Part shown: one piece after another, positions 1-64,000 of the stretch
Layout of the letters: each line of letters begins with the position of its first letter
How positions within the stretch are numbered: the first letter of the stretch is position 1
Origin: Cardiobacteriaceae bacterium TAE3-ERU3
GTDB lineage: Bacteria; Pseudomonadota; Gammaproteobacteria; Cardiobacteriales; Cardiobacteriaceae
NCBI GenBank assembly: GCA_019218315.1
Contig: JAHUUI010000001.1
Span: forward strand, 231,722-295,721
Direction: 5' to 3'
DNA: 64,000 bases
Notes under the pieces: model-generated
Told to the model about the DNA's origin: nothing
Databases searched by the model: none
The model's input: the letters and a program-made list of their open reading frames with translations, nothing else
Translations under genes and position numbers: made by a program

Positions 1-2460
1 ATCCTCAAAGTTATAACCATTCCACGGCATGAACGCGACGAGCATGTTTTGACCCAATGCCAGTTCACCAAGATCAGTTGAAGGACCATCAGCGAGTACG
101 TCACCACGCGCAACCACATCACCTGGATTAACCAATGGTTTTTGGTTGATACAGGTGTTTTGGTTCGAACGGGTGTACTTGGTCAGGTTGTAAATATCAA
201 CACCCAAACCACCAGCTTGAACTTCGTCATCGTTAACCTTAACCACGATACGCGATGAATCGACTGAATCAATCACACCGCCACGATCTGCGCGAACCAG
301 AACCCCAGAGTCACTGGCAACGGTACGCTCCATACCAGTACCGACCAACGGTTTATCTGCACGCAAGGTTGGCACTGCCTGACGTTGCATGTTCGAACCC
401 ATCAATGCACGGTTCGCATCATCGTGCTCAAGGAACGGGATCAAAGACGCTGCGACAGAAACGATCTGCTTAGGCGAGACGTCCATGTATTGGATACGGT
501 CAGGTGTTGAAAGCGCAAATTCGTTTTCAGCACGGGTTGAAATCAGCTCATCGACAAATTCACCTTTTTCATTCAGGTGTGCGTTTGCCTGTGCAATAAC
601 GTACTTAGATTCATCAATAGCTGACAAATACTCAATCTGATCGGTTACTTTGCCGTCGACAACCTTACGATAAGGGGTTTCGAGGAAACCGTACTCATTG
701 GTCTTGGCATAAACTGCCAAAGAGTTGATCAAACCGATGTTTGGTCCTTCCGGTGTCTCGATTGGGCACAAGCGACCGTAGTGAGTTGGGTGAACGTCTC
801 GAACTTCAAAACCAGCACGCTCACGGGTCAAGCCGCCCGGGCCAAGTGCAGAAATACGACGCTTGTGCGTGACTTCTGACAATGGGTTGTTCTGATCCAT
901 GAACTGCGAGAGCTGTGATGAACCAAAGAATTCTTTAATTGCTGCGGCTACCGGCTTGGCGTTGACCAAATCTTTCGGCGTCCAGCCCTCAGTCTCAGCT
1001 TGGGTCAAGCGCTCTTTGACGCTACGCTCAAGGCGTACCAAACCAATACGGAAGGCATTTTCAGCCATTTCGCCAACGCAACGGATACGGCGGTTACCGA
1101 GGTGGTCAATATCATCGACAGAGCCATCACCATCTTTGATGGCAATCAACGTTTTGATGACCTTGACGATGTCTTCTTTTGACAGCGTACCGCTGCCCTC
1201 TTCACTTGGAATACCCAAGCGACGGTTGAACTTCATGCGTCCAACACGGGACAAATCATAACGTTCTTCATTGAAGAATAGGTTGTCGAACAACAAGTCA
1301 GCTGCATCTTTAGTAGGTGGCTCACCTGGGCGCATCATGCGATAGATTTCAGCACGTGCGGTCAATTCACTGTCTGATTCATCACTGCGCAGGGTGTCAG
1401 CGATATATGCACCACGATCAAGTTCGTTGACGTAAAGCGTCTCGAATGATGTAACGCCAAGCTCGATCATGCGAACAATCAACTCTTCGGTCAATTCGCT
1501 GTTCGCCGCAAGGATCAATTCACCAGTGTCTTTATCAATCAGGTCCTTAGCAAGAATTTTGCCAATCAGGAAAGATTCAGGCACGGTCTGCTTGGTTACT
1601 TTTGCTTCTTCAAGCTTTTTCACGTGACGCGAAGTAATACGCTTACCCGCTTCAACCAAGACTTCTTTGTCAGCAACAATATCAAAAGCTGCAATTTCAC
1701 CGCGGAAATGCGATGGCTCAAATACCATTTCAATTTTACCGCTCTTGCCAATCTTGAATGTTTGCGTATCAAAGAACAGATCGAGAATTTCTTCGCTGTT
1801 GTAACCAAGCGCACGCAACAAAACTGTAACAGGCAACTTACGACGGCGGTCAATACGGCAATGGACCAAATCTTTGGCATCAAATTCGATATCCAGCCAT
1901 GAACCACGGTAAGGAATGACACGTGCATTGAACAACAGCTTGCCTGAGCTGTGGCTGCTGCCCTTGTCATGATCGAAAAAGACGCCTGGTGAACGGTGCA
2001 GCTGAGACACGATAACTCGTTCAGTACCGTTAATCACAAAGGTACCGTTATCAGTCATCAGCGGGATTTCACCCATATATACTGAATCAGATTCGATAAC
2101 TTGCTTGAGCTTTTTCTTGGCTGAGTTCTTATCGTAAATAGCCAAACGCATACGCGCACGCAAAGGAGCTGCAAACGTCACGCCGCGAAGCTGGCATTCA
2201 CGTGCATCAAATTCAGGTTTACCTAAATCATAGCCAACGTATTGCAACTCAACCATGCCATTGTGGCTAACAATCGGAAATATGGAAGAAAATGCTTCCT
2301 GTAAGCCCACTGGTTCGCGGGTCTCAGCGGTTTTATTCTGCTGGAGGAATGCGTGATAAGAGTCCAGCTGCATGGAAAGCAGATAAGGAGTTTCCAAGAC
2401 AGTTGGACGCTTGCTGAAATTCTTGCGAATACGTTTTTTATCGGTAAACGAATAGGTCAT
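1..2460 (-). CDS. rpoB: DNA-directed RNA polymerase subunit beta (5' part, cut by window edge)
   Basis: Beta subunit of RNA polymerase; 820 codons are present from the ATG at 2460 to the window edge. The reading frame is open throughout and begins [15 protein letters not shown]. The rifampicin region (about 830-920) reads as wild-type, with the segments [18 protein letters not shown] and [13 protein letters not shown]. The last residues are the conserved GYNFED segment near the active centre, so the flap and C-terminal clamp regions lie outside the window. It is the distal gene of the rplKAJL-rpoB unit and is separated from rplL by 244 bp containing strong RNA hairpins. rpoC is expected next, beyond the window. 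Confidence 0.98.
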
Positions 2461-2593
2461 AGTGACAGTAACCTCGAGCGTCAGATTAGCGCTTGCGCGC
2501 AGGATAGCTAAATGGACGGTGGTGTAATATCCATGCCGATAAACACGGCAACATATCAATGGGCATAAATATTACAAAGACGCGAAAAGGGCG

Positions 2594-2681
2594 CCCCGTA
2601 TATCGTTGTCTTGCCAATTCAAAGAATGGAAAGACACGAAACAACGGGGAACCCGTAGTCGCACTAGCAGTTAACTGCTAG
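2594..2681 (-). promoter_or_regulatory. rplL-rpoB intercistronic RNA hairpins
   Basis: The 244-bp gap between rplL and rpoB holds two foldable segments. At 2664-2681 there is an 18-nt perfect palindrome, CTAGCAGTTAACTGCTAG. At 2594-2649 a long hairpin pairs CCCCGT with ACGGGG and TGTCTT with AAGACA around an internal loop. In E. coli the equivalent spacer carries an attenuator and an RNase III processing site that set the beta subunit level relative to L7/L12. The same role is inferred here from position and structure only. Confidence 0.55.
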
Positions 2682-2704
2682 CTGCGAATTCAAATGACCA
2701 AAGA

Positions 2705-3082
2705 TCACTTGAGTTCGGCTTTTGCACCTGCTTCTTCGAGCTGTGCTTTCATCTTGTCGGCTTCTTCCTTCTCAACGCCTTCTTTCAGGGTTGAAGGAGC
2801 GCCGTCAACTGCTGCTTTGGCTTCCTTCAAGCCAAGGCCAGTGATCGCACGAACTGCTTTGATAACAGCTACTTTGTTTGCGCCAGCGTCAGTCAGCACG
2901 AGGTCAAACTCAGTTTGCTCAGCAGCTGCAGCACCAGCATCAGCGCCACCTGCAGGAGCAGCAGCAACAGCTGCAGCAGCAGTAACGCCGAATTTTTCTT
3001 CCATTGCCGAAATCAGGTCGACAACTTCCATCACAGTCATTTCAGAAATGGCATTTAAGATGTCTTCTTTTGCAATAGCCAT
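2705..3082 (-). CDS. rplL: 50S ribosomal protein L7/L12
   Basis: Ribosomal stalk protein that recruits translation factors. The 125-aa product starts [15 protein letters not shown], has the Ala/Gly-rich hinge ([21 protein letters not shown]) and the C-terminal factor-binding domain with [16 protein letters not shown] chose the ATG at 3082 because GGAG lies just upstream and it matches the family N-terminus; an in-frame start four codons earlier is possible but non-standard. It follows rplJ by 52 bp and is presumably co-transcribed with it under L10 leader control. Confidence 0.97.
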
Positions 3083-3134
3083 GTCAATCTCCATAAAAAT
3101 TAATTAGTAAACGGTTAAAAATACCAGACAGCGA

Positions 3135-3671
3135 TTAAGCTGCCTCTTTGCTTTGACGAACCGCATCAACTGTACGAACCAGTTTACCTGGAACTTCGTT
3201 GAGGGTACGCGCGAACTTGTCAAGCGGCGCACGCATGCAAGACATAAGCAACGCAATTGCTTCGTCCTTGGTCGGCAGTTTGGCCAGACGATCTAGCTCA
3301 CTACCTGGCATAACTTCACCAGAGACGCTCAAGAACTTGACAATACCTTTGTCAATCTTGTCGTTCTCTTTAAAGAAGTCACGCCACAAACGTGCAGCTG
3401 AACCTGGATCTTCTTGCGAAAATGCCAGAACCAACGGGCCTACGAGCTGGTCGGCAACATTGTCGAACTCAGTCTCAGCCAATGCACGCTTGGCCAGGGT
3501 ATTTTTAACCACACGCAGATATACACCGCCTTCACGAGCACGAGCATGCAGGTCGGTCATCTGTGCCACGGTCAAACCGTGGTATTCAGTGGCAACCAAA
3601 GCATACGCGCTAGAAGCCACTTGATTGACTTCTTCAACGACGGCTTTTTTGCTGGTCAAATTTTGTCCCAT
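3135..3671 (-). CDS. rplJ: 50S ribosomal protein L10
   Basis: L10 anchors the L7/L12 dimers to 23S rRNA at the base of the stalk. The 178-aa protein has the family N-terminus with VATEYHGLTVAQMTDLHARAR (split at the usual RNA-binding region) followed by VVKNTLAKRAL. The C-terminal helix is the L7/L12 docking segment. The L10-L7/L12 complex normally represses its own mRNA by binding the leader just upstream, and a recognisable leader is present here. Confidence 0.97.
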   Translation of the reverse strand: MGQNLTSKKAVVEEVNQVASSAYALVATEYHGLTVAQMTDLHARAREGGVYLRVVKNTLAKRALAETEFDNVADQLVGPLVLAFSQEDPGSAARLWRDFFKENDKIDKGIVKFLSVSGEVMPGSELDRLAKLPTKDEAIALLMSCMRAPLDKFARTLNEVPGKLVRTVDAVRQSKEAA

Positions 3672-3870
3672 TCCACACTCCTTAAGTGAGATCGGGTTAC
3701 CCTAATCTACTACCATGAGGTAGTAGCCCTTGGTATAGCCATGTTTCAGATAACTGAAGCTGACCTACCATCTATGCAGGAAATTAAGCGTCATCCTAAG
3801 AATTAGCACCTGCAGTCTTTGACGATAGCTGCGGCTGCAGCCATCCAAAGATCATTTGCACCGGCTATCC
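3672..3870 (-). ncRNA. L10 leader (ribosomal protein autoregulatory RNA)
   Basis: The gap between rplA and rplJ contains, on the minus strand, the hallmark L10-leader pairing TGCAGG (3809-3814) with CCTGCA (3775-3780) followed by TAGATGGTAG, as in enterobacterial L10 leaders. Nearer the gene, CTACTACC-loop-GGTAGTAG (3707-3726) forms a perfect 8-bp hairpin. Binding of the L10-(L7/L12)4 complex to this structure normally represses rplJL translation. Exact boundaries are approximate. Confidence 0.85.
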
Positions 3871-3901
3871 CATGGGACATCCGGTGACTTAAATTCTTCT
3901 A

Positions 3902-4594
3902 TTATGCGAGCTCTGAAACATCAATCGCGATACCCGGACCCATAGTAGATGACAGGAACGCTTTCTTCAGATAGATGCCTTTTGCAGCAGCTGGACGCAG
4001 TTTGTTGATTTCAGCAACCAAAGCTTTGAGGTTTTCTTCAAGCTTGGCTTCTTCGAAGTCAACTTTTCCTATGATAGAGTGAACTACGCCACCTTTATCA
4101 GCACGGAAACGAACCTGACCCGCTTTAGCATTATTCACTGCAGTGGCGATATCAGCAGTGACAGTACCAACTTTAGGGTTAGGCATTAAGCCACGAGGAC
4201 CAAGGATCTGACCCAACTGACCAACAACACGCATAGCTGCTGGCTCTGCAATAACTACATCAAAGTCGCTACGGCCACCCTTGATTTCTTCTGCAAGGTC
4301 ATCCATGCCAACAACATCTGCACCGGCTGCTTTTGCTGCTTCAGCATTATCGCCTTGAGCAAATACTGCAACACGGACAGTCTTACCAGTACCATTTGGC
4401 AGTACAGCTGCACCGCGAACGACCTGGTCTGATTTGCGTGGATCAATACCTAGGTTGATACTGACATCTACTGACTCTACAAATTTAACTGAAGAAACTT
4501 CTTTCAGTAACTGCAGCGCTTCTGAGATGCTGTAAACTTTGCCTGCTTCAATTTTTTCACGATAGGCTTTAACGCGCTTACTGAGTTTTGCCAT
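3902..4594 (-). CDS. rplA: 50S ribosomal protein L1
   Basis: L1 forms the mobile stalk at the E-site and is a translational repressor of its own rplKA mRNA. The 230-aa product has the family blocks [44 protein letters not shown] and the C-terminal [10 protein letters not shown]. Length is standard (about 230 aa). It starts 4 bp after rplK, consistent with translational coupling. Confidence 0.98.
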
Positions 4595-4598
4595 GCTA

Positions 4599-5027
4599 TT
4601 AACCCTCTACCTTGATGCCCATTGAACGTGCAGTACCAGAAATAGTCGCGACACCTGCTTCTATATCAGCAGCTGTCATGTCTGGCTTTTTCAGCTCAAC
4701 AATTTCTTCGATCTGAGCACGGGTAACCGTACCAACTTTCTCAGTGTTTGGACGACCACTACCAGACTTGATGCCCGCTGCTTTTTTGAGCAGGAATGAT
4801 GCTGGTGGGGTTTTGGTGATGAACGTAAAGCTACGGTCACTGAACACAGTAATGACAACAGGAATTGGCATACCTGCTTCCATTTTTTGTGTTTCTGCGT
4901 TAAACGCCTTACAAAATTCCATGATATTGACACCGTGCTGACCCAGTGCAGGACCTACTGGAGGACTTGGGTTAGCTTTGCCAGCTGGAATTTGCAGCTT
5001 GATATAGCCAGTAATTTTCTTAGCCAT
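4599..5027 (-). CDS. rplK: 50S ribosomal protein L11
   Basis: L11 binds the GTPase-associated centre of 23S rRNA and is needed for RelA activation. The 142-aa protein carries the N-terminal domain [22 protein letters not shown] (split motif) with the proline-rich switch, and a C-terminal RNA-binding domain ending [12 protein letters not shown]. An AGGAG ribosome-binding site precedes the ATG at 5027. First gene of the rplKA pair, 91 bp after nusG. Confidence 0.98.
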
Positions 5028-5035
5028 TTTTTGCT

Positions 5036-5072
5036 CCTATGTGGGTAATCTCGCCTTTCGGCTCCCCGTTAA
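5036..5072 (-). promoter_or_regulatory. possible L1-binding site in the rplK leader
   Basis: Just upstream of rplK the minus-strand RNA reads GGGGAGCCGAAAGGCGAG followed by ATTACCCAC and the ribosome-binding site. A GCCGAAAGGC hairpin flanked by GGGGAG resembles the L1 operator found in the L11 leader of other gammaproteobacteria. The call rests on position and partial motif similarity only. Confidence 0.4.
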
Positions 5073-5118
5073 AATACCATCACCGGCTTTAATTCTAAGA
5101 ACCAAGCCAGAGACTCGA

Positions 5119-5655
5119 TTAAATATCTTTTTCTACCTGATGAAACTCAAGATCAACAGGTGTTGGTCGACCAAAGATCAATACACTGACCTTCAAACGA
5201 CTCTTTTCATAATGCACTTCTTCAACTGTACCAATGAACTCAGCAAACGGACCTTCTGTAATACGGACCTCTTCACCAACTTCAAACAGAGTTTTCGGAC
5301 GAGGCTTCTCGACACCTTCTTCAATCCGACGCATAATCGCATCAACTTCATGCTGAGCAATTGGTGCAGGTTTTTCAGCAGTACCGCCAACAAAACCTGA
5401 AACTTTTGGAATACTGCGCACAACGTGCCAGGTTGTTTCGTTCATTTCCATTTCAACCAAAACATAACCCGGGAAAAATTTGCGCTGAGAACTGCGCTTC
5501 TTGCCATCTTTCATTTCGACGACTTCTTCCGAAGGCACCAAAATATCCCCAAAATAGTCTTGCAGCTCATCGCGCTCAATACGTTCAATCAAAGCACGCT
5601 TCACTTGGTGCTCAAATTGCGAATACGCCTGCAATACATACCATGCTTTAGCCAT
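5119..5655 (-). CDS. nusG: transcription termination/antitermination factor NusG
   Basis: NusG binds the beta' clamp of RNA polymerase and links transcription to Rho or ribosomes. The 178-aa product has the NGN domain ([46 protein letters not shown]) and the C-terminal KOW domain ([20 protein letters not shown]). Length is typical. Its ATG overlaps the secE stop by one base (TAATG), giving the conserved secE-nusG coupling. Confidence 0.98.
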
Positions 5656-6029
5656 TACATAATCCCGCGAATGATGAGTGCCAACAGCCAGTCAATAATG
5701 CTGAGAAATATTGCAAAGACTGCAACAATAGCAAGCACCATCAAAGTCGTCTTAACCGCTTCATCTTTGCTCGGCCAATGCACTTTGCGTAATTCCACGC
5801 GTGCGCCTTTAAACAAAGAAACAAACTTCTCGCGATACCCAGTAAGCGATAGCGAACCGATAGAGAGCAGCAAGGCTACAATGACCACACCGAAGCGGAC
5901 ATACCAAGCTGATCCTGCGAGGAAGATAGAATCAATCAGATAGAAGCCACCCAAAAAGAAAATCACAGCCAGTGCCGTGAATACTCCATCTAGTGGTTTT
6001 TTCTTGACTTGTACAGGTGTTTGCTGCAT
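5655..6029 (-). CDS. secE: preprotein translocase subunit SecE
   Basis: Essential membrane subunit that clamps the SecY channel. The ORF could be extended upstream, but that extension is only the translation of the adjacent tRNA-Trp. The ATG at 6029 ([15 protein letters not shown]) is therefore used, giving 124 aa, typical of the three-helix gammaproteobacterial SecE. The conserved C-terminal segment [19 protein letters not shown] precedes the last membrane helix. It lies between tRNA-Trp and nusG, a conserved arrangement. Confidence 0.96.
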
Positions 6030-6044
6030 GGGACTCTCTAAAAA

Positions 6045-6120
6045 TGGCAGGCGAGGAGGGACTCGAACCCCCAACCGACGGTTTTGGAAACCGCAACTCT
6101 GCCAATTGAGCTACTCGCCT
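6045..6120 (-). tRNA. tRNA-Trp (CCA anticodon)
   Basis: 76-nt cloverleaf with acceptor AGGCGAG/CTCGCCT, anticodon loop TTCCAAA (anticodon CCA), a GGTTCGAGTCC T-arm and an encoded 3' CCA (plus-strand tgg at 6045-6047). It lies between tuf and secE, as in many gammaproteobacteria. Confidence 0.97.
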
Positions 6121-6162
6121 GTGAAACCGTGCCTAAACTAATCTAGGCAATGAGGGCGGCAG

Positions 6163-6190
6163 ATTATACCACCACCCTATTAGATTGCAA
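6163..6190 (-). promoter_or_regulatory. sigma-70 promoter for tRNA-Trp-secE-nusG
   Basis: On the minus strand: TTGCAA (6185-6190), 16 bp, TATAAT (6163-6168), then a GC-rich discriminator (CTGCCGCCC), directly upstream of tRNA-Trp. A GC-rich discriminator is typical of stable-RNA promoters under stringent control. Confidence 0.7.
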
Positions 6191-6218
6191 CCTGAAGAAT
6201 CAGATTTTTTGTATTTAA

Positions 6219-7409
6219 TTACTCAATGATGCTGGCAACAACGCCGGCACCAACTGTACGGCCACCTTCACGGATCGCGAAACGCAGACCTTCGTCCATC
6301 GCGATTGGGTGAATCAGCTCAACAACTAACTTGACGTTGTCGCCAGGCATAACCATTTCAACACCTTCTGGAAGGATACATTCGCCAGTTACGTCCGTAG
6401 TACGGAAGTAGAACTGTGGACGGTAGCCTTTGAAGAATGGAGTGTGACGACCGCCTTCATCTTTAGACAGTACGTATACTTCTGCTTCAAACTTGGTGTG
6501 TGGTGTGATTGAACCAGGCTTGGCCAATACTTGACCACGCTCTACGTCTTCACGCTTGGTACCACGCAGCAATACACCGACGTTGTCACCAGCTTGACCT
6601 TGGTCGAGCAGCTTGCGGAACATTTCAACACCAGTACAGGTAGTCTTGGTGGTTGGACGGATACCGACGATTTCGATTTCTTCACCAACTTTAACAACAC
6701 CACGCTCAATACGACCAGTTACTACAGTACCACGGCCAGAGATTGAAAATACGTCTTCGATTGGCATCAGGAATGGGCGGTCAATGTCACGCTCAGGCTC
6801 TGGAATGTAAGAATCCAGTGCTTCTACGAGCTTGATGATTGATGGTACGCCGATGTCTGATTCGTCGCCTTCAAGTGCTTTCAGTGCAGAACCAGTGATG
6901 ATTGGTGTGTCGTCACCTGGGAAGTCATATTCTGACAGCAGGTCACGTACTTCCATTTCTACCAGCTCGAGCAGTTCTTCGTCGTCAACCATGTCTGCTT
7001 TGTTCAGGTATACAACGATGTTAGGTACACCAACCTGACGAGACAGAAGGATGTGCTCACGAGTCTGTGGCATTGGGCCATCAGCTGCTGAACATACGAG
7101 GATCGCGCCGTCCATCTGTGCAGCACCGGTGATCATGTTCTTAACATAGTCAGCGTGTCCCGGGCAGTCTACGTGTGCGTAGTGACGGTTTTCTGATTCG
7201 TATTCTACGTGGGCAGTTGAGATGGTGATACCACGTGCACGCTCTTCTGGTGCGCCGTCAATCTGATCATACGCTGAGAACGAACCACCAAAACGATCTG
7301 CGCCAACCTTAGTCAGGGCCGCAGTCAGTGTAGTTTTACCATGGTCAACGTGACCAATTGTGCCCACGTTTACGTGTGGCTTGTTACGGGTAAATTTTTC
7401 CTTAGACAT
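6219..7409 (-). CDS. tuf: elongation factor Tu
   Basis: GTPase that delivers aminoacyl-tRNA to the ribosome. The product is 396 aa from the ATG at 7409 ([19 protein letters not shown]); upstream codons in frame belong to the tRNA-Thr region. G motifs are GHVDHGKT (G1), RGIT (G2), DCPGH (G3) and NKAD (G4), and all three EF-Tu domains are present, ending [11 protein letters not shown]. It is the tufB-type copy, preceded by tRNA-Tyr, tRNA-Gly and tRNA-Thr in one transcription unit. EF-Tu genes are often duplicated; only one copy is in this window. Confidence 0.99.
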
Positions 7410-7457
7410 CGTCTCCACCCAATCGTGAATTAATAAAGTTAGTATTGAAATAAAAGC

Positions 7458-7533
<76 letters not shown>

Positions 7534-7545
7534 TGGATCAAAATT

Positions 7546-7619
<74 letters not shown>

Positions 7620-7637
7620 AAGTGTTCAATTATCAAA

Positions 7638-7722
7638 TGGTGGAGGGGGTAGGATTCGAACCTACGAAGGCTGAGCCGGCAGATTTACAGTCTGCTCCCG
7701 TTGACCGCTTGGGTACCCCTCC
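7638..7722 (-). tRNA. tRNA-Tyr (GTA anticodon)
   Basis: 85-nt class II tRNA with a long variable arm, acceptor GGAGGGG/CCCCTCC, anticodon loop CTGTAAA (GTA) and encoded CCA. First gene of the tRNA-tufB transcription unit. Confidence 0.96.
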
Positions 7723-7736
7723 GTTTGAGAGGCGGC

Positions 7737-7764
7737 ATATTACCAGCCACAGAAACTTTGTCAA
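7737..7764 (-). promoter_or_regulatory. promoter of the tRNA-tufB operon
   Basis: Minus strand: a perfect TTGACA (7759-7764), 16-bp spacer, TATTAC-flanked TAATAT (7737-7742), then GCCGCCTC immediately before tRNA-Tyr. Strong consensus plus a GC-rich discriminator fits a growth-rate and ppGpp controlled promoter. The remaining part of this gap (7765-8006) is AT-rich and I see nothing else in it. Confidence 0.8.
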
Positions 7765-8006
7765 ACTTTTTTGACTCAAAAAAAGCAGCCTTTAACTTTT
7801 ACCACACCGATTCTTGAGACAACGATTTGAAAGAAAAAATAAATATATCGGATACAACCCCAAGAAATTTATTTTCACTTAACGGTTATTTTTAGCAAAG
7901 TGCATCAACCAAGTAGTATGCTTCAACTTAATCAAGCGCCCACAAACTGCAACAAGTAGCGTTACTCACTTTAACGGTAGGCTACAAGTTACGAGCGCAA
8001 CACTGA

Positions 8007-8813
8007 TTAACTGACCGAAACCTGTGCAGCAACCGCCCAACGCTCTAAATCGAATGCCACCAAAGAACCACCCCATGCAGCACCGGCATCAATACAGGCA
8101 AATTGCTTACCGACCCGTAAACCGAGGCTCGCCCAGTGACCGAACACCAACTTATAAGGCAAATTACTTGCTACATCGTACCAAGGAGTTAATACTGCTG
8201 GCGCATCCTCTGGTGGCATTTTTGCCGTCAATTCCAAGCACTGCTTCCGGTCAAGATAACGCATCCTGCAGAAGGCATTTACTGCAAAACGTGCTCTATC
8301 TATCTTCTTGCCTTTTAGTGCTTCTTCATAGCAACGTGGTTCATCATCGTAAACTTTGCGCAGAAAGCGACGACAATCACTACCGCGCAACTCGCTACAA
8401 ATCTGCTCATTTGCAGCAACCGCATCTGCAACGGTCCAGCGCGGATACCATCCTGCGTGTACCATCACCACTCCGAGTTGCTCATCTAGCTGCATCATCG
8501 GCGTATTGCGCAAGTATTCGATCAATTCCTCACCATCACTTGCAGTCAGTATTGCTTGAGTACTTTTCTTGATTTTGATGTCTTTAAATGCCTGTGCTTG
8601 TACCAGCATCGAGAAGTCGTGATTACCCAACACGACTTTTGCTCGCGCCCCCAAATCACGCACTAAACGCAACACACCCAAAGAGTCAGGCCCGCGATTA
8701 ACCAAATCTCCGACGAACCATAGCTGATCATCATTTCCGTACTTAACAGCATCGAGTAAGCGACAAAGTGCATCGTATTGCCCATGAACATCGCCAATTG
8801 CATAAACAGCCAT
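8007..8813 (-). CDS. apaH: bis(5'-nucleosyl)-tetraphosphatase, symmetrical
   Basis: Cytosolic metallophosphatase that hydrolyses Ap4A to two ADP, and removes Np4 RNA caps in E. coli. The 268-aa protein shows the calcineurin-like metal motifs in order: GDVHGQ (residues 7-12), GDLVNRGPDS and GNHDFSML. The C-terminal LVFGHWASLGL supplies the last His. Length is typical. It stands alone, divergent from waaA, with no partner such as ksgA or apaG in the window. Confidence 0.95.
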   Translation of the reverse strand: MAVYAIGDVHGQYDALCRLLDAVKYGNDDQLWFVGDLVNRGPDSLGVLRLVRDLGARAKVVLGNHDFSMLVQAQAFKDIKIKKSTQAILTASDGEELIEYLRNTPMMQLDEQLGVVMVHAGWYPRWTVADAVAANEQICSELRGSDCRRFLRKVYDDEPRCYEEALKGKKIDRARFAVNAFCRMRYLDRKQCLELTAKMPPEDAPAVLTPWYDVASNLPYKLVFGHWASLGLRVGKQFACIDAGAAWGGSLVAFDLERWAVAAQVSVS

Positions 8814-8912
8814 AGTCCTCCTCTCTCTTTATCGTCATTCCTAACGATTATTCGTTACACAATTCCTACAAACAACATGCACCGTATAGACCCATAGCAT
8901 GTTGCGAATGCG

Positions 8913-8918
8913 TATAAT
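8913..8918 (+). promoter_or_regulatory. probable -10 box for waaA
   Basis: TATAAT lies 39 bp before the preferred waaA ATG. No convincing -35 box is seen at the expected distance. A transcript starting about 7 bp downstream would exclude the earlier in-frame start at 8924, which helps to choose the later start. Confidence 0.4.
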
Positions 8919-8956
8919 GCTTAATGTCGTCACATCATAACAAAGTCCATTCACCC

Positions 8957-10222
8957 ATGCGCAAGCTCTATACCCTGCTCATATATTTAATTCTGCCTTT
9001 CGCAACATTACGCCTACTATGGAAATCACGACAAAATCCGGCCTACCGGAAACGCATCGGCGAACGCTTTGCCTTTACACTACCGCAAGGTCAACGTGCC
9101 CCACTACTGGTCCATACTGTATCTGTCGGTGAGTTTCTCAGCATCAAACCGTTGCTTGAAGCGTTACTCGATAGCGATCCCAATCTACATTTGTGGATCA
9201 CGACCATGACACCGACCGGATCCGATCAGGTTATTGCATTCCAAGGGATGCACTCTACGCGTATAACACACAGCTATATGCCATACGACACTCCCGCGAT
9301 CATCCGTCGCTTCCTTCGCCATGTCCGCCCACAAGCTACTATTTTGATGGAAACAGAACTATGGCCCAACCTGATCACTTCGGCCTCCAAGTACGGCACG
9401 GTAATGCTGATCAATGCGCGACTGTCAGCCCGTTCACTCAGAGGCTATGCTCGCTTCGCAAAGCCCTTCCTAAAAGAGGCGCTTACCCATTTATACGCAA
9501 ACGCACAAACTGAAGATGACGCTCGACGCCTACGTCACCTCGGCATTCCTGCTGACCAAATCAGCGTAACGCCAAGCATCAAATACCAACAAACCACACG
9601 CGCAACTGATTATCTCATCAAGTTAAAAACACACCCAAAACGGGAAACAATGTGGCTCGCAGCCAGTACGCATAACGATGAGGAATCACACATTCTGGCC
9701 GCACATCGGCAAATCACCACAACCCAACCAGACCATTATCTGATTATTGCACCACGCCACCCGGAGCGCCGTGAACAAATCTCAGACCTCATCCAACATT
9801 TTGGCTTTACCCCTCGCCTGCGCAGTAATGAAGAATGGTTCCGCAACGCGAATGATGTTGTATTACTAGACACTCTTGGAGAACTGGCAGACTTCTATCA
9901 TTTAGCCAATACCGCATTTATTGGCGGAAGCCTGATTGAGCATGGCGGGCATAACCCTCTTGAAGCAGTACATGCAGGATGCAGCGTTTGCTTTGGGCCA
10001 TCCATGTACAATTTCACAGAAATAAGCGCCACGCTTCTCAAGGAGCCTTTTGCCAAGCAGGTCAGCAATACCCAGTCGCTACCAAGCACCATCCAAAACC
10101 TGATGGCGACGCACTCAGCGCTGCAGGAATCTATAGCTGCATTTAACCACCATCATCAAAGCATCATTGATGCGCACTACGACTTCATAAAAACACACAT
10201 ACAGCGCCCTAAGACAAAGTAA
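8957..10222 (+). CDS. waaA: 3-deoxy-D-manno-octulosonic acid transferase
   Basis: Inner-membrane GT30 enzyme that adds Kdo residues to lipid IVA in lipopolysaccharide synthesis. The 421-aa product from the ATG at 8957 begins MRKLYTLLIYLILPF, a membrane anchor typical of the family. It continues with the acceptor domain (VHTVSVGEFLSIKPLL; METELWPNLI) and a donor domain with GGSLIEHGGHNPLEAVHAG. An upstream in-frame ATG at 8924 adds 11 residues but coincides with the expected transcription start. Neither start has a strong ribosome-binding site. Divergent from apaH. Confidence 0.93.
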   Translation: MRKLYTLLIYLILPFATLRLLWKSRQNPAYRKRIGERFAFTLPQGQRAPLLVHTVSVGEFLSIKPLLEALLDSDPNLHLWITTMTPTGSDQVIAFQGMHSTRITHSYMPYDTPAIIRRFLRHVRPQATILMETELWPNLITSASKYGTVMLINARLSARSLRGYARFAKPFLKEALTHLYANAQTEDDARRLRHLGIPADQISVTPSIKYQQTTRATDYLIKLKTHPKRETMWLAASTHNDEESHILAAHRQITTTQPDHYLIIAPRHPERREQISDLIQHFGFTPRLRSNEEWFRNANDVVLLDTLGELADFYHLANTAFIGGSLIEHGGHNPLEAVHAGCSVCFGPSMYNFTEISATLLKEPFAKQVSNTQSLPSTIQNLMATHSALQESIAAFNHHHQSIIDAHYDFIKTHIQRPKTK

Positions 10223-10288
10223 CCACAGATTTCAATGCTTGGTATATAATCCGCGCTGTTTTTTGCAATAAACCGGAATACAATCAAT

Positions 10289-10705
10289 ATGTCTTTTGCT
10301 CAATTTTTTCAGGAAAACCTGCTGCTATTTATTCTGCTTGCGATCGTCATCGCAGCCATCATCGTATACGAATTGCGCAATCGCGGAGCGGCTGGCAAAG
10401 GTGCCACCCCTTCGCAAGCTGCACAAATGGTCAATCGTGGCGGCAAAATGATCGACGTGCGCTCTGCAGCTGATTATAAAAAAGGGCACATTGCAGGCGC
10501 GCAGAATATCCCAGCCGACCAATTCGAACAAAAGATTACCAAGAGTAAGCTAAAGCCTGACCAAGCTGTGATTCTAGTCGATAACAATGGTCTCGGCGCA
10601 AAAACTCAAGCGAAATGGCTACGCGAGCAAGGCTATAACGATGTTTATATCCTCAGCGGCGGCCTGATGACGTGGCAAGAAGAAAATCTGCCACTGGTCA
10701 AGTAA
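10289..10705 (+). CDS. membrane-anchored rhodanese-like protein (YibN type), apparently lacking the catalytic Cys
   Basis: The 138-aa protein has one N-terminal membrane helix (FILLAIVIAAIIVYEL) and a cytoplasmic rhodanese fold with MIDVRSAADYKKGHIAGAQN. At the active-site loop the sequence is VILVDNNGLGAKTQA, with Asp where sulfurtransferases have Cys. The domain may therefore be a catalytically dead or binding module. It sits 28 bp upstream of grxC, matching the yibN-grxC order of enterobacteria. A TATAAT-like box lies shortly upstream (about 10245). Confidence 0.85.
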   Translation: MSFAQFFQENLLLFILLAIVIAAIIVYELRNRGAAGKGATPSQAAQMVNRGGKMIDVRSAADYKKGHIAGAQNIPADQFEQKITKSKLKPDQAVILVDNNGLGAKTQAKWLREQGYNDVYILSGGLMTWQEENLPLVK

Positions 10706-10733
10706 TCTCTTTTCACCATCAACGGAGCCAAGT

Positions 10734-10991
10734 ATGAAAGCCGTGACCATGTATATGAAACCCACCTGCCCTTACTGCCAACAAGCACATTTCTTACTCG
10801 AAGAAAAAGGCGTGGTATATAAGTCAATCAACTTACTGCAACATCCAGAAAAGCGCGATGAGATGATTGAACGCAGTGGCGGACGCACAACAGTGCCGCA
10901 AATTTTTATTGGCGACACCCACGTCGGTGGCTTTGACGACCTCGACGCACTTAATGAGCGTGGTGAACTAGACGCTCTGTTGGCTGATTAA
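10734..10991 (+). CDS. grxC: glutaredoxin 3
   Basis: Small dithiol oxidoreductase of the glutathione system. The 85-aa protein has the CPYC redox motif (residues 13-16) in MKPTCPYCQQAHFLLEEKG, the TVPQIFIG cis-proline segment and GGFDDLDAL for glutathione binding. An AACGGAG site precedes the ATG. Between the rhodanese gene and the Lol permease. Confidence 0.96.
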   Translation: MKAVTMYMKPTCPYCQQAHFLLEEKGVVYKSINLLQHPEKRDEMIERSGGRTTVPQIFIGDTHVGGFDDLDALNERGELDALLAD

Positions 10992-10993
10992 GC

Positions 10994-12235
10994 ATGGCTT
11001 TCTTGCCCGCTAAAATCGGCCTGCGCTATACCTACGCGCGCAGGGGAAGCTCGTTTATCGGCCTCAATGCAATCCTTGCCATCGTCGGCATCACCATAGG
11101 CATAGCTGCGCTGATAGTCGTTTTATCTGTCATGAATGGCGTCGTTACCCAAGTGCGGGACAAAATGCTATCCATGACGGCACACGCATCTATACGCCCA
11201 ACATTCAGTGCAACTATCCCAGCAGATTTTGCTCCTGAAAATTATTTGAAAGACGGGCATATCATTGCTTATGCACCAATCGTTCAAGGTCAGGCCCTCA
11301 TTGGAGATGGACAGTCATTCAAAGGGGTTTTATTGCAAGGTGTTGACCCAGCGGAACAAAGCAAAGTATCAGAGGCCTTCGAAATGGTCCCAGCTGAAGT
11401 TCGCGACCAGCTCACATCAGGCAGCTTTAACGTATTACTGGGTGATGATCTAGTTACCAACATTGGCGCCCAAATTGGCGACAAAATCACCATCATCGTC
11501 CCCAAAGTGACCGCCTCAGCAGCTGGATTGCTGCCACGTCTCAAGCGCTTCACACTTGTCGGTACATTCCACAGTGGGCATTCCCAGTTTGACAGCCAAG
11601 TCGCGCTAGTAAACCTCGAAGACGCAGCCAAATTACTACAAATACCACCACAACCCACCAGCTACGTCATTATGCTTGATGATCCACTGGACGCACCATT
11701 GGTACGTGATCAGCTGCAAAACCTGCTACCTCAAGATGTCTATGCCAGTGATTGGAGCCGTGACCAGGCAACCTATTTCTCGACCGTACAAACCGAGAAA
11801 AATGCCATGTTCATCATCCTTTGCCTCATCATCCTTGTCGCTGCTTTTGGCCTGCTGTCTTCGATGTATATGGTAGTCAATGAAAAGCGCCGCGACATCG
11901 CCATCTTGCGCACCATGGGCATGACACGCAATAAAATCCGTAATATATTCCTCACTCAAGGCATGATTTTTGGCGGCATTGGTACTGCTCTTGGGGTCGG
12001 GCTAGGCGTATTTATTTCGCTCAACATCCCAGCCATTATGGGATTCTTGCAGCGCCGCACCGGCTATGAACTGCCCAAAGAAATGTATTTAGTCGATCAG
12101 CTTAGCGCCAAAATTGACCCACAAGTAGTTATTGGCGTCAGCCTCGTGGCACTTCTATTGACTCTGCTCTTTTCCGTCATTCCGGCGTATATTGCGGCAC
12201 GCACAGAACCCGCTCGCGCACTGTCGCAGGAGTAA
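10994..12235 (+). CDS. lipoprotein-releasing ABC permease, LolC/LolE (LolF-like) family
   Basis: Inner-membrane subunit of the Lol transporter, which extracts mature lipoproteins from the inner membrane and passes them to LolA. The 413-aa protein has an N-terminal membrane helix (AILAIVGITIGIAALIVVLSVMNG), a large periplasmic domain, and three C-terminal helices with ILRTMGMTRNKIRNIF, as expected for the MacB/LolC fold. It starts 2 bp after grxC and is followed directly by lolD. No second permease gene follows, so the complex may use two copies of this subunit, as in LolF-type systems. Confidence 0.92.
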   Translation: MAFLPAKIGLRYTYARRGSSFIGLNAILAIVGITIGIAALIVVLSVMNGVVTQVRDKMLSMTAHASIRPTFSATIPADFAPENYLKDGHIIAYAPIVQGQALIGDGQSFKGVLLQGVDPAEQSKVSEAFEMVPAEVRDQLTSGSFNVLLGDDLVTNIGAQIGDKITIIVPKVTASAAGLLPRLKRFTLVGTFHSGHSQFDSQVALVNLEDAAKLLQIPPQPTSYVIMLDDPLDAPLVRDQLQNLLPQDVYASDWSRDQATYFSTVQTEKNAMFIILCLIILVAAFGLLSSMYMVVNEKRRDIAILRTMGMTRNKIRNIFLTQGMIFGGIGTALGVGLGVFISLNIPAIMGFLQRRTGYELPKEMYLVDQLSAKIDPQVVIGVSLVALLLTLLFSVIPAYIAARTEPARALSQE

Positions 12236-12238
12236 ACC

Positions 12239-12940
12239 ATGCCTGAACAATCCACAAACAATCACGAACCAATCCTGAGTGCTAACAATCTGCATTTTAC
12301 CTACACTCAGGAAAACGAGAATCTGGTCATTCTCAACGGACTGAGCCTCAATGTCGCTCGCGGCGAAAGTATCGCCGTGGTCGGCGCATCAGGCTCAGGA
12401 AAAAGCACCTTGTTGCACATCCTTGCCGGACTTGATTTACCACAAAGTGGCGAAGTCAAAGTATGTGGCGAGAACATTACTGGTGCTTCGGATCGCCAGC
12501 GTACCAAGCTCCGCAACCGTATGATGGGCTTTGTCTATCAATTCCATCATTTATTACCAGAATTCAGTGCGCGCGAAAACGTAGCCATGCCACTACTCAT
12601 ACGCGGTGATGCAAAAAGCAAAGCGCTCGCAGAGGCTGATCGCCTGCTAGAGCGCGTCGGCCTTGCATCACGCGGCAAACACCGCCCTGGGGAAATGTCT
12701 GGTGGTGAACGCCAGCGCACAGCAATCGCACGCGCTTTGGTTAACAAACCCAGCTGCCTGCTTGCCGATGAGCCAACGGGAAATCTTGACCAAGATAGCG
12801 CCACGGCCGCCTTTGCCTTAATGCAAGAAATTATCCATGAACAACAAGGCGCACTTATCATAGTCACGCACGATATGAGCCTTGCAGAGCGCATGGACCG
12901 CTGCTATAACCTCAGTAAAGGCAAACTTATCGCGCCCTGA
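12239..12940 (+). CDS. lolD: lipoprotein-releasing ABC ATPase LolD
   Basis: ATPase of the Lol complex. The 233-aa protein has Walker A GASGSGKST, a Q-loop at YQFHHLLPEFSARENVAMPL, the signature MSGGERQR and Walker B CLLADEPTGNLD followed by the H-loop VTHD. It lies 3 bp after the permease gene. Its 3' end overlaps the convergent DUF2062 gene by 14 bp. Confidence 0.96.
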   Translation: MPEQSTNNHEPILSANNLHFTYTQENENLVILNGLSLNVARGESIAVVGASGSGKSTLLHILAGLDLPQSGEVKVCGENITGASDRQRTKLRNRMMGFVYQFHHLLPEFSARENVAMPLLIRGDAKSKALAEADRLLERVGLASRGKHRPGEMSGGERQRTAIARALVNKPSCLLADEPTGNLDQDSATAAFALMQEIIHEQQGALIIVTHDMSLAERMDRCYNLSKGKLIAP

Positions 12941-13445
12941 GCCGGCGCAAACGACGGTGGCGCATCAATGAACCGCGCCACCAACCAATCACCGCAAAAT
13001 AGACAATTGGCGCAACAATTGTTCCGACCAATAATGACCCCGAAAAGAGTGGCAGCAAAATGCTACCACCCAACGAGTGCAAAGCATCACTACTGAAAAT
13101 ACCGTGATCAAAATTCATGGGCTCAGAACCCAGCATCCACGCACCAATTCGGTAATTCATATAAAAGATTGGCGGCATCGTCAACGGATTACTCCAAAAA
13201 GTTGCCAACATTGCCGCTGGTAAATTGACCCGTAAAACGATCGCAGCCGTAGCCGCTAACCACATCTGAATAGGTACAGGCAAAGCCCCACAGAAAGCCC
13301 CAGCAGCCATACCCAGCGCAATACTGCGCCGATTCACTCGCCATATACCAGCCCCACCAAAGAATCTCGCCAGCGGCTTCAACATACGGCGCTTATTGAT
13401 TGATTCATAACTCGGCAAAACGCGTTTAAAAAAGAATTTTGGCAT
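12927..13445 (-). CDS. DUF2062 membrane protein
   Basis: The 172-aa protein starts at the ATG at 13445 (MPKFFFKRVLPSYESI), which overlaps the stop of the upstream gene (TAATG). It carries the DUF2062 signature region SIALGMAAGAFCGALPVPIQMW followed by FWSNPLTMPPIFYMNYRIGAW and a further hydrophobic pair of helices. Family members are small inner-membrane proteins of unknown role. The Arg-rich C-terminus (RHRRLRRLRAR) is probably cytoplasmic. Convergent with lolD. Confidence 0.85.
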   Translation of the reverse strand: MPKFFFKRVLPSYESINKRRMLKPLARFFGGAGIWRVNRRSIALGMAAGAFCGALPVPIQMWLAATAAIVLRVNLPAAMLATFWSNPLTMPPIFYMNYRIGAWMLGSEPMNFDHGIFSSDALHSLGGSILLPLFSGSLLVGTIVAPIVYFAVIGWWRGSLMRHRRLRRLRAR

Positions 13446-14311
13446 TAATGCATCACTCCCTGTTGATACAGACCACCCAAATGTCTCGCCAAATCCACCG
13501 GCCAACTCCGGGCCGCACTAAGAATATCTGGCCTTACCACTCCTTCCAGCTCAGTTGCTGACAGCACTACTAATGGTAACTGAATTTTCCCATCCAGCAA
13601 TAAAGGATCATAGCCAAAAGCCACTCCATTTCGACTGATCGCCCAATTTTCACTGTATTTATAAGGCAAAGCCGCCATAGTAATCTGTGCATCTCCCCAC
13701 TGCATTCGCCCATATTGCACCAACCAAGCCAATAATGCTGACTCTTGCAACTTGGCCAATGCCTCGCCCTGTCCTGATACCAAAATATCTGCAAGATCCA
13801 AAGGGCGCTGAGCATTACCTTCCAGTACCGTAAACTGCCTCAGCAGCCGCTCATCACTATCCGACTCATGTTGACGAACTTGTTCGGCCAATACACTAAA
13901 GCCATTATGCTGACCCAATATCTGCCATGAAAAAGCAAAACTACTGCTACCCGATACTTGCTGCTCTAAACGTGCTACTTGTGCGCTTAAAAAGCCATCT
14001 ACGGCCTGAGGCAACGTATTAGCAACCGAGGCTTGCCCACTCAATCTGTAAATCAGTACACCACGGATATAGGCATCTATGCCACTTGTCGTAACAGGAT
14101 AAGAAATATCGAGGGAAACGCAACGCTCCAGGCTATTGGGCTGAGCCGCCCCTGATGGCAAGTGAATACACTGCCGCCGTGAAAATGTGTAGTCGCTGGT
14201 TACAGAAGCATTGGGGATGGGCGTTTGATCGTCAATGGGTGCCGCAAAAACCACACCTGACAAAGCCATAAAAAAAGGAAAAATTAGCGCTCGCAACACA
14301 TGAACGTCCAT
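13445..14311 (-). CDS. periplasmic protein resembling DUF3298/RsiV-like proteins
   Basis: The 288-aa protein begins MDVHVLRALIFPFFMALSG and has a signal peptide probably cleaved at VVFA-APID. The mature part contains paired Cys residues (RRQCIHL and ERCVSLDISYPV) and a C-terminal region (YSENWAISRNGVAFGYDP) that resembles the DUF3298 domain of RsiV-like anti-sigma and lysozyme-inhibitor-related proteins. No sigma factor gene is adjacent. Function is unknown. Translationally coupled to the DUF2062 gene. Confidence 0.65.
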   Translation of the reverse strand: MDVHVLRALIFPFFMALSGVVFAAPIDDQTPIPNASVTSDYTFSRRQCIHLPSGAAQPNSLERCVSLDISYPVTTSGIDAYIRGVLIYRLSGQASVANTLPQAVDGFLSAQVARLEQQVSGSSSFAFSWQILGQHNGFSVLAEQVRQHESDSDERLLRQFTVLEGNAQRPLDLADILVSGQGEALAKLQESALLAWLVQYGRMQWGDAQITMAALPYKYSENWAISRNGVAFGYDPLLLDGKIQLPLVVLSATELEGVVRPDILSAARSWPVDLARHLGGLYQQGVMH

Positions 14312-14392
14312 ATTATCCCCACGCAAAAAAATAAACCATAGCGCAGAAACAAAAAAAACGCCATAAGGCGCACTATAAGAATATATAACAAA

Positions 14393-14470
14393 TGGGGTGG
14401 ATGATGGGAATTGAACCCACGACCTCCGGAATCACAATCCGGCGCTCTAACCAACTGAGCTACACCCACC
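14393..14470 (-). tRNA. tRNA-His (GTG anticodon)
   Basis: Acceptor GTGGGTG/CATCCAC plus the extra G(-1) opposite a C discriminator (typical of tRNA-His), anticodon loop TTGTGAT (GTG) and encoded CCA. Confidence 0.96.
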
Positions 14471-14487
14471 ATTGATGCGATGCCGCT

Positions 14488-14564
14488 TGGCGCACCCGAC
14501 AGGACTCGAACCTGTAACCTACGGCTTAGAAGGCCGTTGCTCTATCCAGTTGAGCTACGGGCAC
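14488..14564 (-). tRNA. tRNA-Arg (TCT anticodon)
   Basis: 77-nt tRNA with acceptor GTGCCCG/CGGGTGC (two G-U pairs), anticodon loop CTTCTAA (TCT) and encoded CCA. Middle gene of the Pro-Arg-His cluster. Confidence 0.95.
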
Positions 14565-14583
14565 TTTGGATAAAGCAAAAAAA

Positions 14584-14660
<77 letters not shown>

Positions 14661-14679
14661 ACGCCTAAGCGAGGCGCGT

Positions 14680-14708
14680 ATAATAATCATCCTGACACAT
14701 CTCGTCAA
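14680..14708 (-). promoter_or_regulatory. promoter of the tRNA-Pro-Arg-His cluster
   Basis: Minus strand: TTGACG (14703-14708), 17 bp, TATTAT (14680-14685), then ACGCGCC, ending about 20 bp before tRNA-Pro. The GC-rich discriminator fits stringent control. Confidence 0.72.
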
Positions 14709-14848
14709 GCAAAAATGTAAAAAAATATGATTTTTTTACCGCCAAAAATGGATATATACGCGACCTCTTTGATATTAAGGAAATTAATATCCACTTCGAA
14801 CTTTCAAAATTTATTTATCCTGATGCCAAAGTGGATACGCAAATAAAA

Positions 14849-15274
14849 TTAACGAGCCAAATCACCTTTCAGTGCAACACCAGTCATCAGGTTGCCAGAA
14901 TGACACTCGAACTCACTCGTACTCTTATATGGTACTTTCTTATAGTAAGAAATCAGGTTAACCACTTTATTAGCGCCTTCTTTACGCGCACGTTCTTGGA
15001 ACTGCTTGACTGCAGAAAGGAATGCCCACTGACATGCTTCCAAATCACTCTTGCCAACTGCATTGGTTTTTTTATTGCTTACCAATCCTTTATGGGTTAC
15101 ATGACCACCACCACGGGCAAATCTGACCTGAATCGATGGATCAAGAACTTCTTTTGCTTGCGGAGAGTTCAGTGCATCAGCGATGGAAAAAGTATGGCGA
15201 GTGTCTGAAGATTTACAGCCAGTAGCAAATAAAGCTACACCACAAGCCATTGCAATCAGATAAGAGGCTTTCAT
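14849..15274 (-). CDS. lipoprotein of the family often labelled 'excinuclease ATPase subunit'
   Basis: The 141-aa protein has a lipoprotein signal (MKASYLIAMACGVALFATGC, lipobox Cys20). Its domain contains SDLEACQWAFLSAVKQFQERARKEGAN and ends ECHSGNLMTGVALKGD. Proteins with this pattern are often misnamed excinuclease subunits in databases but carry no UvrA features; they resemble YbjQ-like small folds. Role unknown, probably envelope-located. Monocistronic, between the tRNA cluster and the aryl polyene region. Confidence 0.7.
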   Translation of the reverse strand: MKASYLIAMACGVALFATGCKSSDTRHTFSIADALNSPQAKEVLDPSIQVRFARGGGHVTHKGLVSNKKTNAVGKSDLEACQWAFLSAVKQFQERARKEGANKVVNLISYYKKVPYKSTSEFECHSGNLMTGVALKGDLAR

Positions 15275-15324
15275 AATCCCTTCCTTCTATTTAAATCATG
15301 GGCTTTAAAGATTACCATTGATAT

Positions 15325-15987
15325 ATGATTAATATCCACCTTATTTTTATTCCAGCAGAAGCTGAAATACACTACACAGCGCAAATGCTAGATGTAACCG
15401 ATCAGCAAAGAATCACTACTTCGCCCGTCCTGGCCTCACGCACAAGCTGGCGTACTGCCCGGCTGGGGAAATTCTGGTGTCAGCAACATTTTCCACAACG
15501 ACCACTGTGCTTGAGCCACAAGAATGGTGCATCGTTACTAGCCATTGGGGGCAAAGAAAAGCCCGGCGTTGATCTTGAATGGATTCGGAATCGTGATGTT
15601 GACGGGTTGATGACACATATCGGCTCACAAAGCGAACGCGAAATGCTTACACACTCACCCTACCCTATTTTGGATTTTTATCGCCTTTGGACGCTTAAAG
15701 AATCATTGATCAAGGCGGAAGACCTCGATTTCCCCTCAGACATGAAGCGCGTTGGCATGGCGCGGGCTGAAACTGGCAAATTACAGCTCCGCAGTACCAG
15801 ACAGCGCCACTATCTGTGGCTCAATGCACGACTGGGAGATAATTGGCTATTTGCCGCACTGTGGCCAGATATCGCACATTTACCGGTAACACTGAGCCTA
15901 CATCAGCCGTACGACTCGTCCTTGACGATACACGACCTACAAACCAACGCCTCCAACCTCACCTTGCATAGCAACGTTGAATCATAG
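15325..15987 (+). CDS. 4'-phosphopantetheinyl transferase (Sfp/HetI superfamily)
   Basis: Transfers phosphopantetheine from CoA to the Ser of carrier proteins. The 220-aa product has the diagnostic motifs PGVDLEWIRNRD (Mg-binding Asp/Glu) and FYRLWTLKESLIKAE. It lies convergent to the 3' end of the aryl polyene operon and is very likely the enzyme that activates its two acyl carrier proteins. The start at 15325 has no evident ribosome-binding site, so the N-terminus is less certain. The C-terminal 40 residues beyond the fold are variable. Confidence 0.88.
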   Translation: MINIHLIFIPAEAEIHYTAQMLDVTDQQRITTSPVLASRTSWRTARLGKFWCQQHFPQRPLCLSHKNGASLLAIGGKEKPGVDLEWIRNRDVDGLMTHIGSQSEREMLTHSPYPILDFYRLWTLKESLIKAEDLDFPSDMKRVGMARAETGKLQLRSTRQRHYLWLNARLGDNWLFAALWPDIAHLPVTLSLHQPYDSSLTIHDLQTNASNLTLHSNVES

Positions 15988-15996
15988 CTACTCGGC

Positions 15997-16024
15997 AAAA
16001 AGCGCAGTAAAAACTGCGCTTTTT
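15997..16024. terminator. bidirectional intrinsic terminator
   Basis: Perfect hairpin AAAAAGCGCAG / CTGCGCTTTTT with a 6-nt loop between the convergent phosphopantetheinyl transferase gene and the aryl polyene operon. Flanking A and T tracts make it usable from both strands. Confidence 0.85.
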
Positions 16025-16075
16025 CCTTAACTGCATCTTTATCACTCTTTAATATCAGCGTTTTGCAGTCATATA

Positions 16076-17305
16076 CTAATCGTGCCAACGTTTGAATATC
16101 AACGAAGCATTCACGCCGCCAAAGGCAAAGTTATTACTCATAACGTAGTCAGTCGCAATAGCACGAGCTTCATCTTTGATGTAATCAAGGTCTCCACAGC
16201 GCGGATCGACGGTGCTTAAATTAATGGTAGGCATAAATAGCTCTTCACGCATCATCTCAATGGAAAACCATGCTTCCATGGCACCACAAGCACCCAGCGT
16301 GTGACCAAAATAGCTTTTTTGGGATGATATAGGCGTCTTGGGTAACAACGCTGCCGTCGCACGGGTTTCAGCAATATCACCCTGCTCTGTCGCTGTCCCA
16401 TGGCCATTAACATAGCCTATATCCTTTGCTTCCAATCCTGCATTGGCAAGTGCCAACGCCATACAGCGCTGCATTGTTGCTGCTTCTGGTCGTGTCACGT
16501 GTGTGCCATCAGCATTGCTACCAAAGCCAATCAGCTCGGCATAAATCGTCGCACCACGAGCTTCAGCGTGGGCTAGCGATTCAAGCACCAAAAATGCACC
16601 GCCTTCACCAATCACCAAGCCATCTCGCTCTCTGTCATAAGGTGCGGGGCTGGTTTTGGGCGCTCCATTGTGCTGACTGGTTGCGTACAACGCATCAAAG
16701 ACATACGCCTCAGAAGCACACAACTCTTCTCCACCACCGGCAAGCATAGTATCAATATAGCCGTGCCTGATTGCCTCAGCTGCATAGCCAATCGCCTGTG
16801 TAGCAGAAGCACAAGCGCACGATGTAGGGATAATCCGACCGGTTAGTCCATAAAATATAGCTACATTCGCCGCTGTAGTATGCGGCATCATGCGGATGTA
16901 AGTATTGGCATTAAAGCGCCCTGATTCACCGCGCTCAACCATTTCTGAAAGCGCAAAAATGTCTGGTGTAGAGCCTGCCGAGGAGCCTGCCGCGACGCCC
17001 ATTCTGCCGTCTTTAATGGCATCATCGCCATATAAGCCCGCCATTTTGAGCGCATTACCCGCCGCTTCAACGCAAAACTGAGACACCCGCCCCAAGCTGC
17101 GCAATTGCTTTCGCGTCCAATCTGCTGGTGGCTTGTAGTCCACGACTGGTGCACCAAGGCGAGTATCGAGATGCTGGTGCTTATCCCACTCATTCATATA
17201 GATAACAGCATTTTCATAACGCAGCATTCGCGCACGAATATCAGCCCAATCCTGGCCAAAGGCCGTCACACCGCCCATACCGGTCACTACTACACGATTT
17301 AGCAT
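16076..17305 (-). CDS. apeR: aryl polyene beta-ketoacyl-ACP synthase
   Basis: FabF-type condensing enzyme of the aryl polyene pathway, last gene of the operon. The 409-aa product has the active-site Cys at about residue 165 in TSCACASATQ, the His of NGHGTATEQGD and the His of KSYFGHTLGACGAMEA. In characterised clusters the ApeR position enzyme provides additional or initiating condensation beside the main ApeO-ApeC pair. It overlaps the ketoreductase gene by 7 bp. The symbol is assigned from order and family. Confidence 0.9.
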   Translation of the reverse strand: MLNRVVVTGMGGVTAFGQDWADIRARMLRYENAVIYMNEWDKHQHLDTRLGAPVVDYKPPADWTRKQLRSLGRVSQFCVEAAGNALKMAGLYGDDAIKDGRMGVAAGSSAGSTPDIFALSEMVERGESGRFNANTYIRMMPHTTAANVAIFYGLTGRIIPTSCACASATQAIGYAAEAIRHGYIDTMLAGGGEELCASEAYVFDALYATSQHNGAPKTSPAPYDRERDGLVIGEGGAFLVLESLAHAEARGATIYAELIGFGSNADGTHVTRPEAATMQRCMALALANAGLEAKDIGYVNGHGTATEQGDIAETRATAALLPKTPISSQKSYFGHTLGACGAMEAWFSIEMMREELFMPTINLSTVDPRCGDLDYIKDEARAIATDYVMSNNFAFGGVNASLIFKRWHD

Positions 17306-18030
17306 AAGCCACCATTCACCGCGATTACCTGCCGAGTAATATAGGCCGCATCATCACCAAGCAAAAATGACACCGTGGCTGCCACTTCCTCGGCCGTGCC
17401 CATACGCTTAATCGGCATGGATTTGAGTATTTCCTCAACCGGCACATGCTCATCAACCATATCGCTCTCTATCAGGCCCGGAGCCACGCAGTTAACCGTA
17501 ATTTTGCGCTTGCCCAGCTCAATCGCCAATGCTTTAGCCGCACCAATCAAGCCCGCCTTTGAAGCACTATAATTAACCTGACCGCGATTTCCGACCAAGC
17601 CAGAGACCGAGGCCATACAAACGATCCTACCCGCTTTGCGCCGCCTGATCATCGGCATAACCAATGGATGCAATACATTAAAAAATCCGTCGAGATTGGT
17701 GCGTAAGACACTGTCCCAATCGTCTTCACTAAATGCAGGGAAAGCATTATCACGCGTCAAGCCGGCATTGAGAACAACCCCATAATATGCGCCGTGCTCA
17801 GCAACATCTGCTTCCAGAGCTGCACGACTGGCCTCACGATCAGATACGTCAAACTGCAATACGCGGCTTTCGCGACCCAGTGCTACTATTTCCGCGGCGA
17901 CTTGCTCCGCAGCATCACGACGACTGTGGCAATGCACCACAACATCAAAACCATCACGAGCAGCACGCAGTGCAATCGCACGACCAATACCTCGGCTCGA
18001 ACCAGTCACCAATACAGTGCGTTCACTCAC
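17299..18030 (-). CDS. apeQ: aryl polyene 3-ketoacyl-ACP reductase (FabG-like)
   Basis: NADPH-dependent SDR that reduces the beta-keto group after each condensation. The 243-aa protein has the cofactor motif GSSRGIGRAIA and the catalytic Ser/Tyr/Lys in VSGLVGNRGQVNYSASKAG. It starts at GTG (18030), overlapping the upstream dehydratase stop by 4 bp (GTGA). Length is typical of FabG. Confidence 0.92.
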   Translation of the reverse strand: MSERTVLVTGSSRGIGRAIALRAARDGFDVVVHCHSRRDAAEQVAAEIVALGRESRVLQFDVSDREASRAALEADVAEHGAYYGVVLNAGLTRDNAFPAFSEDDWDSVLRTNLDGFFNVLHPLVMPMIRRRKAGRIVCMASVSGLVGNRGQVNYSASKAGLIGAAKALAIELGKRKITVNCVAPGLIESDMVDEHVPVEEILKSMPIKRMGTAEEVAATVSFLLGDDAAYITRQVIAVNGGLC

Positions 18031-18482
18031 TCACTTTCTCCCATCATTTCTTCAATATTTGGCGGACTGTACACATTAATAGCCGCCTCAGCCAATACCG
18101 TTTCGCCAGTATCGAGCAAAGTACAATCGTAAACAGCAAAACCGTTAGCATCAATCATTGACTCTTTCACCGCCACCCGCACCTGGCAAGGCAGAGGCAA
18201 TGCTGCAACATGCGCATTAAAGCGGCGTGTGCCCAACAAAAAGCCCAAACGCACCGGCTCACCGGCTTCTTGTGCACGCACACCAGCTAAGGCTGCAATA
18301 CCTTGTGCCAAGACTTCCAACACAGCCCATGTAGGTAGGACGCCATTTTCAGCAAACAGATTATCTTCGCGTAAATCAGCCTCTCCATTGAGCCAGTCTT
18401 CACCGTAATCCAGCACACGATCCAGCATCACCATACGGCCACTTTGAGGCAACAGCGGCGCTGCCGGTTCAATTATCATCAT
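18027..18482 (-). CDS. apeP: aryl polyene dehydratase partner (ApeP-like hotdog protein)
   Basis: The 151-aa hotdog-fold protein belongs with beta-hydroxyacyl-ACP dehydratases (MVMLDRVLDYGEDWLNGEAD; VLEVLAQGIAALAG). It keeps the Glu of the VLEVLAQ helix but has no His in the GHFPxxP-type position. The His-containing half is likely the ApeI-like domain fused to the AMP-ligase at 26518-28122. In characterised systems ApeI and ApeP work as a heterodimer. Overlaps both neighbours (14 bp with the ketosynthase, 4 bp with the reductase). Confidence 0.85.
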   Translation of the reverse strand: MMIIEPAAPLLPQSGRMVMLDRVLDYGEDWLNGEADLREDNLFAENGVLPTWAVLEVLAQGIAALAGVRAQEAGEPVRLGFLLGTRRFNAHVAALPLPCQVRVAVKESMIDANGFAVYDCTLLDTGETVLAEAAINVYSPPNIEEMMGESE

Positions 18483-19671
18483 CCACCTCTATCATCAGCG
18501 CGGCATTACTGCCCCCAAATGCAAATGAGTTACTTAATACCCGTCGCTGGCCACCAGCCAAAAATGTATCAGCACCCGCCAATGTAATATTTGCCAACTC
18601 AGGATCAAGTGCGTAGCCTTGCGCAGGAACGCGGCCTGCGGGATTATAACGGCGATCGACTACCAAATAAGCCAATGCAGCCTCAATAGCACCTGCCGCA
18701 CCAAGGCAGTGCCCGGTTCGTGATTTAGTCGAGGTCACGGGGACGCGCGTACCAAACAACGCATTAATTGCCTTTGCTTCCATAGCATCGTTTGCCTCAG
18801 TACCCGTACCATGCGCATTAATCCAGCCAACCTCTGCGGCATCACAACGGCTACGGCGCAATGCTTCTTGCATCACAGCAATCGCGCCAGCACCATCAGG
18901 GCGAGGAGTGGACATATGATAAGCATCGCTACCAATGCCATAACCATTCAAGCATACATGTCCTTCTACAGACTCACGAGTAACGATGAAAACCGCTGCA
19001 CCTTCACCAATATTAATGCCATCACGGCTTGCAGAGAAAGGCTGGCAAGGCGCAGAGGATAAAACTGACAAGCTATCAAACCCATTCAGGGTAAAGCGCG
19101 ATAGCGTATCAACACCGCCACAAATAACCGCATCAACCACGCCACTGCACAATAATCGCGCCGCTGAAATCAGCACCTTTGCGCCCGAGGTGCATGCCGT
19201 TGAAATAGAGTAGCGAGGAGCAGTCAAACCATAGCGCCACGCCGTATATTCAGCTGGCGAGGCAAGCTGCTGCTTCTCTTGGTCGTAGCCACTTTGCGCC
19301 CACGCCTCACCCGCGACAACGCTGCGAAATGCCGCTTCATTTTCATCACTTCCGGAAGTAGAAGTACCCATAACCACAGCCACTCGTGACGAACCATATC
19401 GTGCCACGACGCCTTGCAGCAGCGCATCAATCTGGCGCAAGGCATTTTCCAGCAAAGCATTATTACGGCTTTGCAGCCATACCGGCGTTTCATCGGGTAA
19501 AGAGAAAGGTAACCCGGCTTTGCCTACAGTAATAGATCGTGCCGTATCCCCCATCCATCCGCTTTCACATACCAGCGTTGGGGTATCTGAAAATAACGCC
19601 GCAACCGTTTCTTCAGCGCCATACCCTAAAGCACTGACCATACCCGGGGTGCTTAAATATATTTTCGTCAT
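18469..19671 (-). CDS. apeO: aryl polyene beta-ketoacyl-ACP synthase (elongating)
   Basis: Condensing enzyme expected to pair with the chain-length-factor-like protein at 29941-30663 and build the polyene. The product is 400 aa from the ATG at 19671, which overlaps the upstream stop (TGATG); a TTG one codon earlier is also possible. Catalytic residues are the Cys in STACTSGAK, the His in NAHGTGTEAND and the His in KSRTGHCLGAAGAIEA. Confidence 0.9.
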   Translation of the reverse strand: MTKIYLSTPGMVSALGYGAEETVAALFSDTPTLVCESGWMGDTARSITVGKAGLPFSLPDETPVWLQSRNNALLENALRQIDALLQGVVARYGSSRVAVVMGTSTSGSDENEAAFRSVVAGEAWAQSGYDQEKQQLASPAEYTAWRYGLTAPRYSISTACTSGAKVLISAARLLCSGVVDAVICGGVDTLSRFTLNGFDSLSVLSSAPCQPFSASRDGINIGEGAAVFIVTRESVEGHVCLNGYGIGSDAYHMSTPRPDGAGAIAVMQEALRRSRCDAAEVGWINAHGTGTEANDAMEAKAINALFGTRVPVTSTKSRTGHCLGAAGAIEAALAYLVVDRRYNPAGRVPAQGYALDPELANITLAGADTFLAGGQRRVLSNSFAFGGSNAALMIEVDDDN

Positions 19672-20282
19672 CAATCCAATATCCGTATCTGATAGCGCGA
19701 CTGCATAGGATAAAGGTTGAGCGTCGCATCACTACATTGCTGCCAATCAACTTTATCAACGTTTTTCGGAGGCTGTTGTTCCTGATCACCAGACGAACAG
19801 TCATATGAAAACTGAGGGTAAACCTCTTCTTGTGCACTACCTTTCTGCGCAACAAGCACAAATGTAACCGCCTCAGCATCCTCAGAGGACGGCAAAATTT
19901 GCAACGCAGGAAATACCTGCTGACGCGCCTGTCCATCAAGCGACAAAGCAGCCAACGCATTAAATAATGGCAGAGCGGCCTTATTCGCCGGCAACAAACC
20001 ATCTTTCTGCCATGTACCGTCGTGCAACATCTTTCGAGCCAGCGGCATACCCAATGCATCCGTCCATAACCAACGCCAATCCCCACCATCAGGCGCAGCA
20101 ACGACCATTGTCGGCGCACCCGGTGCACCGTCTGGCGTTACCTCATTAACCTGCCAGCGCAACAATTGCGGCGTGGGCTGTGCTGAAGGCCGCAATTTAG
20201 GCTGTATAGCGCAGCCGCCCAATAGTACCGCAGCCAAAATGGCGGCAGAAAGAATACCCCGTGGATTAATTGGTCTACGCAT
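19671..20282 (-). CDS. DUF3261-type lipoprotein of aryl polyene cluster
   Basis: The 203-aa product starts at 20282 (MRRPINPRGILSAAILAAVLLGGC), with a lipobox LLGGC and predicted acylated Cys. The mature part, with a C-terminal Cys pair (SYDCSS and WQQCSD), matches the DUF3261 lipoprotein found in many aryl polyene clusters. It is thought to help move the lipid to the outer membrane together with the LolA-like and MMPL proteins of the same operon. Overlaps the flavoprotein gene by 8 bp. Confidence 0.8.
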   Translation of the reverse strand: MRRPINPRGILSAAILAAVLLGGCAIQPKLRPSAQPTPQLLRWQVNEVTPDGAPGAPTMVVAAPDGGDWRWLWTDALGMPLARKMLHDGTWQKDGLLPANKAALPLFNALAALSLDGQARQQVFPALQILPSSEDAEAVTFVLVAQKGSAQEEVYPQFSYDCSSGDQEQQPPKNVDKVDWQQCSDATLNLYPMQSRYQIRILD

Positions 20283-21525
20283 TAGGTGCAAACCCGTATT
20301 CTCGTACAACGTCACTGATCATATTTAATCGCCGCTCCGGTTCGCAAACAAAAGGATTACGCCGATCCCAAGCATAACCTGCCAAAATTGCACTGATATA
20401 GCGTTTCATACTCGGATTATCATGACTGCTGTAAATCACATCCTGAAAACGCCCGTCGTACCACGCTTGAACATAAGTCTGAAATACACGAACGCCATAA
20501 AGCACTTCATCGGCAAATTCTCGCTGCCAGTCTGTTGGTTCTCCGCGCAGCTCACGATCGACCAAATTAGCCGCCAACTGCGCAGAATGCAGCGCGATAG
20601 TGACGCCTGATGAAAACACCGGATCGAGAAACTCGGCCGCATTGCCAAGCAAAGCAAAGCGCTTCCCATACAGCGTTTTCACACTGGCTGAAAAGTGGCT
20701 AAATGCACGCACCGGCACGCCAATATCCCACTCCGCATCGCTCAATATACGCTGTAAAAACGGCACTTCTGCTACCGCGCCTTGCAACTGTGCCAATGGG
20801 TCTGAATCATCCATTTGCTCCGGCCTGCCGATCACCCCAATCGATGCCGTACCATCCGAAAATGGAATCAACCACATCCAGCGGTCTCGAGCATTGGCAA
20901 GCGTCGCGATCGTAATCATATTGCGGTCATAATCTGTGGCGCTAATGTGGTCGCGCAGGTGAGTGGCAAAGACCTTGCGCGGCGGCAACGAAGAAGGTGT
21001 TTCAAGGTCTAGAAGGCGAGCCAATACTCGGCCATAGCCACTTGCATCAAGAACAAATCGGGCGTTTAGCGTATACGCCTCGCCTGAGGCCTCATCGCGA
21101 ACAGACAGTTCTGCACCATTTTCATCCTCAACAAATCCAGTCACCGACTGGCCATAGCGTACTTCCGCGCCCTGCGCCACTGCGCCATCAATCAGCAGCT
21201 GATCGAACTCCGCACGCTTGACCTCAAAAATATCGCCATTTTCGCCGCTGGCATTATCGCGAAAATCAATCCGCGCCGCGTGCTCACGCCAAGTAAAAAA
21301 AGCGCCGTACTTGCGCTGAAATCCGGCTCTGCGTACTGCTTCGCCCAACCCTGCGGCATCAAGTACCGACATCATCGCTGGCAGCAGACTTTCTCCGATC
21401 ACAAAGCGGGGAAAATGTGCACGCTCCAACACCATTACCGACCAACCTTGGCGCACCAATAATGCTGCAGCAACTGCCCCTGCAGGACCTGCACCAATGA
21501 TCAATATATCTGCATCATGCTTCAT
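20275..21525 (-). CDS. FAD-dependent oxidoreductase, flavin halogenase/monooxygenase-like
   Basis: The 416-aa flavoprotein has the FAD motif IIGAGPAGAVAAALL and ERAHFPRFVIGESLLPAM. It also has RWMWLIPFSDG, and DPVFSSGVTIALHSAQLAA near the flavin. These blocks are shared by tryptophan-halogenase-like and related flavin monooxygenases. A halogenase is a pathway component in xanthomonadin biosynthesis, but family members in other polyene clusters may act as desaturases or hydroxylases. Which reaction applies here cannot be told from sequence. Sits between the exporter and lipoprotein genes. Confidence 0.8.
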   Translation of the reverse strand: MKHDADILIIGAGPAGAVAAALLVRQGWSVMVLERAHFPRFVIGESLLPAMMSVLDAAGLGEAVRRAGFQRKYGAFFTWREHAARIDFRDNASGENGDIFEVKRAEFDQLLIDGAVAQGAEVRYGQSVTGFVEDENGAELSVRDEASGEAYTLNARFVLDASGYGRVLARLLDLETPSSLPPRKVFATHLRDHISATDYDRNMITIATLANARDRWMWLIPFSDGTASIGVIGRPEQMDDSDPLAQLQGAVAEVPFLQRILSDAEWDIGVPVRAFSHFSASVKTLYGKRFALLGNAAEFLDPVFSSGVTIALHSAQLAANLVDRELRGEPTDWQREFADEVLYGVRVFQTYVQAWYDGRFQDVIYSSHDNPSMKRYISAILAGYAWDRRNPFVCEPERRLNMISDVVREYGFAPNA

Positions 21526-21557
21526 GGCTTCTTCCGAGCGCTATAAAACGCGCTATA

Positions 21558-23873
21558 TTAACAAACATTATTCTTTTCCCCCAGCGCCAGCGCGGCGATC
21601 AGTGCAGAAAACCCGACGCCAAATGCCACGGCACTACCAAAGCCGGCAACCACAGGTGTACTTGAAAATGCCAACAGCCCAAAAGTCAGGATAGTGGTCA
21701 GCAAAGCAAGCGCCATCCCCGCCAACCGTGGCAATACATCACCATCTTCACTAAAGGCATATACTGCGTAATCCACACCTATTGCCATCACCAAAAGCAA
21801 CCCGAAAACGGCAAATGCCGATAACGACATCCCCAACCACCCTAGCATTGCCACAGCCAGGATAACGCCTGCCAATGGCACAGCGAGCATACGCAAGCCA
21901 TTGCGCAAACCGTATAACCACATAAGCAACAGCGCAGCCAACAACAACGATGCCATTTTCAATATAACCGCCAACTGCCGGGTGTGATCAAACCCATCGC
22001 TGACCTGCATCCGTGGGCTAACAAAGTGCACCCCTTCTATCGCGTCAGCCTGTCTTGCCAAAGCAGCCAAATCATTGACTCCGGATAATCTGACCCATGC
22101 CGCAACTCGCCCATCCGGCTGACTGCCAAGGTATAAATCCCGCCACGGCTCGGCGAGAGGAGACTCCATTGCATCCGCCAGTGTCATGGGTTGTACCACC
22201 GCAGCTTGTGCCAAAGCAGCATCAATTGCCTGCCGCTCAATGCCGACCTGCTGAAGCGCAGACCATATATCCGTACCAATCTGTTGTTGCAAAGCTTGGG
22301 CTGTCTCTTGCTGCTGCGCCGTAGTCACGCCCCAATCCCCTATACTGGCAAAGTCTTCAAGCTTGCCCTGCACTCGCAGCGTATTTAAAGCATCCCTCAA
22401 TGCAATATTGCGCACAATCAATTGATCATCAGTATCCGCATCAATCAGAAAAAACTCTCCGGCAAATGCATTACCGCTGATGTGCTGCACCGCTTGCATA
22501 TCAGCAAGCAATTCAGGATCAAGCCGCACCCAATTGCGGATATCTTCCTGCCAATGCACTTGCGCCCAGCCACCAAGCACAAAAATTGTAATCAGCAACC
22601 AAGACCAAGGTCGCTTCAACCCTCTACGCAAAGATTGGAGTGCACGCAAAAGCGCACCTAATCTCCGCTGCACTGGCTGGCTCGCACCATTGCGGTAACG
22701 CGCAAAAAGGCCAGGTAATAAGGTAAAGGTGATGGCAACCGAGACGGTCAAAGCAACCAGTGCATATACCGCCGTCTGGCGCAGTACCGGCAGAGGCGTA
22801 AACAGCAGCATCAAATAACCGAGTAAAGTGACGCCTGTACTGACCAAAAAAGGCTTGCGCAGTCGCTGCATGGCTGCATGTGGCTGCCAGTCAGGCTGTA
22901 CTTTCGCTTTTCCAAGCCAATGCAACGGTACATCGAGCAACAAGCCCACAAGGCTGCTACCAATCAATAACGTCATAATATGAATACCGCCAAATACTGC
23001 GATCACCACTGCGATACCGGCAAGTAAGCCGCACATAACCGGCAGCAATAGCCACAAAACCAACCAGCGGCGAAATATCAGCGCAAACAGTGCAATTGTC
23101 ATCCCGATACTACACAACGATAGCCACTTCCCTTCACTGCGCCCCTGTTCAGCGGCAGTAGCATTGAGTAGCGCCGGTGCAGCAACATGCAACGCAGCGC
23201 CCTGTTCTTTCATGAGACGGCGGCTATTATCGATCAACTCCGGTAATGCTTGTGGTGCAGCGGTAATTCCATCAAAACTGCGTAACCGGGCACGAACAAG
23301 TAACCAATACTTATCGTCCTCAGTCGTAGATAAACTGCCATCAAGATAATCGGCCTGCATCTGCCCGGCATCAGGTGGCTGATAAAAACGGCTAAACCCA
23401 AGCACATCCTGCGACGGAGGCAACAAGCTTGAAATAAATGGGTTAAGCAAATCATTAGCGCGTTGCGCAACATAATCACGAGGCGCTTCAATGAGCTGCA
23501 CTCGTGCATCAGGGGAGAGTAAATAACTACCCATCTGCATCGCCGCTAACCGCAACGCAGTAATATCAGTACCGTACTGCCACATCACTTCCGCAAACAA
23601 CCCGCTGTTTTGCCATTGTTCGCGTAGTGTTTGTGCTGCATGTTTCGCATCTGCAGCATTATTAGCGCCAACCAAGGCAATCACATTGCGATCATTTTCT
23701 TGCTGGCGCTGCTGGAGTGCAGTACGAGTCAGCGCATCATGGCGCGCATCTTCTGGCAATAACCACTGCATGTCGCTCTGCAACACGCCACGCCCATACC
23801 ATGCCAATTCACCGCCAACTACCCCCGCCAGCAGTAAAAGCAGCGATAGCGCAATTAGGCGTGCATATTTCAC
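21558..23873 (-). CDS. MMPL/RND-family exporter of the aryl polyene cluster
   Basis: The 771-aa membrane protein has the two-fold RND layout. A first helix (LIALSLLLLLAGVVGGELAW) and a large periplasmic loop are followed by a helix bundle (about residues 250-420). A second helix and loop are followed by a second bundle (about residues 635-770) with VMAIGVDYAVYAFSEDGD. It probably flips or exports the aryl polyene lipid. Start codon is GTG (23873), 5 bp after the LolA-like gene. Confidence 0.88.
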   Translation of the reverse strand: MKYARLIALSLLLLLAGVVGGELAWYGRGVLQSDMQWLLPEDARHDALTRTALQQRQQENDRNVIALVGANNAADAKHAAQTLREQWQNSGLFAEVMWQYGTDITALRLAAMQMGSYLLSPDARVQLIEAPRDYVAQRANDLLNPFISSLLPPSQDVLGFSRFYQPPDAGQMQADYLDGSLSTTEDDKYWLLVRARLRSFDGITAAPQALPELIDNSRRLMKEQGAALHVAAPALLNATAAEQGRSEGKWLSLCSIGMTIALFALIFRRWLVLWLLLPVMCGLLAGIAVVIAVFGGIHIMTLLIGSSLVGLLLDVPLHWLGKAKVQPDWQPHAAMQRLRKPFLVSTGVTLLGYLMLLFTPLPVLRQTAVYALVALTVSVAITFTLLPGLFARYRNGASQPVQRRLGALLRALQSLRRGLKRPWSWLLITIFVLGGWAQVHWQEDIRNWVRLDPELLADMQAVQHISGNAFAGEFFLIDADTDDQLIVRNIALRDALNTLRVQGKLEDFASIGDWGVTTAQQQETAQALQQQIGTDIWSALQQVGIERQAIDAALAQAAVVQPMTLADAMESPLAEPWRDLYLGSQPDGRVAAWVRLSGVNDLAALARQADAIEGVHFVSPRMQVSDGFDHTRQLAVILKMASLLLAALLLMWLYGLRNGLRMLAVPLAGVILAVAMLGWLGMSLSAFAVFGLLLVMAIGVDYAVYAFSEDGDVLPRLAGMALALLTTILTFGLLAFSSTPVVAGFGSAVAFGVGFSALIAALALGEKNNVC

Positions 23874-23878
23874 GCTTG

Positions 23879-24454
23879 TTATGGCCGCATACGTGGATCG
23901 TCAGGTAAACCACGTGTGACATCGCTAAAATGCAATTCACTACGATCGCCCTGTGCTTCACTGATATCAATCTCGCGAATAATTTGATCGCCACGGACGA
24001 CAATTTTTTCCAACACCTGCTGCAGCGTCGAATATTTCGGTATCAAGGTAAGCGTCCAGCCATCAATATCACCTTGCGCTTCCAAGGTAAATCCTGATTC
24101 CAGCTCATCCCAATCACCACCGAGCAAACTCAAAAACAAGCGTACTTGCGTATTGCCCGCCTGCTGGCTCATGTCTTGCCAACGCCCATTCTGCCATTGC
24201 AGCACACCGCGGGGTGATACTTTGAGCAACGCGACAAATGGCTTTTGTGGTGCCCACCACAACCCTTGCTCCGCACTGATCGCAAAGTTACCACTGCTTT
24301 CCAGCGGCTCACTCATACCGCGCAAATAACGCAATTGCGTAAAATCGCCGTGAATTTGCGGATTATTTTGCAGTTGTACAGCAATGTCTTTCGGGGTAAT
24401 GGCTGCGGCACCAAGTGCCCACAATAACGAACAAATAGCGAGTAATTTACGCAT
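23879..24454 (-). CDS. LolA-like outer-membrane lipoprotein carrier of the aryl polyene cluster
   Basis: The 191-aa periplasmic protein starts at 24454 (MRKLLAICSLLWALGAAA, signal peptide), overlapping the thioesterase gene by 8 bp. The mature part has the LolA-like beta-strand pattern with FTQLRYLRGMSEPLESSGNF and GLWWAPQKPFVALLKVSP. It is predicted to carry the product or a lipid intermediate across the periplasm, working with the MMPL exporter. It is distinct from the housekeeping LolA, which is not in this window. Confidence 0.85.
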   Translation of the reverse strand: MRKLLAICSLLWALGAAAITPKDIAVQLQNNPQIHGDFTQLRYLRGMSEPLESSGNFAISAEQGLWWAPQKPFVALLKVSPRGVLQWQNGRWQDMSQQAGNTQVRLFLSLLGGDWDELESGFTLEAQGDIDGWTLTLIPKYSTLQQVLEKIVVRGDQIIREIDISEAQGDRSELHFSDVTRGLPDDPRMRP

Positions 24455-24890
24455 TTTGATTCTCCAAATAAGCATGGATTTTCTCTTGCCACACTTTAGG
24501 GGTTTGAAATTGGGTTTCCTGATCAGCAAGCCGAATGGCCGCCTGCATGGTAGAGGCTCTGGTCAAGCATGCACCGGCCTCATTGATAATTTCATAATCG
24601 AGCTTGAGTGAGGACTCATATTCACGCAGATATACGCGCACCAAAACTTGCTCACCAAAGCGCGCTGAACTCAAATACTTGACCTGCAGCTGGACGATCG
24701 GCCACACATAGCCATCATCTCTCATATCCAGATAGGTATAGCCCAGATCTTCAAGCCATGCACACCGCGCTTCTTCAAGGTATTTCACATAATGACCGTG
24801 CCACACAACCTGCATTGCATCGACATCAAAAAAAGGCACTGTAAGGTGATGAACCCAAACCAGCGGAAAATTATTTTTTTTCATGTTCAT
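24447..24890 (-). CDS. acyl-ACP/CoA thioesterase (4HBT, YbgC-like)
   Basis: The 147-aa hotdog thioesterase has the YbgC-type active-site block FFDVDAMQVVWHGHYVKYLEEAR, with the catalytic Asp, followed by YLSSARFGEQVLVRVYLREYE. It may release the finished or aborted polyene from the carrier protein. The start is either ATG at 24890 or the one two codons later. Overlaps the acyltransferase gene by 20 bp. Confidence 0.85.
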   Translation of the reverse strand: MNMKKNNFPLVWVHHLTVPFFDVDAMQVVWHGHYVKYLEEARCAWLEDLGYTYLDMRDDGYVWPIVQLQVKYLSSARFGEQVLVRVYLREYESSLKLDYEIINEAGACLTRASTMQAAIRLADQETQFQTPKVWQEKIHAYLENQNA

Positions 24891-25821
24891 CCTGCCAAAA
24901 ATCGTAAAAATTGAACCACTGCAATGGTGCCTTGGCGCAGTAATCGGCCAATAATCTGGCGTAATCAGCTACCGCACCTGTTATCACGTCCTGACGATTG
25001 GCGCGCGTCCATGACAGTTCATCGCGAAAGCGCTCAATATAGAGATGATAATACCCATTTTCTTTCAAACAAAACAGTGTATTGACCGGCACATGCAATA
25101 ACCCCGCCAACAGCCACGGCCCTTGTGCAAACAGTGCACTGTCGCCAAGAAATGGCGCGCTCACGGTCTTCTCGCCACGCACCGGAATTCGGTCTGCAGC
25201 GATCGCCAACCACTCACCATCCTCAATACGCTGATTGAGCTGCAGCATCGTCGCCGCATCCAACTCATTGACCTGAATCACACGCACATCATCCGCGCCG
25301 GCCTGCCGCAAAGCACGGTTGAAATCTTCTGCATGGCGGCTGTGCATCAACACATTGAGGCGAAAATCTCGCCATTCAGCACTCAACGCACGTGTAATTT
25401 CAACGTTGCCGAGGTGCGAGCACAGTAAAATTTGTCCACGCGTACCCGCAACTGGATAATGCATGGTTTGCTCTATACCGGATGGACAATGAAAGACCAG
25501 CTGTTCCATGCCAATTTTGCGCTGCCAAACGGCAAAGCGATCACTGATTGCCTCGGCGAATGTCGTGAACTGCTGAAAGACAGGCGCACGCTGCGGTAAA
25601 ACCTCATCACCGTAACAAGCGCGTAGCCGCCGTTGATAACGCGCTGCATTGCGCCGCGCTGTTTTACTCGTAATATAGAAATAAGTTGCGACGACATATA
25701 CCGCTATACGCACCAGCCACCTTGGGCAATAGCGCACCATCCATATCGTGACCTGCAAGAAAAAGCGGCTGCCACGCTCTTGTTGCGCAGCCCAGTGCTG
25801 CTGCTTCAGGCGCGACGCCAT
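24871..25821 (-). CDS. LpxL/HtrB-family acyltransferase of aryl polyene cluster
   Basis: The 316-aa membrane-associated acyltransferase has the HX4E-type motif in LLCSHLGNVEITRAL and the GEKTVSAPFLGDSALFAQGP block of lipid A late acyltransferases. It likely joins the polyene acyl chain to a lipid or sugar carrier. The ATG at 25821 has GGAG 6 bp upstream and is preferred over the GTG at 25833. In E. coli-type clusters the glycosyltransferase and this domain may be one protein; here they are two overlapping genes. Confidence 0.85.
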   Translation of the reverse strand: MASRLKQQHWAAQQERGSRFFLQVTIWMVRYCPRWLVRIAVYVVATYFYITSKTARRNAARYQRRLRACYGDEVLPQRAPVFQQFTTFAEAISDRFAVWQRKIGMEQLVFHCPSGIEQTMHYPVAGTRGQILLCSHLGNVEITRALSAEWRDFRLNVLMHSRHAEDFNRALRQAGADDVRVIQVNELDAATMLQLNQRIEDGEWLAIAADRIPVRGEKTVSAPFLGDSALFAQGPWLLAGLLHVPVNTLFCLKENGYYHLYIERFRDELSWTRANRQDVITGAVADYARLLADYCAKAPLQWFNFYDFWQDEHEKK

Positions 25822-26525
25822 ATGCGTCTCCACAGCCTGACGAAGAACAGGCGTGCGTGCATTGCGCTAATATGCAAGTTGTCCTTGAGCATATAAAAAT
25901 GCGATACACCATCTTCGGCATAAGCAACGGACGTATCAAGCCACTCCATGGGCACGCCTTCCCAATGCAACCGCACGAGGATTTCCGTATCAAAATCCAT
26001 GCGATCACCGAGATACACACTATTGATCAGCGCAACTGTTCGCGCCAAAGGATAGATGCGGAAGCCGCACATACCATCCGCAATTTCATTACTACCCGTA
26101 TTGATACGGATCCAAAAGTTAGTAATTTCACGACCGTAGCGCCGTGATTTCGGCGCATCTTCATCATAAATTGGCCGACCGCAGATCACAGTCTGTGGTG
26201 ATTGCTCGGCTGCTGCAATAAAGCGTGGAATATCAGCAAAGCAGTGCTGGCGATCAGCATCAATCTGCAATGCATGGCTATAGCCTGCTGCTGCCGCTGC
26301 GCGTAGCGCATCTTTCACTGCCGCACCTTTTCCGCCATTTTCTGCACGGCGAATCAAGGTAACACCTTCTATTTGCGCGAGCTCTGCCAATGCTGCTTCG
26401 GACTGCTCGCCTGAACCATCATCGACGACAATACAAGGCAAGCCCAAAGCGCGTAAATCATGCGCTGTGGCGACAATCGTCTGTTCATGGCGGTAATGCG
26501 GAATAACCGCAACGGTTTTAATCAT
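25806..26525 (-). CDS. family 2 glycosyltransferase of aryl polyene cluster
   Basis: The 239-aa GT-A enzyme begins VAVIPHYRHEQTIVATAHDL and has the nucleotide-binding Asp residues in IVVDDGSGEQ and the DxD-like LQIDADRQHC. It probably glycosylates the growing lipid-linked aryl polyene on the cytoplasmic face. It overlaps the upstream AMP-ligase gene by 8 bp and the downstream acyltransferase gene by 16 bp. Confidence 0.88.
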   Translation of the reverse strand: MIKTVAVIPHYRHEQTIVATAHDLRALGLPCIVVDDGSGEQSEAALAELAQIEGVTLIRRAENGGKGAAVKDALRAAAAAGYSHALQIDADRQHCFADIPRFIAAAEQSPQTVICGRPIYDEDAPKSRRYGREITNFWIRINTGSNEIADGMCGFRIYPLARTVALINSVYLGDRMDFDTEILVRLHWEGVPMEWLDTSVAYAEDGVSHFYMLKDNLHISAMHARLFFVRLWRRIWRRA

Positions 26526-28122
26526 TGATCACCAACCTGCCGGATGCAAACACACCCTGCTCATTTTCGCACGTGAACTGCAGTTTATTGCGTGCTGCAT
26601 TCCATACGATAACAATATCCACTGGATCATAGGGACGCAACAGCTTGCGAAATTTAAGGTTTTCCATCTGCTGCATATTGATATCACGCTGTAGCCACTG
26701 CTTGGCCAAAGCGGATACCCATTTCAACTCGACGACGCCCGGAACAATCCCGCAGTGCGTAAAATGCCCTCGCACATCGAGTAAGTCCAATGGTACACGC
26801 CCACGATAATGCACCTTCTTTTCATCCTGTGCCACGCAAGTCCACTCAGGTTCACGCGGTGCGTCCAGTATTGCCGCCGTCACTTGGTCATGTGATAGCT
26901 TGGATTGAGCATTGCGTGGCAATGCCGCCTCAAAGCGCCAGTACCGTGGCACTGCAACGCGCGGCTGATCTGCTGCGACCAATGCACGTAGCTGTTCAGC
27001 AATGGCTTTACGTCCTTGTTGACGCAAAGCTTTAATACCATTTTGATTGAGCGCCACCCATGCAAATAAACGCTCATGCTGCGGATGCACAGCCAAATGC
27101 ACATCACCAACCTCTGGTGCAGCCGCAATCAACTCAGCAACCAGCCCCAAATCAATACGCTTATCAGCCAGCTTAATGATGCTGTCCCTGCGACCTTTAA
27201 TCATAAAGCCACCACCATCACATGCTTGCAAGCGATCATTGAGCACCATATTTCCTGTTAACCAAGGGGCGCTGATCTGCGTCTGATCATCATTGATAGC
27301 AGCACTTACAGCCGGCAACCAATGAAAAACATCTTTTTGCCGACAAGCAATCGCGCCCGTTTCACTACTGCCGTATATATCAAATACTACTGTATCAAGC
27401 ACCTGCTCGATAGTTTGCTTGAGTTCGACCGGCAACTTGCCGCCTGCACTCAAAATTCCCCCGACACGACCACGCCACTGTGAAAAATCGCACTGTTCGG
27501 CAAGGTGATGTAAAAACGTCGGGCTACTTACCCACCAAATACCTTGAATGCTGCCGGCAAGCATGGCTTCGGGCATTTCATAGACCAGAGGCTCAACCTG
27601 CCAACCATGCAGTAGCGGAAGAAGCGCATGAAAAATCAAACCATAGCGATGTTGCAAGCTGGCGCTACTACGTATCTCCGGCACCTGTGCCGGGAATAAT
27701 GCCGCACAAGCAGCCGCTTCCTCAAATAGCGCCTCTAAAGTGACCGTTAAGCTTTTTGCCGCACCTGTCGATCCGGAGCTCATTAGTACAACGTCACCAC
27801 CGCGTAGCGTCAGCTGCTCTATCGGCATCTTGGCTGGTCGCGCATAGGGCTTAGTCGCAAGTTTGACATCATCGCCATACCAAACATCGCATTGACCATC
27901 ACACCATGCGATTGTCTTGGCGGCTGTCGTTGACGGAAGCAACACACGACAACCAGCCAAAGCAGCAGCGCTCAAGGCCAGCTGCATATCTAACGCGTTA
28001 CGCGTATATACAGCGACAGTATTAGCGTTCATGTGGAGCAGGCTTGCCGCCAAGGCGCGCGCCTGCGTTGCAAAACCGTCACTGCCTGTAAGTATCTGTT
28101 GTAATTGTGCCCAGCCGTTCAT
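26518..28122 (-). CDS. AMP-dependent ligase fused to a FabZ-like dehydratase (ApeH-ApeI type)
   Basis: The 534-aa protein has two parts. Residues about 1-425 form an acyl-adenylate ligase: P-loop VLMSSGSTGAAKSLTV, DIYGSSETGAIA and GGGFMIKGRRDSIIKLADKR. Residues about 440-534 form a hotdog dehydratase domain with the FabZ-type catalytic His in RGHFTHCGIVPGVVEL. In characterised aryl polyene systems ApeH loads the aromatic starter and ApeI dehydrates with ApeP, as separate proteins. The fusion physically links starter activation with dehydration. Overlaps both neighbours. Confidence 0.87.
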   Translation of the reverse strand: MNGWAQLQQILTGSDGFATQARALAASLLHMNANTVAVYTRNALDMQLALSAAALAGCRVLLPSTTAAKTIAWCDGQCDVWYGDDVKLATKPYARPAKMPIEQLTLRGGDVVLMSSGSTGAAKSLTVTLEALFEEAAACAALFPAQVPEIRSSASLQHRYGLIFHALLPLLHGWQVEPLVYEMPEAMLAGSIQGIWWVSSPTFLHHLAEQCDFSQWRGRVGGILSAGGKLPVELKQTIEQVLDTVVFDIYGSSETGAIACRQKDVFHWLPAVSAAINDDQTQISAPWLTGNMVLNDRLQACDGGGFMIKGRRDSIIKLADKRIDLGLVAELIAAAPEVGDVHLAVHPQHERLFAWVALNQNGIKALRQQGRKAIAEQLRALVAADQPRVAVPRYWRFEAALPRNAQSKLSHDQVTAAILDAPREPEWTCVAQDEKKVHYRGRVPLDLLDVRGHFTHCGIVPGVVELKWVSALAKQWLQRDINMQQMENLKFRKLLRPYDPVDIVIVWNAARNKLQFTCENEQGVFASGRLVIND

Positions 28123-28664
28123 ATGTTCTTTTTAATCATCCATTGCCGATAAACCCATTCTCCCCCCAGCAGTATCCCCATCAATATATATGAGATGAGG
28201 CCTGTATATAACGTCCACCAACGCATATTGCCCTGAGCAATCAACACTGCAATCAAGCCAGCATTGAAGATGAAAAAGCCGCACCAAATACGCGTAACAT
28301 TGCGCAAATACGGTAAGGCCTCTGCAGGTAAATCAGGGTGTCTCAGGCGGGCAAAACGCTCAACCATTGGTTTACCATGCCACAAGCTACTTGCAAACAA
28401 TGCCAGCATCAAAATATTGACTGCAAATGGATACCAAACCAGCCATTGCCCTTGTCGCGCAAATGCAGCCAAGATAAACAAGCCAGCCAATACGATACTG
28501 ATAGAGCGCATGACATCGCGCGATATCACCGCACGCAAAAGCCATAAGCAGGCCATGCAAATTGCAAGCAGTTTTAATGCAGCAGTATCACCTTGCCACC
28601 ACCACCATAAAAATGGATAAACAACGCTTCCGATACTGACTGCCAGAGATAAGAGTAAACGCAT
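28119..28664 (-). CDS. membrane protein of aryl polyene cluster (COG4648-like)
   Basis: The 181-aa protein is mostly hydrophobic with about five to six membrane helices (LLLSLAVSIGSVVYPFLWWW; WTLYTGLISYILMGILLGGEWVYR) and a central RHPDLPAEALPYLRNVTRIWCGFF block. Its position directly after the acyl carrier protein genes matches the ApeG-like membrane protein, whose function is unknown. Start ATG overlaps the upstream TAA (TAATG). Confidence 0.75.
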   Translation of the reverse strand: MRLLLSLAVSIGSVVYPFLWWWWQGDTAALKLLAICMACLWLLRAVISRDVMRSISIVLAGLFILAAFARQGQWLVWYPFAVNILMLALFASSLWHGKPMVERFARLRHPDLPAEALPYLRNVTRIWCGFFIFNAGLIAVLIAQGNMRWWTLYTGLISYILMGILLGGEWVYRQWMIKKNI

Positions 28665-28927
28665 TATGCGTCTTGCGTGCCATCCTGTTGTTTGGCATAA
28701 ACGGCGTCTACGATGTCGCCAATCGTGCGAAGGTTACGAAAATCTTCTGCTTGAAGTTTATAGCCTGTCTGGCGGCGAATGTGGTCAATCAAATCGATTG
28801 CATCAATACTGTCGATATCGAGCGACTCATAAAGATCAGCATCATTATTGATGTCTTCTGCTGGAATCTCAAATAACTCAACCAAAGTAGTTTTCAGAAT
28901 ATTGTAGATCTCTTCTTTGCTCATCAT
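28664..28927 (-). CDS. apeF: acyl carrier protein of aryl polyene synthase
   Basis: The 87-aa carrier protein has the phosphopantetheine Ser in YESLDIDSIDAIDLIDHIRR. It would be modified by the transferase encoded at 15325-15987. Second of two tandem carriers; its start overlaps the first carrier's stop (ATGA, with a second in-frame ATG at 28924). Confidence 0.9.
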   Translation of the reverse strand: MMSKEEIYNILKTTLVELFEIPAEDINNDADLYESLDIDSIDAIDLIDHIRRQTGYKLQAEDFRNLRTIGDIVDAVYAKQQDGTQDA

Positions 28928-29193
28928 CCCTGCGTCCCTTTTTCTGCTTCAACCCATACCGCCAGTGTATTGACGCTTTCAAAGTGATGGCGCAACTTGC
29001 CCGCATCGCTTTCCATAGGTAAATTGTACGTTTTTTGCATGGCAAGCCCCAGCTCTAGTGCATCGACTGAATCCAGACCCAAGCCACTTTCATCAAACAG
29101 TGCAACATCATCACCGATCTCTGCTACTGTTATTTCCTCTAACCCAAGTCGATCAATGATGAGTTTTTTTATCTCATTTTTTAATGTGTCCAT
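28924..29193 (-). CDS. apeE: acyl carrier protein of aryl polyene synthase
   Basis: The 89-aa carrier protein has the modified Ser in ESGLGLDSVDALELGLAMQ. In known systems one carrier bears the starter and elongating polyene. It overlaps the acyltransferase gene by 20 bp. Confidence 0.9.
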   Translation of the reverse strand: MDTLKNEIKKLIIDRLGLEEITVAEIGDDVALFDESGLGLDSVDALELGLAMQKTYNLPMESDAGKLRHHFESVNTLAVWVEAEKGTQG

Positions 29194-29962
29194 GACTAGC
29201 CTCCTCTTGAAAATAGTTAATCAACTCCCGGTTGAGTCGCCGTGCGGCTACCGGCAGTGGCTTTTCCGCAAGTAATACTTGCGGATCAATCACATCTGCA
29301 ACCACGATATCATACTTATAAGTAGTTTCCGGAATGCGATACCAGGGTTCATCCTTACGAATACCGGCCGGCGTCATCTTCACCACGACCGGACGTATTT
29401 CACTTGCTGCACGCAAGCCGATACTGACTGCCGCACGGTTAAAATGAATAATGCCATCTGCTTTAGTGCGCGTTCCTTCCGGGAAAATCAACAATGTTTC
29501 ACCAGATTGCAGCACCTTGGTCGCCGCTTCCAACGTCGCCTCATTTTCATTATTAGGGATATAGCCAGCAGCACGGATCAAACCGCCGAAAAACAGATTT
29601 TGTTGCAAGCTCTTCTTCACGATGCAATTGCTCTCGGGCACGGCTGAAATCAGCAATAACACATCCAACAACGACGGATGATTTGCAAGAATCAGCTGCC
29701 CAGGTTTTCCCAGCATCTCGGTACCGTGATAACGATAGTCGATAATCCCCGTCGCGCGGAGATAGGATAAAAACCACCGCCACGTTCTGGCAATTAGACG
29801 GCGAGCAGCCAGCTGTCGCGCTATACCTTTGTGTCTATAGAGCAGCAAAGGCAGCAGTGACTGAACCAATAACGCACCAATCCCAAAAACCGTATAACCT
29901 AAGCCAGTGAAAACAAGGCGGCGAAATTGCTTTAGATGCTTCAACGCTGCCGCCACGACCAC
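29174..29962 (-). CDS. PlsC-like 1-acyl-glycerol-3-phosphate acyltransferase family protein
   Basis: The 262-aa protein has an N-terminal membrane helix, the HX4D catalytic motif in LANHPSLLDVLLL and FPEGTRTKADGIIHF. It probably acylates an intermediate of the aryl polyene lipid rather than phospholipid precursors, judging from its place between the chain-length factor and carrier protein genes. Start is GTG (29962 or 29956). Corresponds by order to ApeD-like proteins. Confidence 0.85.
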   Translation of the reverse strand: MVVAAALKHLKQFRRLVFTGLGYTVFGIGALLVQSLLPLLLYRHKGIARQLAARRLIARTWRWFLSYLRATGIIDYRYHGTEMLGKPGQLILANHPSLLDVLLLISAVPESNCIVKKSLQQNLFFGGLIRAAGYIPNNENEATLEAATKVLQSGETLLIFPEGTRTKADGIIHFNRAAVSIGLRAASEIRPVVVKMTPAGIRKDEPWYRIPETTYKYDIVVADVIDPQVLLAEKPLPVAARRLNRELINYFQEEASHGHIKK

Positions 29963-30663
29963 ACTCCGTTCATTGAGTTTGTCGCCCAGCTTTGATCGCC
30001 CCTACAAGTCGCCGCAATCCAGCCCAAAGCACTCCAGTATTTCCTGATATATGGATCAGCGCTATATTCATGGTTTGCAGAATATTCAAGCTGGTAATCA
30101 TCACCAGCAGCAATTCGCAAAGCCAAAGCATAAGGAAATGGGGCACGTACAGTGTTAACGTCATAACCTTCAGCCAAAGGCTCCTCAACGACGACCAACA
30201 CAACTTCCTCAGCGCCATCACCAAGCAACGTTACAGCTTCCAACAGCCCGGTTTCCAGCACTGCATCCATCGATGACACTGCTGTCATTTCAGCTGTGTT
30301 GCCATCGAACAATGACCATAGCCCTGACAGCGCATTATGCACCGCCAAGCCAAACGACATCGGCGACATAGCTGCTTCTTTAAAAAGCTGCGTCCATAAG
30401 GCGAAACTGCGATTGATTTCTCCGTCATGCGATGCAAAAACAATCGGCGTATCTTTTTCAATCTGCACACCATACAGCGCTGCAAACATCAATTTAGCTG
30501 GCAGGTTCAGCCTCCTGCGCTGCATAGCCGGAACGAAAGCAAGCGGTGGCGCTCCTTTGTTCTCGGGCAGCACGGATTGCTTTGCCCACGACTGCCAATC
30601 AGCAATATCGTGATGATAGGGCGAATAAGCCTGCCATGCGCGCAATGAAAAAGTCAGATGCAA
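29941..30663 (-). CDS. apeC: chain-length-factor-like ketosynthase N-terminal domain protein
   Basis: The 240-aa protein matches the short ketoacyl-synthase-like (Ketoacyl-synt_2) proteins that pair with the ApeO ketosynthase: HLTFSLRAWQAYSPYHHD, KLMFAALYGVQ and FASHDGEINRSFALW. It lacks the Cys-His-His active site, as expected of a chain-length factor. First gene of the operon. The start appears to be TTG at 30663, with an AGAGAG ribosome-binding site about 7 bp upstream; no ATG or GTG lies nearby. Confidence 0.85.
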   Translation of the reverse strand: MHLTFSLRAWQAYSPYHHDIADWQSWAKQSVLPENKGAPPLAFVPAMQRRRLNLPAKLMFAALYGVQIEKDTPIVFASHDGEINRSFALWTQLFKEAAMSPMSFGLAVHNALSGLWSLFDGNTAEMTAVSSMDAVLETGLLEAVTLLGDGAEEVVLVVVEEPLAEGYDVNTVRAPFPYALALRIAAGDDYQLEYSANHEYSADPYIRKYWSALGWIAATCRGDQSWATNSMNGVWSWRQR

Positions 30664-30693
30664 AGGATATCTCTCTAGCCAATATTGGGCATG

Positions 30694-30721
30694 ATTGTAG
30701 CTTGCGTTTGCACCTTTGCAA
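30694..30721 (-). promoter_or_regulatory. probable promoter of the aryl polyene operon
   Basis: Minus strand: TTGCAA (30716-30721), 16 bp, TACAAT (30694-30699), about 30 bp before the TTG start of the first gene. The gap to the upstream channel gene is only 66 bp. Confidence 0.55.
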
Positions 30722-30729
30722 AATGTAAT

Positions 30730-33267
30730 TTACAAGCTGCCGTCAACATCAGGCTGATTATTTTCCGAAGTACTGTTTTTCGAGATAATTGAGTTTTTGC
30801 TCTTTACCTCACTTTCTTTCCCACCACTTATGTCCGAAGGTAATTTTTTGGGCGTAGTCGTCACCGGTGGCAAATCCGTGATGCGCAAGTTTGCCGGAGG
30901 CGCGCTACCATCTTTAAGCTCTCCAAAATACAACGTGGTATGCGGATACGGAATTTCGATACCCGCGCGGTCAAAGTAAATTTTCACCAGGCGGTTATAC
31001 GCACGTCCCACAGCCCACTGATCACCCGGCGTGGTCTTGATCAAGATGCGAATATTGACTGAGCTATCAGCTAACTCGGTAACACCGGATACCGTAATCG
31101 GCTCAAGTATTTTATGCTTGTGCTCTCCTTGTGCCAGCTCATCAAATGCTGCCTTGAGCTGCTCGACTGCTTCATCTATATCCTCATTGTAGCCAATACC
31201 ATACTCACCTTTATGATAGGCATAGCCACGCATATAGTTTGATACGGTAGTCACATTAGAAAACGGAATAATGTGGTAAGTACCGGATACGTCACGCAGT
31301 GATACGGTACGAATACTAATGTGCTCAGCCGTACCGGTAATGCCGTCAACTGTGACCACATCACCCGTATTCATCGCATTTTCGATCTGGATAAAAATAC
31401 CGGTGATGATGTCTTGCACCAACTTCTGCGAGCCAAAACCGATCGCCAAACCGAGCACCCCGGCACCAGCAATCAATGGCCCAATATTGACCCCAATCTG
31501 CGACAGCACCATCATGACGGTGATCACGCCAATAATCACCGCAAGTCCATTTTTAAACAGCGACAACAGCGTCTCGGCTCGCGCACTAGGCTTACCTGAC
31601 CCCGTATCAGGGCTCAAGCGGTGTTCAATCATGCCAGCCGCTACCATCCATACCACGGCAGCAGCAATCAAGATAATACCTGCGCCAATCCACTTGTCAG
31701 CTAGCGCTCTACCCGTCTCAGAGGTCAGCCAACTGCCAAATGCAAACACATCCCACGACGACAACACGCCAAAGATGACAAACATCAAAATGATAAAGTG
31801 CGCCACCCTTAAAAACAGTGGGATATATGTGTTAATCCGCTTTTCAAAGCCTGGCATCATACGCTGCCAATCTTTTGGCAAGTTAATACGATGCCCAATA
31901 ATCTGAGTGATCACACTCGATGCGAGCAATCCGCCACCAATAATCAAAATTGTATAAAGCGTTCCGCTCAGCACATAAGGTAAGCCATTATTTGCTTCCA
32001 GCAGCATTAACACCAAAAGCATCAGGAAATAAGCAACGGCAATCCAATGCCAAAATATTGATAAGAAGCCGAGGAAGACCCGCGCAGTTGCAGAACGAGC
32101 CTTGACACTTGCATCGTGCAAACTTTGCTTTACTTGCTTGCGATTACCCATCACCATCGTAACGCCATAAATAAAGGCGACTATGGCAATGACAGTAGCA
32201 ACGGCCTGCCCCAACGCATAGCTTAAATAATGTGCAACGAGTGGCACAGCAACCAAATAACCATAGCCAATCAAATTGACCAAAGAACTGAGCCAGTGAT
32301 ACCAAGTACGCGCTGTCTCATCTTTACCCGGCAAAAAGCGAAGACCGCTATAAGTTTGATAAAACACCACGCGGATGCCAATTTTAAGCAGCTCTATCAC
32401 GATAAACGCATTAATAAATAAAGATGCTTGGGTAGACATCGCCGCACGCTCACCGACGATATAAAGCGCCACGGCATTTGCCACAAAATAACTCACCGCC
32501 AATGCCAGCGCATCCAGCCCGCTAGCCGTTGATACACCGAGAAAGCGCCGCACGATCGGCTGATAGCGCCGCCCGTGTTTCACCCAAAAATCCAACCGCC
32601 CTTTAACTCGCTTGAGCAGCAGATAACGCAATGCCTGGTAAAGCAAAATGGCACTACAGATCACCAACGACAGATTCAATACAGCCGACCAAAAATAATC
32701 GCTATTAACACGGGACAGCAAGTTTGAATTCGTACTGAACAAACGCGTCAAAGCCCGCCAGTTCTGCTCCAGTTTTTTCCCAACACTGGTCGCAATACTC
32801 GTGCTTTTATCGGTAATCTTTTTTGGCAACGTAAAAACAGACACTACAGCCGCTTTGGTACTATTGGCAATCGTATTGATCGTCTCTTCCTCTTCAGCAG
32901 CTTTATCTACGTGCTTTTTCTTATCCGGATCACTATCCTCAGCCATCTCGACGAGTTTTGCTTCTGGATTAGCCGCTACAACCTCGCTATCCGCCTCTTT
33001 ATTCTGTTCGTTGTGCGACTGCCCACGCTCCCCACTGAGCTGGCGCAGTTCGGCAATAAGCGCATCACGTTGCTGCGGATTTTCCAGCACATCGGCCAAT
33101 GCTTTATAAGCTTCAGACTGCTCAGATTGACTAAAATGCTTACCATCCAAAGGTTGACTGTCACCAGAATTCACAGATGACTGAGTTGTTTGCTGTGCAA
33201 AAGCCGTCATCGTACCGAGCACCAGCAAAAGTGAAGCCCAGCACATACTTCGCCAAATACGTTTCAT
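30730..33267 (-). CDS. MscS-family mechanosensitive channel (YbiO-like, large)
   Basis: The 845-aa inner-membrane protein has a signal peptide (MKRIWRSMCWASLLLVLGTMTAFA), a periplasmic domain with ALADVLENPQQRDALIAELRQL as in YbiO, and many membrane helices. The MscS pore helix and beta domain follow (VLGLAIGFGSQKLVQDIITG; NTGDVVTVDGITGTAEHISI), then a hydrophilic tail. It would release solutes on hypo-osmotic shock. The ATG at 33267 has GGAG 8 bp upstream and is preferred over a start six codons earlier. Confidence 0.87.
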   Translation of the reverse strand: MKRIWRSMCWASLLLVLGTMTAFAQQTTQSSVNSGDSQPLDGKHFSQSEQSEAYKALADVLENPQQRDALIAELRQLSGERGQSHNEQNKEADSEVVAANPEAKLVEMAEDSDPDKKKHVDKAAEEEETINTIANSTKAAVVSVFTLPKKITDKSTSIATSVGKKLEQNWRALTRLFSTNSNLLSRVNSDYFWSAVLNLSLVICSAILLYQALRYLLLKRVKGRLDFWVKHGRRYQPIVRRFLGVSTASGLDALALAVSYFVANAVALYIVGERAAMSTQASLFINAFIVIELLKIGIRVVFYQTYSGLRFLPGKDETARTWYHWLSSLVNLIGYGYLVAVPLVAHYLSYALGQAVATVIAIVAFIYGVTMVMGNRKQVKQSLHDASVKARSATARVFLGFLSIFWHWIAVAYFLMLLVLMLLEANNGLPYVLSGTLYTILIIGGGLLASSVITQIIGHRINLPKDWQRMMPGFEKRINTYIPLFLRVAHFIILMFVIFGVLSSWDVFAFGSWLTSETGRALADKWIGAGIILIAAAVVWMVAAGMIEHRLSPDTGSGKPSARAETLLSLFKNGLAVIIGVITVMMVLSQIGVNIGPLIAGAGVLGLAIGFGSQKLVQDIITGIFIQIENAMNTGDVVTVDGITGTAEHISIRTVSLRDVSGTYHIIPFSNVTTVSNYMRGYAYHKGEYGIGYNEDIDEAVEQLKAAFDELAQGEHKHKILEPITVSGVTELADSSVNIRILIKTTPGDQWAVGRAYNRLVKIYFDRAGIEIPYPHTTLYFGELKDGSAPPANLRITDLPPVTTTPKKLPSDISGGKESEVKSKNSIISKNSTSENNQPDVDGSL

Positions 33268-33494
33268 CGTCTCTACTCCAGTCATTGACCAAATGCGCAG
33301 ATTGCGTGTAAAAGGCCGAATATTTTACACAATTCAATATCTTTTGCAGCACAATGAATACTTTTAAACATACCCATAAATTATTTCGCCACAACAGATA
33401 ACACAGCTACAAAATCATGGTTTTAAAACGTTAAAATTTGTGCATGATCTGCTAAGATGTTTCTTTCTTAATTTTCACAACAAAAGGATTCTTC

Positions 33495-34715
33495 ATGTCG
33501 TCCCTAATGCAGCGCTACATGCAAGGTAGCCTCGTCTTGCAGATTATCGTCGGGCTGATACTCGGTATCATATTTGCTCTGGTATGGCCAGAAGGTGCTG
33601 CGACAGTCGGCATCCTTGGCAGCCTATTCGTTAAAGCACTAAAATCGGTTGCTCCGGTGCTCGTCTTCATCCTCGTCGCACACGCTATCGCCCAGCACCG
33701 CGCAGGGCAACCAACCAATATTCGCGCCATCTTGCTGCTGTATGTGCTCGGAACATTTGCCGCTGCACTGGTCGCCGTGATCGCCAGCAATATCTGGCCT
33801 GTTGAACTCTCACTCAACATCCCGCAAGAAGACATTTCTCCACCCGGTGGGCTCGGTGTCGTCCTCACCACCTTGGCCTTTAACATGGTTGATAATCCGG
33901 TTAATGCCATTTTAAACGGTAACTACATCGGCATTCTCGTATGGGCTGCACTGATTGGCTTCACTTTGCGCCATATTGAAGGACCAAGCAAAACTGTGCT
34001 CAACGATGCCGCACACATCATCACCAAAATCGTTGGCTGGGTGATCCGTATGGCTCCAATTGGTATCTTTGGCCTGATCGCCTCGACCATCGCTGATACA
34101 GGGCTCAAAGAACTCGCTAACTACGCACACTTGCTCGCTATTTTGGTCGGAGCAATGGTCTTTGTCGCGCTGATCGTCAATCCATTTATTGTGTGGTGCA
34201 AAATCCGTCGCAACCCGTACCCACTCGTCTTCACCTGCTTGATGGAAAGCGGCATCACCGCCTTCTTTATGCGCAGTTCAGCAGCGAACATCCCAGTCAA
34301 TATGCGCCTTGCGCACAAGCTCGGCTTGCAAGAAGAAACCTATAGCATCTCGATTCCACTCGGCGCGAGCATCAACATGGGCGGTGCTGCAATTACCATC
34401 ACCATCATGACGCTTGCAACCACGCATACCATGGGCATAGAAGTACATTTTGTCACCGCGCTGCTCTTGTGCTTCCTTGCCACCCTCGGCGCCTGTGGTG
34501 CATCTGGCGTTCCGGGCGGTTCATTACTGCTCATACCCATGGCGTGCAGCCTGTTTGGGATTGACGACAGCGTCGCAGCACAAGTCGTTGGCATTGGTTT
34601 CATCATTGGCGTCTTGCAAGATAGCGCTGAAACCGCGCTTAACTCCTCGACCGACGTACTTTACACAGCCGCAGCAGACATCGCGGCAAAAAATAAAGCA
34701 ACTAATAACGCTTAA
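33495..34715 (+). CDS. sstT: serine/threonine:Na+ symporter
   Basis: Inner-membrane DAACS-family transporter. The 406-aa protein opens with [21 protein letters not shown] and contains [23 protein letters not shown]. It also has [17 protein letters not shown] and [21 protein letters not shown], all close to SstT. AAAAGGA precedes the ATG. Monocistronic, with a hairpin after the stop. Confidence 0.93.
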
Positions 34716-34730
34716 TACACCACCTCAACT

Positions 34731-34757
34731 GAAGCCGCACTACAACAGTGCGGCTTC
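34731..34757 (+). terminator. hairpin after sstT
   Basis: Perfect 11-bp stem GAAGCCGCACT / AGTGCGGCTTC with a 5-nt loop between sstT and the MFS gene. It lacks a clean T-tract, so it may only attenuate read-through or protect the sstT mRNA end. Confidence 0.6.
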
Positions 34758-34779
34758 ATTGCTTCTACAGGATACCTAA

Positions 34780-36060
34780 ATGACAAACAAAAAACTCACT
34801 CGCCGCGTCCTCATGGCGAGCCTTATCGGCAGCGCCATTGAATGGTTTGATTACTTCCTCTACGGCACCGTTGCCGCACTCGTATTCAGCGACCTATTCT
34901 TCCCCAGCGAAGATCCAGCGGTCGGCACTATGCTTGCCTACCTCTCTTTCGCCTTATCATTCTTTATTCGCCCATTTGGTGGCATTATTTTCAGCCACAT
35001 TGGCGACAAAATCGGGCGCAAAAAAACGCTGGTTATGACCCTATCATTGATGGGCGGCGCAACTGTGCTCATGGGATTATTGCCAACCTATCAGGCTATC
35101 GGCATTGCTGCACCAATCATCATGGTCATCTTGCGCCTGATGCAAGGGCTTGGCATTGGTGGCGAATGGGGTGGCGCGATGTTGCTGGCTGTTGAATACG
35201 CACCAGCCGAGAAGCGCGGCTTCTTTGGCAGTATTCCGCAAACTGGCGTCACCATCGGCATGTTGCTTGCCACGCTTGCCCTCACTGTCATGTCACTCTT
35301 GCCGGATGACCAATTCATCAGCTGGGGCTGGCGCGTACCGTTTGTACTCAGTGCCGTGCTCGTCTTTGTCGGCCTGTGGATCCGCAAAGGCATCGACGAA
35401 ACGCCAGCCTTCCGTGAAAACCGCGCCAAAGGCGACATCGCCAAAGTACCACTGTTCGAAACCCTGCGTACCCATCGTCGCGAAGTACTGATTGCCATCG
35501 GCGCAAAATTCGTCGAAACCGCGCCGTTTTACATCATGGCGGTATTCATCATCGGCTATGCAACCAAGAATCTGCATTTCACCCGCACCGAAACCTTCAA
35601 TGCCGTGACGATTGCTGTGATCATCACCACATTCCTCATTCCACTGATGGGTAAATTATCGGACAAAGTCGGGCGTAAACCGGTCTATATCGGCGGCACC
35701 CTGATGATGATGGCCTACGCCTTCCCATACTTCTGGCTACTGCAAAGCGGCTCGTTCACCCTGCTGATCGTTGCCACAGTCATCGGCCTCGGCATCATCT
35801 GGGCACCGATTACGGCCGTCCTCGGCACCATGTTTTCAGAAATATTCAGCACCAACGTGCGCTACACCGGCATCACCCTCGGCTACCAGATTGGTGCAGC
35901 AGTTGCCGGCGGCACCGCGCCGTTGGTCGCAGAATTTCTGCTGCGTGAGTTTGACCAATCCTACGTACCAATCGCTGTATATATCATCTTCACCGGCATT
36001 ATCTCGCTGATTGCTATTTACGCTGCGAGCCGCCTGCAAAGCAAAAACTTCGATTCATAA
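34780..36060 (+). CDS. MFS transporter, metabolite:H+ symporter (MHS) family
   Basis: The 426-aa protein has 12 predicted membrane helices and the MHS-type start SLIGSAIEWFDYFLYGTVAAL, RPFGGIIFSHIGDKIGRKKTL (split MFS motif A) and GIGGEWGGAMLLAVEYAP. The family includes ShiA, ProP, KgtP and YhjE; the substrate cannot be assigned. Lies 64 bp after sstT. Confidence 0.88.
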   Translation: MTNKKLTRRVLMASLIGSAIEWFDYFLYGTVAALVFSDLFFPSEDPAVGTMLAYLSFALSFFIRPFGGIIFSHIGDKIGRKKTLVMTLSLMGGATVLMGLLPTYQAIGIAAPIIMVILRLMQGLGIGGEWGGAMLLAVEYAPAEKRGFFGSIPQTGVTIGMLLATLALTVMSLLPDDQFISWGWRVPFVLSAVLVFVGLWIRKGIDETPAFRENRAKGDIAKVPLFETLRTHRREVLIAIGAKFVETAPFYIMAVFIIGYATKNLHFTRTETFNAVTIAVIITTFLIPLMGKLSDKVGRKPVYIGGTLMMMAYAFPYFWLLQSGSFTLLIVATVIGLGIIWAPITAVLGTMFSEIFSTNVRYTGITLGYQIGAAVAGGTAPLVAEFLLREFDQSYVPIAVYIIFTGIISLIAIYAASRLQSKNFDS

Positions 36061-36066
36061 GCCCAC

Positions 36067-36093
36067 AAAAAGCCCTGCAATCGCAGGGCTTTT
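36067..36093. terminator. intrinsic terminator
   Basis: AAAAAGCCCTGC-AATC-GCAGGGCTTTT hairpin just after the MFS gene and in front of the convergent hypothetical gene; usable in both directions. Confidence 0.88.
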
Positions 36094-36121
36094 GCTTTAT
36101 GGTTGAATGGCTGTTTACTCT

Positions 36122-36655
36122 TTAAGCAATGTCATCGCTGGTAACTTCCTTCAGCGTATTCAAATCGGTTTTGAAATAGCTGTCGTGGACGGAGAAATAC
36201 GCTGCGACATTCACACCGGTTTCTTCAACTGACTGCTTCCAGCAAGCGCAGAACCATTGCTCGAAAATGCGGCAGCGTTCGAGATGGTATGCGTCGAGCT
36301 CATCTTCCGCGTCGTCATCAAAATCATCGCTTTCTTCAAATGCGACCACGGCATCCCAAATGGGTTCCGGCATAAAGGCCGTCCATTCGCTGTCGGCATT
36401 GGCTTTACTGGCGACGGCTTTGGGTAGCGTTTCTACTTCGCTGATACGTTCTGCACCTTTACCCATCGCGCAAAAGGCCACATCGAGGTATTCGTAATCG
36501 TATTCAAAATGGAAATAGCTGACGTCATCACGGCTTTTGCCATCAATATAGGTGATGCCGCTATCGAGCAACAACGGCTTAAGGTCGGCAACCATTTGCG
36601 CAGTTGCGCTGTCGAGATAGGTTTGCAGTTCTTTGTTCAACTCAGCAAGATTCAT
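36122..36655 (-). CDS. conserved-looking hypothetical cytoplasmic protein
   Basis: The 177-aa acidic, soluble protein starts at the ATG at 36655 (MNLAELNKELQTYLDSATAQ); AGGGGG lies about 6 bp upstream. It has no signal or membrane segment and contains an acidic run (FEESDDFDDDAEDELDA) and three Cys near the C-terminus. I do not recognise the family. It starts 10 bp after the end of the outer-membrane efflux gene and could be the last gene of that operon. Confidence 0.65.
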   Translation of the reverse strand: MNLAELNKELQTYLDSATAQMVADLKPLLLDSGITYIDGKSRDDVSYFHFEYDYEYLDVAFCAMGKGAERISEVETLPKAVASKANADSEWTAFMPEPIWDAVVAFEESDDFDDDAEDELDAYHLERCRIFEQWFCACWKQSVEETGVNVAAYFSVHDSYFKTDLNTLKEVTSDDIA

Positions 36656-36665
36656 GGTCATCCCC

Positions 36666-38168
36666 CTAATTAGCCAGCCCTTGTAATGCACCGCTGTTCC
36701 CACCTGCAGCACTGCTGGTTGTTGCAATTGGCTGCACGCCGTATTCATTCAGCCCGCCGCCCATCGCAATATAGATATCGACGAGGTTGTTGAGCATGTT
36801 GAGTTTGGTGCCGAGTAAGCCTTGTGCGCTGCCGTAGCTTTCGCGCTGCGAGTCGAGCAGATCAAGCGCACTCGATACGCCGTTTTCAAAGCGCACATTT
36901 TCCAGACGCAGGCGTTCGGATACGGCGTGATTGCCGCGCTGCTGTGCTTCGTATTGCTCAGCGAGGCTTTGCCGTGCAAACAGCGCATCAGCAACGTCAG
37001 TAAACGCCGATTGCACGGTTTGCTGGTAATCCTCAACCAGTATTTGCTGCTGCAATTCGTTGATTTTCAGGTTCGCCTGGCGACGACCACCATCAAATAT
37101 CGGCAGATTGATTTTTGGCGCAAACGACCACATCAGGTTGCCGCCATCAAACAGATTGCCGAGTTCGGTACTGGCAAATCCGGCGTTACCGGTGAGGGTA
37201 ATCGACGGATAAAATGCCGCACGGGCGGCGGCGATATCGGCATTGGCGGCTTTAAGCTGGTATTCGGCTTCGCGGATATCCGGGCGGTTGGCGAGTACAG
37301 CAGACGGTATATTGGCCGGTGTGCGAATGTCGGCAAATTGTTCATCGAGTGCGGTAGCGGGCGGCAGCTGCATCGCCGATACCGGCTGACCAATCAGCAA
37401 ACTCAAGGCGTTGAGCGCTTGCTTGGCATTGCGCTTTTGTGCGGCATAGTCCGCTTTGGCGGTTTCAATCTGGCTTTCAACCCCACGCAAGGCAATCGCA
37501 GAAATCACGCCGGCGTCATATTGCAGCTTGGCGAGGCGCAGGCTTTCTTCACGCGATTTATAGACTTTTTCCGACAACGCCATCAGCTCTTGTGCGATAC
37601 GCGCTTGATAGTACGTCTTGGCGACAGCCGAGATAATCGACAGTTGCGCGGCATCGTGTGCTTCGCGGGTCGCAAAATAGCGGTTCAGCGCGGCTTCACT
37701 CATCGCTTGTACACGGCCAAAGAAATCGAGTTCATAGCCGGAAATGCCGAGCCCGACCTGATAGTTTTCGCTGATGGTCGAGCGCCCCAGCGGGCTGAGG
37801 TCGCGCGCACTGCGGCTGCGCTGCATACCGCCGTTGCTACCGACTGTCGGCAGCAGGTTGGCGTAGGTGATGCCGTGCTGTGCTTGCACGATCTGCGTGT
37901 TCAATGCCGCTTTGCGCAAGTCGTGGTTGTTTTTCAGTGCCGATTCGATGAATGCCTGCAAGCGCGGATCGCGAAAGTATTCGCGCCAGCCGAGTGCAGC
38001 GGCGGTAACGCCGCTGTCACCCTGCTGCTCGCTGAGCGACGCATCTATCCAGCGTTCGCTGAATGGCACATCCGGCTGCTGGTACGGGGTCATGGTCGAA
38101 CATGCGCCGAGGAAAATCGCCAGCGGCAATACGGCAAGACGCATTGAACGGGGTTTGGTTATGTGCAT
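36666..38168 (-). CDS. outer-membrane efflux lipoprotein (OprM/NodT family)
   Basis: TolC-like outer-membrane channel of a tripartite RND pump. The 500-aa product starts at 38168 (MHITKPRSMRLAVLPLAIFLGACS), a lipoprotein signal with lipobox LGACS, after GGAG. Two OEP repeats follow (SALKNNHDLRKAALNTQIVQAQHGITY and RPDIREAEYQLKAANADIAAAR blocks). Located 1 bp after the RND pump gene. Confidence 0.93.
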   Translation of the reverse strand: MHITKPRSMRLAVLPLAIFLGACSTMTPYQQPDVPFSERWIDASLSEQQGDSGVTAAALGWREYFRDPRLQAFIESALKNNHDLRKAALNTQIVQAQHGITYANLLPTVGSNGGMQRSRSARDLSPLGRSTISENYQVGLGISGYELDFFGRVQAMSEAALNRYFATREAHDAAQLSIISAVAKTYYQARIAQELMALSEKVYKSREESLRLAKLQYDAGVISAIALRGVESQIETAKADYAAQKRNAKQALNALSLLIGQPVSAMQLPPATALDEQFADIRTPANIPSAVLANRPDIREAEYQLKAANADIAAARAAFYPSITLTGNAGFASTELGNLFDGGNLMWSFAPKINLPIFDGGRRQANLKINELQQQILVEDYQQTVQSAFTDVADALFARQSLAEQYEAQQRGNHAVSERLRLENVRFENGVSSALDLLDSQRESYGSAQGLLGTKLNMLNNLVDIYIAMGGGLNEYGVQPIATTSSAAGGNSGALQGLAN

Positions 38169-38169
38169 G

Positions 38170-41100
38170 TTATTTCTCCTCGACGGGCGCAGGTAATTGC
38201 GCTTGATGTGGTTGTTTGCCTTTGAACATCTTACGAACGACAACGTAAAAAATCGGCACCAGAATGATGGACAACAGTGTACCAATCGCCATGCCCGAAA
38301 GCACGCTTGTTCCGATTGCACGCTGGCTCGCCGAGCTTGCGCCGGTTGCGAAGAACAGCGGTATAACGCCCGCGATAAACGCAATCGAGGTCATGATGAT
38401 CGGGCGGAAGCGCAGATGCGCGGCGGTCAGTGCGGCGGCAACACGGCTACGCCCTTCAGCCTGCAAATCCTTGGCAAACTCGATAATCAGAATTGCGTTT
38501 TTCGCCGACAGACCCATCACGGTAATCAGGCCAACCTGAAAATAGATGTCGTTGTCCATACCGCGTAGCCAGTTGCCCAGCACCACGCCGAGGAAGCCCA
38601 GCGGGATAACCAGCAGAACCGCAAACGGTATCGACCAGCTTTCGTACAATGCGGCAAGGCAGAGGAAAATCGCCAGCACCGAGAACGCGTACAGAATTGT
38701 CGATTGCGCACCGGCGCGTTGCTCCTCAAGCGATTTTCCGGTCCATTCCAGCGCAAAGCCCGGCGGCAATTGTGCAGCAAGCTGCTCCATTTCTGCCATC
38801 GCCGCGCCACTGCTCAATCCCGGCGCGGCACTGCCGGACAGTGCCATCGACGGATAACCGTTGTAACGGCTGAGCTGCATCGGGCCATCGACCCACGACA
38901 TCGTCGCCACACTACCCAGCAAGACCAACTGGCCGCTGTTGTTTGGTACCGTCAGAGCCATCACGTCTTCCGGCTGCATCCGCGCTTTGGCATCGGCCTG
39001 CACCACAACGCGCTGCATACGCCCCTGATTGGGGAAGTCGCTAACATAGCTTGAGCCGAGATAGGCGGACAAGGTTTGTGCAATTGCCGCAAGCGAGACA
39101 CCTTGAGTCGCTGCTGCGTCGCGGTCGATGTTGATTTCGAGCTGCGGCGCATCTTCCAGACCACTCGGGCGCACCTGAGTCAGCTTCGGGCTTTGCGACG
39201 CCATACCAAGCAGCATGTTGCGCGCCTGTACCAGCGCTTTGTGATCCTGCCCGTTACGCGCTTCGAGGCGCACGTTAAAGCCGCCCGCGCCGCCGAGTTC
39301 AGGCAAGGCCGGCAGGTTGATGACAAACACCATCGCCTCATGAATACCGCCATACAACATACCGTTCAGGCGTTGCGACAACGAGTCGGCATCTTCACCG
39401 TCAGCCGCGCGCTCGCTCCAGTCTTTCAGGGTAATGAAGGCCAGCCCCATGTTCTGCCCACTGCCGGAAAAGCTGAAGCCTTCGATACTCACCATGTCCG
39501 CGACTTCTTTTTGCGACAGGACAATCTGCTCGGCCTGACGCATCACTTCATCGGTACGCTCAGCGGTTGCACCGGAAGGCAACTGCATACTCAGCACCAA
39601 TGCTCCCTGATCTTCAGAAGGCAGGAAGCCGCCAGGCAATTGCGAGAATACCCACAGGCTGCCTGCCGTCAACGCGGCAAACACCGCCATCATGAAATAG
39701 CTACGGCGAATCAGCTTGGTCAAAAAGCGCTCGTAGCCTTTGGTTGTGCGCTTTACCCCACGGTTAAACAGACCAAAAAAGCCTTTTTTCTCCTCGTGCT
39801 TGGGCGGCTTGAGGAACGTCGCACACAAAGCAGGCGTCAGTGACAGCGCCATGAATGCAGAAAAGCCGATCGCAGCTGCCATGACCAGCGCAAACTGGCG
39901 GTAAATGTTACCGGTCGCACCGGGGAAGAACGCCAACGGCACAAACACTGAAATCAACACCACGGTAATACCGATCACCGCGCCGGAAATCTGCCCCATG
40001 CCTTTCATCGCTGCGTCAAATGGCGACAGCTTTTCTTCCTCCATCAGGCGCTCGACGTTCTCGACCACGACAATCGCGTCATCGACGACGATACCAATGA
40101 CCAGCACCATCGCAAACATCGTCAGTACGTTGATCGACATACCGAGCGGAATCATCAGCGCCACCGCACCAAGCAGGGAAATCGGCACGACAATCGTCGG
40201 GATGATGGTGTAGCGGATGTTCTGCAAGAACAGATACATGACGATAAACACCAGTGCAATCGCCTCGATCAGGGTATGAAATACCTTTTCAATCGAAATA
40301 TCGACGAACTTCGAGCTGTCGTAAGGAATGCTCCAGCCCATGCCGTTCGGGAAATACTTTTCCAGTTCGGCCATTTTCTCGTGAATACCTTCGGCAGCCG
40401 AAACCGCATTACCGCCGGTCGCCAATTGCACGCCAAGGCCCACTGCCGGCTTGCCGTTAACATACGCCGATGTTGCGTATTGCTGGCGCCCCAGCTCAAT
40501 ACGCGCCACGTCGCGCAAACGTACGGTTGCGCCGCCCAACTCACTGCGCAGGACGATATTGCCAAAGCCCTCGGTAGAGGAAATTTGCCCCGGCACGGTC
40601 AAGGAAGCGGTGTATGTCTGATCATTCACAGCCGGCAACTCACCGATACTGCCCGCCGGAATCTGCGTATTCTGGCTTTGGATTGCTTGATTGATGTCGC
40701 CGATATTGAGCCCAAAGCCTCGCATCTTTTCAGGATCAACCCAGATACGCATCGCACGCTCAGAGCCAAACACCTGCACGGTACCAACGCCATCAACGCG
40801 CTGCAATTCCGGCTGGATATTGCGCACCGCGTAATCGCTGACTTCATCAATACTCAGCGGCGAACCTTCTTCCGCATAGAGCATGGTAAAGAGCAAAAAG
40901 TTCGACTGCGACTTGCTCACCGTCACACCGTTGCGGCGCACCACTTCAGGCAGGCGCGGCTCGGCACGTGCGAGGCGGTTCTGCACGTCAACTTGTGCAA
41001 TATTCGAATCAGTACCACTTTTAAACGTCATCGACAGCGAGCCGCTGCCATTGGCATTGGCCGAGGATTCCATGTAATCGAGCCCTTCGATGCCGTTCAT

Positions 41101-41304
41101 CTCACGCTCAATGACGGTCAGCACTGCGTCCTGATGCACCTGCGCAGTTGCGCCGGGATAAAATGTACTCACCGAAATCTTGGTCGCACCAACGCTCGGA
41201 TATTGCTCAACGGGTAACTGCGTCAGCGACACCGCACCGGCAATAATGATAAAAATCGCCACTACCCATGCAAAGATGGGTCGTCTGATAAAAAACTTGG
41301 CCAT
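38170..41304 (-). CDS. RND multidrug efflux pump (AcrB/MexB type, HAE1)
   Basis: Inner-membrane proton-driven pump. The 1044-aa protein starts MAKFFIRRPIFAWVVAIFI and has typical HAE1 features. These include the helix-4 proton relay Asp pair in VLVIGIVVDDAIVVVENVER and the relay Lys region in LITVMGLSAKNAILIIEFAKDL. GGFLPSEDQGALVLSMQLP opens the second porter domain. Length and layout match AcrB/MexB. Between adaptor and outer-membrane genes under the shared promoter. Confidence 0.95.
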   Translation of the reverse strand: MAKFFIRRPIFAWVVAIFIIIAGAVSLTQLPVEQYPSVGATKISVSTFYPGATAQVHQDAVLTVIEREMNGIEGLDYMESSANANGSGSLSMTFKSGTDSNIAQVDVQNRLARAEPRLPEVVRRNGVTVSKSQSNFLLFTMLYAEEGSPLSIDEVSDYAVRNIQPELQRVDGVGTVQVFGSERAMRIWVDPEKMRGFGLNIGDINQAIQSQNTQIPAGSIGELPAVNDQTYTASLTVPGQISSTEGFGNIVLRSELGGATVRLRDVARIELGRQQYATSAYVNGKPAVGLGVQLATGGNAVSAAEGIHEKMAELEKYFPNGMGWSIPYDSSKFVDISIEKVFHTLIEAIALVFIVMYLFLQNIRYTIIPTIVVPISLLGAVALMIPLGMSINVLTMFAMVLVIGIVVDDAIVVVENVERLMEEEKLSPFDAAMKGMGQISGAVIGITVVLISVFVPLAFFPGATGNIYRQFALVMAAAIGFSAFMALSLTPALCATFLKPPKHEEKKGFFGLFNRGVKRTTKGYERFLTKLIRRSYFMMAVFAALTAGSLWVFSQLPGGFLPSEDQGALVLSMQLPSGATAERTDEVMRQAEQIVLSQKEVADMVSIEGFSFSGSGQNMGLAFITLKDWSERAADGEDADSLSQRLNGMLYGGIHEAMVFVINLPALPELGGAGGFNVRLEARNGQDHKALVQARNMLLGMASQSPKLTQVRPSGLEDAPQLEINIDRDAAATQGVSLAAIAQTLSAYLGSSYVSDFPNQGRMQRVVVQADAKARMQPEDVMALTVPNNSGQLVLLGSVATMSWVDGPMQLSRYNGYPSMALSGSAAPGLSSGAAMAEMEQLAAQLPPGFALEWTGKSLEEQRAGAQSTILYAFSVLAIFLCLAALYESWSIPFAVLLVIPLGFLGVVLGNWLRGMDNDIYFQVGLITVMGLSAKNAILIIEFAKDLQAEGRSRVAAALTAAHLRFRPIIMTSIAFIAGVIPLFFATGASSASQRAIGTSVLSGMAIGTLLSIILVPIFYVVVRKMFKGKQPHQAQLPAPVEEK

Positions 41305-41313
41305 AAAACTTCC

Positions 41314-42612
41314 CTATTGTGCGCTGTCAGCAGATGGTTGTGCAGCCTTTGCATCGGCTTTTGCACCCGCTTTTGCATCGGCTTTTGCACCCGCTTTTTC
41401 ATCGGGGGCAGCTTGCCCGCCAGCAGCATTTGCAGCATTGCCCTCGCCCTGCCACGGCACAGGATTGACCTTGGTCGCACCGCGCAATCCCATTTGCCCA
41501 TCGACAATAATCGTATCGCCTGCGTTCAGGCCGCTGGTCACGACCCAGCGATTGCCCTGCGCCTGCTCAATCGAGACCATACGCGGCGCAAAAGTATTGT
41601 CCTCATTAACGACTAACACTGTATTGCCACGATCTCCACGCGTCACTGCCTGCTGCGGCACTAAAAATGCCTGCTCAAGCTGAGCAGTCGGCAATTTCAC
41701 CCGCACATATAACCCCGGCAACAGCAAATCATCAGGATTGGGCACTTCCGCCTGAATCGTAATCTCGCCAGTCGATGGATCGACCGTCTGATCGGAAAAC
41801 AATAACTTGCCCTGCTGCGGATACGGCGTACCATCGTCGAGCAGAATATCGACTGCCAGCTGATCCGGCGCTTGTTGCACGCTGCCATCAGCCAGTGCAC
41901 GCTTGAGCATCATCACCTTGCTCGCCGACTGCGAAATCGTCACATTAAGCGGATTGGTTTGCTGGATACGCGCCAACTCTGTACCTTGTGCAGCTGAGAC
42001 CAGAGAACCCTCTGTCACCAGTGCCTTACCGATGCGCCCATCAATTGGCGCAGTGACATCAGCATAGTCAAGACGAATTTGCGCCTGATGAATCGCGGCT
42101 TGCGCTGCATTAATATTGGCTTGTGCAACCTGCTCTTCCGAACGCGCCTGCTCGTATTGCTGGCGCGAAATCGCCTTGGCTTTGACCAGCGGCGCATAGC
42201 GTTGCACCGTCGAGCGAGCCATATTACGTGATGCGACGGCCTGTGCCTTCTGCGCTTCAGCTGAAGCCAATGCTGCGCGGTACATATCATCGTCTATTTT
42301 ATAAAGCAGATCACCAACCTTAACCTTCGCACCTTCACGGAACACACGCTGCTCGACGATACCATCGACCCGTGCACGCACCACAGCCTCACGAGACGCC
42401 TCGAGGCGACCCGGTAAATTTTCGTACAACGTAATCGCTTGTGGCTCGACTTTAACCACACCAACCTTGGGCGGCGGCATCTGTTGAGCGGCTGGCTGAG
42501 CCGGCTGTGCTTCCTGCCCACCGGCTTCGTTATTCTTTTCATCATTGCAACCCGCCAGCAGCACAATGGCTAACAGTGCACCCAGCGCATTACCTACCCA
42601 TTTCCGATTCAT
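41314..42612 (-). CDS. RND periplasmic adaptor lipoprotein (AcrA/MexA type)
   Basis: The 432-aa membrane-fusion protein has a lipoprotein signal (GALLAIVLLAGCNDEKN). Lipoyl halves and an alpha-hairpin follow (PGRLEASREAVVRARVDGIVEQ, split; QAQIRLDYADVTAPIDGRIGK), then beta-barrel segments. The last 25 or so residues are an unusual Lys/Ala/Gly/Asp repeat tail (KAGAKADAKAGAKADAKAA). First gene of the efflux operon, divergent from the TetR gene. Confidence 0.94.
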   Translation of the reverse strand: MNRKWVGNALGALLAIVLLAGCNDEKNNEAGGQEAQPAQPAAQQMPPPKVGVVKVEPQAITLYENLPGRLEASREAVVRARVDGIVEQRVFREGAKVKVGDLLYKIDDDMYRAALASAEAQKAQAVASRNMARSTVQRYAPLVKAKAISRQQYEQARSEEQVAQANINAAQAAIHQAQIRLDYADVTAPIDGRIGKALVTEGSLVSAAQGTELARIQQTNPLNVTISQSASKVMMLKRALADGSVQQAPDQLAVDILLDDGTPYPQQGKLLFSDQTVDPSTGEITIQAEVPNPDDLLLPGLYVRVKLPTAQLEQAFLVPQQAVTRGDRGNTVLVVNEDNTFAPRMVSIEQAQGNRWVVTSGLNAGDTIIVDGQMGLRGATKVNPVPWQGEGNAANAAGGQAAPDEKAGAKADAKAGAKADAKAAQPSADSAQ

Positions 42613-42745
42613 AACAACTCCATTTCTATCGGTATCTCAGCATGAACAAAAGATTACCCAATCAAAACCAAAAAGCAACATAATCAGCAACATATGCACC
42701 GCAATGCAGGCACAGACAAGCCACCAACCATAATTGAATGTCGCT

Positions 42746-42793
42746 ATTATACATACATTCATGGATGTATGTTGCATTTTATTTTGTTATACT
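42746..42793. promoter_or_regulatory. efflux operon and TetR divergent promoter with AcrR-type operator
   Basis: A near-perfect palindrome, ACATACATTCA/TGGATGTATGT (42751-42772, 10 of 11 pairs), closely resembles the E. coli acrAB operator recognised by AcrR. It lies immediately upstream of and touching a minus-strand -10 box TATAAT (42746-42751) of the efflux operon. On the plus strand, TATACT (42788-42793) could be the -10 of the TetR gene, with its -35 inside the palindrome. A bound repressor would block both. The rest of the 306-bp gap shows nothing else clear. Confidence 0.85.
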
Positions 42794-42918
42794 AGCCGCC
42801 GAAAGGTCAGCACAGCTGTAAGATAAGGTACTTAAAATATCGCTTTCAGCTCTGACCTATCCTGAATAAAACACCATCGCAGCACTGCACAAAAGTTGCC
42901 ATCTTCAAGGAGAACACT

Positions 42919-43533
42919 ATGCGCCGAACCAAAGCCGAAGCCGAGCAAACCCGTCAGGATCTCCTCGAAGCAGCACTCAAGCTTTTTGACGAACAAGGCT
43001 ACGAAAAAACCACCCTTGCCGACATTGCAAAAGCTGCAGGTGTGACACGCGGCGCGTTCTACTGGCATTTTAAAAACAAAAGCGAACTATTTAACGAACT
43101 CTCGGAAAGGCACATCGCCAACTTCCGTGAGCAATTAAATACCATCGTCAATCAAGTCAACACATGGGATCATCTCGCCGAAATTCTCATCAATTTCCTT
43201 ACTGAACTACAAACCAGCCCAGATAAGAGCCGATTCAGTCGTATTGTGCAAAGTGAGCCGCTACACCCCGATATTCAGGCTATTTTCGTCAACTATCGCG
43301 ACATGTGGACGAATGCTATTGCTGTTGCCATCAAAAACAGCAGCGAACGCGGTGAAATTCAGGTAGATATTGACCCACAATGGGCACAAATCCACCTCGG
43401 CGTTACCCTAAGCGGCATCATCGACCACCTAATGTGCCCTAAAAGACCCGGCGCTCCCGTGCTCAATACCTACATACCAAGCATTATTCACAGCACCATC
43501 GCCATGATCCGCGATGGACGGCAAGTGCAATAA
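42919..43533 (+). CDS. TetR-family repressor, AcrR/TtgR type
   Basis: The 204-aa protein has an N-terminal HTH (TLADIAKAAGVTRGAFYWHFKNKSELF, split) preceded by RRTKAEAEQTRQDLLEAALKL, the usual AcrR start, and a C-terminal ligand-binding domain. It is divergent from the RND operon and flanked by an AcrR-like operator, so it very probably represses the pump and itself, with release by toxic compounds. Preceded by AAGGAGAA. Confidence 0.92.
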   Translation: MRRTKAEAEQTRQDLLEAALKLFDEQGYEKTTLADIAKAAGVTRGAFYWHFKNKSELFNELSERHIANFREQLNTIVNQVNTWDHLAEILINFLTELQTSPDKSRFSRIVQSEPLHPDIQAIFVNYRDMWTNAIAVAIKNSSERGEIQVDIDPQWAQIHLGVTLSGIIDHLMCPKRPGAPVLNTYIPSIIHSTIAMIRDGRQVQ

Positions 43534-43572
43534 TTGATCGCTAAACCTGCTGCTTAAGGGTTTAGCGATCAA
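43534..43572 (+). terminator. long hairpin after TetR gene
   Basis: A perfect 14-bp stem, TTGATCGCTAAACC / GGTTTAGCGATCAA, with an 11-nt loop begins right after the stop. It has no T-tract; probable transcript-end structure. Confidence 0.6.
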
Positions 43573-43853
43573 TGGCGAAATAAATCGTCAAAGTTAAAAT
43601 TTACATTTGTATTCATCTCGTTATATTCCGTTTTATTAGGTATCACAGCTGGCACGCTGCGAAGACCCAACACACAAATCATAATAACTAACTCTTGCCT
43701 CTGACTCGTATCCCCATCGGCATCCAGCAACATCTTCACCTTATTACTCAATACCTTGATTAATAATATGGTGCGATATTTGCAACTATTAATCCATGGT
43801 GATAATCTTCATATAAAGTTATTATAAGTTAATAATTAACATCAGGAGTCACT
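43573..43853. other. AT-rich intergenic region, mostly unexplained
   Basis: The 281 bp before the DUF485 gene contain only a doubtful minus-strand 60-codon ORF (start TTG at 43751, stop in the hairpin region). Its ending NVNFNFDDLFRH and weak AAGG site give no family match that I recognise. A possible weak plus-strand promoter (TTGCAA near 43778, GATAAT near 43799) could serve the acetate permease genes; an AGGAG ribosome-binding site precedes the ATG at 43854. Confidence 0.3.
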
Positions 43854-44171
43854 ATGGAAAGCACACAAGCTGAACGTATCCTCGCCAACCCGACTTTCCA
43901 GCGCATGGCGCGCAAAAAAGCCACTCTGGGTTGGACGTTTACCGCACTCATGCTCATCGTTTATTTTTCTTATATCGGCTATATCGGCATCAGCCCTGAG
44001 ACATTTGCGGCATCAGTTAGCCCCGGTAGCATCACAACATGGGGTATTTATGCCGGTTTGTTTGTCATTTTCTTCGCCATTGCCATCACCGGCATATATG
44101 TATACAAGGCCAACGGCGAGTTCGACCGCCTGACCCGCGAAGCCATCCGCGAAACGGAGGATTTATCATGA
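43854..44171 (+). CDS. DUF485 membrane protein (YjcH-like)
   Basis: The 105-aa protein has two membrane helices ([42 protein letters not shown]) and the DUF485 pattern [16 protein letters not shown] and [12 protein letters not shown]. It is the usual partner encoded before ActP in acs-yjcH-actP operons. Its stop overlaps the actP start (ATGA). Confidence 0.92.
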
Positions 44172-45844
44172 GCAAACTGTTACTCACCATCGCAGCCACA
44201 TTCGCTGCCAATGCAGCATTAGCTGATGCCATCACTGGCGAAGTCAAAAAGCAGCCGCTAAACGTTGCGGCAATTGTGATGTTTTTCTTGTTCGTCGCCG
44301 CTACGCTGTACATCACTTATTGGGCATCAAAAAAGAACCAGACAGCCAGTGACTTCTATACCGCAGGTGGAGGTATTTCCGGCTTTAAAAATGGCTTGGC
44401 CATCGCTGGCGACTATATGTCTGCAGCATCATTTCTCGGCATTTCTGCACTGGTATTCACCTCTGGCTACGACGGCTTGATCTACTCAACCGGCTTCCTT
44501 GTCGGCTGGCCAATTGTCTTGTTCCTGATCGCCGAACGCCTCCGTAACCTTGGGCAATATACCTTCGCTGACGTTGCCTCCTACCGCTTTTCGCAAACAC
44601 CAGTACGCATTTTTGCTGCATCCGGTACGCTAATTGTGGTGCTGCTCTACCTCATTGCGCAGATCGTCGGTGCAGGTAAGCTGATCCAGCTTCTGTTTGG
44701 TATGCAATACCTTTGGGCAGTTGCCATCGTCGGTACGCTGATGGTGCTCTATGTATTGTTTGGTGGCATGCTCGCAACCACTTGGGTACAAATGATCAAA
44801 GCCGTATTGCTGCTTTCTGGCGCAACATTCATGGCGATTATGGTCATGTACATGGTCGGCTTCAGCCCGGAAGAGATGTTCCGTCAGGCAACTGAAATCC
44901 ACGACAAAGGCACAGCCATCATGGCACCAGGCGGGCTCGTATCCAACCCGATTGATGCCATATCGCTTGGGCTTGCCCTAATGCTCGGCACCGCCGGCTT
45001 ACCGCACATCCTAATGCGCTTTTTCACTGTGCCAGATGCAAAAGAAGCGCGTAAGTCCGTCTTCGTTGCCACCGGCTTTATCGGCTACTTCTACATCCTG
45101 ACGTTCATCATTGGCTTCGGCGCGATCATGCTCGTCACCAAAGATAACCCACACTTTTTCACCCCGGTTATTTCTGGTGAAACCACTGTTTATGAAATGA
45201 TCGGCGGCAACAATATGGCGGCAATCCACCTTTCTGAAGCAGTCGGCGGCAACTTGTTCCTCGGCTTTATTTCAGCCGTGGCTTTCGCCACCATCCTCGC
45301 CGTGGTCGCGGGTTTGACGCTCTCTGGTGCATCAGCCGTCAGTCACGATCTCTATGCCTCCGTCATTAAAAAAGGCAAGGCTACGCAAAAAGAAGAGCTG
45401 CGCGTTTCACGCATCACCGTACTTTTCCTCGGTGTAATCGCCATCATTCTTGGTATCGCCTTTGAAAAGCAAAATATCGCCTTCATGGTTGGCTTGGCAT
45501 TCGCCGTTGCCGCATCAGCAAACTTCCCGATTCTGTTCCTCTCTATGTTCTGGAAAGGACTGACAACACGCGGGGCCGTGGTCGGTGGTTTCGCGGGTTT
45601 GATTACAGCAGCAGTACTGATCGTGCTCGGCCCGACTGTATGGGTTGCGGTTATGCATCACGACGCTGCTATCTTCCCATATAAAAACCCGGCGCTGTTC
45701 TCAATCCCGACCGCATTCATTGTTGCTTGGATTGTCTCGATCAGCGATAAATCTGCCCGTGCTGAAATTGACCGAGCCGCCTTCGAAGCGCAATACGTGC
45801 GCTCAATGACTGGCCTTGGCGCAAGCAAAGCCAGCGATCACTAA
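44168..45844 (+). CDS. actP: cation/acetate symporter ActP
   Basis: Sodium:solute symporter family permease for acetate and related short acids. The product is 558 aa from the ATG at 44168 ([19 protein letters not shown], hydrophobic leader). It has [31 protein letters not shown] (split), the characteristic SSS segment, and [22 protein letters not shown]. Coupled to the DUF485 gene. No acs gene is adjacent. Confidence 0.94.
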
Positions 45845-45866
45845 CTTTTAATAACGTCCTAATGAG

Positions 45867-45894
45867 AAGCCTGCCATGCGCAGGCTTTTCTTTT
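45867..45894 (+). terminator. intrinsic terminator after actP
   Basis: AAGCCTGC / GCAGGCTT hairpin with a 5-nt loop followed by TTTTCTTTT. Confidence 0.9.
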
Positions 45895-45949
45895 GCATGA
45901 TGATCATTTCTTTTACAATGAAAAGCATTTATTGCATGAAGGACAACAC

Positions 45950-47416
45950 ATGAAGAAGACGATCCTCACTATCGCGGTACTCTACGGCGTTGCTGCACTT
46001 GGCGCACCTTACTTCGTCGGCGATCAAATTGAAAAAAATGCGCAGCAATTTTTTCAAAACAGCCGCCAACAGCAGCAGCTTGCTGAGCAAGGTATCGAGT
46101 TAAGCCTGAAGCAATACGACAAAGGCTATTTTTCTTCAACTGCTGACATCCACATGACAGCCAGCGACATCATAACTGGCGAAGTCTATTACGATGGCGA
46201 TTTCAAAGCTGATATTAAGCATGCTCCATTGAGCCTTTCGGGGCTAAATGCCGCGAACATCCATGCTACGGGCACAAGCAAGCCTAGTGGCTCAGTTGGT
46301 GATCACGTTCCTGAAGATTTCATCACTCTAGATGCACGCCAAAGCTTAATTGACTTGATTAGTGGCAAACGCAACATCCATACCGATCTTGCACTTTCTG
46401 CGGTTAAGACCCGTATTGAAGATGACACAGATATGGACTTCCAAGGCTTAAACGCACACTTTACCGCTTCAGCATCCAATACTGAGTGGGAAGACGTCAA
46501 AATCGAGTTTGTGGGCTTAAAGTTTGCCTCCAATGAACAAGAAGCAGACGTCAGCATCAAACCATTCACGATAAACACCGAGACTAAAAGCGATACAGAA
46601 GTAGACGTTAAGCTCGATAAACTGGACGTGGTATTTAATAACCATCAAGACAATCTCTACATCACTTTGACTATGAACGATTTTGTTGAAAGTGTTTCAG
46701 TATTGCGTATGAACGACGATGGCTCACTCTACCTCCCTTCACATATTGGCCTTAGCTTTAGCAATTTAACGTTAAATAGCAAAGAAGATAGTCAAACTGG
46801 TGAACTGCATATTGAGGACGGTGATTTCCGCCTCGGTTTCACTCCTACTGAAGGTGATGACTATGCCTTAAACGTAAAACTTAAAGCCACGCCAAAACTC
46901 AGTGGTTTCTTTGCAGAAGAAACACCGCTACAACCCCAAAATATTGATATCAATGCTCAGATTGCACCATTCACAGAGGATTATCTGCGTATAAAGCTGC
47001 AAGAAATTTACAATGAGGTCAGCCGTAACCCAGGCATGGCATCAAATATCATTGGCAGCGCACTATTTCCCATGATTCAAGAAAATGCCTTCCAGCAAGA
47101 TATGACGACGAAGATCAATGCCAGCATCGATGGACAGTCCGGCAAATTAATGACCGCTGACGGCGAAATTCATGAATACTTGAAGAAAGATAGCGATATC
47201 ATGAACATGATGTTTGATCAGCGCAAAATCCCACAATACTTGCATGGCACCAAGCTCAATATTTTTGCCAGCGAACAATTCCTAAACCAAACAGGGCTGG
47301 GCGCTGAGTTAGGCTACGCACAGGCTTCACTCATTGATGCCGAGGGTAACTTGAAACTTGATTTGAGCATCACTGATGATCAGGTCCTGCTTAATGGGCA
47401 GCCTGCGCCATTCTAA
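45950..47416 (+). CDS. DUF945 (YdgA-like) protein, copy 1
   Basis: The 488-aa protein starts at the ATG at 45950 (MKKTILTIAVLYGVAALGAPYF) after AAGGAC. The N-terminal helix would be a signal or anchor, leaving a large periplasmic beta-rich domain. It has the family features GDQIEKNAQQFF and LSLKQYDKGYFSS, and a C-terminal LLNGQPAPF. YdgA-like proteins are inner-membrane-anchored and of unclear function. A paralogue follows. Confidence 0.85.
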   Translation: MKKTILTIAVLYGVAALGAPYFVGDQIEKNAQQFFQNSRQQQQLAEQGIELSLKQYDKGYFSSTADIHMTASDIITGEVYYDGDFKADIKHAPLSLSGLNAANIHATGTSKPSGSVGDHVPEDFITLDARQSLIDLISGKRNIHTDLALSAVKTRIEDDTDMDFQGLNAHFTASASNTEWEDVKIEFVGLKFASNEQEADVSIKPFTINTETKSDTEVDVKLDKLDVVFNNHQDNLYITLTMNDFVESVSVLRMNDDGSLYLPSHIGLSFSNLTLNSKEDSQTGELHIEDGDFRLGFTPTEGDDYALNVKLKATPKLSGFFAEETPLQPQNIDINAQIAPFTEDYLRIKLQEIYNEVSRNPGMASNIIGSALFPMIQENAFQQDMTTKINASIDGQSGKLMTADGEIHEYLKKDSDIMNMMFDQRKIPQYLHGTKLNIFASEQFLNQTGLGAELGYAQASLIDAEGNLKLDLSITDDQVLLNGQPAPF

Positions 47417-47440
47417 AATGCTACTTCACCATAACCCAAG

Positions 47441-47470
47441 AGGTCGCTGATACAATTTAGCGACCTTTTT
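47441..47470 (+). terminator. intrinsic terminator between DUF945 genes
   Basis: AGGTCGCT / AGCGACCT hairpin with a 10-nt loop followed by TTTT. Confidence 0.85.
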
Positions 47471-47490
47471 CTATCAAATAACAGGGCACC

Positions 47491-48858
47491 ATGAAAAAAT
47501 CCTTACTCACCGGCGTATTAATCATTATCGCCATTTTGGCCATCTTGCCATTTTGGGCCGGATACAAAGCCCAATCCCAGATTGAGCAGCAGCTCGCCAG
47601 CTTCAACCAGCGCATCACCCCCTTTGGCGTACAAATTGAGATTAGCGATTATCAGCGTGGCTATCTCAGCTCGGACTTAAGCATCAATGCACAATTTAAT
47701 CATGAAAGCAAAAGCAGCATTATCCATATCGAGCACGCGCCATTGACCCTGACCGGGTTAGATATCGCCCGTGCCAGCAGCAATAATCCAGAAGCTCCCA
47801 CCAATGCTCGCTACAGCATTACCGGACAACTCAATATTGAGCAATCTATCTCCGCATATAATCAATTCCCGGGCGGTAAACTCGCTTGGCAAGGTGCCGC
47901 AGCGCACTTTCCCGATACAGGCCACTTACAGCTCGATATTCCTACCATCCACACCACAGACGATGGACTTGATGTGCACATTGCCCCCATCAATCTCAGC
48001 GCAGACTTTGAACCACAACAAATCACCGTACAACTTCCTGAGTTCAGCCTCAATATAAGTTCCTACGAGGATGAGACCCTGCTTTATCACTACCAAGGCA
48101 TCAAAGCCACAGTCCCATTGCACACTATTGGCGAAGAAAAATATCCTCTGAGTATCAACATGCAAGCCGATAGTATCGACTATAACTATGCACCCACAAT
48201 GCAGCTGCATATTGCGCCTTACCAAGCTGAAGCCGGTTTTTATCCTGACGGTGACCATCACTACGCCTTCCGCTACGCCACGAACCTCGAGAATATCAAC
48301 CTGAGCCTGGATACATCTTCCGATGTCGATGCCTATGCCACACTCGTACCGAACGCATTTCATACTGACATCAGCATATTCGGCATCAGCACCGACAGCG
48401 TAGCCAGCATCGTTAGCTTCGTCACGCATCCATTCAGCCCTGAAGTGCTCAATATGGACAGTATCGAGCGAGACAACTACCTTGCAGATTATTTTGAAAA
48501 GGAACTACAACCTGTCTTGAAGCAAAACCTGTTTGATGAAGATATGCGCCTCACTCTGGATATTAATGCTTCCGGCACAGACTATCAGGCAACAGCCAAT
48601 GCTGAGGGAATCGAACATATTCATAATGACGAAGAACTTGATGCCTCACAAAATAGCGTACAGTCTGACAACCTCCTCTTCGATGGCAGCCACGCCAATA
48701 TCAGCATCAGCGCCAGACTGTTCGATAACCCTATTATTCAGGATCTGGGCATCACACCATCTGAGCTCCAACTCAGTGAATACGGCCAAACCTATCAGTT
48801 AAATGCTGAAATCCGCGATGGCACGACCTACATCAACGGTGAACCAACAAACTTTTAA
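47491..48858 (+). CDS. DUF945 (YdgA-like) protein, copy 2
   Basis: The 455-aa paralogue of the preceding gene starts MKKSLLTGVLIIIAILAILPFWAG (anchor), with QIEISDYQRGYLSSDLSI matching the family's N-terminal block and the same ending TYINGEPTNF. The two proteins are clearly diverged, suggesting an old tandem duplication. Directly followed by the flavoprotein gene. Confidence 0.83.
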   Translation: MKKSLLTGVLIIIAILAILPFWAGYKAQSQIEQQLASFNQRITPFGVQIEISDYQRGYLSSDLSINAQFNHESKSSIIHIEHAPLTLTGLDIARASSNNPEAPTNARYSITGQLNIEQSISAYNQFPGGKLAWQGAAAHFPDTGHLQLDIPTIHTTDDGLDVHIAPINLSADFEPQQITVQLPEFSLNISSYEDETLLYHYQGIKATVPLHTIGEEKYPLSINMQADSIDYNYAPTMQLHIAPYQAEAGFYPDGDHHYAFRYATNLENINLSLDTSSDVDAYATLVPNAFHTDISIFGISTDSVASIVSFVTHPFSPEVLNMDSIERDNYLADYFEKELQPVLKQNLFDEDMRLTLDINASGTDYQATANAEGIEHIHNDEELDASQNSVQSDNLLFDGSHANISISARLFDNPIIQDLGITPSELQLSEYGQTYQLNAEIRDGTTYINGEPTNF

Positions 48859-48859
48859 T

Positions 48860-50029
48860 ATGGCACATACTCAACATCAAATCGCCATCATCGGCGGCGG
48901 CGCAGCAGGTAGCTACTGCGCCATCCATGCCGCCGCGCGCGGATTAGACGTTGCTGTCATCGATCAGAATCCGGATATCGGTGCCAAAATCCGCGTCTCT
49001 GGTGGTGGTCGCTGCAACGTCACCAATCTTTACATCAGCCCCGAAGCCTATCTCTCGCAAAATCCGCGCTTCTGCCATTCAGCACTTGCGCGCCATACAC
49101 AATGGGATTTTCTCGACTGGTTCACTCGCGCCGGACTCACCCATCATGAGAAAACCCTCGGCCAGCTATTTTGCGACCAGAAAAGTCGCGGCGTTATAAA
49201 TGCCCTGCGCAGCCAAATGGACGACAACAGTGTCACTTTTTACGGCGATGCAGCACTTGACCGCCTCACTCAGAACAACGGCGACAGCTTCACCATCCAC
49301 ACAACCCAAGGTAACATCCACGCCGAAAAAATCGTCATTGCCTGCGGCGGCCCTTCATTTGCCAAACTCGGCGGCAGCGACCTTGCCCTGCGCCTCGCCA
49401 AGCAATTCAACATCCCCAATATTCCGTTTCGCCCGGCACTCGTGCCACTGACCTTACCTGATGCACCTGCTGTACTCAGCGGCGTCAGCGCCCCCGTTAT
49501 CACCCGTACCGACAACGCACCGGAATTTCGTGAAAACCTGCTCTTTACCCACCGCGGGCTAAGCGGGCCCGCCATTTTGCAAATATCATCCTACTGGCAA
49601 AAAGGTTCAGACATCAGCGTTGATTTTCTTCCTGGGCAAGGTAACATCCTCAGCGCAGCCAAAGTCGCCAACCCACAAGCCACCATCGCTCAAGTGCTCA
49701 AGCAACACTTACCCAATGCGCTTGTTCAATACTTGGCACAACACTTCCCAGCCCAACCACTGCAACAGTTCAAAAATGCCGACCTCGCCGCCATTGATGC
49801 AAAGCTACACAATTGGCAATACACACCAAATGGCAGCGAAGGCATGAAGAAAGCCGAAGTCTGTACTGGCGGCATCGACACCCGCGCCGTTGATCCGCGC
49901 AGTTTTGCCGTCAAAGCCGTACCCAATCTGCACGTCATCGGTGAAGCACTGGATGTCACCGGCTGGCTCGGTGGCTATAACTTCCAGTGGGCATGGTCAT
50001 CGGCGTGGTGCTGCGCACAAGCTTTGTAA
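48860..50029 (+). CDS. HI0933/YhiN-family FAD-dependent oxidoreductase
   Basis: The 389-aa flavoprotein starts at the ATG at 48860, one base after the previous stop. It has IAIIGGGAAGSYCAIHAAARG, the family signature GAKIRVSGGGRCNVTN and the C-terminal FAD block VIGEALDVTGWLGGYNFQWAWSSA. Members (BaiN/YhiN-like) have poorly defined substrates. No clear ribosome-binding site, so translation may be coupled to the DUF945 gene. Confidence 0.88.
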   Translation: MAHTQHQIAIIGGGAAGSYCAIHAAARGLDVAVIDQNPDIGAKIRVSGGGRCNVTNLYISPEAYLSQNPRFCHSALARHTQWDFLDWFTRAGLTHHEKTLGQLFCDQKSRGVINALRSQMDDNSVTFYGDAALDRLTQNNGDSFTIHTTQGNIHAEKIVIACGGPSFAKLGGSDLALRLAKQFNIPNIPFRPALVPLTLPDAPAVLSGVSAPVITRTDNAPEFRENLLFTHRGLSGPAILQISSYWQKGSDISVDFLPGQGNILSAAKVANPQATIAQVLKQHLPNALVQYLAQHFPAQPLQQFKNADLAAIDAKLHNWQYTPNGSEGMKKAEVCTGGIDTRAVDPRSFAVKAVPNLHVIGEALDVTGWLGGYNFQWAWSSAWCCAQAL

Positions 50030-50030
50030 C

Positions 50031-50714
50031 CTATTTCCCCGCGCCAGTACGGGATTGCTTAATATATGTCCAAGCAAAAACACCGGCAATAATCAGCAGC
50101 ATTAAGCCAATCGCATACTTATCGACCACTTTCAGTACATCGACAACTGCTTCGCCAAAATGATAGCCAAGCCACGCATATAGGCAGATAAACACCAAAC
50201 TGCCTAAAATATTAGCTGCCAAAAACAGCGGTAAACGCATTCCTGAATAGCCTGCAATGGTATAAACCAGTGGCCCCGGCACACCCGGCGTTGCGGCAAG
50301 AAAAGTAAACAGGAACAACAGCCACGGCGGCATCTTTTTCAGCTTTTCTGCCTGTTTTTGCTTGCGTTTACTTCCAGTCATCAGCGCAATCAGGTTATCA
50401 CCCCAGCGCTTGCCCGCCAGCCACATTGCCCAATCAAATTTAACCCGCCCAATCAGGCCAACCACAATCACCAGCCACAGCGGAAAAGCACCCATACTGG
50501 CAAAAGCACCTGATGCGACAACCGACGTCCTTGCCCCATTAATCAGTGCCTGCCACAGTGGGGCATTAGCCAGCATCCACGGACGAAATGGCAATAGCGC
50601 CAAATAGATAAATGGAAGGACGAAAACGAGCACGATCAGAACTTTGTCCCACACCGTTGCCTTGCCCTGCCACAGTTGCAAAGCTGATTCTTGATTTTCT
50701 GTTGAATGCTGCAC
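50031..50714 (-). CDS. VTT/SNARE-associated (DedA-like) membrane protein
   Basis: The 227-aa membrane protein has about five helices and the VTT-type segments RWGDNLIALMTGSKRKQKQAEKL (split) and FTFLAATPGVPGPLVYTIAGYSGM. DedA-related proteins act as lipid scramblases or transporters. The GTG at 50714 has GAGGG 5 bp upstream and is preferred over a GTG two codons earlier that abuts the site. Convergent with the flavoprotein gene. Confidence 0.78.
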   Translation of the reverse strand: MQHSTENQESALQLWQGKATVWDKVLIVLVFVLPFIYLALLPFRPWMLANAPLWQALINGARTSVVASGAFASMGAFPLWLVIVVGLIGRVKFDWAMWLAGKRWGDNLIALMTGSKRKQKQAEKLKKMPPWLLFLFTFLAATPGVPGPLVYTIAGYSGMRLPLFLAANILGSLVFICLYAWLGYHFGEAVVDVLKVVDKYAIGLMLLIIAGVFAWTYIKQSRTGAGK

Positions 50715-50859
50715 GCCCACCCTCTAAAAACAAACACTTGAATAACAAAGGCGCTAATTATATACCAAGCTTAGCGCAATATTCTCATCCCCCGTTAAAC
50801 AATGCTTTGTTTTAATATTGGTTTTACCTCTCAATAAAATATTTCCCCACGCTATAGGC

Positions 50860-50874
50860 GAAATGTTACATTTC
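50860..50874. promoter_or_regulatory. candidate operator palindrome
   Basis: GAAATGTTACATTTC is a perfect 7+1+7 inverted repeat in the 414-bp gap between the VTT gene and ugpB. It is 146 bp upstream of the former and 255 bp upstream of the latter. Regulator unknown. The surrounding sequence is AT-rich and otherwise featureless apart from the ugpB promoter. Confidence 0.4.
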
Positions 50875-51062
50875 ATACGAAACAGCCCACCTCCAGGCAA
50901 AATAATACCCCTGTCTTCCCCCACCTTCACGACGCGATAGCAGCATCAGAAACAGCATCCAATAAAGTTATTTTAAACAACAAAATCAAAACCATATAAA
51001 ATATTATTCTATTTCTATTCATAACATTATTTATAAACAATCGCTTGCGAAAAAATTCATCC

Positions 51063-51093
51063 TTGACACATTACCGTAACATTAGGCTATTAT
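51063..51093 (+). promoter_or_regulatory. probable ugp operon promoter
   Basis: TTGACA (51063-51068) is followed by TATTAT (51088-51093) with a long 19-bp spacer, about 35 bp before the ugpB start. A non-optimal spacer suggests dependence on an activator. In E. coli ugp is PhoB-controlled; I see no convincing Pho box. Confidence 0.5.
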
Positions 51094-51128
51094 TGTCAGC
51101 GCTTTATTTCACCCCAAGGAGAAGCATA

Positions 51129-52418
51129 ATGCGTCATCTTTTAGCTCTGAGTATTGGTCTGGCTTGTGCCGGTTCTGCGTTTGCAGTCACTGAAATCGAA
51201 TGGTGGCACGCAATGGGCGGCGAAACTGAGGACAGCCTGAATAAAATCGTTGACGACTTCAACGCATCACAAAGTGATTACAAGGTTAAAGCAGTCAATA
51301 AAGGTAGCTATCCTGAGACTATGACCGCCGCGATTTCTGCATTCCGTGCCAAGCAGCAGCCAGAAATTGTTCAGGTCTATGAAGTTGGTACCGGTACGAT
51401 GATGGCAGCTGATGGCGCAGTCTACCCCGTAGAAGACCTGATGAAAGAGCACGGCAAAGCGCTTGACCACGACCGCTTCCTGCCAGCAGTAATCAGTTAC
51501 TACCAAACACCTGAAGGCAAGCTGCTTTCAATGCCGTTCAACAGCTCATCACCAGTCATGTGGTATAACCGCGATGCGCTCAAAAAAGCAGGTATTGCTG
51601 AAGCTCCTAAAACTTGGGGCGAGCTCGAAGAAGCTGGTAAGAAATTACGCGAAGCTGGCTACGAGTGCGGTTATTCCGTCGGCTATCCATCATGGGTTCT
51701 GATCGAAAACTACAGCGCGTGGAACAACATCCCACTCAGCACACAAGAGAACGGCTTCAAAGGCACTGATGCAGTCCTTGAATTCAATAACGACCACGTT
51801 AAAAACCGCCTGCAGAAGATTAAAGACGGCGGCAACTTCGAATACGGCGGCCGTGCTGGCGACAGCCTGCCACTGTTTATCAACCAGAAGTGCCCAATCT
51901 GGATGAACTCTTCTGCTTACTACGGCTCAATGGTTGGTCAGGCAGATTTCGATTTCGCACAAGCAATGCTTCCGTATGACGAAGAAGTCGTATCTGAGCC
52001 ACAAAACTCTATCATCGGTGGCGCATCACTGTGGGTACTGCAGGGCCACACCCCTGAAGAGTACGAAGCAACCGCAGCATTCCTTGATTTCCTCTCTCAG
52101 CCTGAAATGCAAGCTCGCTGGCACCAAGAAACTGGCTACGTGCCAATCACTACTGCGGCTTACGAGCTGTCTAAAGAGCAGGGCTTCTACGATGAAAACC
52201 CAGGTACAGACACTGCAATTCACCAGCTTAGCCTGAACCAGCCTACGCCTAACTCACGTGGCCTGCGCTTTGGTAACTTCGTGCAAATCCGCGACATCAT
52301 CGATGGCGAGATGGAAAACATCTGGAATGGCAACAAAGATGCTAGCGCAGCAATGGATGACGCTGCCAAAGCGGCAAATAACCAACTCCGCCAGTTCGAA
52401 CGCGCCAACAAAAAATAA
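51129..52418 (+). CDS. ugpB: ABC transporter substrate-binding protein, sn-glycerol-3-phosphate type
   Basis: Periplasmic binding protein. The 429-aa product starts at 51129 with AAGGAG 7 bp upstream and a signal peptide MRHLLALSIGLACAGSAFA. The mature N-terminus is VTEIEWWHAMGGE with DDFNASQSDYKVKAVNKGSY, typical of UgpB. The central SMPFNSSSPVMWYNRDALKKAG and Trp-rich ligand residues fit. First and probably most expressed gene of the operon. Confidence 0.9.
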   Translation: MRHLLALSIGLACAGSAFAVTEIEWWHAMGGETEDSLNKIVDDFNASQSDYKVKAVNKGSYPETMTAAISAFRAKQQPEIVQVYEVGTGTMMAADGAVYPVEDLMKEHGKALDHDRFLPAVISYYQTPEGKLLSMPFNSSSPVMWYNRDALKKAGIAEAPKTWGELEEAGKKLREAGYECGYSVGYPSWVLIENYSAWNNIPLSTQENGFKGTDAVLEFNNDHVKNRLQKIKDGGNFEYGGRAGDSLPLFINQKCPIWMNSSAYYGSMVGQADFDFAQAMLPYDEEVVSEPQNSIIGGASLWVLQGHTPEEYEATAAFLDFLSQPEMQARWHQETGYVPITTAAYELSKEQGFYDENPGTDTAIHQLSLNQPTPNSRGLRFGNFVQIRDIIDGEMENIWNGNKDASAAMDDAAKAANNQLRQFERANKK

Positions 52419-52467
52419 GCGCGCTTGACATTAAGCAACCATTCATTAATGATTGCACACAAATCAC

Positions 52468-52541
52468 GCGGGGTGCATTATGCGCCCCGCTTGCTTGTTC
52501 AGTGACTTTCGTTTGTGCATCTCCCATGCACAGACGAAAGT
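52468..52541 (+). repeat. two strong hairpins between ugpB and ugpA
   Basis: First hairpin: GCGGGGTGCA / TGCGCCCCGC with loop TTA (52468-52490). Second: a 16-bp stem ACTTTCGTTTGTGCAT / ATGCACAGACGAAAGT with one G-U pair and loop CTCCC (52505-52541). Such structures after a binding-protein gene commonly act as partial terminators and mRNA 3' stabilisers, giving more binding protein than permease. Confidence 0.75.
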
Positions 52542-52577
52542 AACCGACTAAACCCGCCCAGTCAGGAAAACGACTTC

Positions 52578-53462
52578 ATGATTAAACGCGTTCACTTCAG
52601 CCGCCCGATACTGCCGTATCTCCTGCTCGCACCGCAGGTCATCATCACTCTGATTTTCTTTATCTGGCCGGCCTTTCAGGCAATAAAAGGCTCCATGTAC
52701 CTCGAAGACCCATTCGGTCTTTCCAGCCAATTTGTCGGGCTTGAACACTTCCGTACCCTGTGGGAAGACGAATCTTATCGCAGCAGTTTCGGGCGTACGT
52801 TCTTCTTTGCCTTTACCGTTGCCGCCTCATCTATGCTGATCGCGCTCATCCTTGCCGCAGCAGCCGACTATCTGATGAAGCGCAGCCGCTTTTACCGCTC
52901 ATTCCTGATTATCCCTTACGCAGTTGCGCCAGTTCTCGCCGGCTCGCTGTGGATGTTCTTGTTTAACCCGACCATCGGTATCATCGCCAACTTCCTGCAT
53001 GATATTGGTATCTACTGGAACTACCGCCTAAGTGGTGGCCAGGCAATGGCGCTCATCATCATTGCCGCCTCGTGGAACATGATCAGCTACAACTTCCTGT
53101 TCTTTATCGCCGGTATGCAAGCCATTCCACGCTCATTAATAGAAGCAGCCGCAATCGATGGTGCAGGCCCGGTACGCCGTTTCTTCAGCATCATCTTCCC
53201 GCTGCTCTCGCCAACCACATTCTTCTTGCTGGTCATGAACGTTGTATACGCTTTCTTCGATACTTTCGGTATCGTCCACGCAGTCACCGGTGGCGGCCCC
53301 GGCGATGCCACCGAAATCCTCGTGTACAAAGTCTATAAAGACGGCTTTGAAGGCATGAACTACGGCTTCTCGGCCGCCCAGTCTGTGGTGCTGATCGTTA
53401 TCGTCGTCACCCTCACCGTCTTCCAGTTCAAGTTTATTGAACGCAAAGTATCCTACGCATAA
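52578..53462 (+). CDS. ugpA: sn-glycerol-3-phosphate ABC transporter permease
   Basis: The 294-aa permease starts at 52578 (MIKRVHFSRPILPYLLLAP). It has six helices and the EAA loop in AIPRSLIEAAAIDGAGPVRRFF, which contacts the ATPase. Together with UgpE it forms the channel. Confidence 0.92.
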   Translation: MIKRVHFSRPILPYLLLAPQVIITLIFFIWPAFQAIKGSMYLEDPFGLSSQFVGLEHFRTLWEDESYRSSFGRTFFFAFTVAASSMLIALILAAAADYLMKRSRFYRSFLIIPYAVAPVLAGSLWMFLFNPTIGIIANFLHDIGIYWNYRLSGGQAMALIIIAASWNMISYNFLFFIAGMQAIPRSLIEAAAIDGAGPVRRFFSIIFPLLSPTTFFLLVMNVVYAFFDTFGIVHAVTGGGPGDATEILVYKVYKDGFEGMNYGFSAAQSVVLIVIVVTLTVFQFKFIERKVSYA

Positions 53463-53471
53463 GGCATCCTC

Positions 53472-54311
53472 ATGGTAGAAAATAGACCCATCACAAAAAT
53501 CGGCGCTCATCTCATCATGATTTTCGGCGTCCTCGCCATCATGTTCCCTGTATGGATGATGCTCGTCGCCGCCAGCCACGACAACGCACGCCTCCTCATC
53601 ACACCACTGCCACTTTTACCCGGCGATCAGCTATGGGATAACCTTATGCGCCTGTGGGAAGGCAACTATTCCGGCCCACCGGTTTTCCGCGCGATGTTCA
53701 ACTCACTCGTCATGGCGCTCGGCATCACTATTGGCAAAATCATCATCTGCCTGATGTCTGCCTATGCCATCGTCTACTTCCGCTTCCCGCTGCGCAGCTT
53801 CTTTTTCTGGCTGATTTTCATCACCTTAATGCTGCCGGTTGAAGTACGCATTGTGCCAACATTTGAAGTTGTCGCATCAATGAACTTGCTCAACAGCTAC
53901 GCCGGCTTGATTCTGCCACTGATTGCCTCCGCAACAGCGACATTCCTGTTCCGGCAAACCTTCCTCACCATCCCCGAGGAAATGCTAGAAGCGGCACGTA
54001 TCGACGGCGCAGGCCCGATCCGCTTTTTCTTCGACATTCTGATCCCACTATCGCGCACCAACATCGCCGCGCTATTCGTCATCCTATTCATCTATGGCTG
54101 GAACCAATACCTCTGGCCACTCATCATCACGACAGAAGGCGACATGAGCACCATCGTCATGAGCATTAAAAACATGCTCTCCGGTATCGAGCAGCTCCCG
54201 CAGTGGAACATCGTCATGCTCGTTGCCCTACTTGGCATGCTACCGCCGACCCTCGTCGTCATCCTCATGCAAAAAGCATTCGTAAAAGGACTCACGGAGA
54301 CCGAAAAATAA
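53472..54311 (+). CDS. ugpE: sn-glycerol-3-phosphate ABC transporter permease
   Basis: The 279-aa permease has six helices and the EAA loop [21 protein letters not shown], and [20 protein letters not shown] typical of UgpE. Follows ugpA by 9 bp; its TAA overlaps the ugpC ATG by one base. Confidence 0.93.
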
Positions 54312-55441
54312 TGGCCACCCTTACTCTAAAACAACTCGGCAAAACCTACGGTAAAGACATTCGTGCCGTCAATAACGTCAATGTGGATATCGCCGACGGC
54401 GAATTTATCGTCATCGTCGGCCCGTCCGGCTGCGGCAAATCCACCCTGCTGCGCATGGTCGCCGGCCTCGAAACCATCACCGACGGCGACCTACTCATCG
54501 ACGGCAAGCGCGTCAACGACCTCGAACCACGTGAACGCGGTATCGCCATGGTCTTCCAGAACTATGCGCTCTACCCACACATGACCAACCGCAAGAACAT
54601 GGGTTATGGCCTCAAACTCAGTGGTATGAATAAAGACGACATTAACCGCCGCGTCGAAAGCGTTGCTGAAAAACTGCAGCTCACCCCTTTCCTCGACCGC
54701 AAACCCGCTCACCTCTCCGGCGGCCAGCGCCAGCGTGTTGCCATGGGGCGCGCCATCGTCCGTGAGCCAAAAGTCTTCCTCTTTGATGAGCCTCTCTCTA
54801 ACCTCGACGCCAAACTTCGCGTCGATATGCGCAAGCAAATCAAGCAACTGCAGCGTGAACTCGGCACCACCAGCCTGTACGTCACCCATGACCAAGTCGA
54901 AGCCATGACCATGGCCGACCGCCTCATCGTGCTTAAGGACGGCGAAGTACAGCAAATTGGCGCACCGATGACGCTTTACAACCAGCCAGCCAACCGCTTC
55001 GTTGCGCAATTTATCGGCTCACCATCGATGAACCTGATTGATGGCGTGCGTATCGAAGATGGCACTATGCGCTTATCTGGCACCAACTGCCGCGCACCTG
55101 GCGAACTGCCAAACGGGGATTTCACCCTCGGCATCCGCCCAGAGCACATCCAGATCACCAACGACCCACAAGACCTCGCCATGACTGTGGACATCATCGA
55201 GCATCTTGGTGGCGTCAGCCTACTGCACGGCCGCCTAATGGACGGCAACGATGACGGTATCGACCCAATCCCCGTCCCGGACGAAGAAAAAGGCCGCACT
55301 ACCGACTTCATCGTACAAACAGCAGATGCAACCCACATCAACGAGACTGATATCATTCATATCCGCCTCGACCCCGCTCACCTGCATCTCTTTGATGCAC
55401 AAAGCGGCGAGCGCCTCGATACTGCTGTATCGCCAACATAA
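54311..55441 (+). CDS. ugpC: sn-glycerol-3-phosphate ABC transporter ATPase
   Basis: The 376-aa MalK/UgpC-type ATPase has Walker [14 protein letters not shown], signature [15 protein letters not shown], Walker [15 protein letters not shown] and switch His in [12 protein letters not shown]-terminal regulatory OB-like domain follows. A ugpQ phosphodiesterase gene does not follow; a MITE-like element and cas genes do. Confidence 0.94.
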
Positions 55442-55498
55442 CCCAACCCATCGTCCTTGCTTATCTAACACCGGATAGGCAAGGCGATATATTCATTT

Positions 55499-55731
55499 GG
55501 AAACACTGATTAACCGCCTGCGCAGCTCAATTACTGCGTTGCGGGCTCCCACGATAAAACACTATCGTGTTTTTCGTGGGTACCCGTTGTGCGCTACTCG
55601 CTCGCCTATCTATTTGATATGTCTTCGCTCGCTACGTTGGGCCCCCATGATAAAACGCTACCGTGTTTTTCATGGGAGCCCGTTGCTACGCCTTGTACTT
55701 GAACTTGCTCGGCTAGTTAATCAGCGCTTCC
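55499..55731. mobile_element. MITE-like foldback element (233 bp)
   Basis: The ends are imperfect terminal inverted repeats, GGAAACACTGATTAA (55499-55513) and TTAATCAGCGCTTCC (55717-55731, 13 of 15 paired), flanked by ATTT on both sides as a possible 4-bp target duplication. Inside are two inverted-facing hairpin units of about 47 bp (55543-55589 and 55639-55685). Each has a CCCA(C/T)GATAAAAC / GTGTTTTTC(G/A)TGGG stem, so the whole element can fold back. No transposase is encoded; ORFs through it are artefacts. The remaining sequence up to cas1 (55732-55874) shows no clear promoter. Confidence 0.7.
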
Positions 55732-55874
55732 ATTTATATATAGCTGTCGGTTACGACACATCAAAACAGGCCATTGTTCTTGTTTCTATTTTTTGGCTAC
55801 TCTGCGGCTGTTTTTCTGGAATTAGACTGTAAGTATCCTGTACACTCTGCCCATACCCATCCGTGGAATATCTC

Positions 55875-56855
55875 ATGGCAGAAAAAAGCAAACACTATCA
55901 GGACGACGGCCTGCATTCTTCACTAAAAACCATCCTTCATTCCAAGCGCGCCAATATCTTCTACCTTGAGCACTGCCGCGTGATGCAAAAAGACGGGCGT
56001 GTGCTCTACCTCACCGAAGCCCGCGATGAAAACCAGTTCTGGAACATCCCCATCGCCAACACCACCTGCATCCTGCTCGGCACTGGCACATCCATCACCC
56101 AAGCAGCAATGCGCATGCTCGCTGCTGCTGGCGTATTGGTTGGCTTTTGCGGCGGCGGAGGCACGCCGTTACTGATGGCAAACGAAGTTGAATGGCTGAC
56201 CCCGCAAAGCGAATACCGTCCCACCGAATACTTGCAAGGCTGGCTAAGCTGGTGGTTCGACGACAGCGCCCGCCTGCGCGCCGCCAAAGCGTTTCAGCAA
56301 GTGCGCATCGATTACCTGCGCAAAGTATGGACGCGCAGCCGCGACCTGAACAGCTACGGCTTTAACGCCAATGATGATCCCATCCGCAGCCTGCTCGACC
56401 GCCAGCAGCAAGACATCGACACGCAAACCGATGTCAGCCACCTGCTGCAATGCGAAGCACGCCTGACCAAACAACTCTACAAACACGCTGCAACCTGCAC
56501 CGGACACAGCGGCTTCACCCGCGACCACGACGGCCTCGACCTCGCCAACGGCTTTCTCAACCACGGCAACTACCTCGCCTACGGCCTCGGCGCGACCACT
56601 GCATGGGTACTCGGCATCCCACACGGCTTCGCGGTCATGCACGGCAAAACACGGCGCGGCGCGCTGGTCTTCGATATCGCCGACCTGATTAAAGACGCAC
56701 TCATCCTGCCCTACGCCTTTATCTGCGCCAACGAAGGCGACGACGAACAAACCTTTCGCCAGCAATGCCTCAACGCCTTCACCGAACACAAAGCACTCGA
56801 CGTGATGTTCGATACCGTCAAAAGCTTGGCATTGGCTAACAAGGAAGCACCGTAA
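55875..56855 (+). CDS. cas1: type I-F CRISPR-associated endonuclease Cas1
   Basis: Integrase that inserts new spacers, in I-F acting with the Cas2 part of Cas2-3. The 326-aa product starts at the ATG at 55875 (MAEKSKHYQDDGLHSSLKTIL). It has SKRANIFYLEHCRVMQKDGRVLYL (split) and the catalytic region EARLTKQLYKHA, HGFAVMHGKTRRGALVFDIADLIKD (split), with the conserved Glu, His and Asp residues. Length matches I-F Cas1. Its TAA overlaps the cas2-3 ATG (TAATG). First gene of the cas operon. Confidence 0.96.
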   Translation: MAEKSKHYQDDGLHSSLKTILHSKRANIFYLEHCRVMQKDGRVLYLTEARDENQFWNIPIANTTCILLGTGTSITQAAMRMLAAAGVLVGFCGGGGTPLLMANEVEWLTPQSEYRPTEYLQGWLSWWFDDSARLRAAKAFQQVRIDYLRKVWTRSRDLNSYGFNANDDPIRSLLDRQQQDIDTQTDVSHLLQCEARLTKQLYKHAATCTGHSGFTRDHDGLDLANGFLNHGNYLAYGLGATTAWVLGIPHGFAVMHGKTRRGALVFDIADLIKDALILPYAFICANEGDDEQTFRQQCLNAFTEHKALDVMFDTVKSLALANKEAP

Positions 56856-59800
56856 TGCTCGTCACCCTCATCAGCCAGTGCGACAAACGCGCCATCAAAC
56901 GCAGCCAAAAAATCCTCGACGCCTTTGCCAACCGCATCGGCGACCGCACATGGCAAACCGTCATCACTGAAGACGGCCTCACCACCCTGCACAAACAACT
57001 GCGCCGCACCGCAACCAAAAACACCGCCGTATCCTGCCACCTGATGCGCAGCCGCTCGCGCACCGACTTGTTGTGGATTGTCGGCAAACGCGAACGCTTC
57101 AACCACGTAGGCCACGTCCCCGTCAACCGTACAACCCACAACCTCGCGCACCGTGAATGGGAAAATCAGTGGCAATACGCCGCCCTACTGCAAATCGTCA
57201 GTACCCTCGCCGCCCTGTTTCACGACATCGGCAAATGCAACGACGGCTTCCAAGCCAAATTACGCGGGCAAAGTACCCTGCGCGGCGACCCATACCGCCA
57301 CGAATGGCTGTCCTTGCACCTGTTTGCCATCCTCATTGACGGCTGCGACAGTGACACCGCATGGCTCAAGCGCTGCACCGAACCCGAACAACACATCACC
57401 CAAGGTGCATGGACACTTGACCCAACCAACCACATCAACATCGCCACATGGCCACCGCTGGCACAATGGATTGGCTGGCTGATTGTCTCGCACCATCGCC
57501 TGCCCGGCTACGAATACACCTTTGCCCGCGACAACAATGCACGGCAACAATATCGCCACGACCCGCAGCAACTCTTGCGCCAAACCCTGCGCGACTATTA
57601 TCAGGACATCCGCGCTGCCGATTATTGGGTACGCAACCCCAATAGCCTCGGCCAGCCCGAATCTGCCGACTTTTGGCGCGGCAGCCACAACATCATGGCC
57701 AGCCGCGTATGGCAAAAGACCTTACGCCGCTGGGCGCAAAAAGCCCTCGACCATCCAACCCTGCTCACCATGATGGACGACTTACAACAACAGCAGCGCA
57801 GCATGGCCGACCCGTGGCTACTCTACCTGTCGCGCTTGGCGCTGATGGTCGGCGACCACAATTATTCCAGCCTCGCCTACGACGACCCACGCTGCCAACG
57901 TTATCAACCCAAGCAACCCTTACCGCTCACCGCCAACACCCTACCCAAAGGCGTACCCGTCAACCTGCGCAATGCGCGCAGCAACATCCGCCAAAGCCTC
58001 GAAGAGCATCTACTCGGCGTCGCCGCAATGACCGCTGATTTTGCACGGCTTCTGCCCCAACTCGGCGATGACCTGCCGCGCCTCAGCCGCCACAAAGCAC
58101 TAAACAAACCCACCGCGCATCCGCGCTTCAAATGGCAAAACAAAGCCTATGAACTCGCACAGCAACACCAGCAAAGCAGTACCGCACACGGCTTTTTCGG
58201 CATCAACATGGCCTCGACCGGCTGCGGCAAAACCATCGCCAACGCACGCATCATGTACGGCCTCGCCGACCCCAGGCACGGCGCACGCTTTACCATTGCC
58301 CTCGGCCTGCGCGTCCTCACCCTGCAAACCGGCCAAAGCCTGCGCCACCAGCTCAAACTCAACGATGAAAGCCTCGCCATCCTCGTCGGCGGACAAGCGA
58401 ATACCGCCTTATTCCACATCGACCAAAATGAAAACCACAACGGCAGTGAATCCGCAGATGAACCGGTTGACGGCTGGGTAGACGGCGACATCCTCGACGG
58501 CAGCGTCCACAGCGAACGCCTCGGTACGATTATCGCCAGCGACAAAGCCCGCGAATTACTCTTTGCCCCAATCGTCACCTGCACCATCGACCACCTCATC
58601 CAAGCCAGCGAAAACCAGCGCGGCGGCCGCCACATCGCCCCGCTGCTGCGCCTGCTATCCAGCGACCTCATCCTCGACGAACCCGACGACTTCGACCAAA
58701 ACGACCTGCCCGCCCTTGCACACCTCATTCACCTCGCTGGCATCATGGGCAGCCGTATTTTACTGTCCTCGGCTACGATGACCCCAGACATGCTGCAAGG
58801 TCTGTTCGACGCATACCACAGCGGCCGCCAATACTGGAACAACAGCCAAGGGCTCGCCGCAGCACAGCCGGTTTGCGCGTGGTTCGACGAATACAGCTGC
58901 CGCGCCGAACATTGCAGCGACAACAGTGCCTTTGCCCAAGCACACCAGCAATTCAGCAGCCAACGCGCCTCCCGCCTAGACCAAGCGCCAGTGCGCCGTA
59001 TCGCCGATATCCTGCCCATCACCAAACCAACCAGCAAACGCACCAAAAAATACTACCAAACCCTCGCCACACAACTGCTAGACGGCATTACCCGCCTGCA
59101 CCACGACCACCATCAAACCAGTCCGGACGGCAAAACCGTCAGCATCGGCCTCATGCGCATGGCAAACATCCGCCCTCTAAACCAAGTCGCGCTCGCACTG
59201 CACGGCAATGGAGACCTGCTACCCGATGACACTGCCCTGCACCTTTGCGTCTATCACGGACGGCAAATCCTCATCCTGCGCAACGACCTCGAACGCACTC
59301 TCGACCGCCTGCTCACTCGCAACCCAAAGCATCCCGAAGCCCTGTTCAGCCATCCAGAAATCCGCGAACGCCTGCAAAGCAGCAACGCACAGCATCATAT
59401 CTTTGTCGTACTGGCCACTGCAGTCGCTGAGATTGGAAGGGATCACGATTATGACTGGGCGCTGGCTGAACCCTCGTCAATGCGTTCCATCATCCAGCTT
59501 GCTGGGCGTGTGTGGCGGCACCGACCAGACAAAACCACTACCAAACCCAACATCCTCATCTGGCAGCACAACCACAAAGGTCTGTTAAATGGCGATATCG
59601 TCTTCACCAAACCCGGCTTTGAAGACAGCGAACACCGCCTATCAACCCACGACCTCAACCAACTGCTGCGTGACAACGAAAAGCAGCACCTCAATGCCGT
59701 ACCACGCATTATTCATAGCAGCGATACCAGTACCGACACCTTGAGCAATCTCGAACACCGCGTCATGCACGACCTGCTCAATAATCCCGAACACAATTAC

Positions 59801-60211
59801 GTCAACGCATGGTGGCGTAATCTTGATAACGCACAACGCGCCCTGTGCCACCTACCTGCCATCAGCCCATTCCGCCACCAACACGGCAAAGATGAAGACT
59901 GGCTGATGATTCCCAATGACGAAAGTTTTGACGTTTATTCACGCGAGCAAGTCCTGGAAAATGGCTTGAGCGCCAGCGACACCCACAATCTCACCATTCA
60001 CGCTGAGCCCATACCTGAACACAATAGCCGCATACAACCGTGGCTAGTGCAAGATCTCAACGCCAGCCTTGACCGCCTGCAACCGCACTACCCCAACCTG
60101 TCGCGCACCGCGCTTGCCATACGCTTTGCCAGCGTCAGCTTGCCGCAAAAAGAAGGCGAATGGCTATTTCACCCGTGGCTGGGTTTTCACCACAGTAAAG
60201 ACGATAGGTAA
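56855..60211 (+). CDS. cas3: type I-F Cas2-Cas3 fusion helicase-nuclease
   Basis: The 1118-aa fusion typical of subtype I-F. Residues about 1-95 are Cas2-like (MLVTLISQCDKRAIKRSQKI). An HD nuclease follows, with ALFHDIGKCNDGFQAKL near residue 125 and VSHHRLPGYEY. The SF2 helicase has Walker A MASTGCGKTIANAR near residue 456, the DEPD box LILDEPDDFD near 607, LLSSATMTP and the arginine-finger motif QLAGRVWRHRP. It degrades targets recruited by the Csy complex and acts with Cas1 in adaptation. All key motifs look intact. Confidence 0.96.
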   Translation: MLVTLISQCDKRAIKRSQKILDAFANRIGDRTWQTVITEDGLTTLHKQLRRTATKNTAVSCHLMRSRSRTDLLWIVGKRERFNHVGHVPVNRTTHNLAHREWENQWQYAALLQIVSTLAALFHDIGKCNDGFQAKLRGQSTLRGDPYRHEWLSLHLFAILIDGCDSDTAWLKRCTEPEQHITQGAWTLDPTNHINIATWPPLAQWIGWLIVSHHRLPGYEYTFARDNNARQQYRHDPQQLLRQTLRDYYQDIRAADYWVRNPNSLGQPESADFWRGSHNIMASRVWQKTLRRWAQKALDHPTLLTMMDDLQQQQRSMADPWLLYLSRLALMVGDHNYSSLAYDDPRCQRYQPKQPLPLTANTLPKGVPVNLRNARSNIRQSLEEHLLGVAAMTADFARLLPQLGDDLPRLSRHKALNKPTAHPRFKWQNKAYELAQQHQQSSTAHGFFGINMASTGCGKTIANARIMYGLADPRHGARFTIALGLRVLTLQTGQSLRHQLKLNDESLAILVGGQANTALFHIDQNENHNGSESADEPVDGWVDGDILDGSVHSERLGTIIASDKARELLFAPIVTCTIDHLIQASENQRGGRHIAPLLRLLSSDLILDEPDDFDQNDLPALAHLIHLAGIMGSRILLSSATMTPDMLQGLFDAYHSGRQYWNNSQGLAAAQPVCAWFDEYSCRAEHCSDNSAFAQAHQQFSSQRASRLDQAPVRRIADILPITKPTSKRTKKYYQTLATQLLDGITRLHHDHHQTSPDGKTVSIGLMRMANIRPLNQVALALHGNGDLLPDDTALHLCVYHGRQILILRNDLERTLDRLLTRNPKHPEALFSHPEIRERLQSSNAQHHIFVVLATAVAEIGRDHDYDWALAEPSSMRSIIQLAGRVWRHRPDKTTTKPNILIWQHNHKGLLNGDIVFTKPGFEDSEHRLSTHDLNQLLRDNEKQHLNAVPRIIHSSDTSTDTLSNLEHRVMHDLLNNPEHNYVNAWWRNLDNAQRALCHLPAISPFRHQHGKDEDWLMIPNDESFDVYSREQVLENGLSASDTHNLTIHAEPIPEHNSRIQPWLVQDLNASLDRLQPHYPNLSRTALAIRFASVSLPQKEGEWLFHPWLGFHHSKDDR

Positions 60212-60217
60212 GTTGAA

Positions 60218-60293
60218 TTAAAAAGCCGCCTGTGCGGCGGCGAACAATCTACCTAGTGGCAGTATTTTCTAAGCCAGATATATCTGGAAAACG
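60218..60293 (-). ncRNA. degenerate I-F mini-CRISPR, candidate Cas-regulating guide RNA (CreR/CreA-like)
   Basis: On the minus strand, a repeat-like 28-mer (60266-60293) has a 5-bp stem CCAGA-TATA-TCTGG directly followed by CTTAGAAA, the standard I-F crRNA 5' handle. A 20-nt spacer follows (60246-60265, ATACTGCCACTAGGTAGATT). A second repeat-like 28-mer (60218-60245) begins GTTCGCCGCCGCACAGGCGGC. Its CCGCC/GGCGG stem matches I-F repeats with a compensated base pair. Cas6f cleavage after each stem would yield a 48-nt guide (8+20+20). The spacer pairs with the csy promoter (see 60372-60424). Only two repeat-like units exist, so this is not an ordinary array. Confidence 0.78.
60219..60241 (-). 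terminator. intrinsic terminator made from the second repeat-like unit
   Basis: Minus strand: GCCGCC-GCACA-GGCGGC hairpin followed by TTTTT then AA. The last eight bases of the repeat (CTTAGAAA in intact repeats) are changed to CTTTTTAA, turning the crRNA stem-loop into a Rho-independent terminator. Confidence 0.7.
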
Positions 60294-60294
60294 A

Positions 60295-60303
60295 ATTCTA
60301 GCA
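60295..60303 (-). promoter_or_regulatory. candidate extended -10 promoter of the guide RNA
   Basis: Minus strand: TGC-TAGAAT, an extended -10 element. Transcription would begin around 60288, at the stem of the first repeat-like unit, giving an RNA with almost no leader. No good -35 box is seen, as is common with extended -10 promoters. Confidence 0.45.
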
Positions 60304-60371
60304 TTCATTTTCTTTTGAGTTGGGTACTAGAATCACAAGATAGCTACAACTTCAATTAATATAAAAATTTC

Positions 60372-60424
60372 AATCTACCTAGAAGTAGTATGGAGTTGAC
60401 AAGCTAATTTTACTTATCTAGACT
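60372..60424 (+). promoter_or_regulatory. csy1 promoter overlapped by a partial protospacer for the guide RNA
   Basis: TTGACA (60396-60401), 17 bp, TAGACT (60419-60424) lie 30 bp before csy1. Immediately upstream, 60372-60391 (AATCTACCTAGAAGTAGTAT) matches the guide spacer at 17 of 20 positions. On the matching (minus) strand it is preceded by CC (60392-60393), the I-F PAM. From the PAM, positions 1-5 match, 6 mismatches, 7 matches, 8-9 mismatch, 10-20 match. A Csy complex bound here would abut the -35 box. Confidence 0.75.
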
Positions 60425-60453
60425 ACTCACATCCGCCACTATCGGAACAACTC

Positions 60454-61815
60454 ATGACAGACATCAACGCCGATACCTTCCGCCAAGCCGTCACTGCTTT
60501 CCTGCAAGCACAATTCGAGAAAAAATCCGACAAGCAACACAAAGCACTGGATAAAGCCCGCGAGGCTGGCGACAGCGCTGCAATTGCCAATCTTGAAGCT
60601 GAAATCGCCGATATCCGCGATAAATACGCCCGTGATAACTGGATGGATGAAGCTGCCAACCGCCTCGCCAAGCAACTTAATTTTGGCACGCATATATCCA
60701 AAGGTATTCATCCCGACGCCAAAGGGGACAACGTCACGTTCAGTAACCCACCCGACTTACCCGACACCCTGATTGGCTCACAAACCATCGGTGATTTAAT
60801 GCTCGATGCCAACGGCAATGCCGCTGCCCTGCCGCTCGCAGCCTTTTTCGATTGGCCGGTCACCGACAGCTTACACATCCGCGATGTCATCCAGCAGCAT
60901 CCCGAACTCGCCCAACCAGCGCTTGCCGCTGATCAGCAAACCGCAGCCGCCTACTTGCAAATTTTCCAAACCACGTTGTCTGGCGACATGACCGCCCCAC
61001 AAACCCACGAGCGCAACAAACAAATCCTGTGGCCGGTTGGCAGTCTCGACGAAGACGCTTACCACTGCCTCGTGCCGCTCTACCCGTCTGCACTTACCCA
61101 CCACGTCAAAAACACCCTCGACGACCTTCGCTGGAGCGACACCAACAAAACCGCACGTAGCAACCGCTACAAAGCCAACGCCGAACAGCAGCCCTATGTC
61201 ACCCTGGATAACCTCGCCGTACTGCAACTTGGAGGCGCCAAACCACAGAACATCAGCCAACTGATGAGCAAACAGGGCGGGCGTAATTACCTGCTGCCAT
61301 CCCTACCGCCAACCTATCATAGCGACGGTTATCCTGGTCTAACCCGCAACGGCACCACCTTATTTAACAAATCTCTGTATCGCCATTGTTCGCTACTATT
61401 TTGCGGCTTAAGCGAAGTAGTAAAAAACCCGCGCAATAATGTCGATGTGCGTGAATACCGTACCAAACTGGTTGAAAAACTCGTCCTGCGCGTCCTTGAT
61501 GTTGCCAAGCATCACCGCAACGACCATCCCGCCGGCTGGACACGCCAATTCGAGGAACTCGATGAAATGCAGGTCTTTTGGCTCGATCCGCACCGTGGCA
61601 CACTGGATGGCGAAAGTGACTACGAGAACCGCGACGAAGAAGACTGGCGAACCCCAATCAAAAAGGATTTTGCCGCATGGGCGGTTGCACGACTGCAAAC
61701 TCTGTGCAAAGAACAGGCACAGGATTTTGCCGATGCTGAAATCCGTTACTGGCGCAAATTCTTTATCGATGGTATCAACACATTGGCACGTCAAAATGAG
61801 GAGGTCTGGACATGA
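60454..61815 (+). CDS. cas8f: type I-F Csy complex large subunit Csy1 (Cas8f)
   Basis: Large subunit of the Csy surveillance complex, responsible with Cas5f for PAM reading and binding the crRNA 5' handle. The 453-aa protein begins MTDINADTFRQAVTAFLQAQ. It has an early Lys-rich helical region, NFGTHISKGIHPDAKGDN and the C-terminal QFEELDEMQVFWLDPHRG and EIRYWRKFFIDGIN, typical of Csy1. Preceded by its own promoter candidate and overlapping csy2 (ATGA). Confidence 0.94.
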   Translation: MTDINADTFRQAVTAFLQAQFEKKSDKQHKALDKAREAGDSAAIANLEAEIADIRDKYARDNWMDEAANRLAKQLNFGTHISKGIHPDAKGDNVTFSNPPDLPDTLIGSQTIGDLMLDANGNAAALPLAAFFDWPVTDSLHIRDVIQQHPELAQPALAADQQTAAAYLQIFQTTLSGDMTAPQTHERNKQILWPVGSLDEDAYHCLVPLYPSALTHHVKNTLDDLRWSDTNKTARSNRYKANAEQQPYVTLDNLAVLQLGGAKPQNISQLMSKQGGRNYLLPSLPPTYHSDGYPGLTRNGTTLFNKSLYRHCSLLFCGLSEVVKNPRNNVDVREYRTKLVEKLVLRVLDVAKHHRNDHPAGWTRQFEELDEMQVFWLDPHRGTLDGESDYENRDEEDWRTPIKKDFAAWAVARLQTLCKEQAQDFADAEIRYWRKFFIDGINTLARQNEEVWT

Positions 61816-62753
61816 AGCAACCACTACAAGGCTATTTGCTGCTCGACAGCATCCACATTACCTATGCCAACGCCGTATCCAGCCCCTTAACCTATGGTTT
61901 TCCTGCCATCACTGGATTTCTCGGTGCGATGCACGCACTAAACCGCAAAACCCGCCAACACCCGGCATTGGCAAATATCACTTTTGACGGCATCGCCGTG
62001 GCCTGCCATGAGCACCACATACTCACTAACCAACGCAGTCCCTACGCCGACCACACTTTCAACCAAACCCGTAACCCCATCCTCAAATCAGGCAAAACCG
62101 CCGCCATCGTCGAAGAAGGAAAATGCCACATCACCGTATCACTGGTGATTGCCATTGCCGCCGATAGCGACCCCGACGACCATACGCGTAATGAACTCAT
62201 CAACTGCGTACGCCAACGCCTGTGGCAACAGCGTATCGCTGGCGGCAGCATCACCAGCGACCCGCAGCAAACCCGTATCGAATACATTCCCGCAGCCAAA
62301 GCCGACACCATACCAGTCGAACTACTGCCCGCTTATCTACTCATGGACGCCGGTAATGACCTCGCCGACATCACCGCTGAATTGCGCAAAAAGCACCCAC
62401 AAACTACCCCGCTTGATGCCCTGATTGATGTTTGTACCCTGCACCACATCCCCGAAAGCAACGGTAAACATACTAAATGGCATGTACAAACCGCCAAGTC
62501 CGGACGCGGCTGGCTAGTACCAATTCCGATTGGCTATCAAGGTATCGCACCACTATTTGCCGCAGGCACACTTGGCAACGCCCGCAACCCCGACTACCCC
62601 GCGCAATATGTCGAAGCTATCTACACACTCGGCAAATGGCTGTTCCCCTACCGTCTGAAAGACAACGACATCAAAAATGCCCTGTGGCATTACCACTACG
62701 ACCGCGAAAACGACCGCTACCTCGCCACCCAAACACCCAACAAGGAGCATTAA
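61812..62753 (+). CDS. cas5f: type I-F Csy complex subunit Csy2 (Cas5f)
   Basis: The 313-aa protein starts MKQPLQGYLLLDSIHITYANA and has the Csy2 blocks YGFPAITGFLGAMHALNRK and GWLVPIPIGYQGIAPLFAAG. It forms the tail heterodimer with Csy1 and holds the crRNA 5' handle. Slightly shorter than some homologues. Overlaps csy1 by 4 bp; csy3 starts one base after its stop codon. Confidence 0.94.
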   Translation: MKQPLQGYLLLDSIHITYANAVSSPLTYGFPAITGFLGAMHALNRKTRQHPALANITFDGIAVACHEHHILTNQRSPYADHTFNQTRNPILKSGKTAAIVEEGKCHITVSLVIAIAADSDPDDHTRNELINCVRQRLWQQRIAGGSITSDPQQTRIEYIPAAKADTIPVELLPAYLLMDAGNDLADITAELRKKHPQTTPLDALIDVCTLHHIPESNGKHTKWHVQTAKSGRGWLVPIPIGYQGIAPLFAAGTLGNARNPDYPAQYVEAIYTLGKWLFPYRLKDNDIKNALWHYHYDRENDRYLATQTPNKEH

Positions 62754-62754
62754 C

Positions 62755-63747
62755 ATGACCCTCAAAACCGCATCCGTACTCGCCTTTGAAAAAAACCTCG
62801 ACTGCTCGGACGGCTTCTTCTGGCAATACGACAGTGCTAAGCAAGACCAGCCTGCAACACCGGTTGGCATCAGCGAAAAATCCGTACGCGGCACCATCAG
62901 CAATCGCCTCAAAAACGCCATTGCCAACGATCCGCTAAAACTCGACGCTGAAATCCAGAAGCCCAACCTGCAAACCATCGACAACGCAGCACTCGATGAG
63001 GACAAAGATACCCTATTGGTCAAATGGAGCTGCAAAGTCCTGCCCTTTAGCGGTCAGCCCTGCGCCTGCAATAATCAGGACTACCAAACAGCTCTGATGG
63101 AGCAAGTACAAAGCTACATCGACGAACACGGCTTTGCCGAACTCGCCAAACGCTATGCTATCAACATCGCCAATGCCCGTTGGATGTGGCGCAACCGCGT
63201 CGGCGCCGAGCACGTCGAAGTCCGTGTACGCTGCGGGAAAGAAGAACTCATCTTCAAAGATGGAAAACAATACAACATCCAGCACTTCGACCACAGCGAC
63301 ACACAACTCACCCCCCTTGCGCAGTGGATTGCCGATGGTCTCGCCGACAAACAATTCACCATCCTCTATATCGAAGCGCACGCCAAAGTCGGTTACGGAC
63401 AGCAAGTCTTCCCCTCACAAGAACTCGTCCTCGACACCGGCAACCGCAAAAGCAAAGTCCTCTACCAAATCGACGGTAAAGCTGGCATGCACGCACAAAA
63501 AATCGGCAACGCCCTGCGCACCATCGACACTTGGTATCCCGATGCTGAATACCCAATTGCCGTCGAACCCTATGGCGCAGTCACCAGCATGGGGCAAGCC
63601 TTCCGCCAGCCCAAAGCCAAGCAGGATTTTTACAGCCTGTTCGACAAATGGATCACCAAAGGCGAAAAGCCCGGTGTCGAGCAGCAGCACTACGTCATCG
63701 CCGTACTTATCCGCGGCGGTGTCTTTGGTGAAAGTGGGAAAGAATAA
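62755..63747 (+). CDS. cas7f: type I-F Csy complex backbone subunit Csy3 (Cas7f)
   Basis: The 330-aa backbone subunit polymerises along the crRNA spacer, one per 6 nt. The start is the ATG at 62755 (MTLKTASVLAFEKNLDCSDGF) with AAGGAG upstream. It has the Csy3 segments VGISEKSVRGTISNRLKNA and ANARWMWRNRVGAEHVEVRV, and AVTSMGQAFRQP near the end. Its TAA overlaps the csy4 ATG (TAATG). Confidence 0.95.
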   Translation: MTLKTASVLAFEKNLDCSDGFFWQYDSAKQDQPATPVGISEKSVRGTISNRLKNAIANDPLKLDAEIQKPNLQTIDNAALDEDKDTLLVKWSCKVLPFSGQPCACNNQDYQTALMEQVQSYIDEHGFAELAKRYAINIANARWMWRNRVGAEHVEVRVRCGKEELIFKDGKQYNIQHFDHSDTQLTPLAQWIADGLADKQFTILYIEAHAKVGYGQQVFPSQELVLDTGNRKSKVLYQIDGKAGMHAQKIGNALRTIDTWYPDAEYPIAVEPYGAVTSMGQAFRQPKAKQDFYSLFDKWITKGEKPGVEQQHYVIAVLIRGGVFGESGKE

Positions 63748-64000
63748 TGCGCGCCTATCAAGAACTCACCATTATTCCCGGTGACGACATCAATCCCTAT
63801 TTCATCTGGGGCAAACTATACATGCAACTGCACCTCGCACTCGTCGAGGTGCAGAATCCCGACGGACGGGTCAACATCGGCGTCAGTTTCCCCAAATACC
63901 GCTACCAACCCGACAGCGACAAACCCATAGCCACCCTCGGCAACCAACTGCGTATCTTTGCCCCTGACCGTGCACAACTTGAAACCCTGAACCTGAACAA
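63747..64000 (+). CDS. cas6f: type I-F crRNA-processing endonuclease Csy4 (Cas6f), cut by window edge
   Basis: Cleaves pre-crRNA at the base of the repeat hairpin. The first 84 codons are present: MRAYQELTIIPGDDINPYFIWG, then KLYMQLHLALVEV and NIGVSFPKYRY. The His in MQLHLAL is residue 29, the position of the catalytic His in Pseudomonas Csy4. The C-terminal RNA-binding part lies beyond the window, where a CRISPR array would also be expected. Confidence 0.92.
   Translation, partial: MRAYQELTIIPGDDINPYFIWGKLYMQLHLALVEVQNPDGRVNIGVSFPKYRYQPDSDKPIATLGNQLRIFAPDRAQLETLNLN

What the first reader, a model, noticed from the sequence alone, without database searches (positions are those of the whole stretch)
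60218..60424. Degenerate I-F mini-CRISPR between cas2-3 and csy1 whose spacer targets the csy promoter: a candidate CreR-type autorepressor
Seen directly: two repeat-like 28-mers (60266-60293 and 60218-60245) enclose a 20-nt spacer on the minus strand. The first ends in the exact I-F handle CTTAGAAA; the second keeps the 5-bp repeat stem with a compensated pair. The spacer matches 60372-60391 at 17 of 20 positions. That match has a 5'-CC PAM on the correct strand and abuts the TTGACA of the probable csy1 promoter. Established: CreR/CreA guide RNAs with degenerate repeats steer type I effectors to promoters with partial pairing, repressing cas genes or a toxin RNA. Inference: the Csy complex lowers its own synthesis here and is derepressed when crRNA is scarce or anti-CRISPRs block it. 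As the target promoter is only 30 bp from csy1, a separate toxin gene is unlikely.
Basis: partly seen in the sequence, partly recalled or inferred. Interest (0 to 1): 0.95.

Follow-up and report, generated by a model that had tools for sequence, protein, structure and literature searches.

The report
CRISPR guide that represses its promoter
Between two CRISPR genes sits a tiny decayed CRISPR array whose single guide is aimed at the promoter of the CRISPR effector genes, most likely a thermostat that lets the CRISPR machine turn its own production down; the same arrangement, with a different matching guide and target each time, recurs in dozens of other bacteria.

Summary
On the minus strand at 60293-60218 lie two degenerate I-F repeats around a 20-nt spacer. 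The second repeat is 24/28 identical to this genome's own arrays, and its changed tail makes it terminator-like. The spacer matches 60372-60391 at 17/20 behind a CC PAM. It is the only PAM-flanked match in the genome, and chance gives this in about 1 of 200,000 simulations. The PAM lies 2 bp from the TTGACA of the csy1 promoter, and csy1 starts 60 nt after the PAM.

36 of them, including the window, carry such a unit, each with its own matching spacer and target. Targets require CC (30 loci, against 0-4 for any other dinucleotide). Positions 1-5 never mismatch, while 6, 12 and 18 (flipped-out bases) usually do. The PAM sits 0-2 nt from a TTGACA-like -35 in 25 of 32 cases, and 22 have csy1 57-81 nt downstream, leaving no room for a toxin.

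This is a CreR-type autorepressor of a type I-F system. The review I could read lists CreR for I-B, I-E and V-A; the closest published I-F relative is Acinetobacter CreTA. Expression and repression are untested.

The parts
60266..60293 (-). Upstream degenerate repeat (psi-R1) of the mini-CRISPR: 5-bp hairpin CCAGA-TATA-TCTGG followed by the exact 8-nt I-F handle CTTAGAAA
   Evidence: sequence; fold; 31 of 36 units have the same handle
60246..60265 (-). 20-nt spacer-like guide (psi-S) ATACTGCCACTAGGTAGATT
   Evidence: 17/20 match to 60372-60391; unique in the genome behind a PAM; no exact match in viral contigs
60218..60245 (-). Downstream repeat (psi-R2), 24/28 identical to the genome's own array repeat, stem identical; its 3' tail CTTTTTAA makes an intrinsic-terminator-like end
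   Evidence: 3 mismatches to the degenerate repeat pattern, which allows either base at repeat position 5; Rfam CRISPR-DR4, sub-threshold; terminator scan
60226..60273 (-). Predicted mature 48-nt guide RNA: 8-nt handle, 20-nt spacer, 20-nt 3' handle (same lengths as the sequenced Acinetobacter WCHA45 CreA)
   Evidence: inference from Csy4 cut sites; lengths as in PMC10097628
60372..60391 (-). Target (protospacer) of the guide, matching strand minus
   Evidence: mismatches only at spacer positions 6, 8, 9; 1 of 200,000 shuffles as good
60392..60393 (-). CC PAM (GG on the plus strand), 2 bp from the -35 hexamer
   Evidence: the PAM is CC in 30 loci versus 0-4 for any other dinucleotide
60396..60424 (+). 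Predicted sigma-70 promoter of csy1: TTGACA-17-TAGACT
   Evidence: PAM-to-minus-35 spacing of 0-2 nt recurs in 25 of 32 units
60454..61815 (+). csy1 (cas8f), first gene of the csy1-csy2-csy3-csy4 effector operon controlled by that promoter
   Evidence: TIGR02564, 332 bits
56855..60211 (+). cas2-3 (Cas3f), upstream gene ending 6 bp before the 3' end of psi-R2
   Evidence: TIGR02562, 1088 bits
61812..63747 (+). csy2 and csy3 (csy4 begins at 63747 and runs past the window end; it is intact in the genome)
   Evidence: TIGR02565, TIGR02566; Csy4 TIGR02563 130.5 bits on L015:473-1120

Best explanation
[quoted passage not shown] A short RNA read from the minus strand (60293 to 60218) is cut by Csy4 into a crRNA-like guide of about 48 nt. 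The guide is loaded into the Csy complex and steers it to the PAM-flanked 20-bp site at 60372-60391. The PAM side of the bound complex lies on the -35 of the csy1 promoter, so RNA polymerase is kept off and csy1-csy4 transcription falls. Pairing is too short and too imperfect for Cas2-3 to be called in, so the chromosome is not cut. When normal crRNAs take up the Csy proteins, or an anti-CRISPR blocks them, repression lifts and more Csy protein is made. Shown here: the anatomy, the match, its uniqueness, and the recurrence and covariation in other genomes. Inferred: expression, processing, repression, relief.
For: Anatomy exact. The repeat is related to the genome's own arrays. The target is unique and improbable by chance. 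cas1, cas2-3 and csy1-csy4 are complete and several long arrays are present, so the machinery is there. 36 of 132 distinct csy1 upstream regions carry a unit, against 32 of 2640 shuffled regions. The PAM is CC in 30 loci and at most 4 for any other dinucleotide. Mismatch profile over 36 units with a position-blind filter: 0 at positions 1-5, 25 at 6, 19 at 12, 23 at 18, which is how a Csy complex reads DNA. PAM to TTGACA-like -35 is 0-2 nt in 25 of 32 units, against 18.6% of all GG in the same regions. PAM to csy1 start is 57-81 nt in 22 of 32, window 60. Compensatory changes occur between homologous loci. A sequenced and functionally tested I-F relative has the same position, guide length, PAM and partial pairing (PMC10097628).
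Against: No expression or repression data. Mismatches at spacer positions 8 and 9: in the Acinetobacter CreA single changes there destroyed function, though a few other natural units also mismatch at 8 or 9. psi-R1 is far diverged (about 50% identity, 4-nt loop), so Csy4 cutting there is uncertain. No clear promoter for the small RNA was found. The congener G001 and two other family members lack the unit.
Confidence: 0.85

Rival explanations
1. CreTA or CrePA-type addiction module: the guide represses a toxin (RNA or peptide) rather than csy1, and loss of the Csy complex kills the cell.
For: The published I-F unit in the same gap in Acinetobacter represses a toxic RNA, creT. Of the 36 units here, 12 have 100-270 nt between target and csy1, and some hold small ORFs (L045 and L056 related).
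Against: In the window only about 22 nt separate the predicted transcription start from the csy1 ATG, with no start codon between. The promoter's first gene is csy1.
Confidence: 0.05
2. Decayed relic: a formerly working creR whose guide or repeats are drifting and no longer repress.
For: Mismatches at positions 8 and 9, strongly diverged psi-R1, absence from the closest congener.
Against: Positions 1-5, 7 and 10-20 all still pair, the psi-R2 stem is identical to the working arrays, handle and PAM are exact, and the PAM-to-minus-35 and PAM-to-csy1 spacings match those of the other units. Drift would be expected to break these first.
Confidence: 0.09
3. Chance: an intrinsic terminator of the minus strand plus a coincidental hairpin and a coincidental 17/20 match.
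For: psi-R2 does scan as a terminator, and the 8-nt handle alone is expected about once per window.
Against: Probability about 5e-6 for the match alone; psi-R2 is 24/28 identical to the genome's array repeat; the arrangement recurs with covariation.
Confidence: 0.01

Closest known systems
I-F CreTA of Acinetobacter sp. WCHA45, LoGeW2-3, ANC3789 (Wang et al. 2023, PMC10097628)
   Same: Lies in the cas3-csy1 gap, reads divergently from csy1, diverged psi-R1 and conserved psi-R2, 20-nt guide, 17/20 pairing with position 6 unpaired, CC PAM, uses the Csy complex but not Cas3.
   Different: There the target controls a toxic RNA with a 33-bp mini-ORF in a gap of about 400 bp and lies downstream of the promoter's start site. 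Here the gap is 242 bp, the target touches the -35, and the promoter's first gene is csy1.
CreR, cas-regulating RNAs (Liu et al. 2023 Cell Host Microbe, citation from memory; read only through reviews PMC13131331 and PMC12737573)
   Same: Mini-CRISPR with degenerate repeats whose guide pairs partly with a cas promoter and represses the effector's own genes; relieved by crRNA competition and anti-CRISPRs.
   Different: Review PMC13131331 names I-B, I-E and V-A; this one is I-F. The original paper was not available, so I cannot exclude that it predicts I-F cases.
SpyCas9 autorepression by the long-form tracrRNA (tracr-L is general knowledge; SpyCas9 autorepression is mentioned in PMC13131331)
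   Same: Effector represses its own operon with a shortened natural guide and is derepressed by anti-CRISPRs.
   Different: Class 2, guide made from tracrRNA, no repeat-spacer-repeat unit.

Membership tests
CreR (cas autorepressor RNA) | Spacer between two degenerate repeats related to the host's CRISPR repeat | tested here: met
   psi-R2 24/28 to the own array; psi-R1 keeps handle and hairpin
CreR (cas autorepressor RNA) | Partial, PAM-flanked complementarity to a cas promoter | tested here: met
   17/20, CC PAM, 2 bp from the TTGACA of the csy1 promoter, unique in the genome
CreR (cas autorepressor RNA) | First gene behind the targeted promoter is a cas effector gene, not a toxin | tested here: met
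   csy1 ATG 60 nt after the PAM, no start codon between
CreR (cas autorepressor RNA) | Spacer and target evolve together | tested here: met
   36 units in 132 regions; own 15.8/20 versus cross 7.6/20; compensatory changes. Shown for the class; no second genome with the window's own unit was available
CreR (cas autorepressor RNA) | Guide RNA is transcribed and processed by the Cas6 enzyme | not testable with these tools
   no RNA data; promoter scan inconclusive
CreR (cas autorepressor RNA) | Represses cas expression; relieved by crRNA competition or anti-CRISPRs | not testable with these tools
   needs a reporter experiment
CreTA (I-F, Acinetobacter type) | Mini-CRISPR in the cas3-csy1 gap with a 20-nt guide and CC PAM | tested here: met
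CreTA (I-F, Acinetobacter type) | Toxin RNA or mini-ORF downstream of the target | tested here: not met
   no ORF and no room between promoter and csy1
Ordinary CRISPR array (immunity) | 32-nt spacers between identical repeats, match to a mobile element | tested here: not met
   20-nt spacer, unequal repeats, no exact viral match, own-genome target

The most novel reading that the evidence does not exclude
Type I-F has its own widespread autorepressor class with a fixed docking rule: the guide's PAM is placed on the -35 of the csy1 promoter, about 60 nt before csy1. Guide lengths are cut in whole Cas7f steps (14, 20, 26, 32 nt), so the regulatory Csy complex is a smaller, non-cutting form of the immune one.
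Probability: 0.4. Interest if true: 0.75.

Novelty: new variant of a known kind. Interest (0 to 1): 0.62.

Why it matters
Many of the best studied anti-CRISPR proteins act on type I-F, yet the review I could read does not list I-F among the systems with CreR autorepression. If this locus works as inferred, a cell whose Csy complex is blocked by a phage anti-CRISPR would automatically make more of it. The survey gives a simple rule for finding such switches (36 cases, 22 with the csy1-proximal layout). It also gives a natural mutational record of which guide positions matter: 1-5 are never mismatched, while 6, 12 and 18 are free.

Tried and rejected
Alignment of eight Csy1 proteins for a genome-contig scan failed (too diverged); four were used instead. 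Viral contigs held no Csy1 relative and no spacer match. A promoter for the small RNA could not be told from shuffled sequence. The core-mismatch filter favours mismatches at 6, 12 and 18, so the profile was recomputed with a position-blind filter and held. Two hits of that blind filter, L053 and L132, are not in the filtered set and were left out as likely chance. Weak hits in L020, L028, L041 and L078 were dropped for lack of a hairpin before the handle. The original CreR paper is not in the library.

Full report
What is there. The window holds a type I-F locus: cas1 (55863-56855), cas2-3 (56855-60211), csy1 (60454-61815), csy2, csy3 and the start of csy4. The NCBIfam models for Cas1f, Cas3f and Csy1-3 all hit far above their cut-offs, and Csy4 is intact beyond the window end. 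The genome, a member of the Cardiobacteriaceae (its family mates include Dichelobacter nodosus and Rappaport israeli, identified by matching contig lengths), carries long arrays downstream with the repeat GTTCACCGCCGCACAGGCGGCTTAGAAA and two variants.

Quality of the parts. The second unit is 24/28 identical to the array repeat with the same stem; only position 5 and three bases of the handle differ, and those three turn CTTAGAAA into CTTTTTAA, which scans as an intrinsic terminator. The first unit keeps the exact handle and a perfect 5-bp stem ending at the Csy4 cut position, but the stem sequence is new and the loop is 4 nt. The 86-nt RNA folds into the two expected hairpins plus one formed by the spacer, z-score -3.5. 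The spacer matches 60372-60391 at 17 of 20 positions (mismatches 6, 8, 9) behind a CC PAM, 2 bp from TTGACA. A match this good with a PAM occurred once in 200,000 Markov shuffles, and the target is the only PAM-flanked site in the genome. The unit itself has AA where the PAM would be, so it is not its own target.

Do spacer and promoter target vary together? Upstream regions of csy1 were collected from the same order, from a sample of the class, from one large order in depth, and from named genome contigs: 140 regions, 132 distinct. A scan for hairpin plus handle, then a 20-nt spacer with a CC-flanked partner in the same region, found 36 units including the window. Shuffled regions gave 0 of 2000 at two or fewer core mismatches and 6 of 2000 at three. 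With a position-blind limit of six mismatches the count is 36 of 132 against 32 of 2640 shuffles. Replacing CC by any other dinucleotide gives at most 4 loci, against 30 for CC. Own spacer-target identity averages 15.8/20 and mixed pairs 7.6/20. Between homologous loci, changes at positions 2, 3, 4, 5, 7, 8, 9, 11 and 13 occur on both sides, while one-sided changes fall at 16-17 (and at 8 and 10 in one pair). In the position-blind profile, mismatches at positions 1-5 are zero, and 25, 19 and 23 at positions 6, 12 and 18. The every-sixth-base pattern is that of type I effectors, which flip out each sixth guide base (established knowledge of Cascade and Csy structures).

What is controlled? In 25 of the 32 units with the window's target orientation a TTGACA-like hexamer begins 0-2 nt after the PAM, compared with 18.6% of all GG dinucleotides in these regions. 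In 22 of 32, window included, the csy1 start codon lies 57-81 nt beyond the PAM, which leaves room for a leader but not for another gene. In 12 units the distance is 100-270 nt, and some hold small ORFs; those may be addiction modules. The published Acinetobacter I-F CreTA (PMC10097628) has the same anatomy as the window but controls a toxic RNA. It was shown there by Northern blot, small-RNA sequencing and reporters that such a 20-nt guide with 17 pairs and an unpaired position 6 loads the Csy complex and represses transcription about sevenfold without needing Cas3. That makes the mechanism for the window a small step: same guide, same complex, but the promoter hit is that of csy1.

Weak points. 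Positions 8 and 9 are unpaired in the window, and in the Acinetobacter guide single changes there were fatal; natural units with a mismatch at 8 or 9 exist but are rare. psi-R1 is among the most diverged in the set. The promoter of the small RNA is not recognisable. The unit is absent in the one congener held, so there is no close pair for this very unit. Nothing here measures expression.

Relation to what is known. By anatomy, target and the lack of a toxin it meets every feature of CreR that could be tested. A review lists CreR for I-B, I-E and V-A (PMC13131331); the original paper could not be read. I therefore file it as a new variant: a CreR-type unit of type I-F, of which the survey yields some 22 csy1-proximal examples. 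An unplanned observation is that guide lengths cluster at 14, 20, 26 and 32 nt (Rayleigh test for period 6, p 8e-6; p 0.05 after coarse removal of related loci), as expected if guides are shortened by whole Cas7f footprints.

Noticed in passing
L051 (G248) and L130 (G505), between target promoter and csy1: Two units share a related leader of about 130 nt between the repressed promoter and csy1; candidate creT-type RNA.
   Followed up: no
L045 (G170) and L056 (G215), between target promoter and csy1: Related small ORFs (63 and 58 aa, 39% identity over 33 aa) with no NCBIfam hit; candidate protein toxin of a CrePA-like module. L021 (G017) has an unrelated 55-aa hydrophobic ORF in the same place.
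   Followed up: partly
L022 and L024 (G029, G026), just upstream of csy1: A solo repeat-like hairpin CTCTGCTGAAAAAGCAGCTTAGCGG sits directly before a TTGACA with no second repeat; perhaps a Csy4-binding control element or a remnant.
   Followed up: no
L063 (Psychrobacter urativorans), cas3-csy1 gap: The unit has an extra repeat and a spacer of about canonical length upstream of the 20-nt guide, like an intermediate between an array and a mini-CRISPR.
   Followed up: no
L055 (G349): csy1 reads with five internal stops, yet the guide and target have no core mismatch.
   Followed up: no
33 of the 36 units, e.g. window 60246-60265: Guide lengths cluster at 14, 20, 26 and 32 nt, steps of six as for one Cas7f subunit.
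   Followed up: partly
G000:C1:296476-298183, 320852-322500, 346353-346481: The genome has I-F arrays with three repeat variants; psi-R2 is closest to the array at 320852, not to the one next to csy4.
   Followed up: no

Follow-up and report, generated by a model that had tools for sequence, protein, structure and literature searches.

A degenerate CRISPR repeat with the anatomy of a transcription terminator in a candidate cas-regulating guide gene of a type I-F locus

Can a single CRISPR repeat stop transcription of a guide RNA gene and, at the same time, provide the guide with its Cas6f-bound 3' stem? This question is raised by a type I-F locus lying at the end of a 64,000-nt stretch of DNA (hereafter the window) and comprising cas1, cas2-3, csy1, csy2, csy3 and a cas6f gene that crosses the window end and is intact in the window's genome. 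The initial annotation had noted a repeat-like hairpin next to cas2-3 and proposed this dual use for it. Here we examine the hairpin, its genetic context and its recurrence among csy1 loci.

Organization of the mini-CRISPR

The interval between the cas2-3 stop codon (60209-60211) and the csy1 ATG (60454) spans 242 bases and carries a mini-CRISPR on the minus strand. In the direction of transcription, an extended -10 motif is followed by a first repeat-like unit (PsiR1), a spacer (PsiS) and a second repeat-like unit (PsiR2). Features of the region are as follows.

60218-60245, minus strand: PsiR2, second of the two repeat-like units, sharing 24/28 bases with the array repeat; its handle is now CTTTTTAA
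60225-60241, minus strand: PsiR2 stem-loop GCCGCC-GCACA-GGCGGC, with a 6-bp all-GC stem and a 5-nt loop; presumed Cas6f-bound 3' stem
60220-60224, minus strand: T5 tract, directly 3' of the PsiR2 stem
60246-60265, minus strand: PsiS, 20-nt spacer ATACTGCCACTAGGTAGATT
60266-60293, minus strand: PsiR1, diverged repeat with hairpin CCAGA-TATA-TCTGG; handle CTTAGAAA intact at 60266-60273
60295-60303, minus strand: predicted extended -10 TGCTAGAAT for the mini-CRISPR, with transcription expected to begin at PsiR1
60372-60391, minus strand: PsiS target, 17/20 match, mismatches at positions 6, 8 and 9
60392-60393, minus strand: 5'-CC sequence, PAM of the target
60396-60424, plus strand: predicted csy1 promoter TTGACA-17-TAGACT (10/12), adjoining the PAM
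56855-60211, plus strand: cas2-3 (Cas3f), convergent with the mini-CRISPR
60454-61815, plus strand: csy1 (cas8f), opening gene of the operon presumed to be regulated
61812-62753, plus strand: csy2 (cas5f)
62677-63747, plus strand: csy3 (cas7f), longest ORF; the real start is possibly further in
63747-64000, plus strand: cas6f (csy4), truncated by the window end; whole in L009, 469-1119

An Rfam scan of the window returned nothing at gathering score except tRNAs, and a search of the genome contigs found no close protein relatives. Among the stretches of the genome that were read, two I-F arrays with different repeats lie beyond the window. The one next to cas6f (L009, about 1477-3246) has a CCACC/GGTGG stem, and the other, some 25 kb further out (L010, about 1054-2761), has a CCGCC/GGCGG stem; the mini-CRISPR resembles the distant array.

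PsiR2 combines a GC-rich stem with a T-run

On the minus strand, PsiR2 (60218-60245) reads GTTCGCCGCCGCACAGGCGGCTTTTTAA. The closest repeat is that of the second array of the genome, GTTCACCGCCGCACAGGCGGCTTAGAAA, about 25 kb past the window, which is identical at 24 of 28 positions. The four differences consist of an A5G change and the conversion of AGA to TTT in the handle. As the initial annotation had recognized, the latter turns CTTAGAAA into CTTTTTAA and places five T residues (60220-60224) at the foot of the GCCGCC/GGCGGC stem. The A5G change, absent from that account, adds a sixth G-C pair to the stem. Judged from the sequence, all four changes are predicted to favour termination. The calculated folding energy is -10.1 kcal/mol for the array repeat and -13.8 kcal/mol for PsiR2. 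Under a terminator formula of the d'Aubenton-Carafa type, PsiR2 scores +42.2, the third highest value among the 41 elements of the survey described below; the 59 array units of the genome range from -35.9 to -15.2, and PsiR1 stands at -46.6.

Of roughly 200,000 random copies of the array repeat with four substitutions each, 16 acquired T5 and kept the adjoining stem intact. T5 starts at approximately 1% (8/840) of downstream sites in comparable elements outside the family designated f275 (see below), so the T-run alone is roughly a 1-in-100 event. Scanning positions 60150-60500 for terminator-like structures yielded two overlapping versions of the PsiR2 hairpin (0.3 expected), on the minus strand only. 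Lower-quality patterns occur frequently over a broader region (30, against 18 expected), and a bare pattern match therefore proves little. Like an intrinsic (Rho-independent) terminator, PsiR2 has a GC-rich stem with a T-run directly 3' of it; unlike an ordinary one, it appears to derive from a CRISPR repeat and would be expected to bind Cas6f. No other notable hairpin is present in the 55 nt past PsiR2 (z -1.29).

Eight bases (60212-60219) separate the TAA of cas2-3 from the T-run, in agreement with the 8-bp distance originally reported. It had also been suggested that the hairpin affects cas2-3 mRNA ends on the plus strand. We dropped the idea of a plus-strand terminator for cas2-3: the hairpin has no T-run on that strand and the scan finds no terminator there, so that an effect on mRNA ends as an intrinsic terminator is unsupported.

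The spacer matches a site adjoining the predicted csy1 promoter

PsiS matches the minus-strand sequence between 60372 and 60391 at 17 of 20 bases, with CC just before. Across 20,000 shuffled versions of the gap, the best CC-PAM match was 14, and the best CC-PAM site in the rest of the 64-kb window likewise reaches 14. Two bases separate the PAM from the -35 element of TTGACA-17-TAGACT. Over the final 14 kb of the window, this candidate csy1 promoter ranks in the top two promoter-like sites, and the cas2-3/csy1 gap has no other; the csy1 ATG is 29 bases past the predicted -10. A five-codon ORF on the plus strand (60390-60407, ATG at 60390) overlaps the csy1 -35 and is probably due to chance.

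The unit shows three traits of CreR elements: two degenerate CRISPR repeats around one spacer-like sequence near cas genes, a partial match at a PAM-flanked site and a target in a cas promoter, here a predicted one. With I-F CreTA it shares a mini-CRISPR in the cas3-csy1 gap with a CC-PAM target. It does not correspond to a one-PsiR creA, PsiR2 being kept (24/28 relative to the repeat). We read the unit as a putative CreR, a Cas-regulating guide closely related to I-F CreA, that would repress csy1-csy2-csy3-cas6f; the likely role of the guide, on which the initial annotation of this hairpin was silent, is to repress the csy1 promoter.

Similar elements recur upstream of csy1

To define a sample, 94 csy1 loci, including that of the window, were collected from Csy1 protein and family searches, leaving out duplicates, csy1 fragments without a given locus and L166, which holds the second part of a csy1 split in two. 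Elements were accepted if they had a PsiR1 hairpin with handle and a PsiR2 stem separated by a 12-42 nt spacer, and if a CC-PAM target upstream of csy1 agreed with the guide (first 20 bases) at positions 1-5 or more and at no less than 60% of its bases. Such elements were present at 41 of the 94 loci, and in none of 470 shuffled regions and none of 93 csy1-internal regions.

Positions 1-5 of the guide match by construction, due to the acceptance rule, the remaining positions being free. Mismatches peak at positions 6 (26/41), 12 (29/41) and 18 (20/37), with only 13 in the 205 cells of positions 7-11; positions 19 and 20 are often mismatched too (19/37 and 17/34, respectively). In type I effectors, every sixth base of the guide is flipped out. 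The periodicity is the pattern expected for guides read in a type I (Csy) effector. In 32 of 41 elements a good -10 is located 22 nt or less from the PsiR1 stem, against 25% of shuffled upstream stretches, and in 27 of 41 the target overlaps, or is at most 12 nt from, a csy1-facing promoter-like site (5.9 expected).

In many minus-strand elements from different families, the csy1-facing -35 starts about 22-25 nt from the far end of the target, which means that the PAM abuts the -35 in those elements. L167 carries, upstream of csy1, a tandem-duplicated mini-CRISPR with three repeat units and two identical 20-nt spacers. In L134 and L135, both of the f275 family, an ORF of about 107 aa is found between the targeted site and csy1; L131 reads similarly. 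This f275 ORF has no NCBIfam match and a single Pfam match, below threshold (PhyR sigma-like). Its product might be a regulator or, in the manner of CreP, a protein that the guide represses.

The apparent merger of repeat and terminator is found in a second family

T5 or a longer run directly follows the PsiR2 stem in 10 of the 41 elements: that of the window and 9 of the 17 f275 members, where the background for T5 is about 1.7% per site. The terminator score is above zero in 14 of 41 elements (the window and 13 of 17 in f275) and below zero in the other 27, of which 23 are outside f275. The f275 genomes with a readable array have the handle TTTAGAAA, indicating that positions 4 and 5 (A, G) became T in f275, as in the window. 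For comparison, 15 f275 rows were chosen, two of them without a validated target, leaving out the type represented by L137, L161, L162 and L164. T residues occupy position 4 in 13 rows and position 5 in 11. Pairwise identity is 83% for bases 1-5 after the stem, part of which is accounted for by the native TTT, compared to 46% for the spacers and 38% for bases 9-36. On this comparison, the T-run appears to be kept in f275 while spacer and downstream sequences vary; that is, the merger is apparently conserved there.

Fused and non-fused elements were also compared further downstream. A strong hairpin (z below -2) is present in the next 55 nt in none of the 10 fused elements, versus 14 of 31 non-fused ones, many of which show an evident separate hairpin. 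Under a stricter terminator rule, separate terminators number 0/10 and 6/31, respectively, a difference that is not clear. This contrast is suggestive only, since 9 of the 10 fused elements share f275 ancestry.

Outside f275, the window has the sole fused element of 24, a number that fits the background T5 rate (binomial p 0.2). In a genome of the same genus (G001) the gap is short and holds no element, and other elements from the window's order (L020, L022 and L023) are not merged by score. The case for a merger in the window thus rests on two agreeing changes and on the f275 parallel, not on conservation in its own lineage. Five elements with CC-PAM targets and T4-T5 runs (L089, L093, L094, L102 and L104) were considered as further mergers. 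They came from a pattern search biased towards T4, and their negative terminator scores (-2.4 to -13.3) led us not to count them as clear cases. The dual use originally proposed is thus supported in part: based on sequence, comparison and the parallel in another family, PsiR2, the closing repeat of a guide gene with a single spacer, is at the same time a terminator-like hairpin. Arrest of transcription and Cas6f binding at this hairpin are carried into the model below as predictions.

A model for the guide gene and its alternatives

Starting from the repeats, spacer, target, PAM, terminator anatomy and recurrence read in the DNA, we propose how the guide might be transcribed, terminated, bound by Cas6f and used in repression. 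The one-spacer mini-CRISPR between cas2-3 and csy1 would produce a crRNA-like RNA of the CreR/CreA type, starting at PsiR1 and ending in the T-run of PsiR2, where hairpin and T5 would act as an intrinsic terminator. Cas6f would cut at PsiR1, generating the CUUAGAAA handle, and would be retained on the PsiR2 stem, the 3' end of the guide. A second cut would be unnecessary because the RNA would already end at the stem held by Cas6f. A Csy complex with the 20-nt guide could then bind the mismatched CC-PAM site by the -35 and repress csy1-csy2-csy3-cas6f, so as to place the Csy genes under feedback control. Being 8 bp from the cas2-3 stop, the terminator would keep the RNA from running antisense into cas2-3. 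The merged unit would keep the handle and end the RNA some 8-13 nt before the stop, a distance at which a separate terminator would only fit inside the cas2-3 gene. We give the whole model (CreR/CreA-type guide, PsiR2 as terminator and Cas6f-held 3' stem, csy1 feedback repression) a probability of about 70%. Two further points count against it, besides the comparative results given above: the PsiR2 handle, outside the mature RNA, may drift freely, and the G5-C21 pair gained in PsiR2 could interfere with its cleavage or binding by Cas6f. The hairpin could also be a Cas6f-sensing switch, with Cas6f on nascent PsiR2 altering the stopping of polymerase. We hold this extension to be a long shot; if true, guide output and antisense read-through into cas2-3 would depend on free Cas6f, forming a second feedback loop besides promoter repression.

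Alternatively, the guide gene may be real and the T5 a product of drift, an unconstrained last handle having gained T's while transcription ends elsewhere. The many different degenerate handles of non-fused PsiR2 units are in line with this reading, as is the single fused element among the 24 outside f275, a frequency compatible with the background (p 0.2). However, the A5G and handle changes both strengthen the terminator, and stem retention with T5 gain was seen in 16 of the roughly 200,000 random four-change copies; moreover, the following 55 nt offer no notable hairpin in its place (z -1.29), and the merger is conserved in f275. We consider drift unlikely, while granting it some weight. 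The functionless remnant of a decayed array is also conceivable given how highly diverged PsiR1 is, but it would hardly come with a spacer that pairs at 17/20 bases with a PAM-flanked site adjoining the csy1 promoter, an intact PsiR1 handle with an adjoining -10 and the 6/12/18 mismatch periodicity seen across survey elements; we regard it as very improbable.

The repressed promoter might instead drive a small toxin gene, creT, and not, or not only, csy1, making the unit a CreTA antitoxin. The Acinetobacter I-F creTA occupies the same cas3-csy1 gap and has a 20-nt PsiS with 17 paired bases (PMC10097628), and the five-codon ORF at 60390 overlaps the csy1 -35. On the other hand, the best promoter (60396-60424) leaves about 20-30 nt to the csy1 ATG, thus no room for a toxin gene, and the five-codon ORF is upstream of the transcription start of that promoter. 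We consider the antitoxin reading improbable and favour csy1 repression by a self-terminating guide.

Relation to known guide genes

The closest published relative is the I-F CreTA of Acinetobacter WCHA45, a mini-CRISPR in the cas3-csy1 gap (PMC10097628). As described there, it shares with the window's element the position in the gap, two degenerate repeats, a 20-nt PsiS, divergent orientation relative to csy1, 17/20 pairing, the mismatch at position 6 and the CC PAM. In WCHA45 the target controls a toxin RNA, whereas in the window it abuts the csy1 promoter; the main text of that paper does not contain the word "terminator", and we found no merged repeat-terminator described there. CreR RNAs are crRNA-like guides that partially match cas promoters and exert feedback on cas genes (PMC12737573, PMC13131331, PMC12948488). 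The window's element shares the crRNA-like guide and the partial cas-promoter match with these, and in our model feedback would follow as it does for CreR (PMC12737573); the CreR types treated in the text of PMC13131331 are I-B, I-E and V-A, whereas this is a I-F element with PsiR2 as putative terminator.

The one-PsiR creA of Haloarcula hispanica and H. marismortui creA likewise have a terminator that evolved at their 3' ends (PMC8501985). In Haloarcula, PsiR2 is lost, or termination at the start of PsiR2 drops the 3' handle, whereas in the window PsiR2 itself would be the terminator, with its 3' stem kept. According to the same source, the 3' handle raises guide abundance and a terminator in place of PsiR2 lowers it; the creA terminators in its text follow PsiR2 or replace it (PMC8501985). 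In II-C arrays, as presented in PMC12080349, upstream terminators and mutated extra repeats are two separate strategies. Our searches of open-licence papers brought up no repeat that had become a terminator while remaining the 3' stem. We conclude that the guide gene is of a known type and that, within this literature, the merged repeat-terminator is new.

If the model is correct, the locus would represent a minimal guide-RNA gene, compressed to a promoter, a cut site, a spacer and one hairpin as would-be terminator and Cas-protein handle. I-F repeats seem pre-adapted for such a merger, since the CTTAG or TTTAG following the stem is two changes from a T-run. Elements of this kind provide a simple test of how selection reshapes repeats in CRISPR-derived regulators and, for single guides that terminate themselves, a design that evolved in nature. 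Taken together, the loci surveyed yield many candidate I-F cas-regulating guides of uniform geometry.

Terminator-like repeats at array ends

As a general rule for array ends, the repeat-terminator was rejected: a T4 or longer run accompanies the last repeat in 1 of 28 arrays, many of them cut by the stretch end. In viral contigs, the T4-biased pattern search gave one stretch, L179, which looks like an ordinary array end. The array-end repeat of L099 has a terminator score of +0.3. CT6 to CT7 comes directly after the last I-F array repeat in Selenomonas ruminantium MAGs (L092, L107 and L110), where the scores are +10 to +13.
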